Shown here piece by piece: positions 1 to 37,380 of a DNA stretch of 37,380 nucleotides. The notes beneath the pieces were generated by a model, which worked only from the letters and a program-made list of their open reading frames with translations, made no database searches and was not told the origin of the DNA. Origin of the DNA: Archangiaceae bacterium (GTDB lineage: Bacteria > Myxococcota > Myxococcia > Myxococcales > Myxococcaceae); NCBI GenBank assembly GCA_016879935.1, contig JAACJQ010000260.1, positions 1 through 37,380 on the forward strand. The letters run 5' to 3'. Position numbers and translations under genes: made by a program. Positions within the stretch are counted from its first letter, which is position 1; each line of letters begins with the position of its first letter.

Positions 1-1652
1 ACGAACTGCAGCTCGAGAACCTCTACGCCTTCGAGAAGAACCGAAAAGACGCGCGTTGGCTGATTCAGCCCATGGGCAACGGCGTCGTGAAGGAGTTCTC
101 GTTCGCCGAAGCGATGACTGAAGCGCGTCGGCTGGCGAGCTACTTCACCTCGCTCAACCTGCCGCCGAAGAGCACCATCGCGCTCTTCTCGAAGAACACG
201 GCGTGGTGGCTCATCACCGACATCGCCATCTGGATGTCGGGGCACGTCTCGGTGCCGCTGTACCCGACGCTGACGGCAGAGACGATTGGCCAGGTGCTCG
301 ACCACTCGGGCGCGAAGCTCATCGTCATCGGCAAGCTCGACGGCTTCGCTGCCATGGAGCCGGGCATTCCCGCGTCGCTGCCTCGCGTCCTGACGCCGCT
401 GGCGCCCGAGACGAAGGGTGAGAAGTGGGCCGACGTGATGGCGAAGCACCAGCCGATGACCGGGTCGCCGACCCGGCCCGCCGACGACCTCGCCACCATC
501 ATCTACACGTCGGGCACCACCGGCGTACCCAAGGGCGTGATGCACACCTTCGGCACCATGTGCGCGTCGCGCGGCTTCATGGAGCAGCTGAAAGTCACCA
601 CCGAAGACCGCATGCTCTCGTACCTGCCGCTCTCGCACGTCTTCGAGCGCACGCTCGTCGAGACCGGCACCTTCTGCATCGGCTACCAGGTCTTCTTCGC
701 CGAATCGCTCGACACCTTCGTGAAAGACCTGCAGCGCGCGCGGCCCACGCTCTTCCTCTCGGTGCCCCGGCTGTGGCTCAAGTTCCAGGCGGGCGTGTTC
801 GAGAAGATGCCGCCGAAGAAGCTCGACCGGCTGCTCTCGATTCCCATCGTGAGCGGCATCGTGAAGAAGAAGATCCTCACCGGGCTGGGGCTCGACGCCG
901 TGCGCTTCGCGGGCTCGGGCTCTGCTCCGATTCCGGGCGCGGTGCTCGAGTGGTACCGCAAGCTGGGCCTCGAGCTGCTCGAGGGCTACGGCATGACCGA
1001 GAACTTCTCGTACTCGCACATGACGAAGCCGGGGCAGGTGAAGGTCGGCACCGTCGGAACACCGCACCCGGGCGTGCTGCACAGGCTCGGCGAGGGTCAC
1101 GAGATTCTCGTGAAGAGCCCCTGCAACACCATCGGCTACTACAAGCAGCCCGAGCTCACGAAAGAGCTCTTCACCGACGATGGCTACGTGAAGACCGGCG
1201 ACCAGGGAGAAATCGACGGCTTCGGCAACCTGCGCATCACCGGCCGCGTGAAGGAGCTCTTCAAGACCTCGAAGGGCAAGTACGTCGCCCCGTCGCCCAT
1301 CGAGAACCGGCTGCTGTCACACCCCGACCTCGAGCAGGCCATGGTGGCCGGCGCGAACCAGGGCCAGCCCTTCGCGCTCGCGGTGCTCTCGCTCAAGGCC
1401 CGCAACAAGCTCACTGCCGCCGAAGGGCGTGCGCAGCTCGAGGCCGAGCTCAAGAAGCACGTCGACGAGATCAACGCGCGGCTCGATGCACACGAGCAGC
1501 TCGAGACGCTCGTGCTCGTCACCGACGACTGGACGGCCGAGAACGGGCTGCTCACTCCGACCCTCAAGCTCAAGCGCGCGGCCATCGAGAAGAAGTACGG
1601 CCCGCAGGTCGAGACCTGGTACCGCGCGAAGTCGTCGGTGCTCTGGGCCTGA
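1..1652 (+). CDS. Long-chain acyl-CoA synthetase (AMP-forming), 5'-truncated by window edge
   Basis: ATP-dependent ligase that activates a long-chain fatty acid to acyl-AMP and then acyl-CoA. The open frame runs from base 3 (E-L-Q-L-E-N-L-Y) without an upstream start, so the N-terminus lies outside the window; the ATG at 72 is internal, because the preceding residues (A-R-W-L-I-Q-P) continue a typical N-terminal domain. Visible motifs, from the ATG at 72: AMP-binding P-loop YTSGTTGVPKG near residue 145, the GYGMTE signature near 310, and the hinge/C-terminal segment KTGDQGEID...GRVKELFKTSKGKYV near 375-405, typical of the FadD15/FAA-type ligases that act on long chains. The stop lies 3 bp from the stop of the convergent minus-strand gene. 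Substrate chain length is inferred from family only. Confidence 0.93.
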   Translation, partial: ELQLENLYAFEKNRKDARWLIQPMGNGVVKEFSFAEAMTEARRLASYFTSLNLPPKSTIALFSKNTAWWLITDIAIWMSGHVSVPLYPTLTAETIGQVLDHSGAKLIVIGKLDGFAAMEPGIPASLPRVLTPLAPETKGEKWADVMAKHQPMTGSPTRPADDLATIIYTSGTTGVPKGVMHTFGTMCASRGFMEQLKVTTEDRMLSYLPLSHVFERTLVETGTFCIGYQVFFAESLDTFVKDLQRARPTLFLSVPRLWLKFQAGVFEKMPPKKLDRLLSIPIVSGIVKKKILTGLGLDAVRFAGSGSAPIPGAVLEWYRKLGLELLEGYGMTENFSYSHMTKPGQVKVGTVGTPHPGVLHRLGEGHEILVKSPCNTIGYYKQPELTKELFTDDGYVKTGDQGEIDGFGNLRITGRVKELFKTSKGKYVAPSPIENRLLSHPDLEQAMVAGANQGQPFALAVLSLKARNKLTAAEGRAQLEAELKKHVDEINARLDAHEQLETLVLVTDDWTAENGLLTPTLKLKRAAIEKKYGPQVETWYRAKSSVLWA

Positions 1653-1655
1653 CGC

Positions 1656-2408
1656 CTACTTGCAGCACCACGCGCCATAGGTTGCCGCGAACGAAGCAGA
1701 GATCTCGTTCACGCCCGGCGAACCACAGCCGGGAACTCCGGCGGTCTGCATCGGGTAGCCGACGAAGCCCGTCGCCGAATCGACGCGGTCGGCCAGCCAG
1801 CCGAAGGCGCAGTTCTCGAGGCCAGCGATCTGCGCGGCGCTGAGCTCGGCGCGGGTGCACAGGCGCGCGCGGTCGGCGAGGCAGGCGGTCGCCGCTGCGC
1901 GCACGTTGTAGATGTACGCGGGGCCCGACGAGGGCCGGTAGAAGATGCACTGGCCGCGCGTCGCGCGAACACCAGTGGCCGGGCACGCGAAGTCGGGGCC
2001 CATGTCGGCGTCGCCCAGCGTTCCGTCGGCGACGTCGGCGGCGGTGACGCTGTTGTCGGCGATCTTCGTCGAGGTGATGGCGTTGTCGGCCAGCTTCCCG
2101 CCGGTCACGGTGAGGTTCTCGAGCTGGGCGCCCGCGAGCGGCGTGGTGAAGGTGACGACCGACGTGCCCGCCGTGCCGACCTTCTGCTCGAGCCACGTCT
2201 TGAGCTGGTCGAAGTTCTGGTTCACCTCGCTCGCTTTCGCGGGCGTGTCGGGGCTGAAGACGACCAGCTGGCCCCACGCCGTTCCCGCGACGAGCACCAG
2301 CGCCACGACGAGGCCGGCGTTTCGGTGGCTTCGCCGCCGCTCCAGCTCGGCAAGGCGAACGCGCAGCGCCTCGAGCTCTTCACGCAACGACTGCTCGGTC
2401 TGGTTCAC
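1656..2408 (-). CDS. Membrane-anchored protein with coiled coil and C-terminal Link-like (Xlink) cysteine-rich domain
   Basis: Predicted 250-residue protein. GTG start chosen because GAAGGAG lies six bases upstream. Residues 1-28 are a charged coiled coil, 30-46 a hydrophobic anchor, and 47-75 contain SPDTPAKASEVNQNFDQLK, a short helical motif common in exported proteins. Residues 95-138 hold degenerate repeats (KLADNAITSTKIADNSVTAADVADG). Residues 141-249 have seven cysteines and the run ATACLADRARLCTRAEL ... ENCAFGWLADR ... YPMQTAGVPGCG, which resembles the Link (hyaluronan-binding, C-type-lectin-like) fold: a helix with Cys, then C-x-x-GWLAD, then YP and CG. That assignment is my pattern recognition, not a search. 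It lies downstream of the 2462-2821 gene on the same strand and may share its transcript. Function unknown; likely surface or periplasmic. Confidence 0.75.
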   Translation of the reverse strand: MNQTEQSLREELEALRVRLAELERRRSHRNAGLVVALVLVAGTAWGQLVVFSPDTPAKASEVNQNFDQLKTWLEQKVGTAGTSVVTFTTPLAGAQLENLTVTGGKLADNAITSTKIADNSVTAADVADGTLGDADMGPDFACPATGVRATRGQCIFYRPSSGPAYIYNVRAAATACLADRARLCTRAELSAAQIAGLENCAFGWLADRVDSATGFVGYPMQTAGVPGCGSPGVNEISASFAATYGAWCCK

Positions 2409-2421
2409 GGAGGGCTCCTTC

Positions 2422-2439
2422 GGTGAGCGCTGCCTCACC
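2422..2439. other. Small hairpin between two minus-strand genes
   Basis: GGTGAG-CGCTGC-CTCACC gives a perfect 6-bp stem with a 6-base loop in the 53-bp gap between the 2462-2821 gene and the next minus gene, ending 13 bp before its GTG. No T-tract follows, so it is a poor terminator; it could affect mRNA processing or translation of the downstream gene. Could be chance. Confidence 0.3.
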
Positions 2440-2461
2440 AGTGGCGGGAGCCTCCGAAACG

Positions 2462-2821
2462 TTACGCAGCGCGATCGGCCTGGGCGAGCACCTCGAAGAC
2501 CCGACCCAGCTGCTGCTTGTGGTGCTCGATGATGTCGTGCGGCGTGCCCATGGCTGCGGCCTTGTTGGCGAGGTCCATCACCGCCGCCATCAAGGTCTCT
2601 TTGGTCGGGTTCTCGAAGTCGCCCTTCGTCGAACGAAAGGCGAGGCGAACCGCGCCTTCGACGGTGCGCTGCAGCTGCTCGGGTGACGAGCTGGAGCCGA
2701 GCTTCGTGGCGGCCCGCTTGAACGTCTCGACCTGTGCGTTGAAGAAGCACTGCACCACCAGGTCGCGTGCGCGCCGTGGCGTCAGGTCGACCAGCTCTTC
2801 TTCGGTGAATGTCTGAAGCAT
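2462..2821 (-). CDS. Small conserved-looking cytosolic protein, unknown function
   Basis: 119 residues, start fixed by a strong GAGGAGGT Shine-Dalgarno five to six bases before the ATG; the longer frame to 2980 has no such signal. No signal peptide or membrane segment. The sequence is helical and acidic at the N-terminus (MLQTFTEEELVDLTPRRARD), with a central SSSSPEQLQRTVEGAVR segment and an ENPTKETLMAAVMDLANKAA helix; no catalytic motif is evident. It is the first gene of a likely two-gene minus-strand unit and is divergent from the sensor kinase at 2995, sharing a 173-bp promoter region with it. I do not recognise the family. Confidence 0.8.
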   Translation of the reverse strand: MLQTFTEEELVDLTPRRARDLVVQCFFNAQVETFKRAATKLGSSSSPEQLQRTVEGAVRLAFRSTKGDFENPTKETLMAAVMDLANKAAAMGTPHDIIEHHKQQLGRVFEVLAQADRAA

Positions 2822-2994
2822 CGACACCTCCTCGTTCAAAGGTGCTGCGTGAACCCTCGTCGCGCCACTGTGTCTGCTGCCGCCGTCTCCTGCCGGAGGT
2901 GCCATCGACCTCCACTTCGCCGTTGACCCACCAGCCCGTGAGAAGATCCCGCGAGCTGCGCTGGCCACCGTCTTGCTCACACTCCCCTTGCGCG

Positions 2995-4353
2995 ATGCGT
3001 GCCCTGCTCGACGAGCTCGAAGCCCTGCTGCGTGAGACGCCCTCCGCGCCGGCGTTGGCGCTGTTCGACCGCCTACGGGAGTCGTGCGCTCGAACCGAGG
3101 CGCACCTCATCGAGGCGGGCAACCAGCTGCTCGAGCGCGACGCCATGCAGCTGGTCGAGGCGGCCACCCGCGACCTGGTGCAGAGCGAGCGTGACGCCTT
3201 CTTCAAAACGTCGTGCGACCTGCTCTGCGTGCTCGACGACCGGCTCTGCTTCACGCAGGCGAACCCCAGCTGGCAGACCACCCTGGGCCATGACCCGTCG
3301 AGACTGCTCGGCACCACGTTGGTGAAGCTCATTCACCCCGACGACCTCGAGCGTTCGCACGAGATGGCTGCGCGCGTGATGGCCGAGCTGCGGGTGTCGG
3401 AGTTCGAGCTGCGGGTCGCGGCGAGCGGCGGTGACTGGCGGTGGATCTCGTGGACCGCCACCTGGGACCCCGAGCGTCAGCGCTACTTCGGTATCGGTCG
3501 TGACGTCACCGAGCAGCGCGCGCTCGCGAAGGAGGTCGCTCAGGCGCAGAAGCTCGAGGCCATCGGGCAGCTCGCCGCGGGCGTCGCGCACGAGATCAAC
3601 ACTCCCGTGCAGTTCGTCGGCGACAACCTGGTCTTCATCACCGACGCGTGGCGCGACACCATGGGTTACCTCGACGCGCTGGAGACGGCGCTGGGCTCGG
3701 AGCAGCGGGAGGCGCTCCAGCTGCGCGCCCAGGCCATCGACCTCGACTACCTCAAGCGTGAGGTGCCCACCTCGCTCTCCGACGGGCACGACGGTCTGCA
3801 GCGCGTGGCCGAGCTGGTGCGGGCCCTCAAGGAGTTCTCACACCAGGACGGTGGCTCGCTCGAGCCGGCCGACGTGAACGCCATCATTCAGCGAAGCGCG
3901 GTGCTCTCGCGCGGAGAGCTCAAGCACCTCGCCGAGCTCGAGCTGCGCCTCGAAGACGTGCCGAGAGTGCCGTGTCTGCCGAACGCGCTGGGTCAGGTGA
4001 TGCTGAACCTGCTGGTGAACGCCGCGCACGCCATCGAGGAGCGCAGCGCCCGTCAACGCGACTGCCCCCGCCGCATCGTCGTGCAGACCCGCGTCGTCGG
4101 CAGCGACCTGGCCATCTCCGTGAGCGACACGGGCCAGGGCATTCCTCCCGCCGTGCAGGAGCGCATCTTCGAGCCGTTCTTCACGACGAAGCCCATGGGC
4201 AAGGGCACGGGGCAGGGGTTGAGCCTGGTGCGCGCGGTCATCACCCAGCGTCACAAGGGCCGTATCTCGGTCGAGAGCACCGTGGGGCAGGGCACGACCT
4301 TCACCCTCTTCATTCCGCTGCTTGCCACGCCGGGCCTCAGCGAAGCCGCCTGA
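2995..4353 (+). CDS. PAS-domain sensor histidine kinase (soluble)
   Basis: 452-residue cytoplasmic two-component kinase. Residues 1-60 are helical; a PAS domain spans about 63-172 (CVLDDRLCFTQANPSWQ, HPDDLER, then GIGRDVTEQR). The dimerisation/phosphoacceptor box is GQLAAGVAHEINTPVQ with His199. The ATPase domain shows the N-box LLVNAAHAI (~340), DTGQGIP (~388), FEPFFTTK (~392-399) and GTGQGLSL (~404). There is no transmembrane segment and no receiver, so it must act on an unlinked response regulator; none is adjacent. The INTP variant of the H-box is common in this kinase class. The start is the least certain part: the ATG at 2995 has no clear Shine-Dalgarno, but the frame upstream is low-quality sequence. 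The last codons overlap a degenerate repeat unit of the downstream array. Confidence 0.9.
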   Translation: MRALLDELEALLRETPSAPALALFDRLRESCARTEAHLIEAGNQLLERDAMQLVEAATRDLVQSERDAFFKTSCDLLCVLDDRLCFTQANPSWQTTLGHDPSRLLGTTLVKLIHPDDLERSHEMAARVMAELRVSEFELRVAASGGDWRWISWTATWDPERQRYFGIGRDVTEQRALAKEVAQAQKLEAIGQLAAGVAHEINTPVQFVGDNLVFITDAWRDTMGYLDALETALGSEQREALQLRAQAIDLDYLKREVPTSLSDGHDGLQRVAELVRALKEFSHQDGGSLEPADVNAIIQRSAVLSRGELKHLAELELRLEDVPRVPCLPNALGQVMLNLLVNAAHAIEERSARQRDCPRRIVVQTRVVGSDLAISVSDTGQGIPPAVQERIFEPFFTTKPMGKGTGQGLSLVRAVITQRHKGRISVESTVGQGTTFTLFIPLLATPGLSEAA

Positions 4354-4380
4354 AGCGCCTGCGACGTATGCCCGGTGCGG

Positions 4381-5026
4381 CCCGTGCCTCGAGACCTGCG
4401 AGGTGTCGGGTCTTGTCTCGAACTCGCGCCTTCGCGACCCCGCCTGAGCCCGACGCACGCTGAGGGCGAAGTGGCGGCCCGTGCCTCGAGACCGGCGAGG
4501 TGTCGGGGTCTTGTCTCGAACTCGCGCCTTCGCGACCCCGCCTGAGCCGACGCACGCTGAGGGCGAAGTGGCGGACGGTGCCTGGAGACCGGCGAGGTGT
4601 CGGGGTCTTGTCTCGAACTCGCGCCTTCGCGACACCGCCTGAGCCCGACGCACGCTGAGGGCGAAGTGGCGGCCCGTGCCTCGAGACCGTTGAGGTGTCG
4701 GGTCTTTCTCGAACTTGCGCCTTCGCGACACCGCCTGCGCCGACGCACGCTGAGGGCGAAGTGGCGGACCGTGCGTCGAGACCGGCGCTTGTCTCGAACT
4801 CGCGCCTTCGGGACCGTGCCTCGAGACCGGCGAGGTGTCGGGTCTTGTCTCGAACTCGCGCCTTCTCGACACCGCCTGAGCCCGACGCACGCTGAGGGCG
4901 AAGTGGCGGCCCGTGCCTCGAGACCGGCGAGGTGTCGGGTCCTGGCTCGACCGTGCGGGTCGCCACACCGCCGTCCAGCGAAGCCGCTCGAGCGCTCGCT
5001 GCGACGCACGCCGAGGGCGAAGAAGC
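4381..5026. repeat. Tandem array of ~97-bp repeats, about seven units
   Basis: Unit starts read near 4381, 4478, 4575, 4673, 4768, 4813 and 4910, giving lengths 97, 97, 98, 95, 45, 97 and ~117 bp. The unit begins CCCGTGCCTCGAGACCGGCG, passes through TCTCGAACTCGCGCCTTCGC and ends ACGCTGAGGGCGAAGTGGCGG. The fifth copy is internally deleted to 45 bp and the seventh is degenerate with an insertion. Each unit carries TCGAGAC ... GTCTCGA (7-bp inverted repeat) and CTTCGC ... GCGAAG. Because 97 is not a multiple of three, the open frames crossing the array change frame from copy to copy and are not genes. A further degenerate copy seems to extend left into the end of the kinase gene (~4322-4380). 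It fills the whole 740-bp gap between the kinase and the metalloprotease. Confidence 0.9.
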
Positions 5027-5093
5027 CGGGATCGGACGCTCGAAGTCGCGACGCCGCCGGGCCGACTCCTGAACGCGACTCCGTCACGCCCGC

Positions 5094-6356
5094 TCAGCGA
5101 CGTCGAGTCATCAGCCACACCGCGAGCACGAGCATCGACGAGAGCTCGACGTGCGAGCAGCCGCAGCCCGTCTGCCGAAGCTGCTGCGGCCCGAGCAGCT
5201 CTGGCGCCGCGCCCGTGCCCCCACCTTGTGGCGCAGGAACGCCGGCGTCTTCCTCCACCCCCGCGTCGATGATGCCTGCGTCGACGGCGACGCCTGCATC
5301 GGGCTCGGGGGCTCCTGCGTCGGGTTGGGGAACGATGCAGCCCTGGCCCATCGCACGCGTATCGACGAAGCCGTGCTGATCGGTCGCCGCGGTGAACCAG
5401 GACTCGAAGCGGCGGCGCCAGGTGTCGACCTGGAGCAACGCCTCGGGCGTCGGCTGACCGCGGGTGACGTAGACGAAGCCCGTACGGAAGCACCGCTGCG
5501 TCGCGGGGAAGGCGGGGCTGCGCGCGCCCATCTGTCGAATCACGTCGGTGACGCTGACGCGGCGCTCACTGCCCATGATGGTGACGGGCGCCGCCGTCGG
5601 AGCCAACGGCCCGAGCGGGTCGTTCGAGCCCTGACCCCACACGAGCAACAGCGGCTGCACGTCGCCGGGCGGAATGAGCCCCATGAAGTACTGGTCCATC
5701 GAGTTGTACTTGCGCGCGCAGCCCTTCACTCGAAACACGTCGCCGCCGAGCGGGTCGATGCAGCTGCCGAACATCACCGAGCGGGAGTCGACGCGCACCT
5801 GGTAGTGCCGGTCGCCGCTGCGCAGGTCTTCCTGCTTGCCGAAGCCGGTGTCGTAGTCGGCGCCCACGAGCCAGAGATGGCCGAGCTCGTGACCAAGCAC
5901 CTCGAGGCCCGTCATGCCGAGGTTGCCCGAGCCGAGATCTCCCGCGAGCGCGTCGGGGTCGGCCGGCAATCGTCGCGCCGAGCCCATGAAGATGCAGCCC
6001 TTCAACTTCGCGCGACTCCCGAATGGAGCGCCGTCGTTGAGCAGCGGGTTCTGCCCGATGTTCTGCGCCGTGACGCGAGCCTGCTGAAAGAGCGGAACGT
6101 TCGACGGGCCGTTCACCTGCTCTGAGAGGAAGACGACGAGAAAGTCGTACTCGTCGGCGAGTGCCCCAAGGGCCGCGCGCGAGGCGTCCTGACAGGCGAG
6201 ACCTTGCGCAGGCGTCAGCCCCGGAAGCCCGAAGCCCATCACGCGCTGGTGGATGCTGCCCGTCGCGTCGGGCACCACGATGACGTCTCCCACCGTCGTC
6301 ACCTGCGCGTGCGCCAACGAGCTCAACAAGACGAGGAGGGCGAGGGGTCTGGTCAT
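5094..6356 (-). CDS. Secreted zinc metalloprotease-like protein with MYXO-CTERM-type tail
   Basis: 420 residues. Signal peptide at 1-17 (LALLVLLSSLAHA). HELGHLW at 156-162 fits the HExxH zinc motif, with Asp/His-rich sequence following (GADYDTGFG, GDRHYQV). Cys121, Cys199 and Cys213 suggest disulphides. A PDAG/DAG-rich linker occupies about 345-375. The C-terminus reads QTGCGCS, then a hydrophobic helix (SSMLVLAVWLM) and RRR, the three-part pattern of MYXO-CTERM, a myxobacterial sorting signal for envelope anchoring and processing at the Cys. Start supported by GGAG six bases upstream. The third zinc ligand is not assigned. Peptidase activity is inferred from HExxH only; substrate unknown. 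It is divergent from nothing; the 97-bp array lies just beyond its 3' end. Confidence 0.88.
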   Translation of the reverse strand: MTRPLALLVLLSSLAHAQVTTVGDVIVVPDATGSIHQRVMGFGLPGLTPAQGLACQDASRAALGALADEYDFLVVFLSEQVNGPSNVPLFQQARVTAQNIGQNPLLNDGAPFGSRAKLKGCIFMGSARRLPADPDALAGDLGSGNLGMTGLEVLGHELGHLWLVGADYDTGFGKQEDLRSGDRHYQVRVDSRSVMFGSCIDPLGGDVFRVKGCARKYNSMDQYFMGLIPPGDVQPLLLVWGQGSNDPLGPLAPTAAPVTIMGSERRVSVTDVIRQMGARSPAFPATQRCFRTGFVYVTRGQPTPEALLQVDTWRRRFESWFTAATDQHGFVDTRAMGQGCIVPQPDAGAPEPDAGVAVDAGIIDAGVEEDAGVPAPQGGGTGAAPELLGPQQLRQTGCGCSHVELSSMLVLAVWLMTRRR

Positions 6357-6451
6357 GGCGGCTCCGGCAGCGCCTCAAAACAAACCAGATGGAATGGAAC
6401 AACCCGTCGGGTCCCGGCGGTGTCACCCGCGGGTGTCACGTGGAGCTGCGG

Positions 6452-7072
6452 TCACCCGACGGCGTGGTTGTTTGCGGCGCACGACTGCGCACGCTCGATG
6501 GCCTTCTCGATCGGCTTCCAGTCGGCCTTCGGCTGCCACCGCTTGAGACACGACAGCAGCCGGTTCATGTGCCCGACGCGCCGGCCCGAATACATCGGGT
6601 GCTCGGAGGGGCAGGGGCCTTCGATCTTCATCGCCAGCACCGACTCCCGGTAGAGCGTAGCCGCTTCGTCGACGCGCCCTGCCTGCGCGAGGGCATAGCC
6701 ACGCAGACCGGGCGAGAGCGCGTTGCCGTACTCTTTGAACAGGGCCGCGATGACCTTCGCCTCTGCCGGCTCGGCCGGAGCGCAGTCACCCAGCCCACTC
6801 TCGGCTGCCATCAACGGGCCGTTCTCGCCCCACGGGCCGAGCTCGGTCTTCGCGCTGCCGATGGGCGCGAGCAGCTCGGTCTCGTGCAGCACCTCGGCAT
6901 ACCAGCGCACGCCCGAGATGGTCGTCGGGTCGGCCTTCGCCTTCTTGAGCGCGGCCAGAACGTCGGCAACCTGTCGCCGCTCCATGGCTGGGGGAGGTTC
7001 GGCACGGCTCGAGCGCACCAGCACCAGCAGCGAGAACACCGCGACGAGACCGGCGACGAGCGAGGCGCGCAT
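6452..7072 (-). CDS. Secreted helical protein, unknown function
   Basis: 206 residues with a signal peptide at 1-24 (LVAGLVAVFSLLVLVRSSRA) and a mature part made mostly of helices. The segment GLRGYALAQAGRVDEAATLYRES near 122-144 reads like a single TPR-type helix pair. Two cysteines at about 97 and 154 may be bonded. No enzyme motif is visible. The ATG has no Shine-Dalgarno, but TAGGCT sits 7 nt upstream, which fits a leaderless transcript. It is co-oriented with the metalloprotease gene (95-bp gap) and divergent from the PhzF-like gene. Confidence 0.78.
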   Translation of the reverse strand: MRASLVAGLVAVFSLLVLVRSSRAEPPPAMERRQVADVLAALKKAKADPTTISGVRWYAEVLHETELLAPIGSAKTELGPWGENGPLMAAESGLGDCAPAEPAEAKVIAALFKEYGNALSPGLRGYALAQAGRVDEAATLYRESVLAMKIEGPCPSEHPMYSGRRVGHMNRLLSCLKRWQPKADWKPIEKAIERAQSCAANNHAVG

Positions 7073-7079
7073 GACGCCG

Positions 7080-7085
7080 AGCCTA
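7080..7085 (-). promoter_or_regulatory. Candidate -10 element (TAGGCT) for the 6452-7072 gene, leaderless type
   Basis: TAGGCT on the minus strand ends 7 nt before the ATG at 7072. A weak TTCACC lies 19 bp further upstream. The same TAGGCT hexamer occurs 8 nt before the ATG at 23662. Transcription would begin at or next to the start codon. Confidence 0.4.
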
Positions 7086-7141
7086 CTTCGCTGGCCTGGT
7101 GGACGGTGAACGCTGGCCCGACGTCGCGCAGAACTTGTCGC

Positions 7142-7190
7142 GCATGGACCAGCTGAATTGTCGAAACTGGAGCTTTCCGCTGGTCCATGC
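7142..7190. promoter_or_regulatory. 12-bp perfect inverted repeat, candidate operator between divergent genes
   Basis: GCATGGACCAGC (7142-7153) and GCTGGTCCATGC (7179-7190) are exact reverse complements separated by 25 bp. The site lies between the start of the 6452-7072 gene and the chosen start of the PhzF-like gene at 7210. It may bind a dimeric regulator, or form an RNA stem in the leader of the downstream gene. Its position argues against the longer PhzF frame starting at 7099. Confidence 0.5.
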
Positions 7191-7209
7191 TCTTGGCACC
7201 GTCGACGGC

Positions 7210-7983
7210 ATGAACGTCTCTCTCTTCTCCGTCTTCGGTGGCGAGGGCGCCGCCGGAAGCGCCACCGGCGTCGTCGTGCTCGCAGACCAACCTGACCCGG
7301 GCGCTGCCCAGGCGTTCGCCACCAGGCTCGGCGTCTCAGACACGGTGTTCCTCTGGCCGCACGGGCGTCGTTGGAACGCCCGGTTCTTCTCCACGCTCGA
7401 AGAGCTCGCGGTCTGTTACCAGGCGCTGCTCGCGGCTGCGGAGGTGATCGGGGCTCCTCGAAGCGAGTTCATCTGCGGTCATGACGGGTCGGCCCGCCGG
7501 CGCGTCCTGCTCGTCGCCCGCGAGGCGCACCGTTGGTGGGTTCGTACGCCCGCCTCAGCCGTGGAGCGGCGCGGGTCAGTGCTCACGCCGTTCGGGCTCG
7601 GCGAGGTCATCGACACCGGGCGGGCTCGTGTCTACCTGCGAGTCGAGTCGGTTGGTTTCGAGACGCTCCAGTGGTCTGCAACGGAAGCGCTCGAGTGGCT
7701 GCGGGCGCATTCGCTGAGTGGCCTGTGCCTCGTCGATGCAGCCACGCCGACTCGTCCTCGACTCCGCGTGTTCACCACTTCACTCGGAGGCGCTGAAGAC
7801 GTCGCCACGGGCGGTGCGGTGGTGGCGCTCCCCGACTTCCTCGGCGTCTCGACGCGGCTCCAGGTCGAGCAGGGGCTCGGCGCGCCTTCACGCCGCGGCA
7901 GGCTCGTCGTTCAGGGCAGTGGGCCGATGCGGTCGGTCAGCGGTGACGTGCTGCCGATGCTGGAAGAATGCTCTTCGGCTTGA
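7210..7983 (+). CDS. Divergent PhzF-family protein (isomerase-like)
   Basis: 257 residues. The N-terminus FSVFGGEGAAGSATGVVVL and RLGVSDTVFLWP correspond to the PhzF signatures for FGGNPAAVVL and nLSETaFV, and GGAEDVATGGAVVALPDFL with QGLGAPSRRGRLVV matches the second half (EDPATGsA ... QG...GR). PhzF proteins are diaminopimelate-epimerase folds; PhzF itself isomerises dihydro-hydroxyanthranilate in phenazine synthesis, but most family members have unknown substrates, and no phenazine genes are present here. Start at 7210 chosen because family proteins begin just before this motif and the 12-bp inverted repeat lies upstream; a frame also runs from 7099. Oddity: the catalytic Glu of SET is Asp44 here, and the NP of the GGNP motif is absent, so activity is uncertain. 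Confidence 0.8.
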   Translation: MNVSLFSVFGGEGAAGSATGVVVLADQPDPGAAQAFATRLGVSDTVFLWPHGRRWNARFFSTLEELAVCYQALLAAAEVIGAPRSEFICGHDGSARRRVLLVAREAHRWWVRTPASAVERRGSVLTPFGLGEVIDTGRARVYLRVESVGFETLQWSATEALEWLRAHSLSGLCLVDAATPTRPRLRVFTTSLGGAEDVATGGAVVALPDFLGVSTRLQVEQGLGAPSRRGRLVVQGSGPMRSVSGDVLPMLEECSSA

Positions 7984-8112
7984 TGCGGTCGAACACAACG
8001 CCGCTTCGACGGCCGCGCCTCCACCACGCGAGCCAGCATGAGCGTCTTCGTCTCGAGTCGAGTGAAAGCCGCTCCACGCTGCCGCGACGCTTCGTACGGC
8101 GGCGTTCATGTT

Positions 8113-8862
8113 TCACCCCGGCAGTCGGCCAGCGCGTACGGCGAGCGGCCACGAAACTCCTTTCAGCGCCGCCCCATCACCCCAGCGCGCCGCGAGCGCG
8201 TGGGTGAACTCGTCGAAGCGAGCCTGCTGCCCCGCCTTGCGAAGCGCCGCCACGGCCGACCAGGTGCCGACGTAGGCCACGACCTGCTCGAGACGCCACG
8301 AGGCGTGCATCGTCACGGGTGGAAGAACGACCGGCTCAAGCGGAAAAGCGAGCTCGGCGTAGCCCGTGTCGACATGGCGCCGCTCGGCGGGCCAGTAGCC
8401 GTCGAGCGTCTCGAAGGTGAAGCGGTTGATGACGTCGTCGAGCTCGCGTTCGATGAACATCACGCCGTACGTGACGAGAGCGACGAGCGCGTGCGGCCGG
8501 CCGACGCGGCGACACTCCGCAACGAAGGCAGGCATGTCGAACCAATGGGCGGCCTGTGCCACCACGATGGCGTCGGCGCAGCACGCGTCGAGCCCACTGC
8601 GCTCGGCGGGAGCACAGGTGTAGGTCACGCCATGCGCCGGCATCGCGTGTTTGAGCTGTTCGGCGCTCGCGTCGGTCGCGACCACCTGCTGGAACCGCCG
8701 CGGCAGCAACGTCGACAATTGGCCCGAGCCGCAGCCCACGTCCCAGACGAGCGTGGTGGCGGGGCTCGCGTCGGCCAGCCGGTCGACGAGCGCGTCGGGC
8801 CAGCTTGGGCGATGTGCCGCGTACGCCGCCGCGTGCCCGGAGAAGTGGTCTTTGAAGGTCAC
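8113..8862 (-). CDS. Class I SAM-dependent methyltransferase
   Basis: 249 residues, starting at a GTG. FKDHFSGHAAAYAAHRPSWP at the N-terminus, motif I VWDVGCGSGQLS (~39-50), the acidic motif II VVATDAS (~60-66) and APAERSGLDACCADAIVVAQAAHWFD (motifs III/IV) are typical of the small-molecule methyltransferases related to trans-aconitate methyltransferase. It should transfer a methyl group from S-adenosylmethionine to a small acid or similar acceptor in the cytosol; the acceptor cannot be read from the sequence. The gene follows the hybrid kinase on the same strand after a 37-bp gap and may be its operon partner. There is no clear Shine-Dalgarno. Confidence 0.88.
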   Translation of the reverse strand: MTFKDHFSGHAAAYAAHRPSWPDALVDRLADASPATTLVWDVGCGSGQLSTLLPRRFQQVVATDASAEQLKHAMPAHGVTYTCAPAERSGLDACCADAIVVAQAAHWFDMPAFVAECRRVGRPHALVALVTYGVMFIERELDDVINRFTFETLDGYWPAERRHVDTGYAELAFPLEPVVLPPVTMHASWRLEQVVAYVGTWSAVAALRKAGQQARFDEFTHALAARWGDGAALKGVSWPLAVRAGRLPG

Positions 8863-8899
8863 GCCCGAATGGTGACGGACCGTCGCGCTGGAGTCGAGG

Positions 8900-10585
8900 T
8901 CAGGCCGCGGCGCGGCTCGCCTTCAACACCCGTGCAACCTCGTCACGCAGGCGCTCGAGCTGCAGCGGCTTGGCGAGGCAGCCATTCATGCCCGCTGCCA
9001 GACACTCCGCCTCGGTCTCGGGGCCGGCGCTGGCCGTGAGGGCGAGAATGCCGCCCGAGAACCCGGCGGCCCTCAACGCCCGCGTCGCTTCGAGCCCGTC
9101 CATCACGGGCATCTGCAGGTCCATGAACACCACGTCGGTGGGCTCGGCCTGCGCCGCCGCCAGGCCCTCGCGCCCGTCAGCCGCCTCGCGGGTGGTGCCG
9201 CCGATGCGCTCCAGCAGCGCGCGCGCCACCCGCCGGTTGAGCTGGTTGTCGTCGACCACCAGGGCGCGAAACGCCGGCAACACCTGGGGCGTCGGCGTTC
9301 TTCGTTCGTGCGGCAACGCCGTGGGCACGGTGAGCATCACCGAGAAGACCGAGCCGACTCCGACGGGGCTCGCCGCCGAGAGCTGGCCGCCGAGCGTTCG
9401 GGTCAGCTCCTGGCTGATGGCGAGGCCGAGCCCGCTGCCCGTGTGCGCGAGGTCGCGGTGCGCCTGCGTGAAGGGCTGGAACAGCTTCGAGAGCGCCTCG
9501 GACGGAATGCCGCGGCCCGTGTCTTCCACCGACAGGCCCACCTCGACGAGCCCGTTCGCTTCTCGCCCCCGCGTGAGCGCGACCGTGACGGCGCCGTGCT
9601 CGGTGAACTTCATCGCGTTCGCGACGAGGTTGCCCAGCACCTGACGCAGCCGCACCTCGTCGGTGGAGACCCACAGCGGCAGGTCGGCGCCTTCGACGCG
9701 GAGCTCGAGGCCCTTCTGAACGGCCGCCGCGCGGTGCAGCCCCGACACGTCGAGCACCAGCCGTCGGAGGTCGACCGGCGCGGGGTGCAGCTCGAGCTTG
9801 CCCGCCTCTGCGCGCGCGAGGTCGAGCAGGTCATTGATGAGCGAGACGAGGCCAGTACCGCTCTGGTGAATGAGGTCGAGGTCGTGCCTGAACGCTTCGG
9901 GGAGCGGTTGCAGCAGCAACGACTGCGTGAGCCCGAGCACGCCGTTGAGGGGTGTGCGCACCTCGTGGCTCACCTTTGCCAACAGCCGGCCCCGCGCCGC
10001 GTTGGCCTCGAGCGCGGCCAGGCGGGCGGCGTCGACCTCGTGCAGGGCGCGGGTGCGCGACCGCTCGAAGAGGTAGCCGAGCGCGGCGATGGTGGGCGGC
10101 AGGCCGATGGCGCGCACCGTCTTCACCGCGAGAGTCGTCTCCGCTTCGAGGGGGCTCGAGACGAGGTGCCCGACGATGACGGCGAGCGCGAGGAGCACCA
10201 CCACCGTCCATTGCAGGCCCGAGCGCTGCCCACCGATGAAGAAGGCGCCCACGGGCAGGGTCGAGAACCACGCGAGGTAGGCGAGGTCGTGCGTGTAGAA
10301 CGCTCCGAGGAGAAAGAGGCTGAGGTACCAGGTGAGGGTGAGGTTGAGGGCCGCCAGGCGGCTCCGCGTCGACCGCCACACCACCAGCACTGCGGGCCCA
10401 CCCAGCGCGGCGAGGCTGGCGAGGCGCGCGTCGAAGGCACCGCCCACGAGCTGGTAGGTGGTGGCCAGCACGGCCCCCGCGAGCACCGCCACCAGACACA
10501 CCGCCGCCACTGACCGCCCACGGAGCCGCAGCTCGATGTCGGTCTCGCGTTCCACGCCGGCGATGCGCTCGAGCGTCAGCTGCAT
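8900..10585 (-). CDS. Hybrid histidine kinase with six-helix membrane sensor and C-terminal receiver
   Basis: 561 residues. About 25-175 hold an integral-membrane sensor region of roughly six hydrophobic segments with short loops, so the signal is probably sensed in or at the membrane. After a linker helix come the HisKA box AKVSHEVRTPLNG (His207), N-box LVANAMKF (~321), DTGRGIPSE (~355), QPFTQ (~370) and SGLGLAI (~383). The receiver domain is at 439-556, with VVDDN, phosphoacceptor Asp489 in VVFMDLQMPVMDG, Thr517 in ALTA and Lys539 in LAKPLQ. The output must pass by phosphorelay to a separate Hpt or regulator; none is nearby. The gene follows the lipoprotein at 10646-11602 after 60 bp and precedes the methyltransferase. 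Confidence 0.93.
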   Translation of the reverse strand: MQLTLERIAGVERETDIELRLRGRSVAAVCLVAVLAGAVLATTYQLVGGAFDARLASLAALGGPAVLVVWRSTRSRLAALNLTLTWYLSLFLLGAFYTHDLAYLAWFSTLPVGAFFIGGQRSGLQWTVVVLLALAVIVGHLVSSPLEAETTLAVKTVRAIGLPPTIAALGYLFERSRTRALHEVDAARLAALEANAARGRLLAKVSHEVRTPLNGVLGLTQSLLLQPLPEAFRHDLDLIHQSGTGLVSLINDLLDLARAEAGKLELHPAPVDLRRLVLDVSGLHRAAAVQKGLELRVEGADLPLWVSTDEVRLRQVLGNLVANAMKFTEHGAVTVALTRGREANGLVEVGLSVEDTGRGIPSEALSKLFQPFTQAHRDLAHTGSGLGLAISQELTRTLGGQLSAASPVGVGSVFSVMLTVPTALPHERRTPTPQVLPAFRALVVDDNQLNRRVARALLERIGGTTREAADGREGLAAAQAEPTDVVFMDLQMPVMDGLEATRALRAAGFSGGILALTASAGPETEAECLAAGMNGCLAKPLQLERLRDEVARVLKASRAAA

Positions 10586-10645
10586 TCCAGCTCAAAGTGT
10601 CACGCCCAGCGGGCCGTACCGCTGGAAAAAGTCGAGCCGATTGAC

Positions 10646-11602
10646 TCAGCGCACGGCGGGGCCGCACGCGGCGCGTCGCAACGTCTGGAGGTATTGCATC
10701 TGCGTCGCGCGATTGCGGGCGTACTGCGCTTCACGCGCGAACCGCTCGTCACCGCCCAGCTGTGCGGCACGTTCGTAGGCGGCGATGGCTTCCTGGAACT
10801 GGCCCCGCACCGAGTGAATCGCTCCCACGTTCGCCCACGCGCGGCCATCGTTCGGGTTCGCCTGAAGGTACGTCTGGTGCTGCTGCATCGCGCCCTCGAG
10901 GTCGCCGTCGATGGCGGCCTTGACCGCCGGCTTGAGCGCATCGGGCTCTTCGAGGAGCAGCGTGTCGGTGGTCTCTCCCGGCTTCAGGTCGGCGGCGAAC
11001 GACGACACCATGGCCACCATCGCCTGCTGTGCGAGGCGCGCGGCGTTCTGCACCGAGATGAGCGCATCGGCGTAGTTGGTGCGGCCGTCTTTCGAGACGC
11101 TGGGCGTCGGGCCCGAGCGGCGACCGTAGTAGTTCTCGGAGAAGACCCGCTGCCCGTCGTTGCGGGTGAGCGTGAAGGTGGCTTCGGTGGTGACGGTGAG
11201 CGCCGTGCCGCTCGTCTGGTTCGGCGCCGGCGCCGTGCCGCCCGTCGCGCGCACCGCCGTCAGTTGCACCTGCAACACCCCTTCTGCCGGCTGACACGGC
11301 TGCGCGGTGCACCGGTTCGCCACCGCCATCGCACACGTCTGCAGGAGTTCCCGCTCGGTGAGGTTCACCACCTCGGGCTCGAGCACCGCCGCCGCCAGCC
11401 CGCTCATCGGGTCGATGAGGGCCTGGAGCACGTTGGGGCCGGCCTGCGGCGTCACGCCCTGCACGTTGACCGAGGTGATGCCCGCGGCGTCGAGCGCGGG
11501 CGGCGTCTCGTGGCGCAGGTACAGACGCGGCGCGCACGCAGACGAGAGACACAGCGACAGCAGGCATGACGACCGGAAGAGAGCGTTCACGGTGCGCAGC
11601 AT
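10646..11602 (-). CDS. Putative lipoprotein with C-terminal TPR repeats
   Basis: 318 residues. The N-terminus (MLRTVNALF then LLSLCLSSAC) is a lipoprotein-type signal, with Cys23 the probable lipidated residue; the lipobox is atypical. Residues 40-200 contain beta-strand-rich sequence with Cys90, Cys98 and Cys103, an ATFTLTRNDGQRVF strand pair and a helix LISVQNAARLAQQAM. Residues 220-290 form about two TPR units (DGDLEGAMQQHQTYLQANPN, then WANVGAIHSVRGQFQEAIAA). The longer frame to 11950 is rejected because its N-terminus has no signal and crosses the divergent promoter. Probably an outer-membrane-associated scaffold; function unknown. Possible operon with the downstream hybrid kinase. Confidence 0.82.
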   Translation of the reverse strand: MLRTVNALFRSSCLLSLCLSSACAPRLYLRHETPPALDAAGITSVNVQGVTPQAGPNVLQALIDPMSGLAAAVLEPEVVNLTERELLQTCAMAVANRCTAQPCQPAEGVLQVQLTAVRATGGTAPAPNQTSGTALTVTTEATFTLTRNDGQRVFSENYYGRRSGPTPSVSKDGRTNYADALISVQNAARLAQQAMVAMVSSFAADLKPGETTDTLLLEEPDALKPAVKAAIDGDLEGAMQQHQTYLQANPNDGRAWANVGAIHSVRGQFQEAIAAYERAAQLGGDERFAREAQYARNRATQMQYLQTLRRAACGPAVR

Positions 11603-11701
11603 CGACGAGGCGCGGCCCAACTCCAGTGTTTCTGATCGTTGCCCGCGGCCCACGAATCGTGAGACACTGAACGCGCATTCAGTCATCACCGGAGCGCAAC
11701 C

Positions 11702-12160
11702 ATGAACGATGTCGAACCGACCCCCGGGGCGGGGTTGATCAACCCTGATCTTCACCGCCTCATCCAGCTGTTCTCTGCCCTGCCCGACGTGAAGTTCCCC
11801 GACGTCGATGCGCCGATGCTGCACGAGCTCGTCTCGCGTGTGCAGGAGCGTCACGTCACCGTCGCGCACGCCGAGGTCGCCCTCGATGCGGCGCGCCGTG
11901 CGCTCGACGACGAGCAGGAGCAGCTGTTGAAGAAGGCCCATCGTCTCCACGCCTGGCTCACGGTGATGGCCGAGACCGACGAAGCGCTCCGCGAGAAGCT
12001 GGCGCTCGTCACGTTGCCGAAGCTGCGGCGAACGACGCCCCGTGCCGAGGTGTTGCCTCCTGGCGTCGAGGCCGTGGCTCCGAAGAAGCGCGGCCGCCCA
12101 CGCAAGGTCGTGCCGGCGAGCGAAGGGCTCTTCACCGAAGCTGCTGCCTCGGCGAGCTGA
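11702..12160 (+). CDS. Small coiled-coil protein with C-terminal AT-hook
   Basis: 152 residues, with GGAG nine bases before the ATG. Residues 40-100 are a long helical, coiled-coil-like region (HAEVALDAARRALDDEQEQL). Residues 128-136 read KKRGRPRKV, which contains the GRP core of an AT-hook, a minor-groove DNA-binding motif found in HMGA-type and some bacterial nucleoid proteins. It could be a small DNA-binding or DNA-bridging protein, with dimerisation through the coil. AT-hooks bind A/T-rich sites, which are rare in this genome. Divergent from the TPR lipoprotein (99-bp gap) and convergent with the cytochrome gene. Confidence 0.78.
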   Translation: MNDVEPTPGAGLINPDLHRLIQLFSALPDVKFPDVDAPMLHELVSRVQERHVTVAHAEVALDAARRALDDEQEQLLKKAHRLHAWLTVMAETDEALREKLALVTLPKLRRTTPRAEVLPPGVEAVAPKKRGRPRKVVPASEGLFTEAAASAS

Positions 12161-12167
12161 AGGCCCG

Positions 12168-12207
12168 AAAAAGGAAAGGCGCCCGGCTCGACTGGAGCGG
12201 GGCGCCT
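12168..12207 (-). terminator. Intrinsic terminator for the cytochrome fusion gene
   Basis: On the minus strand, AGGCGCCC pairs with GGGCGCCT (12177-12184 with 12200-12207) as a perfect 8-bp stem, followed by TTTCCTTTTT. It lies 28 bp past the TGA at 12235. On the plus strand no T-run follows, so it is mainly a minus-strand terminator. Confidence 0.7.
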
Positions 12208-12234
12208 CTCACCTGCGGGGGACGAGCGTGTGGC

Positions 12235-14298
12235 TCAGAGCGCGCGCACGAACGCGACCAGGTCATCGACCTCGTCGGCGGTGAGGCTCGCCGTCTTGCC
12301 GTGCTTGTTCAGGTCCTTGCCCTGGAGAATGCGGGCCTTGAGCGTCGGCGCGCTGCCGTCGTGGAGGAACGGCGCGGTGCGCGCGATGCCGAGCAGCGAG
12401 GGCGTGTTGAGGCCGCCGTGGAAGAGGAACTCCTGGCGGTCGGTGACGGGGCCCGACTACGCGTACGTGCCGACGTCGTAGAACTTGTTGTCGGTCATCG
12501 TCGAGCCGGTGTGGCAGGTGCCGCACTCCGCCTTGTCGAAGGCCGCCTTGCCGCGGGAGAGCACGTCGGCCGGCGTCTCGGTGGTGAACGGGTTGTCGGG
12601 CGTCGGCACGGTGGTGATGAAGGCCATCAGCTGCTTCTCCATCTCCTCCGACGGGCCCTGGCCACCCATGCGGTCGCGCGTGGTGTGGAGCATGAACTGG
12701 CTCACGGTGTCGAACTCACCGTTCCAGTGGAACGGAGCGGTCTGGTCGAGCTTCTTGCCGATGAGCGACGGCGTGTTGCGCGGGCCTTCGGTGGTGTTCC
12801 AGATGTGGCCGTCTTCGCGCGCTTCGACGTGGCAGGTCGAGCAGCTGATGCCGAGCTGCGGGTTGTTCATGCGCGGGTCGGTGGCGCTGAAGAAGAGCTT
12901 GCGGCCAGCGACGACGTTCGCTGCGAGCACGTCGGCGCCCAGCTTCTGCACCTTCACCTGCTTCACCAGGCCGCCGTCGGCAGAGAGCTTCGAGAGCGAG
13001 TGGTCGAACGCGTTGAAGACCCACGCCGTCTTGCCGTCACGCGCGACCGCGACGCCCGTCGGGCCCGCGCCCACGTTCACCACCTGCTGGCTCGAGTCGC
13101 TCACGCCGAACGGCTTGTCGAAGGCCGCGCCTCCGGTCGTGCCACCCTTGCGCGAGGTGGGAATGATGCTGACGTTGTTCGACTCGCGGTTGGCGATGAA
13201 GAGGAAGGCGCCAGAGGGGTCGCTGGCGATGGCCGTCGGGCCCTGCACGGGAACGCCGGGGGCGTTCGAGGTGAGCATCATCGGCGGGCGCTCGGCGGCG
13301 CTGAAGTCGCAGACCTGAACGTCGTCGACCTGCGGCGCGCCCTTGTCGTCGAAGGTGAGCAGCGCAGGCGCGGCGACGGCCGAGCTGACGCCACACGCGC
13401 CCGTCGAGCCGTAGCCGGAGCTGCCGCCCACATCGGGCCTGCCGGGGAACGTGGCCGAGCCGCCGCCCGTGCCGGTCGAGTCCGGGCGCGTGTTGAGCGT
13501 CGAGTCGGTGGAGAGCAGCGCCGCGACGTACACCTGCGTGCCGTCGGGGTTGGCGGTGATGGCCTGCATCGCGCGCGGCCGTCGCGTCTGCGGGCCCTGC
13601 TGCAGGTTCGGGGGCGCGAAGGGCGAGCCCGAAGCGCCGCCTCCCGTGTTGGTCGAGCCCAGGCCGAGGGCGTTGTGGTTGAGCTGCCTGAAGATGTCGG
13701 TGCCCGTCTGGTCGACCGTGCCCTTCACCGTGTCGAGCGTCACCACGTCGCCGCTCTTGAAGAGCGTCACCATCGCGCGGCCGTTGGCGAGCAGGGTGAT
13801 GCCGCGGGGCTCGGGCCCGACGGCGGTCTCCCACTTCAGCTGCTGCGTCGCGACGTCGAACGCCATGACCGTGCCGGTCTCGAGGTTCGTGCGCGAGGTG
13901 CTGTTCACCACGAACAGGGTCTTGTTGTCGGAGGAGATGGCGAGGCCCAGCGGCTCCACGCCCACCTCGAGGGTGGCGCTCACGGCCGCCTCGCCCTTGC
14001 GAACGATCGACACGCTGCGCCCGAAGCGGTTGGCGACGTAGACGGTGTCATCGGGGCCGACGAGCACCTTCTCGGGCGTGCGCCCCACCTTGACCTGCTT
14101 GAAGTCGCCCGGGTCGTTGGCGTTCACGACGAAGAGCGTGTCGAGGTCGGCGTCGACGGCGTAGACGAGCGAGTCGTCACGGCTGGTCGCGACCGAGCCG
14201 CTGGCCGAGTTGCCTCCGCCATTGGGCATTTCAGGGGTGCAGCCCCAGAGCATCGACAGCGAGAACGCGAGCGCAGCAGCGAGCAGACGGGTCTTCAT
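12235..14298 (-). pseudogene. YVTN beta-propeller / di-haem cytochrome c lipoprotein, interrupted by an in-frame TAG
   Basis: Lipoprotein signal MKTRLLAAALAFSLSMLWGC (Cys20). Residues ~40-470 are a YVTN-type beta-propeller (LDTLFVVNANDPG, DTVYVANRFGRSVS, GAFLFIANRESNNVS), followed by a MauG/cytochrome c peroxidase-like region with haem sites CSTCH (486-490) and CGTCH (592-596). Codon 614 is TAG (12457-12459 on the minus strand). Reading the same frame through it gives 73 more residues, including NTPSLLGIARTAPFLHDG and ending DEVDDLVAFVRAL-TGA at 12235; NTPSL...TAPF also occurs after the first haem site. The terminator follows the distal TGA, not the TAG. The frame is otherwise intact, so this is a one-base nonsense lesion (GAG to TAG would suffice), a sequence error or readthrough. 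Truncated at 613, the protein would lack the second module's distal conserved segment. Role: periplasmic or outer-membrane electron transfer or peroxidase activity. Confidence 0.85.
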
Positions 14299-14341
14299 GC
14301 AGGGAGCCCTCAGATCTTCGTGGCGGGTGACGGCAATGTCA

Positions 14342-14362
14342 GCGGTTTGTCGGCCGAACCGC
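14342..14362. promoter_or_regulatory. Inverted repeat in the divergent region upstream of the cytochrome and DoxX genes
   Basis: GCGGTT (14342-14347) and AACCGC (14357-14362) form a 6-bp stem around TGTCGGCCG. It lies 44 bp upstream of the cytochrome ATG at 14298 and 120 bp from the DoxX start. Possible operator for the shared 184-bp promoter region; could be chance. Confidence 0.25.
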
Positions 14363-14482
14363 AGACGTGATGGGTATCAATGCAGGTGACGGGCCAGCAG
14401 ACAAGGTCCCCTCCTGCGATCGAGCACCTCACGGACGCGTGTTCGCGACAGGGCCCGGGTGGGCAGAGTAGGAGCGCAGCTC

Positions 14483-14890
14483 ATGAGAGACCTCGGACTG
14501 CTGCTGGCGCAGGGCTTCGTTGGAGCATTCCTGGCCGTGCTCTTCCTTCAGTCGGGCCTCGACAAGGTCTTCGATTGGAAGGGCAACAAGGCCTACGTGA
14601 CGGGGTACCTCGAGAAGACGCCCTTCAGGGTGCTCAGTGGTTTCCTGTTCTTCGTCATCACCGTGCTCGAGGTGTTGGCGGGCGTGTTTTCGGCAGCGGG
14701 CACCCTGGCCACGTTGCTGTTGCGCGAGACGGGTCTGGGCCTCGTCGGCGCCTTCCTCGCGGCGTCGAGCATCGTGAGCCTCTTCCTCGGCCAGCGGCTC
14801 GCGAAGGACTACGCGTCGGCCGCGGCGATGGTGCCCTACTTCCTCACGACCGTGCTGGCGCTGGTGCTGCTCGGTGGCGGGGTTCACTGA
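14483..14890 (+). CDS. DoxX-family small integral membrane protein
   Basis: 135 residues with four hydrophobic helices. The first reads LLLAQGFVGAFLAVLFLQSGLDKVFDWKGN, with the F-l-x-S-G-x-x-K pattern typical of the DoxX/DoxD fold (GxxKl...), and is followed by the conserved Y-x-x-G-Y segment. The start at 14483 is preferred over 14459 because AGGAG precedes it by 9-10 bases. DoxX proteins act in membranes in quinone or thiosulphate redox and oxidative-stress settings; the exact role here is unknown. It sits between two haem-cytochrome loci, which fits a redox role but does not prove one. Confidence 0.8.
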   Translation: MRDLGLLLAQGFVGAFLAVLFLQSGLDKVFDWKGNKAYVTGYLEKTPFRVLSGFLFFVITVLEVLAGVFSAAGTLATLLLRETGLGLVGAFLAASSIVSLFLGQRLAKDYASAAAMVPYFLTTVLALVLLGGGVH

Positions 14891-14988
14891 CACCGCTGTC
14901 GCTGGCATTCGTGTCGCGGTGAGCGCGTGCGCAGGTGGGCCCGCGCGCAAAGCGCTGAGAAGAAGAACGCGCTCCTGAGGGCCAGAGC

Positions 14989-15432
14989 TTGCACGGCGGC
15001 GCGTTCGTGCGCTCCCGTCACCCCGAGTTCTTCAGCGCCCTGCCGTTGAGCGCGGTGGTGGTGCTCTGGCTCAACGACACGTTCCTCAAGGCGCGCTTTC
15101 ACAACGCGGTGACGGGGAAGCTTTCGGACCTCGCGGGCTGCTTCGTGTTGCCGCTGTTCGTGGCGGTGCTGCTCGTGCCGCTGGGGTGGTCGTTGCGGGT
15201 GCGCGCCGGCGTGGGAGCGCTGATCACCACCGCCTTCTTCGCCGCCATCAAGTGCTTCGACGGCGCGGCGCGCACGACGGCCTCGACGCTCGAGTGGGTG
15301 ACGACCTCGCTCGGGGTCGACGGGCCGCATCGACTGCTCGCCGATCGCACCGACCTCGTCGCGCTCGTGATGGTGCCGCTCGCCGTCTGCTTTGCCCTCG
15401 CCGTTCCCTCCTCAGCGGAGCCCCTGTCATGA
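14989..15432 (+). CDS. Small membrane protein, unknown function
   Basis: 147 residues with three to four hydrophobic stretches (LPLSAVVVLWLND, LAGCFVLPLFVAVLLVPLG, VGALITTAFFAAI, LVALVMVPLAVCFALAV). The segment LNDTFLKARFHNAVTGKLSD just after the first helix looks conserved and amphipathic. Start is TTG at 14989, supported by GAGGG eight bases upstream; the GTG at 15007 is an alternative. The stop overlaps the ATG of the next gene (ATGA at 15429-15432), so the two are translationally coupled. No enzyme motif seen. Confidence 0.7.
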   Translation: MHGGAFVRSRHPEFFSALPLSAVVVLWLNDTFLKARFHNAVTGKLSDLAGCFVLPLFVAVLLVPLGWSLRVRAGVGALITTAFFAAIKCFDGAARTTASTLEWVTTSLGVDGPHRLLADRTDLVALVMVPLAVCFALAVPSSAEPLS

Positions 15433-15872
15433 GACGTCTCCTCCAGAGCATCGCCCTGTTCTCGACGACGTGGGTGCTCGTCGCCACGTCGCGGGTCGGC
15501 CCACCGTGTTCGAGCAACACCGCCGAGAAGGTGACCTTCAGGGTCGAAGGAACGTGCGGGCCACCGGGCGTCGTCACCATCGACTCCGACTCGAGCTGCG
15601 GCCTCTCGGTGGGCGGAGCTCAGCTGGTGCAGTTGCCCCTGGCGGGCAGCCAGATCACCAGCGGGCCGATGCTCACGTCGGTCATCACGCTCGGCGGAGA
15701 GATCACGACACCCGACGGAGGGCGGCCGACGACCTCCGATGGTGGTTCGCGGAGCCCCTCAGTGCAGGTCTCGGTTCGGCGTGACTGTCGCGGCGTGCCC
15801 GACGGCGGAACGTTCGAGCTGAGCTGCACCGACCTCGATGGCGAGACCTGCACGGCGCTGCTCGTGCCTTGA
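15429..15872 (+). CDS. Secreted cysteine-containing protein, unknown function
   Basis: 147 residues. Signal-like N-terminus (LLQSIALFSTTWVLVATSRVG), then six cysteines spread through a beta-rich mature part (PPCSSNTAEKVTFRVEGTC, DSDSSCGL, RRDCRG, LSCTDLDGETC), consistent with disulphide-bonded periplasmic or surface strands. A Gly/Thr/Asp/Ser-rich loop (TPDGGRPTTSDGGSRS) lies near 95-110. The ATG overlaps the stop of the membrane protein upstream, so it is the second gene of a coupled pair. Family not recognised. Confidence 0.7.
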   Translation: MRRLLQSIALFSTTWVLVATSRVGPPCSSNTAEKVTFRVEGTCGPPGVVTIDSDSSCGLSVGGAQLVQLPLAGSQITSGPMLTSVITLGGEITTPDGGRPTTSDGGSRSPSVQVSVRRDCRGVPDGGTFELSCTDLDGETCTALLVP

Positions 15873-15890
15873 GCGCTCCAGAAACGACGA

Positions 15891-15918
15891 CGCGCCCCCG
15901 ACGAGTGCCAGGGGCGCG
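15891..15918. terminator. GC-rich hairpin between convergent genes
   Basis: CGCGCCCC and GGGGCGCG form a perfect 8-bp stem with a 12-base loop, in the 69-bp gap between the convergent stops at 15872 and 15942. T-richness is weak on both sides, so it is a plausible but not canonical bidirectional terminator. Confidence 0.5.
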
Positions 15919-15941
15919 CCGTGCTTCACGACCGGTGCTGA

Positions 15942-17234
15942 TCAGAGGCCTTCGACGAACTCGATCAACGCCGCCTTCTGCGCGTTGGTGAGCGCGTCGT
16001 AACGAACGACCGACGCCGCGCCTTCACCACCGTGCCGTTCGATGGCGTCGTGCACGTTCGCGGCGGAGCCGTCGTGCAGGTAGCGGCGCTTGTGCTGGGT
16101 GCCCCACAGCGGCGTGGTGCGCCAGAAGCGCGGGCCGGCAGCGCCCATCACGCGCCCATCGGCCAGGCCCGGGCCCATGTCGTGAATGAGCAGGTCGGAG
16201 TACGGCGCGATGAGCTTGTTCGACAGCGCCTCGACCCGGGTGACCGTGCCGTCAGCGAGGGGCATGTAGTAGTCCTTCGCGGTGCGCATGGTGGGGCGGT
16301 GGCAGTCGGCGCAGCCCGCGACGCGGAACATGAGCTCTCCGTAGAACGAACGCGGCGTGCGCGGCCTGGGCGCCGGAGCACCGAGCAACGCCTGGAAGTG
16401 GAAGAGCTTGATGGAGTTCGCGCTCGCCGTGTCGTTCGGCTGCGCGCCCGCGACGAGACAGCCGGCAGGCAGCGGGCCTCCGTTGGGCGTGAACTCACGG
16501 GGGAAGAACGGCGTCGAGACACCGAGCTCGATGTTGAAGGGCTCGGTGGTGAACTGGAACAGCGTCGACGTCTGGGCCTTCCACCCGAACCGGCCCACGC
16601 GCGCCGCGCCAGCCGGCTGCCGCCGCGTGATGTCGAAGGTGAAGGCGCGCAGGCGAATCAGCGACTCGAGCTCGGTGCCGAACTGCGCGAAGCCGATGAC
16701 GCTCGGGTCCTTCCACGGCTGCTTGCCCTGCCACTCGCGAATCTCTTCGTCGGGCACCGCGTCGAGCAGGCCGAAGCCGAACACGGGCGGGCTGTGGCGC
16801 AGGCTGGTGGTGATCTTCGGCGCGGCCGGAACCGACTCGCCCATGATCGGGCAGCTCGCGCCGCCCGGCTCGTTGCGAATGTCGAACTTCTGAATGACGG
16901 GCCCACCCATCTCGAGCGCCGGCATCCAGTTGCCGTCGTTGTTGATCATGAAGTGGGTGACGTTGTTCGCGGTGCCGTTCTCGCTGCCGCCCGTGACGGG
17001 AAAGCCGTGACAGGTGACGCAGGCCTTGGCGTTGAAGGTGGGGCCGAGGCCTTCGGCGACGGTGAACTCCTTCTCGTAGGCGGTCTTGCCCGCGTTGAAG
17101 AGCGCGAGCTGCGAGGCGGTGAGGCCCGCGACGGGAGCCCCGATGGGCGTGGGCGCCACGGGGTTGCACGGCGGGTCGGCGAAGGCCGTGGTGGAGACGA
17201 GCAGGCCAATGAGCAGGGTCTTGAGGAAGTTCAT
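15942..17234 (-). CDS. Di-haem oxidoreductase (DHOR / DUF1111-like cytochrome)
   Basis: 430 residues. Start at 17234 follows AAAGGAGA. Signal peptide at 1-19 (LLIGLLVSTTAFA), so periplasmic. Haem-binding sites CVTCH (72-76) and CADCH (308-312), with a GLGPTFNAKACVTCHGFP block before the first and RRYLHDGSAANVHDAIERHGG near the end, typical of the di-haem oxidoreductase family (often annotated thiol oxidoreductase), distantly related to MauG and cytochrome c peroxidases. It begins 13 bp after the stop of the 17248-18261 gene and is probably co-transcribed with it. The convergent plus-strand genes end just beyond it. Substrate unknown. Confidence 0.9.
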   Translation of the reverse strand: MNFLKTLLIGLLVSTTAFADPPCNPVAPTPIGAPVAGLTASQLALFNAGKTAYEKEFTVAEGLGPTFNAKACVTCHGFPVTGGSENGTANNVTHFMINNDGNWMPALEMGGPVIQKFDIRNEPGGASCPIMGESVPAAPKITTSLRHSPPVFGFGLLDAVPDEEIREWQGKQPWKDPSVIGFAQFGTELESLIRLRAFTFDITRRQPAGAARVGRFGWKAQTSTLFQFTTEPFNIELGVSTPFFPREFTPNGGPLPAGCLVAGAQPNDTASANSIKLFHFQALLGAPAPRPRTPRSFYGELMFRVAGCADCHRPTMRTAKDYYMPLADGTVTRVEALSNKLIAPYSDLLIHDMGPGLADGRVMGAAGPRFWRTTPLWGTQHKRRYLHDGSAANVHDAIERHGGEGAASVVRYDALTNAQKAALIEFVEGL

Positions 17235-17247
17235 GGTCTGTCTCCTT

Positions 17248-18261
17248 TCAGCCGCCACAGATGTTGAAGTAGCCCGCGGGGAATTTCGGCTCGACGTGGG
17301 TCTGGCAGCTCGTCTGCGTCTCGATGAGACCGCTGATGGGCTGGGTCACGTAGCCTTTGGGAATCTGCGCGGGGTACGCGCCGCCCCAGCTGATCATCGT
17401 GTTGTCGCGTGAGGCGAGGTAGCCGGGCTTCGGGTCGGGCTCGAGGCTCGTCGAGATGGCCATGCCGGTGCCCTCCCAGATGCTCGCGAGCACCTGGTCG
17501 AAGCTCATCGCGCGCGACGGCGAGAGGCCGCCGTTGATGTAGTAGGGGCCGTACTGGTCGGGCTTGCAGAGGTTGTACGGCAGGAACGCGACGTAGGTGC
17601 CGCCCGTGCCCAGCATGTCGAGCATCTGGTCGTAGCGGTACGTGGTGTCGATGCTGCCGTCACCCTGCGGGTTGCCCTCGAACATCGGCGTGCAGAGCAT
17701 CTGAATCGTCGGCACCTTCACCGGAATCGAGTTCGGCGGCGGGCCCGCGGGGAAATCGGCTTCGTTGCCGATGAGCTGCAGCGTCAGCGCGTCGTAATAG
17801 AAGGTCGTCTCGAACAGCATGCGGCCGACGATCCAGATCTGCCACTTGCCGTTGGTGACGCTGACGGGGACCTGGTTGTACGGCGTCGAGACGTCGACCG
17901 GCCGCGTGTAGCTCATGCGGTAGGGCAGGGCCTTGTGGAACTTGCCGCGCACGCGCACGGTGTTGGCGGCCTTGTCGTAGTCGATGGTGACGTGGGCCTT
18001 CGCCTCGTCACTGCACATGATGGGCTCTTGAATGAAGACCTCGTTCGGAGCGCCCGTGCCCAGCCCGAGTGGAATCTCGATGCGGCCCTTGTCGGGCGGC
18101 GCGTAGACGTAGCGCTGCTCGATCGTCGAGAAGCCCGTCGCCAGCGGCCGCGGTACGACGGGCGCCGTCCCCGGTGCTGGAGGCGCAGCCATCGCGCTCC
18201 CCACGTTCCAGACCACCATGAGCGCGCCCAGCAGCACGCTCCCCCGATTGCGTCGTTGCAT
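17248..18261 (-). CDS. Secreted protein of unknown function, partner of the di-haem oxidoreductase
   Basis: 337 residues. The start at 18261 is chosen over 18276 because GGGAGGAA lies upstream at good spacing. N-terminal signal (GSVLLGALMVVWNVGSAMA) and a Pro/Ala-rich start to the mature part. The body is rich in aromatic and strand-like sequence (QRYVYAPPDKGRIEIPLGLG, HVTIDYDKAANTVRVRG, WQIWIVGRMLFETTFYYD) and has five cysteines, including the C-terminal ICGG. No haem site or catalytic motif is present. It lies immediately upstream of the di-haem cytochrome gene (13-bp gap), so a role as a periplasmic partner is likely. Family not recognised. Confidence 0.78.
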   Translation of the reverse strand: MQRRNRGSVLLGALMVVWNVGSAMAAPPAPGTAPVVPRPLATGFSTIEQRYVYAPPDKGRIEIPLGLGTGAPNEVFIQEPIMCSDEAKAHVTIDYDKAANTVRVRGKFHKALPYRMSYTRPVDVSTPYNQVPVSVTNGKWQIWIVGRMLFETTFYYDALTLQLIGNEADFPAGPPPNSIPVKVPTIQMLCTPMFEGNPQGDGSIDTTYRYDQMLDMLGTGGTYVAFLPYNLCKPDQYGPYYINGGLSPSRAMSFDQVLASIWEGTGMAISTSLEPDPKPGYLASRDNTMISWGGAYPAQIPKGYVTQPISGLIETQTSCQTHVEPKFPAGYFNICGG

Positions 18262-18600
18262 TGTTGTTCCTCCCACGGGTCACACTGCGAACTGCCGCCC
18301 AGACCGAGCAGCGTTCAGCACCTCGATGGGCTCTTCTCGTGAAGAGCTCATCTGGACCCTGTGACCCGGAGGCTCCCGAGAACGTCCGGGCCCGCCTCCC
18401 CCACGCGATCAGTCTTCACCGCATCGCTGGGTCCATTCCGGTGATGAATCGGTCTGGACTCGAGAACCCTACAGGGCGGGGTCCATGGCGACGCAAGGGG
18501 TGGGTCATCCCACACACCCACTGACACGCGACGAAAGGACAAATGTGAGACTTGTGTTTTTCAGAAGCTATAGAGCCGAGGTCGCTGAAAGCCGGTCGAG
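18262..18600. promoter_or_regulatory. Divergent intergenic region with a palindromic hairpin and a possible plus-strand promoter
   Basis: No gene is seen in these 339 bases. GCTCTTC-TCGT-GAAGAGC at 18330-18347 is a perfect 7-bp inverted repeat, 69 bp upstream of the minus-strand ATG, and is a plausible operator. GTGGG-TCAT-CCCAC lies near 18505-18520. A possible plus-strand promoter is TGAGAC (18546-18551), 17 bp, TATAGA (18569-18574), with the GTG at 18601 just downstream; its -35 match is weak. The stretch around 18540-18575 is visibly more A/T-rich than its surroundings. Confidence 0.4.
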
Positions 18601-19011
18601 GTGCGCGTGGGGTCTGCCAACTGCCAGGTGAAGAACACCGGCGGACAGCTGCGGGTCGAGCTGTTCGGCAAGCTGAACGCTCAGTCGGTTCGCGACGTGA
18701 CGGGTCGCGTGACGGGCGAGCTGAAAGACGCCACCGAGATCATCTTCGTCACCATCGGCGTCACCGACTGTGCCGAAGACGCGCGGCCCGAGCTGGTGAA
18801 GCTGCAGCAGCTGGTGGCGGCGCAGAAGAAGCGGTCGGCCTGGGTCGATGACCGCTCGCAGTTCCGTGGCATCGCGCTGTGGGTCATGCACCTGGCGAAC
18901 GATCAGGCCGCGAAGGCGACGGCCACCATGGAGCAGGCGCTGAAGTGGCTGAGCTCGACTGAAACCCGCGAGAGTTTCGCCTCTCAGCGTGCGATGGGGA
19001 CGTCACGATGA
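18601..19011 (+). CDS. STAS-like small protein
   Basis: 136 residues with a GTG start. The order of strands and helices (QLRVELFGKLNAQSVRDVTGR, then EIIFVTIGVTDCAED, then a helix PELVKLQQLVAAQ, then RSAWVDDRSQFRGIALWVMHL) resembles an anti-sigma-factor antagonist/STAS-like fold, which binds and is regulated by partner proteins; there is no clear phosphoserine site, so this is tentative. No signal or membrane segment. Its stop overlaps the ATG of the AhpD-like gene (ATGA at 19008-19011), so translation is coupled. A promoter-like TATAGA lies 26 bp upstream. Confidence 0.65.
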   Translation: MRVGSANCQVKNTGGQLRVELFGKLNAQSVRDVTGRVTGELKDATEIIFVTIGVTDCAEDARPELVKLQQLVAAQKKRSAWVDDRSQFRGIALWVMHLANDQAAKATATMEQALKWLSSTETRESFASQRAMGTSR

Positions 19012-19658
19012 GCCGGGAGCTGTCGTTCGCAGAGCGCACGTTTCTGAACATCGAGCGCAAGCTCGCCGTGCTCGCGCGCGGCTACCACATCACCTTCGAC
19101 GAAGAGCTCGTGCGCCAGCGCGGCATCATGGGCTTCTTCCGGTGGGCGGCGCAGACCGACAAGGTGACGAACGAGCTCATCGCCACCTTCGGCGAGACGC
19201 GGTTTCACCTCATCGCCGGCTTCGCCTCGTTGTGGAACGGCTGCGACTACTGCGGCTACGGCCACCTGCTCGCGTTGAACCTGTGCATCTACCGCGACAC
19301 GCAGCAGCTCTTCGCCATCGACGAGCAGGAGGTGCACCAGATGCTCCGCCTGCGCGACAGCGAGCTGCTCGCGTTCCTCGACGAGCGGCTGGGCAAGTCG
19401 CACCCCGACTTCGTGAAGCTCATTCGGCGGCAGCACGACCTGCGGGTCGCCGATGGCCCGCTGCAGGGTGAGGACAAGATGCTGGTGAAGTCGATCGCGC
19501 TCTACGAGTGGATCAACGAGTGCAGCATCACCGTCGACGCGCCGTCGCCGCCGCTGGGCCCGGTCGCGAAGAACGGCGAGCTGCGCAAGCGGTACGAGGC
19601 GGCACGCGCCGAGTTCCGCAAGGCGAAGGCCGCAGCCCAGGTGACGCAGCAGCCGTGA
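19008..19658 (+). CDS. AhpD-like (carboxymuconolactone decarboxylase fold) protein with CxxCxxxH motif
   Basis: 216 residues, cytosolic. Residues 72-88 include NGCDYCGYGH, i.e. Cys79-x-x-Cys82-x-x-x-His86, the thiol/His arrangement of AhpD-type alkylhydroperoxidases, which relay electrons to peroxiredoxin. The protein is mostly helical before and after it (RWAAQTDKVTNELIATFGE, EVHQMLRLRDSELLAFLDERLG). The N-terminal and C-terminal extensions are longer than in AhpD itself (~175 residues), so peroxidase activity is inferred only from the motif. It is coupled by a 4-base overlap to the STAS-like gene and precedes the HEAT protein. Confidence 0.78.
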   Translation: MSRELSFAERTFLNIERKLAVLARGYHITFDEELVRQRGIMGFFRWAAQTDKVTNELIATFGETRFHLIAGFASLWNGCDYCGYGHLLALNLCIYRDTQQLFAIDEQEVHQMLRLRDSELLAFLDERLGKSHPDFVKLIRRQHDLRVADGPLQGEDKMLVKSIALYEWINECSITVDAPSPPLGPVAKNGELRKRYEAARAEFRKAKAAAQVTQQP

Positions 19659-19692
19659 CGCGCGTGCGGGGGTAGGGTTGGTTCGCCGCCCC

Positions 19693-20718
19693 ATGCCGAG
19701 TCGACCCGACAGCTTCGACGACGTCTTTCGCGAACCGCTCGCGGCGACGACGCTTCGGCTCACGGGCGACGACGCGCCCGAGCGGCTGTGGGCGGCGTGG
19801 GCGGTGGCGTTGCGCGAAGGAGACGGTGCGCTCCTCGAGCGGCTGCGCACCGAGCCGAGCGAGGGCGTGCGGGCGAGCCTGGTGAGCGTGGTGGCGAACG
19901 CCGAGCGTGCGCCGCTGTTGGGGTCGGTGCTGGTGCTCGATGCGTCGTCGCTGGTGCGCGAGACCGCCGCGCGGGTGCTCTGTCACATGGCGAACGAGGT
20001 GGCGCCCGTGGTGGCGTTGCTGCGGCTGGTGCTCCAGTCGGACAAGTCGGTGGCCGTACGCGTCGCCATCGTCGAAGAGTTCCCCTCGGCTTCGCCCGCG
20101 CTGCGCGAGCTGCTGCTGCTGGCCTTTGGTGACGAGGCGCTCGAGGTGCAGGTCGCGGCGGTGCAGCGCGCGCTGCTGCTGGGCGTCGAGATCGAGGCGT
20201 GTGAGCAGGCCGTCTCGTCACGACCGGTGCTGGCGGAGCGCGTCGCGCGCGGGCTGGTCCTGCGCGATGGCGTGCCGGCGAGCGTGGCGGCTGCGCGCAC
20301 GCCGCAGTTCCGGCAGGTGTTGCTGCGCTCGGCGCTGGAGCTGCGGCTGCCCCTCCGAGAGCTCGACTGGTGGCCGCTGCTCGAACTCGATGCATCGCTC
20401 CGGCAGGTGGCGCGCTCGGCGTTCCTCGCGTCGTTGATGCCGAGCGACCTCGAGCTGTTCCTCCATCTGTTCACCGTGCTCGACTTTCATCAGAGCCCAA
20501 CACTCCTGTTCCTGATGGAGCGGCTGGTGACGGTGGCCTCGCCGCGCACCATCGATGCGTGTGCAGCCCAGCTGGGCGATCTCGCGCGAGGCTTGATGAC
20601 GCTGCCCGACGACGAGGGGCACGGGCTCGATGACGAGTTGATGATCGATGCCGACGAGCCCGGGTCGACCGAGCGCGGCCGGCTCGTACGGCTGTTGAAC
20701 GAGGTGCTCGCGCGGTGA
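19693..20718 (+). CDS. HEAT-repeat protein, unknown function
   Basis: 341 residues from the ATG at 19693 (a TTG at 19678 is an alternative). About 35-215 contain HEAT-type helical repeats (APERLWAAWAVALREGD, VRASLVSVVANAE, VRETAARVLCHMANE, VAVRVAIVEEF, LEVQVAAVQRAL), with further helices to about 310, and an acidic tail (LPDDEGHGLDDELMIDADEP). Such proteins act as binding scaffolds; no catalytic residue is visible and no partner can be named. It is third in the plus-strand group with the STAS- and AhpD-like genes. TAGGGT lies 14 nt before the ATG and may be its own promoter element. Confidence 0.78.
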   Translation: MPSRPDSFDDVFREPLAATTLRLTGDDAPERLWAAWAVALREGDGALLERLRTEPSEGVRASLVSVVANAERAPLLGSVLVLDASSLVRETAARVLCHMANEVAPVVALLRLVLQSDKSVAVRVAIVEEFPSASPALRELLLLAFGDEALEVQVAAVQRALLLGVEIEACEQAVSSRPVLAERVARGLVLRDGVPASVAAARTPQFRQVLLRSALELRLPLRELDWWPLLELDASLRQVARSAFLASLMPSDLELFLHLFTVLDFHQSPTLLFLMERLVTVASPRTIDACAAQLGDLARGLMTLPDDEGHGLDDELMIDADEPGSTERGRLVRLLNEVLAR

Positions 20719-21023
20719 CGTTGAGGCTGTTCGGCAATTGAGAGTGGAGGACTCGTCGCTCCATGGCGCGCAAGCCGGGGAGATGAATCGCGACTGCGCG
20801 TTTCCCGAGATGTCGGCCCGCAGATCTCTCGACGAACCGCCCGCGTCCTCATCGGCAGTTGGGTTTGCCGCCGTCGAACGCTTGTCGGGGGGCGCGCGTG
20901 CGACCGGCTCCGCGCTGGTGTCGAGGTCCACTCCGCTGCGCTTCGATTGGAACCTCGCGTTGCGACGGTTTGCGCTCCGCACGATTCGGGCTCGGAGCCC
21001 AAACGAGTGCTTCGACGTCGAAG
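20719..21023. other. Gene-free interval with an exact 14-bp palindrome
   Basis: No gene is supported in these 305 bases; the open frames crossing it lack start signals and have arginine-rich composition typical of shadow frames. CTTCGACGTCGAAG at 21010-21023 is a perfect 14-bp palindrome abutting the stop of the minus-strand MEMO gene, and GGGCT-CGG-AGCCC at 20988-21000 is a small hairpin. Together they may form a transcription end for the minus-strand gene, although no T-tract follows. Confidence 0.4.
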
Positions 21024-22436
21024 TCACTCGGGCGCAAGACCACGCTCGGCCTCGAGCACCGTCGCATCGAGCCGCGGGATGCCGTCTTTCACGATGATGG
21101 GCACCGAGCGGGCGCGGGTCTGCCCCTGCGCGCAGGTGACGCCGAGAATCCGACCTCGGCCGTCTTTGGAGAACGTGGCTCCGAGCGCTGGCGCGAAGAC
21201 GCCTCCGTCGAGCCACTCGATGGGTCGCAGCGCACCGAAGTCGCGACCGATGACGGCGTCGGCCCCGAGGGGGAAGAGGCGGCGAGCCCGCTCCAGCGCC
21301 GCGCGTTCGTCGACACCCGCACGGTGGGCGAGCACGACCACACAGTCTCCGTCGAGCTTCGCAGGCAGCGGCTTCGAGAGGTCGACGCCGATGACCGACA
21401 TCGACTGGCCACGAACGTCGAACGTCTGCTGCGTGCCGGGCGCGAGCGAGAACACGGTCGTGTCGGCGCCCATGAAGAAGCGGTCTTCTTTTCCACGGAG
21501 CCTCGACAGCAAGGGGTTCGAAGGCATGCCGGCGTCGCCCGTCATCGACCAGCGCCAGGGCCCCACCACGCCGAGCGTCGAGGGCGCGTCTCCCGTCACC
21601 GCCACCGTGAGAGCGGGCACGGGTCGCGGTGCTCCCTTCGTGAGCACGAAGTACTGGTGGCTGGTGGAGTCGAGCATCAGGGACTCGCGGCGGCGCTGGG
21701 AGTTGGTGTGCAGCACGCGGGTGGCCTGGCTCGCGCCGCGGAGCTGGGCGAAGCGCAGGGCGACGAAGAGTGACTCGGGCGAATCGACCTCGCGCGCGAA
21801 GAGGCCCTCGAGGTCGAAGGCCGTCACCGTCGCCAGACTTGCCTCGTCGTGAAACGAGGCCCAGGGCTCGGGCTGGTAGTGCGAGAAGTCGACGCTCGCG
21901 ACGACGAGCGCATCAGGCGGCAGGGTTTCGTGGAGCCGCTGCGCGAGCGCCTCGAGCCGGTCTCGCGGTGTCTCCCACTGCAACAGCACGGGCACGAACC
22001 GCGCTGCCGGGAGCTGCTTTCGAATGAACGGAGCGTGCACGTGCACCGAGTGCTCTCCCTGAAACGCGAGGTCGTTCGTCGCGAGCGCGAGCTGCTCGGC
22101 GAGGGCTGCGTCGGCATCGAGCGCTCCGAAGACCGTCTGCCAGCGAACGGCACGCGCTCCCGTCACGCCGACGCCTTTGACGTAGTGGTCTGGCGCGACG
22201 AGCACCACGGTCGATGGCCGCTGTGTCGCCAGCGCTTGCCAGAACCCGGCGAGCTCGAAGCCGTCGATGAGGTGATGCGGCGCGACGGCGGCCGTGACGG
22301 GCCCGCCGATCTCGAAGTGTTCGCCCTTCGCGACGAGCGCGCTCCACATGCGCTCATCGCCCGGGTACGTGCCGACGACCTCGACGACTCCGGCATCGAC
22401 CTGCGCCGCGAGCACGGCCGCGAGTAGCCAGCTCAC
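21024..22436 (-). CDS. Exported MEMO-family protein (AmmeMemoRadiSam protein B-like) with possible CapA-like C-terminus
   Basis: 470 residues. GTG start at 22436, sharing GTGA with the stop of the upstream gene; the longer frame to 22682 lies inside that gene. Signal-like N-terminus (SWLLAAVLAAQVDAG). The N-terminal domain carries VGTYPGDERMWS, APHHLIDGFELAG (~52-64), VVLVAPDHY (~77-85) and VASVDFSHYQP (~204), matching MEMO proteins, a fold related to extradiol dioxygenases that usually lacks the metal role. The C-terminal third (DGDCVVVLAHRAG, LGADAVIGRDFGALRPIEW) resembles the distal half of CapA-type domains, an inference. The radical SAM and AMMECR1 partners of the classical set are absent here. 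Why it is exported is unclear. Confidence 0.82.
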   Translation of the reverse strand: MSWLLAAVLAAQVDAGVVEVVGTYPGDERMWSALVAKGEHFEIGGPVTAAVAPHHLIDGFELAGFWQALATQRPSTVVLVAPDHYVKGVGVTGARAVRWQTVFGALDADAALAEQLALATNDLAFQGEHSVHVHAPFIRKQLPAARFVPVLLQWETPRDRLEALAQRLHETLPPDALVVASVDFSHYQPEPWASFHDEASLATVTAFDLEGLFAREVDSPESLFVALRFAQLRGASQATRVLHTNSQRRRESLMLDSTSHQYFVLTKGAPRPVPALTVAVTGDAPSTLGVVGPWRWSMTGDAGMPSNPLLSRLRGKEDRFFMGADTTVFSLAPGTQQTFDVRGQSMSVIGVDLSKPLPAKLDGDCVVVLAHRAGVDERAALERARRLFPLGADAVIGRDFGALRPIEWLDGGVFAPALGATFSKDGRGRILGVTCAQGQTRARSVPIIVKDGIPRLDATVLEAERGLAPE

Positions 22437-23662
22437 TGCCTGGCGCGCTCCCGGTACTTGAGACCGCCCCATTCGACCGCGACGAAGCCCTTTCGTGCGG
22501 GCGCAGCCTCGAGCTTCTGTGGCGGCAGCTTCACTGGCGCGTCGAGCGCGCGGAAGTCCATCAACACCCGAATGACGGTGTCGGGCCTGGGCGTGATGTC
22601 GAGCGGCGCGGCCTGGTCGATCTCGGCGCGAGTCGCGAACCGCACCGCGACGAACGGAGAAGTCGTCATCAGCGGCAACCAATACGCCGTGAAGTCTTCG
22701 GTCTCGGCCGTCGAGAGGCCGAGGGCGCGCAGCCGCTCGGTGAGGAACGCGCCGACCTCGCTCCGTGGCACCACCTCACCCTCCCGCAGGGGAGCGGGGC
22801 GCTCGGTGAGACCGCTCTCCCAGAAGAGATACGGGTGGGTGCGACCATCGGCGGTGAGCATGGTTCCTTCGGGCGTTGCTTTGACCGTCCAGCCGTCTCG
22901 GTACGGAGGCTCCGACACGGTCACGCCGCCTCGGGGCGCGACGGTGACGCGCACCTGCTGCGGGCTGGTCGGGTACAGGTAGATGACGGGCTTCGCCATC
23001 TCGCCCTCGTATTCGTGGAACGAGACGCGCAGCTCGGTGCTGGCGACCGCGCCGTTCTTGAACTCGGCGACGAAGCGAAAGCGGTTCGAGCCCAGCGACA
23101 TGTTCGCGAGCGACTTGGCCACGCGGTACTTGAAGGTGCGCGCACCCGGCTTGAACGACTTGATGCGGCTCTTGGCCTGAATCGCGCCCGAGGCGTCGAA
23201 CGACGTCGCCTCGATCGAGACGGCGTCAGGTCCCACGGTGCCGACGAAGTCGGTGGCCGGCTCGTAGATCGACTGCTCCTCTCTCGGTGACGTGACGGCG
23301 ATTGTCTGTTCTCCAGTCGCGGTCTGCACCAACGGGTCTCGCTCGATGGCGACGCGCTCGAAGACCTGCCGCGGCTCGCCCGGCGCTTCGCACACGATGC
23401 GCGTGTGGTCGGCGTCGAAGGTGAGCGCCCACACGGTGTCGCTGCGGTCGAACTTCACGCGAATGACGCCGGCCTTGTCGTCGTGGCTGACGATGTTGAG
23501 CGGGCGGAGCGATTTTCGCTTGAGGCTCGCGTACGAGACGTTGGGCCCTCCGGCGATGAAGAGCGTCTCTTTCGACGCCGGGTCCCGGTACATCTCGTCG
23601 TCGGCGAACGAGGGCAGGGCCAGCAGACCGCACAGCACGAGCGCGAAGCGGGGCAGGGTCAT
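22433..23662 (-). CDS. Secreted protein with KPVIYLYP motif, unknown function
   Basis: 409 residues from the ATG at 23662; the longer frame to 23707 crosses the promoter region. Signal peptide LPRFALVLCGLLALPSFA. The N-terminal half is strand-rich; about 226-300 hold GEMAKPVIYLYPTSPQQVRV, PYRDGWTVKATPEGTM and HPYLFWESGLTE, a motif set I have seen in conserved secreted proteins of unknown function in several bacteria (KPVIYLYP ... W ... YLFWE). The C-terminal part has a helical segment (SEVGAFLTERLRALGLS). It is coupled by GTGA overlap to the MEMO gene downstream. No Shine-Dalgarno; TAGGCT lies 8 nt before the start. Confidence 0.8.
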   Translation of the reverse strand: MTLPRFALVLCGLLALPSFADDEMYRDPASKETLFIAGGPNVSYASLKRKSLRPLNIVSHDDKAGVIRVKFDRSDTVWALTFDADHTRIVCEAPGEPRQVFERVAIERDPLVQTATGEQTIAVTSPREEQSIYEPATDFVGTVGPDAVSIEATSFDASGAIQAKSRIKSFKPGARTFKYRVAKSLANMSLGSNRFRFVAEFKNGAVASTELRVSFHEYEGEMAKPVIYLYPTSPQQVRVTVAPRGGVTVSEPPYRDGWTVKATPEGTMLTADGRTHPYLFWESGLTERPAPLREGEVVPRSEVGAFLTERLRALGLSTAETEDFTAYWLPLMTTSPFVAVRFATRAEIDQAAPLDITPRPDTVIRVLMDFRALDAPVKLPPQKLEAAPARKGFVAVEWGGLKYRERARQ

Positions 23663-23670
23663 GGCGCCGC

Positions 23671-23676
23671 AGCCTA
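23671..23676 (-). promoter_or_regulatory. Candidate -10 element (TAGGCT), leaderless type, for the 22433-23662 gene
   Basis: On the minus strand TAGGCT ends 8 nt before the ATG at 23662, with no Shine-Dalgarno between. The same hexamer and nearly the same spacing occur at 7080-7085. Confidence 0.4.
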
Positions 23677-23712
23677 CCTCGCCGAAAGCGAGATCAGCCC
23701 CACTCATCCGGC

Positions 23713-23718
23713 TATGGT
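23713..23718 (+). promoter_or_regulatory. Candidate -10 element (TATGGT), leaderless type, for the cyclase operon
   Basis: TATGGT ends 9 nt before the GTG at 23728, again without a Shine-Dalgarno. It lies in a 65-bp divergent region that also holds the TAGGCT of the opposite gene. Confidence 0.4.
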
Positions 23719-23727
23719 CCGCCCCGC

Positions 23728-26172
23728 GTGCGGAAAGCCCTTCGCGTCATCAGCCTGCGCTTCACCCGCAACTGGCTCGTCATGGTCGGCGTCTCGCTGC
23801 TCGCGACGCTGCTCTCGTTCGTGTGGTGGCAGTTCGACCTGCTCGAGATCAGCGACGACGAGCGCGCTGCCTACGACGACGGCGTGAAGAAGTTCACCGG
23901 CAAGCCCTGGTTCCCCTGGGGCGCGGTGAAGCAAAGCGACGACATCATCATCGTCGCCATCGACGACAAGACGTTCAAGGAGATCGAAGAGCTCGAGGGC
24001 CTGCGCCAGCGCTACGGCTCGTGGCCGTACGATCGCGTCATCTACGCCGACGTCTTCGAGTACCTGCACGAGGCGGGCGCGAAGCAGATCATCTTCGACG
24101 CCATTCTCGACAACATGAAGGGGGACGGCACCGGCGACCTCGCGCTGGGCCAGACCCTCACCGACAACGCGATTCCGCTGTACCTGGGCTTCAACGTCTC
24201 GGCGACCGCGCTCCCGCTGCCGAAGGTCGAGACGCCCGTGAATCACCCGCCGCTCCAGAAGGTGGCGAAGGGGCTCGAGCCGGTGAAGACCGACGAGCCG
24301 AAGAAGGGCGCCGACGAAGAGTTCCCCTCCGAGGAGTTTCCGTCCGAGGAGTTCCCCTCCGATGACGGCACCGCCGATGCCGGCGTCGACGCCTCGAGCG
24401 CGAAGAAGCAGGAAGAGAAGCTGGCGGCGAACGCCGGGGTCTACGCGTTCCCCGTCGAGGTGAAAGGCGGCCTCACGCTGCCGTCGCTCCCCGAGCAGGA
24501 GGAAGTCGACGCCGTCGGCCAGAAGACGGGCCGCATGCTGCAGGCGAACCCGGTCACCACCATCGACGCCGTGCGAGACGCCGTCTCGGGCTACGGGCTC
24601 GTGCTCCAGGAAGAAGACGAAGACGGCAAGATGCGCCGCACGCGCTTCGCGTACACCGACGGCACCAACACCTACGTGACGTTTCCGGTCGCGGCGGCCG
24701 CCGATGCGTTCGGCGCCGATCGCGTCATCATCGAGCCCGGCAAGCTCACCATCGGCCCGCGCAGCTACCCCATCGACCGAGATGGCGCCGCGTGGATCGA
24801 TTACGGCGGCAAGCTGGCCGACCGGTTCCCCTCCATCTCGCTCGTCGACGTGCTCAAGCTGCGCGACCGCAAGGACAAGGGCGAGCGCTTCAAGGACAAG
24901 CACGTCTTCCTCGCGGGCTTCGCGCTCGGCACGGGCGACGGTGGCAAGGCGACGCCCCTCGAGTCGGCCACGCCCGGCGTGGTGAAGCAGGCGGCCATCT
25001 TCGACAACCTGCTGCACGGCGGGTTCATCACCGACGCGCCGCTGTGGGCCTCGGTGCTCTTCACCTTCTTGATGTGTTTTCTCTCGTGCGCGCTGGTGCT
25101 GGTGGTTCGCAACGTGTTCGTCGACGTCGGCTGGCCCGCGCTCATCTACGTCGGCTTCTTCCTCATCACCGGCAGCTTCCTCGTGCTGACGAAGGTGCAC
25201 GTGTTGTCGGCGATGCCGAGCTTCGCGGGCACCATCGCGTCGGTGCTCGCCGTCGCGTGGGAGCGCCTCTTCGCCAGCCGCGAACGCGAGCGCATCAAGG
25301 AGATGTTCCGCGCGTACATGGAGGAGGACCTCGTCGACCTGATGATCGAAGGAAAGACGTTGCCCCGCCTCGACGGCGAAGCGATGCGGGTGACGGCCCT
25401 GTTCTCGGACATCAAGGGTTTCTCGACGGTGTCGGAGAAGTTCCGCGAAGACCCCAAGGGCCTCATGCGGTTCTTGAACCGCTACCTCACGGCGGTGACC
25501 CCGGCGCTGCGGCATCACGGCGCCTGCATCGACACGTACATCGGTGACGCGGTGGTGGCGCTCTTCGGCGCGCCCATTCACACGCCGACCCACCCGCTCC
25601 AGGCCTGCAACGGAGCGCTCGAGATGCAGCAGGTGCTCGCGCGCCTGCGCACCGAGTTCGCGAAAGAGGGCCTGCCCGACAACATCTACACGCGCATCGG
25701 CATCAACACCGACACGCTGCTCGTCGGCAACATCGGCTCCGACGACCTGCTCGACTACACGGCCATCGGCGACGGCATGAACCTGGCCGCGCGGCTCGAG
25801 GCGGCTAACAAGAACTACGACACGCTCATTCTGATGGGCCAGAACACGTACGAGGCCGTGAAGAAAGACGTGGTGGCCCGCGAGGTCGACACGGTGAAGG
25901 TGGCAGGCAAGACCATCGCCACGCGCATCTATGAGCTGGTCGGCCTGGCGGGCGAGGTGCCTGCCGAGAAGCTGGCCCTTCTCGAGGCCTACGCGCTGGC
26001 CCTCGCCCTCTACCGCAACCGCCGCTTCACCGAGGCGCAGAAGGCCTTCGACAAGGTGCTCGCCCTCGACGCGAACGACGGCCCATCGAAGACGCTCAAG
26101 TCGCGCTGCTTCCAGTACGCTCTCAACCCTCCACCGCCCGACTGGGACGGCGCGGTGGCCCTCGAGAAGTGA
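23728..26172 (+). CDS. CHASE2-sensor class III nucleotide cyclase
   Basis: 814 residues starting at GTG. One N-terminal helix (WLVMVGVSLLATLLSFVWW), an extracytoplasmic CHASE2 sensor (DDIIIVAIDDKTFKEIE, GSWPYDRVIYADVFEYL, IIFDAILDN ... PSISLVDVLK), then three helices (~437-513) and the catalytic domain at about 550-740: metal Asp561 in ALFSDIKGFSTVSE and Asp607 in IDTYIGDAVVALFGAP, and Asn685/Arg689 in GDGMNLAARLE. The position of the adenine-specifying Lys (DKxxGD) is Thr603 here, and the second specificity position is Thr678. A C-terminal TPR-like tail follows (RRFTEAQKAFDKVLALDAND). EEFPS is repeated three times near 197-211. Makes cAMP or another cyclic nucleotide in response to an external signal. 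First gene of the plus-strand block. Confidence 0.93.
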   Translation: MRKALRVISLRFTRNWLVMVGVSLLATLLSFVWWQFDLLEISDDERAAYDDGVKKFTGKPWFPWGAVKQSDDIIIVAIDDKTFKEIEELEGLRQRYGSWPYDRVIYADVFEYLHEAGAKQIIFDAILDNMKGDGTGDLALGQTLTDNAIPLYLGFNVSATALPLPKVETPVNHPPLQKVAKGLEPVKTDEPKKGADEEFPSEEFPSEEFPSDDGTADAGVDASSAKKQEEKLAANAGVYAFPVEVKGGLTLPSLPEQEEVDAVGQKTGRMLQANPVTTIDAVRDAVSGYGLVLQEEDEDGKMRRTRFAYTDGTNTYVTFPVAAAADAFGADRVIIEPGKLTIGPRSYPIDRDGAAWIDYGGKLADRFPSISLVDVLKLRDRKDKGERFKDKHVFLAGFALGTGDGGKATPLESATPGVVKQAAIFDNLLHGGFITDAPLWASVLFTFLMCFLSCALVLVVRNVFVDVGWPALIYVGFFLITGSFLVLTKVHVLSAMPSFAGTIASVLAVAWERLFASRERERIKEMFRAYMEEDLVDLMIEGKTLPRLDGEAMRVTALFSDIKGFSTVSEKFREDPKGLMRFLNRYLTAVTPALRHHGACIDTYIGDAVVALFGAPIHTPTHPLQACNGALEMQQVLARLRTEFAKEGLPDNIYTRIGINTDTLLVGNIGSDDLLDYTAIGDGMNLAARLEAANKNYDTLILMGQNTYEAVKKDVVAREVDTVKVAGKTIATRIYELVGLAGEVPAEKLALLEAYALALALYRNRRFTEAQKAFDKVLALDANDGPSKTLKSRCFQYALNPPPPDWDGAVALEK

Positions 26173-26198
26173 TTCCCACCAACCACGGAGCGAAGTTC

Positions 26199-26678
26199 AT
26201 GACGCAACGACTCATTCGCCTGGCCGTCGCCTGCTGTCTGGTGGCGTCGCCGGCCCTCGCCGTCTCGAAGGGCGGCAAGCTGTACATCAAGTCGAAAGAC
26301 ACCAAGGTGCTCGACAAGGCCGACGCGAAGGGGAAGGTCGTCGGCACGCTGCAGCCCGGTGAAGAGGTGACCTGGAACGGGGCGGACGAGAAGAACAAGA
26401 CGTTCCACGCCATCGACAGCGGCAAGGTGAAGGGCTTCACCCTGCAGACGAACCTGTCGCCGTCGAAGCCGCAGGCCGAGCTGCTCGCGCGTGACAACGG
26501 CGCTCCCATCGACGGCAAGGCGTTCGCGTCGTCGGGCGCGGCCACCAAGGCGCTCAACGAAGCGGCGTTGAAGGCGGCCGGCAAGAAGCAGACGAAGGCC
26601 GAGCTGGTGAAGGGCATCGCGACCGCCGAGGGCGTCGCTGCGAGTGTCGTGGTGGAGTCGAAGGGCGGTGCCAAGTGA
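26199..26678 (+). CDS. Secreted SH3-like domain protein
   Basis: 159 residues. Start at 26199 after GGAG; a frame from 26169 lacks this. Signal peptide LIRLAVACCLVASPALA. Residues 25-90 read as a bacterial SH3 (SH3b) domain (KLYIKSKDTKVLDKADAKGK, VVGTLQPGEEVTW, VKGFTLQTNL), usually a peptidoglycan- or protein-binding module of the periplasm. The remaining C-terminal helix is Ala/Lys-rich. Its stop overlaps the GTG of the M48 lipoprotein gene (GTGA at 26675-26678), so the two products are made together and may act at the cell wall. Confidence 0.82.
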   Translation: MTQRLIRLAVACCLVASPALAVSKGGKLYIKSKDTKVLDKADAKGKVVGTLQPGEEVTWNGADEKNKTFHAIDSGKVKGFTLQTNLSPSKPQAELLARDNGAPIDGKAFASSGAATKALNEAALKAAGKKQTKAELVKGIATAEGVAASVVVESKGGAK

Positions 26679-27694
26679 AGAAGGCACTCATCATCGGGTG
26701 TGTGCTCGCGGTCTCGGGCTGTGCGTCGTTGCAGCGCACGCTGAACGCCGCCTCGCGTGGAGACACTCGCGGAGTCGTCTCGGGGGCCTCTGATCTGGGC
26801 GCCGAAGCCAAGCGCATCAAGGCCAAGCAGGACCAGTGTGCGGCGCTCGAGAAGCAGCAGGCGACGTACGAAGAAGAGACGGGCATCGGCGGCGCCGTCG
26901 CGCTCAACCTCGCGAACCGCACGAGCGGCGTGTACATCGAGATCTCTCCCGACCTCGCCACCTCGATGCCGCAGGCCGGCGTGAAGCCGAAGCCGGGCAA
27001 GGGCCCGAAGACCGACCTCACCGCGTACATCAACCGAATCGGCAAGACGCTCGCGTCGTCGTCGTCGCGGCCGGGCCTCGATTGGACGTTCGTGGTGCTC
27101 GACTCCGATACGCCGAACGCGTTCTCGGCGCCGGGTGGGTACGTCTTCATCACGACGGGCATGATCGCTGCCGTCGACAACGAGGCGCAGCTCGCCGCCG
27201 TGCTTGGCCACGAGATTGGCCACATCACCGGCCGACACGCGATGACGGCGTACGCGAAGACGAAGTCGACCTCGTGCAGCACGGCGATGGGCCTCGGGCT
27301 CGCAGCGAACGCCGCCAAAGACGCCGTCAGCCTCGCGGGAGACTTCGATGGTCTGCTGAGCGCGGCGCGCGTCGACCTCAACAAGGCGAGCGCAGAGCTG
27401 ATCGTGAAGCTGTCTGACGGCCTCGCCGACGAGCTCGTCTCGCGCGGTAACGGCCCCGAGTTCGAGCACCAGGCTGACGCCGTCGCGTACGAGCTGATGG
27501 TGTTCTCGGGCTACGACCCGAACGAGTTCGAGAAGCTGCTCGGCAAGCTGCCCGACGGTGGCTTCCTCACGCCGCACCCGGCGAACAAGGCGCGCATCGC
27601 GAAGCTCGAGCCGCTCAAGAAGGACTACGCGGATTGGTCGGCGGGGCTCAAGGCGCCGGCGCTCGACCCCGTGGCCAAGGCCGTGAAGAAGTAA
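26675..27694 (+). CDS. M48-family metalloprotease lipoprotein
   Basis: 339 residues, GTG start overlapping the previous stop. Lipobox AVSGC with Cys16, so anchored to a membrane on the periplasmic side. GHEIGHITGRHA at 178-189 contains the HExxH zinc motif (His179, Glu180, His183), and FEHQADAVA (Glu264) supplies the third ligand, the E-x-x-A-D arrangement of M48 peptidases. YVFITTGMIAAVDNEAQLAAVLG just before is the typical M48 run. Homologues include BepA-like envelope quality-control proteases; without TPRs it resembles LoiP/YcaL-type lipoproteins. A frameshifted paralogue follows after a 12-bp gap. Confidence 0.92.
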   Translation: MKKALIIGCVLAVSGCASLQRTLNAASRGDTRGVVSGASDLGAEAKRIKAKQDQCAALEKQQATYEEETGIGGAVALNLANRTSGVYIEISPDLATSMPQAGVKPKPGKGPKTDLTAYINRIGKTLASSSSRPGLDWTFVVLDSDTPNAFSAPGGYVFITTGMIAAVDNEAQLAAVLGHEIGHITGRHAMTAYAKTKSTSCSTAMGLGLAANAAKDAVSLAGDFDGLLSAARVDLNKASAELIVKLSDGLADELVSRGNGPEFEHQADAVAYELMVFSGYDPNEFEKLLGKLPDGGFLTPHPANKARIAKLEPLKKDYADWSAGLKAPALDPVAKAVKK

Positions 27695-27706
27695 CGAGGA
27701 GCGCTC

Positions 27707-28563
27707 ATGACTCGGAGCACGCTGGTGTTGGTCGCGGCATTGGCGTGCTCCTGTCGTTCGAGGCTCGAGACTGCGGTGCGCGCGGACGACGCGAGGCAGA
27801 TGCGCTCGATGGCCGCAGAGCAGGAAGCGATGCTGGCGCAACAGAAGGCCTGCCGGGCGAAGCGCTCGCAGGTCTTCACCGAGGCCGAGGTGCAGGGCCT
27901 CGGCGAGCGTTCAGGTGCGGTGTGGCTCGGCAAGAGGGCCACGGGCTCCGATGCTCGACTCACCCGCGTCGCAAACGTTCTGCGAACGAAGGTGCCCGTG
28001 CGGTCCTGGCAGTTCTGGTCGTCGACGAGGCGAAGGTCGATTCCTTTTCGGTTCCGCCCGCGACCGTGTTCGTGACGAGTGGGCTGCTGGCAGCCGTGAA
28101 GACCGACGGGGCGCTGGCCGGTGTGGTGGCGCACGAGGTCGCACACGTCGTGGCCAACGATGCGCTCGACGTCCTCCGCGAACAGAACGAACTCCGCTGC
28201 CAGGTGCTCGAGCTGACGAAGTCGACGGTGAGCGCGAGCAACGAGTTCATGAACGGGGAGTTCGCGCTCGACGCGAACGACTCGTCGCTCGTCGTGATGG
28301 CCAACTCGCTGGTCGATGCGCTGACCACGCGAGGCTACTGGGTGAAAGCCCAGGCGACGCACGATGACGAGTTGCTGGCCGATGCAGAGGCCGCCCGGTG
28401 GATGCACGCCTCGGGCTTCGACGTGCGGGAGTACGCCGACGCGCTCGCGACGCTCGACGGGCTCTCGGTGCCGCACCCCACCGCGGCGAAACGAGTCGAG
28501 GCGCTCGAGGCTGTTCGGCAGACATTGCCTCCGCTCCCGATAGCGAAGCCGAAGAAGAAGTGA
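27707..28563 (+). pseudogene. Second M48-family metalloprotease lipoprotein, broken by a one-base frameshift
   Basis: ATG at 27707 after GAGGAG; lipoprotein-type N-terminus (LVLVAALACSC). The frame reads through RLTRVANVLRTKVPVRSWQF to 28015, where it leaves the homologous frame and stops at 28075. The next frame continues LVVDEAKVDSFSVPP, TVFVTSGLLAAVK, HEVAHVVANDA (HExxH) and DDELLADAEAARWM to TGA at 28563. The upstream paralogue has LDWTFVV...FSAPGGYVFITTG at this place, so the reading is restored by one extra C in TTCTGG at 28013-28018. With it the protein would be about 285 residues. The rest is intact and overlaps the next gene's start, so the lesion is recent or a sequence error. Programmed slippage is less likely: no slippery heptamer is seen. 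Confidence 0.85.
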
Positions 28564-28946
28564 GCGCCCAGAAGCCGCGCTCGTTGTTGGTGCCCGGGCT
28601 GCTGCTCGCCGCGCTCGCGCTCATGACGTTCCTCGTGTCGTTCGGCGCCTTCCTCTCCGGCCGGTACGAGGTCACGCGCTTCTCGAGCCCTGGCGGTGAG
28701 TTCACGGCGGTGGTGACGAGCCGCAGGTACGAGTCGCTGGTGATGCGCGCTCCCGGCTCGGGCAGCGACAAGCCCGGAGCCCTCGAGATCTTCAAAGCCG
28801 ACGACACCTCGTGTGGCCGAACCGAGCTGCCGATGCTGTCATTGGCGAGAGACGTTCGGTGGGAGCTGGAGCTCGAACCGCGGAGCGCGACCGTCATCGG
28901 CACGGCGACGTGGAACCTCGACGACTGCAGCGTCAAGGAGTGGTGA
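28560..28946 (+). CDS. Small single-pass membrane protein, unknown function
   Basis: 128 residues, GTG start sharing GTGA with the stop of the M48 paralogue. One N-terminal hydrophobic helix (LVPGLLLAALALMTFLVSFGAFLSG), then an extracytoplasmic beta-rich domain (YEVTRFSSPGGEFTAVVTSR, RYESLVMRAPGSG) with two cysteines (DTSCGR, DDCSVKEW) likely disulphide-bonded. No enzyme motif. Coupled to the esterase gene downstream by a one-base stop/start overlap (TGATG). Confidence 0.75.
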   Translation: MSAQKPRSLLVPGLLLAALALMTFLVSFGAFLSGRYEVTRFSSPGGEFTAVVTSRRYESLVMRAPGSGSDKPGALEIFKADDTSCGRTELPMLSLARDVRWELELEPRSATVIGTATWNLDDCSVKEW

Positions 28947-29644
28947 TGAGGCGATGGGCGCTGCTGCTCCTGGTGTTCCTGGCGTGTCGGAAGCCGGTCG
29001 TCGCTCCGACGCAGCCGTTGCTCGAGTCGGTGCGTTCGGAGGCGCGGGCAGGGAAGTCGCCGGCGCTGGTGGTGCTGCACGGGCTCGGCTCCAACGAGCG
29101 TGACCTCTTCCAGCTCGGCCAGTTCGTGGCTCCCGACGCGGTCGTCATCGGGCTGCGTGCTCCCATCGTTCGTGGCCCGAACTCGTTCAGCTGGGTCCCC
29201 GTGCAGTTCACGCCACAGGGACCGGTGCACGACGCCGCCGAGGCCGAGCGTTCGCGCGTTCGTATCGTCGAGTTCGTTCGCGCGCTGAGGCAGGACCCAG
29301 GCATCGACGGCGAGCGAATCACGCTGCTCGGGTTCAGCCAGGGCGCGATTCTGAGCGAGGCCATCGCGCTCACCGAGCCGGAGTTGATCAGCGGCGCGGT
29401 GTTGATCAGCGGGCGCACGTTGCCCGAGCTGAAGCCGGTCGTTGGAGCGAAGAGACGGCCCCACGTGCTGGTGCTGCACGGCACCCGCGACACGGTGTTG
29501 CCGTACGAGAACGGCGTGACGACGAAGGACGTGCTCTCGAGCGCTGGCTACGAGGTCGAGTTCCGCTCGTTCGACGCGGCCCACGAGATCACCGAGCCGA
29601 TGGTCGAGGCGATGAGGGCCTGGCTCGCGGGGAGCGCTCGATGA
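28946..29644 (+). CDS. Lipoprotein alpha/beta-hydrolase (phospholipase/carboxylesterase family)
   Basis: 232 residues; ATG after AAGGAG. Lipobox LVFLAC (Cys14). LVVLHGLGSNERDLF (~41-55) is the family's oxyanion region, GFSQGAILSEA holds the nucleophile Ser131, LHGTRDTVLPYENG gives Asp182, and FDAAHEI gives His213; this matches the carboxylesterase/acyl-protein-thioesterase group, which hydrolyses short-chain esters or thioesters. It acts at the envelope because of the lipid anchor. It overlaps both neighbours (TGATG upstream, ATGA downstream). Real substrate unknown. Confidence 0.88.
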   Translation: MRRWALLLLVFLACRKPVVAPTQPLLESVRSEARAGKSPALVVLHGLGSNERDLFQLGQFVAPDAVVIGLRAPIVRGPNSFSWVPVQFTPQGPVHDAAEAERSRVRIVEFVRALRQDPGIDGERITLLGFSQGAILSEAIALTEPELISGAVLISGRTLPELKPVVGAKRRPHVLVLHGTRDTVLPYENGVTTKDVLSSAGYEVEFRSFDAAHEITEPMVEAMRAWLAGSAR

Positions 29645-30576
29645 CCGAGAAATGGAAGGATCGCATCATCTCGGTGGTGGGGCTGACGGTCGCGATGGCG
29701 CTCGTCTTCGGTGGCATCGAGGCGTGGCTGACGTGGGGGCCGATCGACTCCGTTCGTGCGTTTGCGGTGAGCGGCAATCGGGTGCTCGTCATCGAAGAGA
29801 ACTGGTCTGGAGAAGAAGACCCGGGAGGCGTTCGCATCGTCGCCGTCGACCCGAAGAGCGGTGAGGTGCTCCAGCGCAAACGCGTCGACGACGAGCGGTG
29901 GGTGGCGATGAGCGGAGAGCTCCTCTGGCTGAGAACGGGAGACGGTCTGCTCGCGCGTGACGCCTCGACGCTCGCGGTGAAGCGGTCGGCGAAGGAGGTG
30001 AGGGCGGCGAACCCGGTGCTCGCGCCGCTCGCGGGCTACGAGACGGGCTGCTTCGACGTGCCCTCGCAGGCGGTGCGGTTTCAATCGCAAGACGGCAGGT
30101 ATCTGGCCTTCACCCTCGCGACCGAGTCGGTGGGCAGCGTTCAGAGCGACGGCTGTACGGCTGGAGACGCCGATGACTGGAAGTTGCCGCTCGCCGATGG
30201 GCGTTCGCTCTCGCTCAAGTCGGTGCCCGCGTCGTCGCGCTCCGAGGTGCTTGGCGCTGATGGTGTGGCGCTGGGCGTTTCAGGCCTCGAGCTGAAGTTC
30301 CTTCGCATCGCCCTGGAGTCGCTCGCGGGAGACGTGCTCATCGTCCGAACGACGGGCACTGGCGATGATGCGGCGACCGAGCTCGTTCGCGTCGACGTCG
30401 TTGGAAAGAAGGAGCGCTGGGCGACACGGGTCACGCCCAGACGAACGCACTTCGATCAGGTGGAAGTCAGAGACGGGCTGCTGTTCGTTCGAGACACGCA
30501 GGTGGTGTCTGCGCTGGACCTGTCGAGTGGCGAGCTGCTCTGGCAGCGCGGGCCGTCGAGCGCACGGCTTCGTTGA
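29641..30576 (+). CDS. Membrane-anchored beta-propeller-like protein
   Basis: 311 residues; ATG shares ATGA with the esterase stop. One N-terminal helix (ISVVGLTVAMALVFGGIEAW) anchors it; the rest faces the periplasm. Repeats of a strand-turn-strand type (VRIVAVDPKSGEVLQRKRVD, LLWLRTGDGLLARDASTLAV, LFVRDTQVVSALDLSSGELL) fit a PQQ-like/beta-propeller domain. No PQQ-ligand set or enzyme motif is evident. Last gene of the seven-gene plus-strand block; a hairpin follows at 30583-30604. Confidence 0.78.
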   Translation: MTEKWKDRIISVVGLTVAMALVFGGIEAWLTWGPIDSVRAFAVSGNRVLVIEENWSGEEDPGGVRIVAVDPKSGEVLQRKRVDDERWVAMSGELLWLRTGDGLLARDASTLAVKRSAKEVRAANPVLAPLAGYETGCFDVPSQAVRFQSQDGRYLAFTLATESVGSVQSDGCTAGDADDWKLPLADGRSLSLKSVPASSRSEVLGADGVALGVSGLELKFLRIALESLAGDVLIVRTTGTGDDAATELVRVDVVGKKERWATRVTPRRTHFDQVEVRDGLLFVRDTQVVSALDLSSGELLWQRGPSSARLR

Positions 30577-30582
30577 GGCCGA

Positions 30583-30604
30583 CGTGCGGCTCCCTTGCCG
30601 CACG
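30583..30604. terminator. Hairpin after the seven-gene plus-strand block
   Basis: CGTGCGG-CTCCCTTG-CCGCACG forms a perfect 7-bp stem with an 8-base loop in the 89-bp gap between the convergent stops at 30576 and 30666. No T-run follows, so it may need Rho or act bidirectionally. Confidence 0.45.
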
Positions 30605-30665
30605 AACGATGATCGTGAACGAGTACGAGAGTGACGAGTCTCGCGTGAGCTGCGCCGGTTTCGAT

Positions 30666-31799
30666 TCAGGCGAGGGCGGAGGCCTTCGCGAGCGCACGAT
30701 GCACCGCCTCGAGCGCCTTGCGGGCCTCGAGCAATTCAGCGCGCTCCTTCGTCAGGTCGGACACCTGCCGGGCCAGCGTGTCGCGCTCGCTCTTGAGCGC
30801 ATCGGCCGACCGGCGCAGGCCACCCATCGCCTCGTGCGCCTCTTCGAGCTCACTCGCCAGCCGCTCTTCTTCCTGCAGCGACGCCTCGAGCTCCTGGTCC
30901 TTCGCGGTCAGCGACTCACGCAGCTCGTGCTTCTCGAGCTCACCGGCCTCGATGGCCTGACGCGACTCCTGCAGCGCGAGCAGCGCTTCGTTGCGCTCAC
31001 CTTCGAGCGACGCGAGCTCCTTCTCGAGATCGGCGAGCAGCGTGACGCGGCCCTCCATCTCGGCCGACAGGCGGCGCGCTTCGTCCATGCGCAGGCGGGC
31101 CTCTTCGGTGGCGCGCTCGGCCTGACGGCGGGCCGCCTCGAGGTCTTGCGACAGCGCGAGGTTCATCGCGCGCGTCTTCGCCAGCTCGCTCTGCAGCGCG
31201 GCGATGCGCTCGACGGCCAGCACGCCGGCCTCGGCGACGGTCTCGGGCAGCGGCTCGGGGCGCGGGTTCTCACGCACGGCCTTGAGGCGCTCGCGCAGCT
31301 TCTCGCGGCGATCGGTCGCGTCGGGCATCGGCGCCTCGAGCGGAGCCGTCTGCACCTCGCGCACCTCGGCGGGCGCTTCGACGGCGGCCTTCACCGTGTG
31401 GGTGACGACGACGGGCTTCGGCTGCGCCATGACGACCTCCGGGGCCTGCACCGTTTCGACGGCAGCCTTCGCGTGCGTGACGGCTGCCTGCGGGGCCTCG
31501 ACCTGCTGCTCCACCACCGCCACGTGCGCGACGGGCGCTGGTGCCTCGGTCTGCAGGGCCGACGACAACACCTCGGCGGCGGTCGGCTTGAACGCGCGCG
31601 CGGTGAGCTTCGCCTTGAGGGCCTGCGAGAGATCGACCGGCTCCTCACGCGAAGGAATCACCGGCTCCTGCGCGACGGCCTGCGCGAGCGACTCCACCGT
31701 CTCTTGCGAGATCGAGGGAGCCTCTGTCGTGCCGAGCATGGCGCCCAGCCTCAGCTTCGGACGGGCCCGCGAGACGTTCGCGTCGAATGCCTTCTTCAT
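30666..31799 (-). CDS. pomX: PomX-like cell-division scaffold and PomZ-activating protein
   Basis: 377 residues (M. xanthus PomX is about 404). Start at 31799 after GGAGGA, giving MKKAFDANVSRARPKLRLGA, the short basic N-terminal peptide that in M. xanthus activates the PomZ ATPase; two basic residues there (K13 and R15 in that species) are R13 and K15 here. Residues 24-190 are Ala/Val/Pro-rich and low in structure; 195-375 are a long coiled coil (ERIAALQSELAKTRAMNLAL ... LTKERAELLEARKALEAVH), which forms the PomX filament. PomX is the scaffold of the nucleoid-associated PomXYZ cluster that marks mid-cell and recruits FtsZ. It is the third gene of the cluster, 25 bp after pomZ. Identification rests on peptide, architecture and neighbours. 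Confidence 0.9.
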   Translation of the reverse strand: MKKAFDANVSRARPKLRLGAMLGTTEAPSISQETVESLAQAVAQEPVIPSREEPVDLSQALKAKLTARAFKPTAAEVLSSALQTEAPAPVAHVAVVEQQVEAPQAAVTHAKAAVETVQAPEVVMAQPKPVVVTHTVKAAVEAPAEVREVQTAPLEAPMPDATDRREKLRERLKAVRENPRPEPLPETVAEAGVLAVERIAALQSELAKTRAMNLALSQDLEAARRQAERATEEARLRMDEARRLSAEMEGRVTLLADLEKELASLEGERNEALLALQESRQAIEAGELEKHELRESLTAKDQELEASLQEEERLASELEEAHEAMGGLRRSADALKSERDTLARQVSDLTKERAELLEARKALEAVHRALAKASALA

Positions 31800-31824
31800 G
31801 CGTGTGTCCTCCAGAGAATCGTCT

Positions 31825-32781
31825 TCACGCCGACTTCGCTTCCACCGGCGGCTCCACCTTGGCGCTCTTCTCGAGTCGCCCAATCACTGCGTCGATGAGC
31901 GCCTGCACGTCGCTGGCGCCCTTCGAGTCACGGTCGAACGCGAAGATCGGCATGCCCTCACTCGAGGCCTGCGCGAACCGCGTGCACTGCCGCACCACCT
32001 GCGGCATCAGGTATTCGGGGTAGTGCGTCTTGAGCGCCTCGAGCGCTTCCTTCGCGAGCTTGAAGGTCGCGTTGAACGCGTTCACCACGATGAAGACGTG
32101 GTCGAGCACGTGGCCGAGATCTTCTTCGAGGCTCTGCACCGTCTCGAACAACAGCTTGAGGCCGTGGAACGAGAGGAAGTCGGCGAGCACCGGCACGATG
32201 AGATCGTCGGCGGCCATCAGCGCGTTCAGGTTCAGCAGGCCGAACGAGGGCGGCGCGTCGAAGATGATGAAGTCGTAGTGCGCCTCGACCTCTTTGAGCG
32301 CGTTCTTCAGCTTGAACTCGCGCCCGGCCATCGGCATCAGCGCGAGGTCGACCGTCGACATCGAGAGGTTCGAAGGAATGAACTCGAGGTTCGGCAGCTG
32401 CGACTTCTGAATCGCCTGCGTGATGGGCGCCTTCTTCACCAGCACGTTGAGCAGCGTGTGCTGAAAGTCTTCGCCTTCGAAGCCGAGGCACTTGGTGGCG
32501 TGGCCCTGGCTGTCGAGGTCGACGAGCAGCACGCCGTAGCCCATCTCGGCGAGCCTCCACGCGTACGAGGTCGACAGCGACGTCTTGCCGGTGCCGCCCT
32601 TGAAGTTGAGGAAGAGCTGCTTTCGCGTGCCGACCGAGGGCGGGTAGAGGTTGAGCTTCGCGCGCAGATCCCACACGTCTTCGGGCGAGAAGACGTCTTT
32701 CTCGAGCGACGCCTTGAGGGCCTTCGGCGTGATGTGCAGCAGCTCGGCGGCCTGCTTCGGAGTGTAGGAAGGCGTTTCCAT
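31825..32781 (-). CDS. pomZ: PomZ-like ParA/MinD-family ATPase
   Basis: 318 residues. Start METPSYTPKQ at 32781 is preferred over 32820: counting from it gives KGGTGKTS with Gly62 and Lys66, and VDLDSQGHATKC with Asp90, the same numbers as the published M. xanthus PomZ mutants (G62, K66, D90). Deviant Walker A is at 61-67, the Walker-B-like region IIFDAPPSFGLL at 172-183, and basic residues including Arg264/Arg268 may contact DNA (K268 in M. xanthus). The first 55 residues (TPKQAAELLHITPKALKAS) resemble a small helix-turn-helix. ATP-bound PomZ dimers bind DNA nonspecifically and link the PomX/PomY cluster to the nucleoid. Lies between pomY (13-bp gap) and pomX. Confidence 0.95.
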   Translation of the reverse strand: METPSYTPKQAAELLHITPKALKASLEKDVFSPEDVWDLRAKLNLYPPSVGTRKQLFLNFKGGTGKTSLSTSYAWRLAEMGYGVLLVDLDSQGHATKCLGFEGEDFQHTLLNVLVKKAPITQAIQKSQLPNLEFIPSNLSMSTVDLALMPMAGREFKLKNALKEVEAHYDFIIFDAPPSFGLLNLNALMAADDLIVPVLADFLSFHGLKLLFETVQSLEEDLGHVLDHVFIVVNAFNATFKLAKEALEALKTHYPEYLMPQVVRQCTRFAQASSEGMPIFAFDRDSKGASDVQALIDAVIGRLEKSAKVEPPVEAKSA

Positions 32782-32794
32782 GCGTGAGGGTTCC

Positions 32795-34588
32795 TCAGGC
32801 GACGAAGTACTTGTGGCCACGGCGAACGACCTGGCCTTGTTCCATGAGCGCCGCGCACGCTGCGCGGACCGACTCGAGTGACGTGTTGAGAGAGGTCGCC
32901 AGCACGTCGGCGGGCTGACCGCGAATCGCCGCGCGCAGCTCGACGAGCACGGCCTTCATGACGCTGGCGTCGACCGCGGGTGGGGTGTGCTCGAGCACGG
33001 CCACGGCGACGCGCGACGGAGCGGCTCCCGTGTGAAGCGCCGACTCGTGGTGCACGGCCGGCGTCGCGCGGTGCGAGAGCACGACCTGCTCGACGACGGA
33101 GGGCGCAGCGACGCTCACGGCGGTGGCGACGGAAGCGCCAACCTCGTGCTGTGCGGTCCGATGGGCGCTGAGATTCGCGCCGGTCGTGCTGCGCGTGAGA
33201 GGGCCGCCCACGACGGCGTCGTGGTGAGCGCTACGAGCGGAAACCTCGTGTCGCACGGTCGTGTGGTCCGCAGAGGAGGCGCCAACCTCGTTCCGTGCAA
33301 CGGCAGCGGCCTGGACGGGTGCACGCTGCTCCGAGGCCTTCGGCAGCGCGGCGACGACCTTCGCCTTCACGGGGTTCGACGGCACCTGCGCGAGCCGACG
33401 CACTTCGCGGCGGCGCTGGGCCTCGTCGAGCTCGACGAGCTGGCTCACGTCCTGTCCGAGCTGCCGTGAGAGGGCCTGACTCGCCGAGCGGCGAACCCGC
33501 ACCTCCGGGTCTCGCATGGCCTGCATCAGCCACGGGCGCGCCGACTCCATGCCGCTGGCGCCGAGCACCAGCGCCGCGAGCGAGCGCACGTCGGGGTTCT
33601 CGTCACGAATCGCCGTCTCACCGAGCTCGAGCGCCGACGGCCCGCGCAGCCCGAGCGCCAGCAGCGACGCGCGACGACGCACGGCGGGGTCTGGATCTTT
33701 CACGGCAGCCGCGAGGTGCGGGCCGGCCTGCGCCGGGTCGAGCTTGAGCAACGCCTTCAGCGCCGCGATGCGCACCTCGGCCGCCGGCGAGCTCAGCTGC
33801 GGCACGATGACGGGAATCGCTTCGACCTTCGCGAGCGTCGACAGCGCGTTGAGCAGCGCGACCTTCACCGGCGCATCGGTCTCGGCATGCAGCGCCGTCG
33901 CGAGCGCGGGCGCAGCAGCCGGGTGTGCCAGCGCGGTCAGTCGCTCCGCAGCGCGCGCACGGGCCGACGGGTCTGGTGCAGAGAGCTCGCGCACCGAAAA
34001 GCCGAACAGCGCCTCTTCCGAGCGGCCGGGGAAAGGGAAGGCGCGCTCGAGCGAGGCGAGCTCGTCTTTCGACACCGTGAGGCGCCCCTGCGACTTCAGG
34101 CTCTCGGCTTCTTTCGTGATGAACGACGGCTCGGGTTCGACCGCAGCGACGGGCGCGGACTCGACCGGAGCATTCACCAGCACCGGTGTGCCAGCCGCTT
34201 CGTCACGCTCACGTCGCAGCAGCACTTCACTGCGCAGCTCCGAGATGAACGAGGCGAGGTTGAACGGGTCGTGGCCGTCGGCGTGGTTCAGCTTCGAGGC
34301 CTCGAGGATCTTGCCCAGCAGCTCGGCCCGTTCACGTCGCAGCGCCTCGGCGAGGTTCGCGCTCTCTTCACGCTCGGCGTGGGCGCGCGTCGCCCGCACC
34401 TCGAGCTCGGCCACCACGCGGCGCAGATCGATCTCCCGCTGCGAGGCCTGCGCAAGCTCGGCACGCAGCCGCTCCCGCTCGGCACACGCCGTCGACAAGT
34501 CGTTCGTCAGCTGCGACGCGCGAGCTTCGAAGTAGACGATTTTTTCGAGCGCGCTTTTCAGCAACGCGTCGGGGCGCTCCTGGCTCAC
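32795..34588 (-). CDS. pomY: PomY-like HEAT-repeat protein of the PomXYZ cluster
   Basis: 597 residues, GTG start (AAAGG upstream). N-terminal coiled coil at 10-100 (ERERLRAELAQASQREIDLR), HEAT repeats at about 200-380 (ARARAAERLTALAH, VKVALLNALSTLAK, VRIAALKALLKLD, VRRRASLLALGLRG, VRRSASQALSRQL), a low-complexity Ala/Val/His-rich region at 410-540, and a small helical C-terminal domain at 544-597 that looks like a winged helix (MKAVLVELRAAIRGQPADVL ... QGQVVRRGHKYFV). The order coiled coil, HEAT, low-complexity matches M. xanthus PomY (682 residues), which forms condensates on PomX and stimulates PomZ ATPase. First gene of the pomY-pomZ-pomX unit. The winged-helix reading is inference. Confidence 0.88.
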   Translation of the reverse strand: MSQERPDALLKSALEKIVYFEARASQLTNDLSTACAERERLRAELAQASQREIDLRRVVAELEVRATRAHAEREESANLAEALRRERAELLGKILEASKLNHADGHDPFNLASFISELRSEVLLRRERDEAAGTPVLVNAPVESAPVAAVEPEPSFITKEAESLKSQGRLTVSKDELASLERAFPFPGRSEEALFGFSVRELSAPDPSARARAAERLTALAHPAAAPALATALHAETDAPVKVALLNALSTLAKVEAIPVIVPQLSSPAAEVRIAALKALLKLDPAQAGPHLAAAVKDPDPAVRRRASLLALGLRGPSALELGETAIRDENPDVRSLAALVLGASGMESARPWLMQAMRDPEVRVRRSASQALSRQLGQDVSQLVELDEAQRRREVRRLAQVPSNPVKAKVVAALPKASEQRAPVQAAAVARNEVGASSADHTTVRHEVSARSAHHDAVVGGPLTRSTTGANLSAHRTAQHEVGASVATAVSVAAPSVVEQVVLSHRATPAVHHESALHTGAAPSRVAVAVLEHTPPAVDASVMKAVLVELRAAIRGQPADVLATSLNTSLESVRAACAALMEQGQVVRRGHKYFVA

Positions 34589-34660
34589 GTGAGGGCCTTT
34601 CGTGCCGGTTTGGCTGACCGTAGCGGCCTGTAGCGGCTTGTCTCTTTTTTGACCGGCGGC

Positions 34661-34689
34661 ACCCTATGTGGCACGCGCGCGTATGTAAA
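34661..34689 (-). promoter_or_regulatory. Candidate promoter of the pomYZX unit
   Basis: On the minus strand TTTACA (34684-34689) and TAGGGT (34661-34666) are separated by 17 bp, a good spacing for a sigma-70-type promoter; the -10 match is partial. It lies about 72 bp upstream of the pomY GTG. The leader between carries a tandem pair GTAGCGGCCT/GTAGCGGCTT (plus-strand sense). The 34589-34849 interval otherwise holds small hairpins: GGCCG-ATTTAC-CGGCC (34740-34755) and GGGCG-GTTTT-CGCCC (~34801-34815). Confidence 0.45.
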
Positions 34690-34849
34690 CCCCTGGATCT
34701 CTTGAGGAATCCGAAGGCACACATCCCAAATCGCGCGCAGGCCGATTTACCGGCCTCGAAGTGACGTTCGCGCAACGCGAAAAACGAGTGTCGTTTGAGG
34801 GGCGGTTTTCGCCCTTGCAGCGCCGCTCGGGTGATTCGAGGGTGCCGGC

Positions 34850-35473
34850 ATGGTTCAGGTCGACCCGCATCCGCTCCTCGACACGCGCTGGTTCGTCACC
34901 ACGTTTCCGAAGCCGCTCGGCGAGCTCGGGCGCGTCGAGGCCATCATGTCGTTGCTCTCCACGACGGCGACGGCGCCGCTCTCGTCAGACGACGCGGTTC
35001 GTTCGGCGGTGCGCGAGCTGCTTCGTCACGGCGGCTACAAACCGACGGGCCGTGGCAAGCCGGCGTCGGAGTATCTGATTCGTGCGGTTGGTGAAGGCGC
35101 GCTCGGCTCCATCAACGCAGCGGTCGATGCTTGCAACGTCGTCTCGCTGCACTCGGGGTTGCCCATCAGCGTCGTCGACCTCTCGCTGGCGAAGGCGCCG
35201 TTTCGCGTGGGCCTCGCTGCGGAAGGCAGCGCGTACGTCTTCAACCAGGGTGGGCAGACCATCGACCTCGGCGGGTTGCTCTGTCTCTTCGACGCCGACG
35301 GGCCGTGCGCGAACGCGGTGAAAGACGCGCAGCGCACGAAGACGACGCCACAGACGACGAAGACGCTGTCGATTCTCTGGGGCACCACCGCGTTGGCGGG
35401 GAGAACGCAGCGCGCCGTCGAGTGGTACCGCTCGTTGCTCGAGGCCAGCGGCGCGACGACGAGCGACGCCTGA
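34850..35473 (+). CDS. B3/B4 tRNA-binding domain protein
   Basis: 207 residues; ATG preceded by GAGGG. The central part YKPTGRGKPASEYLIRAVGEG, INAAVDACNVVSLHSGLPISVVDL, FRVGLAAEGSAYVF and KTLSILWGTTALAGRTQRAV follows the B3/B4 domain of phenylalanyl-tRNA synthetase beta chain, which also occurs as a stand-alone protein of unsettled function (possibly tRNA editing or amino-acid binding). No membrane segment. Monocistronic-looking, with the pom promoter region upstream and the tryptophanase leader downstream. Editing activity is not shown by the sequence. Confidence 0.85.
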   Translation: MVQVDPHPLLDTRWFVTTFPKPLGELGRVEAIMSLLSTTATAPLSSDDAVRSAVRELLRHGGYKPTGRGKPASEYLIRAVGEGALGSINAAVDACNVVSLHSGLPISVVDLSLAKAPFRVGLAAEGSAYVFNQGGQTIDLGGLLCLFDADGPCANAVKDAQRTKTTPQTTKTLSILWGTTALAGRTQRAVEWYRSLLEASGATTSDA

Positions 35474-35504
35474 CGGTCGCCTGAGCCGCAGCTCGGTGCC
35501 ATCG

Positions 35505-35534
35505 ATGCACGCGCCCACCGCGTGGTTCGTGTGA
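35505..35534 (+). other. Nine-codon ORF with a Trp codon upstream of tnaA, possible leader peptide
   Basis: ATG CAC GCG CCC ACC GCG TGG TTC GTG TGA encodes MHAPTAWFV. In E. coli the tnaA leader TnaC senses tryptophan through Trp12, inside a W-F-N run; this ORF shares only the W-F. It has no clear Shine-Dalgarno and no proline at its end, so it may be chance. It lies 118 bp before the tnaA start. TTGACG, a -35-like hexamer, follows at 35584-35589. Confidence 0.2.
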
Positions 35535-35651
35535 GTTCGCAGTGCGCCGCGTCGGCCACGTCTCGGCTCTGACGTTCGCCCGTTTGACGAGACTCAATCG
35601 CGCAAACGATGCACGCGGAGCACGCGCGCGACCGGACTAAGCAGCGCGTTC

Positions 35652-37028
35652 GTGAACGACTTCCGCACCATCATCGAGCCCTTCCGCATCAAGTCCGTCG
35701 AGCCCCTTCGTCTGTCGACGCGCGAGGAGCGTGAAGCGCGGCTCCGCGAGGTGGGCTTCAACCTGTTCGGTCTGCACTCGGCCGACGTGCTCATCGACCT
35801 GCTGACGGACTCGGGCACGGGCGCGATGTCGGCGGAGCAGTGGGCCGCGCTGCAGCGTGGCGACGAATCGTACGCCGGCTCTCCGTCGTTCTTCCGTTTC
35901 GAAGCGGCGGTGAAGAACCTCTTCGACTTCAAGCACGTCATTCCGACGCACCAGGGGCGCGCCGCCGAGAAGATTCTGTTCTCGGTCGTGGGTGGCCGCG
36001 GAAAGGTCGTGCCGTCGAACACGTTGTTCGACACCACGCGCGCGAACGTCGAAGCGAGCGGAGCCACGGGCGTCGACCTGCTCTACCCGGCGGGGCGGCA
36101 GCCCTCGGTTCCGCACCCGTTCAAGGGCAACCTCGACGTCGAGGCGCTCGAGCGGCTCATCGGCGAGCACGGCCGCGACCAGGTGCCGCTCGTGCTGGTG
36201 ACGGTGACGAACAACTCGGGCGGCGGTCAGCCGGTGAGTCTCGAGAACCTGCGGGCGGTGCGCGCGGTGTGCGATCGCCACCAGATTCCGCTCTTCCTCG
36301 ACGGCTGCCGCTTCGCCGAGAACGCGTGGTTCATTCGCCAGCGCGAGCCGGGCCAGGCGCACCGCGACGTCGTCGACATCGTGCGCGACATGGCCAGCGT
36401 CGCCGACGGCATGACGATGTCGGCGAAGAAGGACGGCATGGCCAACATCGGCGGGGGGCTCGCGCTCGACGACGATGCGTGGGCGCTCAAGTGCCGCAAC
36501 CTGCTCATCCTCACCGAGGGGTTTCCGACGTACGGCGGGCTCGCGGGGCGTGACCTCGAGGCCATCGCGCAGGGCCTGTCAGAGATCGTGCAGCACGACT
36601 ACCTGCGCTACCGCGTGCGCTCGACGGAGTACCTCGGCGAGGCGCTCCAGAAGCTCGGAGTGCCCATCGTGGTGCCCATCGGTGGCCACGCGGTCTACCT
36701 CGATGCACGCGCGCTGCTGCCGCACCTCACGCCGCTCCAGTACCCGGGGCAGGCGCTCGCGGTGGCGATGTACCGGGAAGGCGGCGTGCGCAGTTGTGAG
36801 ATCGGCACGGTCATGTTCGGGCTATCGCCGGACGGCACCGAGAAGCCGGCCGCGATGGATCTCGTTCGACTCGCGATCCCTCGGCGCACGTACACGCAGA
36901 GTCACATGGACTTCGTCATCGAGGTCGTGGAGCGCGTCGCAAAGCAGGCGAAGCAGCTCAAGGGGCTGCGCATCGTCGAACAGCCGCCTGCGTTGCGGCA
37001 CTTCTCGGCGCGCTTCGCAGAGCTCTGA
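35652..37028 (+). CDS. tnaA: Tryptophanase (tryptophan indole-lyase)
   Basis: 458 residues, GTG start. Pyridoxal-phosphate enzyme that splits L-tryptophan into indole, pyruvate and ammonia. Family motifs: GDESYAGSPSFFRFEAAVKN (~70-89), IPTHQGRAAEKIL (~97-109), FLDGCRFAENAWFI (~215-228) and the PLP-lysine run MTMSAKKDGMANIGGG (Lys259/260). Two positions separate tryptophanase from tyrosine phenol-lyase: Ile384 in CEIGTVMFG (Ile in TnaA, Arg in the phenol-lyase) and His450 in LRHFSARF (His463 in E. coli TnaA, Phe in the phenol-lyase). Both favour tryptophanase. Length matches the family (~470). No tnaB permease is adjacent. The stop is followed by the 46-bp repeat array. Confidence 0.93.
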   Translation: MNDFRTIIEPFRIKSVEPLRLSTREEREARLREVGFNLFGLHSADVLIDLLTDSGTGAMSAEQWAALQRGDESYAGSPSFFRFEAAVKNLFDFKHVIPTHQGRAAEKILFSVVGGRGKVVPSNTLFDTTRANVEASGATGVDLLYPAGRQPSVPHPFKGNLDVEALERLIGEHGRDQVPLVLVTVTNNSGGGQPVSLENLRAVRAVCDRHQIPLFLDGCRFAENAWFIRQREPGQAHRDVVDIVRDMASVADGMTMSAKKDGMANIGGGLALDDDAWALKCRNLLILTEGFPTYGGLAGRDLEAIAQGLSEIVQHDYLRYRVRSTEYLGEALQKLGVPIVVPIGGHAVYLDARALLPHLTPLQYPGQALAVAMYREGGVRSCEIGTVMFGLSPDGTEKPAAMDLVRLAIPRRTYTQSHMDFVIEVVERVAKQAKQLKGLRIVEQPPALRHFSARFAEL

Positions 37029-37057
37029 AGGTCGGCGGACACGGCGTGGCGTTCAAG

Positions 37058-37380
37058 GCGAACGCAACTCCGACCACTGCCTCGGTGGTTGAACTCGTTG
37101 TCGGCGAACGCAACTCCGACCGGCTCAGTGGTTGAACTCGTCTCGGCGAACGCAACTCCGACCACCGGCTCGGTGGTTGAACTCGTTCTCGGCGAACGCG
37201 ACTCCGACCCGCACCTCGGAGGTTGAACTCGTTCTCGGCGAACGCAACTCCGAATACCGGCTCGGTGGTTGAACTCGTTCTCGGCGAACGCAACTCCGAC
37301 CACCGGCTCGGTGGTTGAACTCGTCTCGGCGAACGCAACTCCGACTGCCGGCTCGGTGGTTGAACTCGTTCTCGGCGAGC
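37058..37380. repeat. Tandem array of ~46-bp hairpin-forming repeats, continuing past the window
   Basis: Repeat starts (GCGAACGCAACTCCGA core, or near variants) at 37058, 37104, 37146, 37192, 37238, 37284, 37329 and 37374: spacings 46, 42, 46, 46, 46, 45 and 45 bp. A unit reads GCGAACGCAACTCCGACCAC, then CGGCTCGGTGGT, then TGAACTCGTTCTCG. The centre ACCACCG-GCT-CGGTGGT is a 7-bp hairpin, and CGTTC-TCGGC-GAACG across each junction is a 5-bp hairpin. The centre varies a little between copies (e.g. CCGCACCTCGGAGG at 37208-37221), sometimes keeping partial pairing. It lies 29 bp after the tnaA stop. Confidence 0.9.

Follow-up and report, generated by a model that had tools for sequence, protein, structure and literature searches.

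Does the three-gene block at positions 30666-34588 of this stretch of 37,380 nucleotides (the window, meaning the whole stretch) encode the PomX, PomY, and PomZ proteins that position cell division in Myxococcus xanthus, and how much of the interaction between the ATPase and its two partners is retained? With a probability of about 0.96, we read the block as a genuine and intact pomY-pomZ-pomX division-positioning operon of the Myxococcaceae type, orthologous to the known one. As such, it is one more ordinary orthologue of a described system and is expected for its host organism.

Results

Gene order and gene starts

All three genes lie intact and tightly packed on the minus strand of the window (Table 1), at the coordinates where the preliminary description had placed a complete cluster. 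The intergenic gaps of 13 nt (pomY-pomZ) and 25 nt (pomZ-pomX) are consistent with a single operon, and gene order and content match those of M. xanthus, where MXAN_0634, MXAN_0635, and MXAN_0636 encode PomY, PomZ, and PomX, respectively (PMC7993993). The longest mechanically listed ORFs for pomZ (GTG 32820) and pomX (TTG 31883) run into the preceding gene; the ATG starts, that of pomZ at 32781 being M14 of the longer ORF, agree with those of orthologues, and a GGAGG stands 5' of the pomX ATG. The source genome is a draft of 445 contigs. In tblastn searches with all three proteins, the three genes turned up adjacent to one another in dozens of relatives, and this recovery, together with the enrichment of the PomX peptide 3' of pomZ described below, argues that the cluster does not reflect chance. 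Elsewhere in the window, we observed two tandem arrays, one of about 4 copies of a 97-bp unit overlapping a longer period (4377-4929) and one of 7.3 copies of a 46-bp unit reaching up to the window end (37050-37378).

Table 1. Features of the Pom locus in window coordinates.
Feature	Position	Strand	Description
pomY	34588-32795	minus	GTG start at 34588, stop at 32795; 597 aa
pomZ	32781-31825	minus	ATG start; 318 aa; ParA/MinD-type ATPase; Pfam AAA_31 E 2.6e-48
pomX	31799-30666	minus	ATG start, stop at 30666; 377 aa; peptide, disordered Ala/Pro-rich linker, and C-terminal coiled coil
PomY N-terminal long helix, residues 6-102	34283..34573	minus	AlphaFold2, pLDDT above 90 over most
PomY HEAT-repeat array, about residues 189-414	33347..34024	minus	Pfam HEAT_2 E 6.3e-21; AlphaFold2 helices 189-414
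PomY candidate motif RVAVAVLE, residues 526-533	32990..33013	minus	Six residues ahead of winged-helix domain
PomY winged-helix domain (gD), residues 540-597 + stop	32795..32971	minus	AlphaFold2 pLDDT about 96
PomZ Walker A, residues 62-66 (G62 ... K66)	32584..32598	minus	
PomZ D90	32512..32514	minus	
PomX activating peptide, residues 1-22	31734..31799	minus	MKKAFDANVSRARPKLRLGAML; R13 and K15; published AAP peptide

As a reference we used the region L120, which we treat as M. xanthus or nearly so, judging from its peptide, protein lengths, α5 position, and PomZ K268. Its PomX (404 aa) has an N terminus identical to the M. xanthus peptide derived from published primers, its PomY (682 aa) carries VQAALVAM at 584-591, the published positions of helix α5, and its PomZ has 319 aa. 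Over aligned residues, identity to L120 is 71.4% for PomZ, 55.9% for PomX, and 50.6% for PomY, and the window PomX and PomY can be aligned with their orthologues over their full length. The preliminary description had given the M. xanthus PomX and PomY as about 404 and 682 residues against 377 and 597 here; these lengths were borne out, and the differences fall mostly in disordered linkers, namely, the Ala/Pro-rich linker of PomX and the linkers of PomY. The alignments that it had proposed likewise matched all three window proteins to their counterparts, with the peptide and Walker residues aligned.

PomZ retains both partner pockets and is distinct from Soj

Counting from the ATG at 32781, PomZ has the G62, K66, and D90 that had been noted from the sequence, and we take the first two to be the positions of published M. 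xanthus mutants. For the third, a D90A allele is named in PMC7993993. A published model (PMC13170346) places the PomX peptide in a 13-residue pocket of PomZ and PomY α5 in a second pocket of 8 residues, counting A147. In the window PomZ, 12 of the 13 peptide contacts are identical (F202, F205, E219, V229, L242, E248, A249, Y254, E256, Q271, S274, and E275), with Y for F at residue 257, and the α5 pocket is kept in all 8 positions (L139, L146, A147, F180, L182, L185, L210, and D221; LLAFLLLD). In three ParA paralogues from this genome, the residues of these pockets are not conserved. At residue 268, the DNA-binding K268 of M. xanthus is R here, so the charge is retained.

Alternatively, the ATPase could be a ParA of chromosome segregation (Soj) or gliding, with unrelated coiled-coil and HEAT proteins as its neighbors. 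The window ATPase does belong to the ParA superfamily, sharing its fold, and ParA/Soj proteins are its nearest solved relatives by sequence; moreover, coiled-coil and HEAT matches are weak evidence by themselves. Nonetheless, ParABS-type ParAs are only ≈31-34% identical to PomZ and lack its pocket residues, and the same genome encodes separate Soj-type ParAs, ≈31-33% identical to the window PomZ. In our tree, PomZ sequences form a 100/99-supported clade from which the Soj-type ParAs, including the host genome's own, are excluded, the Soj-type rows being long branches whose internal order is unsure. Next to the window PomZ stand PomX and PomY, which match their counterparts along their full length, and no ParB is present at the locus. 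Paralogue identities, tree, and neighbor alignments thus refute a Soj or gliding identity, to which we assign almost no probability, and we retain the assignment as PomZ.

PomX carries the activating peptide

At its N terminus, the window PomX has the peptide, basic at residues 13 and 15, followed by a disordered linker and a C-terminal coiled coil, the last assigned by alignment to M. xanthus-like PomX. Its N terminus is MKKAFDANVSRARPKLRLGA, and read from the ATG at 31799 the sequence is MKKAFDANVSRARPKLRLGAMLG, with R/K at residues 13/15, whereas M. xanthus has K/R in MKKAFEQNVSRAKPRLRLGALTG, as taken from mutagenesis primers (PMC7993993). The short basic PomZ-activating peptide and its swapped pair had both been seen beforehand and are present as described. 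Across 72 loci, the peptide pattern occurs 3' of pomZ in 61, the misses being partly contig ends or ORF-start artifacts, versus 4 of ≈4,750 other ORFs; of those 4, two are true PomX-like genes.

The preliminary description had proposed that only charge matters at the basic pair. This fits the Myxococcota sequences examined, in which residue 13 is always K or R and residue 15 always R or K, in the combinations K/R, R/K, and R/R, but it overstates the case for the full peptide. F5 and P14 do not vary across phyla, partly by construction since they are fixed letters of the search pattern, and N/S8 and V/I/L9 are almost so; outside Myxococcota, basic residues at 13 and 15 are not obligatory.

Published work proposes that the PomX peptide acts in the manner of the MinE peptide, although the partners are unrelated in sequence; neither MinC nor MinE had a match in the host genome. 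In an outlying Myxococcota genome (G014), locus L114 encodes an 835-aa PomX-like protein (5957-8464) that starts MKSGFEGALPRRKPRTRLG, its gene adjoining those for PomZ and a PomY-like HEAT protein.

PomY keeps its domains but not α5

AlphaFold2 predicts for the window PomY the published order of long helix, HEAT array, disordered linker (residues 415-535), and winged helix. The 97-residue N-terminal helix is the counterpart of the published coiled-coil helix of residues 5-106, the HEAT array, published as seven repeats, was recognized as a whole, and gD has three helices followed by two strands, as in the published domain. We also observed degenerate internal repeats (HEVGAS/HEVSAR) in the linker, at about 33000-33270 of the window. 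Relatives have linker repeats of their own, SVAQQ in L002 and an ≈25-aa unit in L004, and such repeats account for linker lengths differing among relatives.

The sole published candidate for a PomZ-binding element in M. xanthus PomY is the modelled α5 (VQAALVAM), with a logo built from nine orthologues predicted to have it (PMC13170346). Because α5 is found in some, not all, published orthologues, it is not a defining feature of the system. We found α5 in Corallococcus (L016 and L056) and Myxococcus-like regions (L118-L124), but no VQAALVAM-like element in the linker of the window PomY, which instead has RVAVAVLE ahead of the winged-helix domain. The ATPase-activating role of PomY is therefore less certain here than that of PomX. 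The α5 pocket of PomZ shows little or no change in the α5-less lineages examined, and conservation of this pocket alone is thus no proof of α5 binding.

Might PomX and PomZ work as in M. xanthus while PomY has lost direct ATPase activation and serves only as an FtsZ-recruiting condensate? The missing α5 would fit such a loss, but the near-identity of the α5 pocket in lineages lacking the helix, the conservation of the winged-helix domain, which is required for activity, and the conservation of a different short motif nearby all speak against it, and we consider it unlikely, at roughly one chance in four. We infer instead that PomY of the window lineage contacts PomZ without α5, possibly through an RVAVAVLE-type motif near the winged-helix domain.

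Among 47 PomY linkers, the pattern [RK][VAT]AV[AVL]{1,3}[EDI] occurs in 18 and α5 in 10, never together; put differently, the motif is present in 18 of the 37 α5-less PomYs and in none of the 10 that have α5. Since the pattern was composed after some sequences had been seen, many carriers are related to one another, and a few rows represent the same genome twice, the count of 18 of 47 is not a clean probability. The motif could instead reflect composition bias, or an extra strand pairing with the winged-helix domain rather than a PomZ-binding element, and we give this a chance somewhat short of even. In favor of this reading, Ala and Val abound in the linker, 2-11 residues separate the motif from the winged-helix domain, many carriers are closely related, and AlphaFold2 gives the motif no structure. 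Against these points, shuffled linkers yielded a mean of 0.23 carriers and a maximum of 2 in 500 shuffles compared with 18 in the real set, and the Anaeromyxobacter-type L035 and L036 have the motif as well, a recurrence that is its best independent support.

PomZ-type cassettes within and beyond Myxococcota

In the window's order, a PomZ profile matched 125 of 136 genomes (E ≤ 1e-60), so PomXYZ is standard for the group; elsewhere in the phylum, 2 of 43 genomes had clear matches (G005 and G014) and one a borderline match (G163). Published surveys of PomXYZ cover completely sequenced myxobacteria only, and we found no description of the system outside myxobacteria in the open-access papers searched. 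The profile also matched 24 of 395 genomes of Desulfobacterota (the phylum of G179; Syntrophaceae among them) and 4 of 64 of Latescibacterota (the phylum of G181), scoring 444-545 bits versus about 160-185 for Soj-type paralogues, which were scored in five such genomes. ATPases of both phyla share with PomZ its clade, an R-[KR]-Q-[LI]-FLNFKGGTGK block, and an N-terminal region that we take to be MerR-like. Following these ATPases, in both phyla, are proteins starting F-[DET]-x-[NS]-V-x-x-x-x-P, the core of the PomX peptide (e.g., MKDGFDKSVAEKMPKIQ, MSDEFTNNVAQKFPNT, and TADGFDTNVAEKMPK). This likeness was first spotted in L039-L054 and held in most of L100-L117, which were fetched later and played no role in spotting it.

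In Desulfobacterota, the gene order is HEAT-PomZ-X (L039-L051, L100-L112, and L117), with a PomZ-clade ATPase of 43-51% identity and a downstream X protein bearing F-x-x-[NS]-V-x-x-x-x-P. The upstream protein of the loci examined has HEAT-like sequence, Pfam-confirmed in five, but its 220-260 aa leave no room for the long N-terminal helix, the linker, and the winged helix that PomY has. For one group (group 2), the X protein is modelled with a short helix at 5-11, disorder, and one long helix at 153-351, which would resemble the peptide helix, linker, and long helix of PomX; one group differs in having two consecutive peptide-bearing proteins. Group 2 cassettes also include an extra ≈80-aa coiled-coil protein and are flanked by a PriA-like gene on one side and, on the other, by a response-regulator/kinase pair (genes identified by eye). 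From ATPase clade, peptide, and gene order, the Desulfobacterota cassette is likely related to the PomZ-X pair.

Two further candidate links were rejected. Direct profile-profile comparison of the PomX coiled-coil body with Desulfobacterota X proteins gave E values of 0.003 to 0.15, worse than the control of PomX against the PomY coiled coil (E 0.00016); a link reached indirectly, through L028-type X proteins (E 7e-6), is no more than suggestive. As for PomZ and MinC excluding each other, MinC matches were absent from all 24 PomZ-positive Desulfobacterota, with about 1.8 expected (29 of 395 genomes above cut-off), an absence that means little because MinC is rare in the phylum anyway.

In the Latescibacterota loci (L053, L054, L115, and L116), the peptide-bearing partners match HTH_36 and DnaA_N, as checked in L053, L054, and L116. 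In L116, the ATPase gene has one such gene on either side, and an HTH/S24-peptidase regulator lies upstream in L053.

Peptide residue 13, K or R in Myxococcota, is K in Latescibacterota and M or F in Desulfobacterota. We observed that a basic residue here (window 31761-31763) accompanies an acidic PomZ residue 256 (window 32014-32016) in Myxococcota and Latescibacterota, and that both are mostly lost in Desulfobacterota. This covariation, with few independent changes behind it, hints that the two residues may be in direct contact.

Discussion

The window encodes three intact orthologues in the known order, with the catalytic residues, activating peptide, both PomZ pockets, and PomY domains in place, and it is very likely, by orthology, that they act in division positioning. 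Their biochemistry and cellular role would follow from orthology with M. xanthus: ATP-bound PomZ dimers would bind the nucleoid, and a PomX filament scaffold would enrich a PomY condensate. The N-terminal peptide of PomX and the C-terminal region of PomY would then stimulate the PomZ ATPase, moving the cluster to midcell, where PomY would recruit and bundle FtsZ.

On a broader view, we regard the odds as even that PomXYZ is a branch of an older ParA class, composed of a HEAT protein, a PomZ-type ATPase, and a peptide-bearing partner, that also occurs in Desulfobacterota and, in a version whose partner is of a DNA-binding type, in Latescibacterota; that its ancestral motif was F5-x-x-[NS]8-V9-x4-P14, with residues 13 and 15 basic only in particular lineages; and that PomY of the window lineage touches PomZ through RVAVxVxE rather than α5.

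The value of the locus is comparative. According to the 2026 literature, how PomY activates PomZ is still unsettled (PMC13170346), and a PomY that lacks the element modelled to bind PomZ can serve to test it. The PomX-type peptides of two other phyla offer natural variation at the presumed interface, at peptide residues 13 and 15 and PomZ residues 248 and 256, and suggest that the peptide-ATPase pair is older than its use in myxobacterial division.
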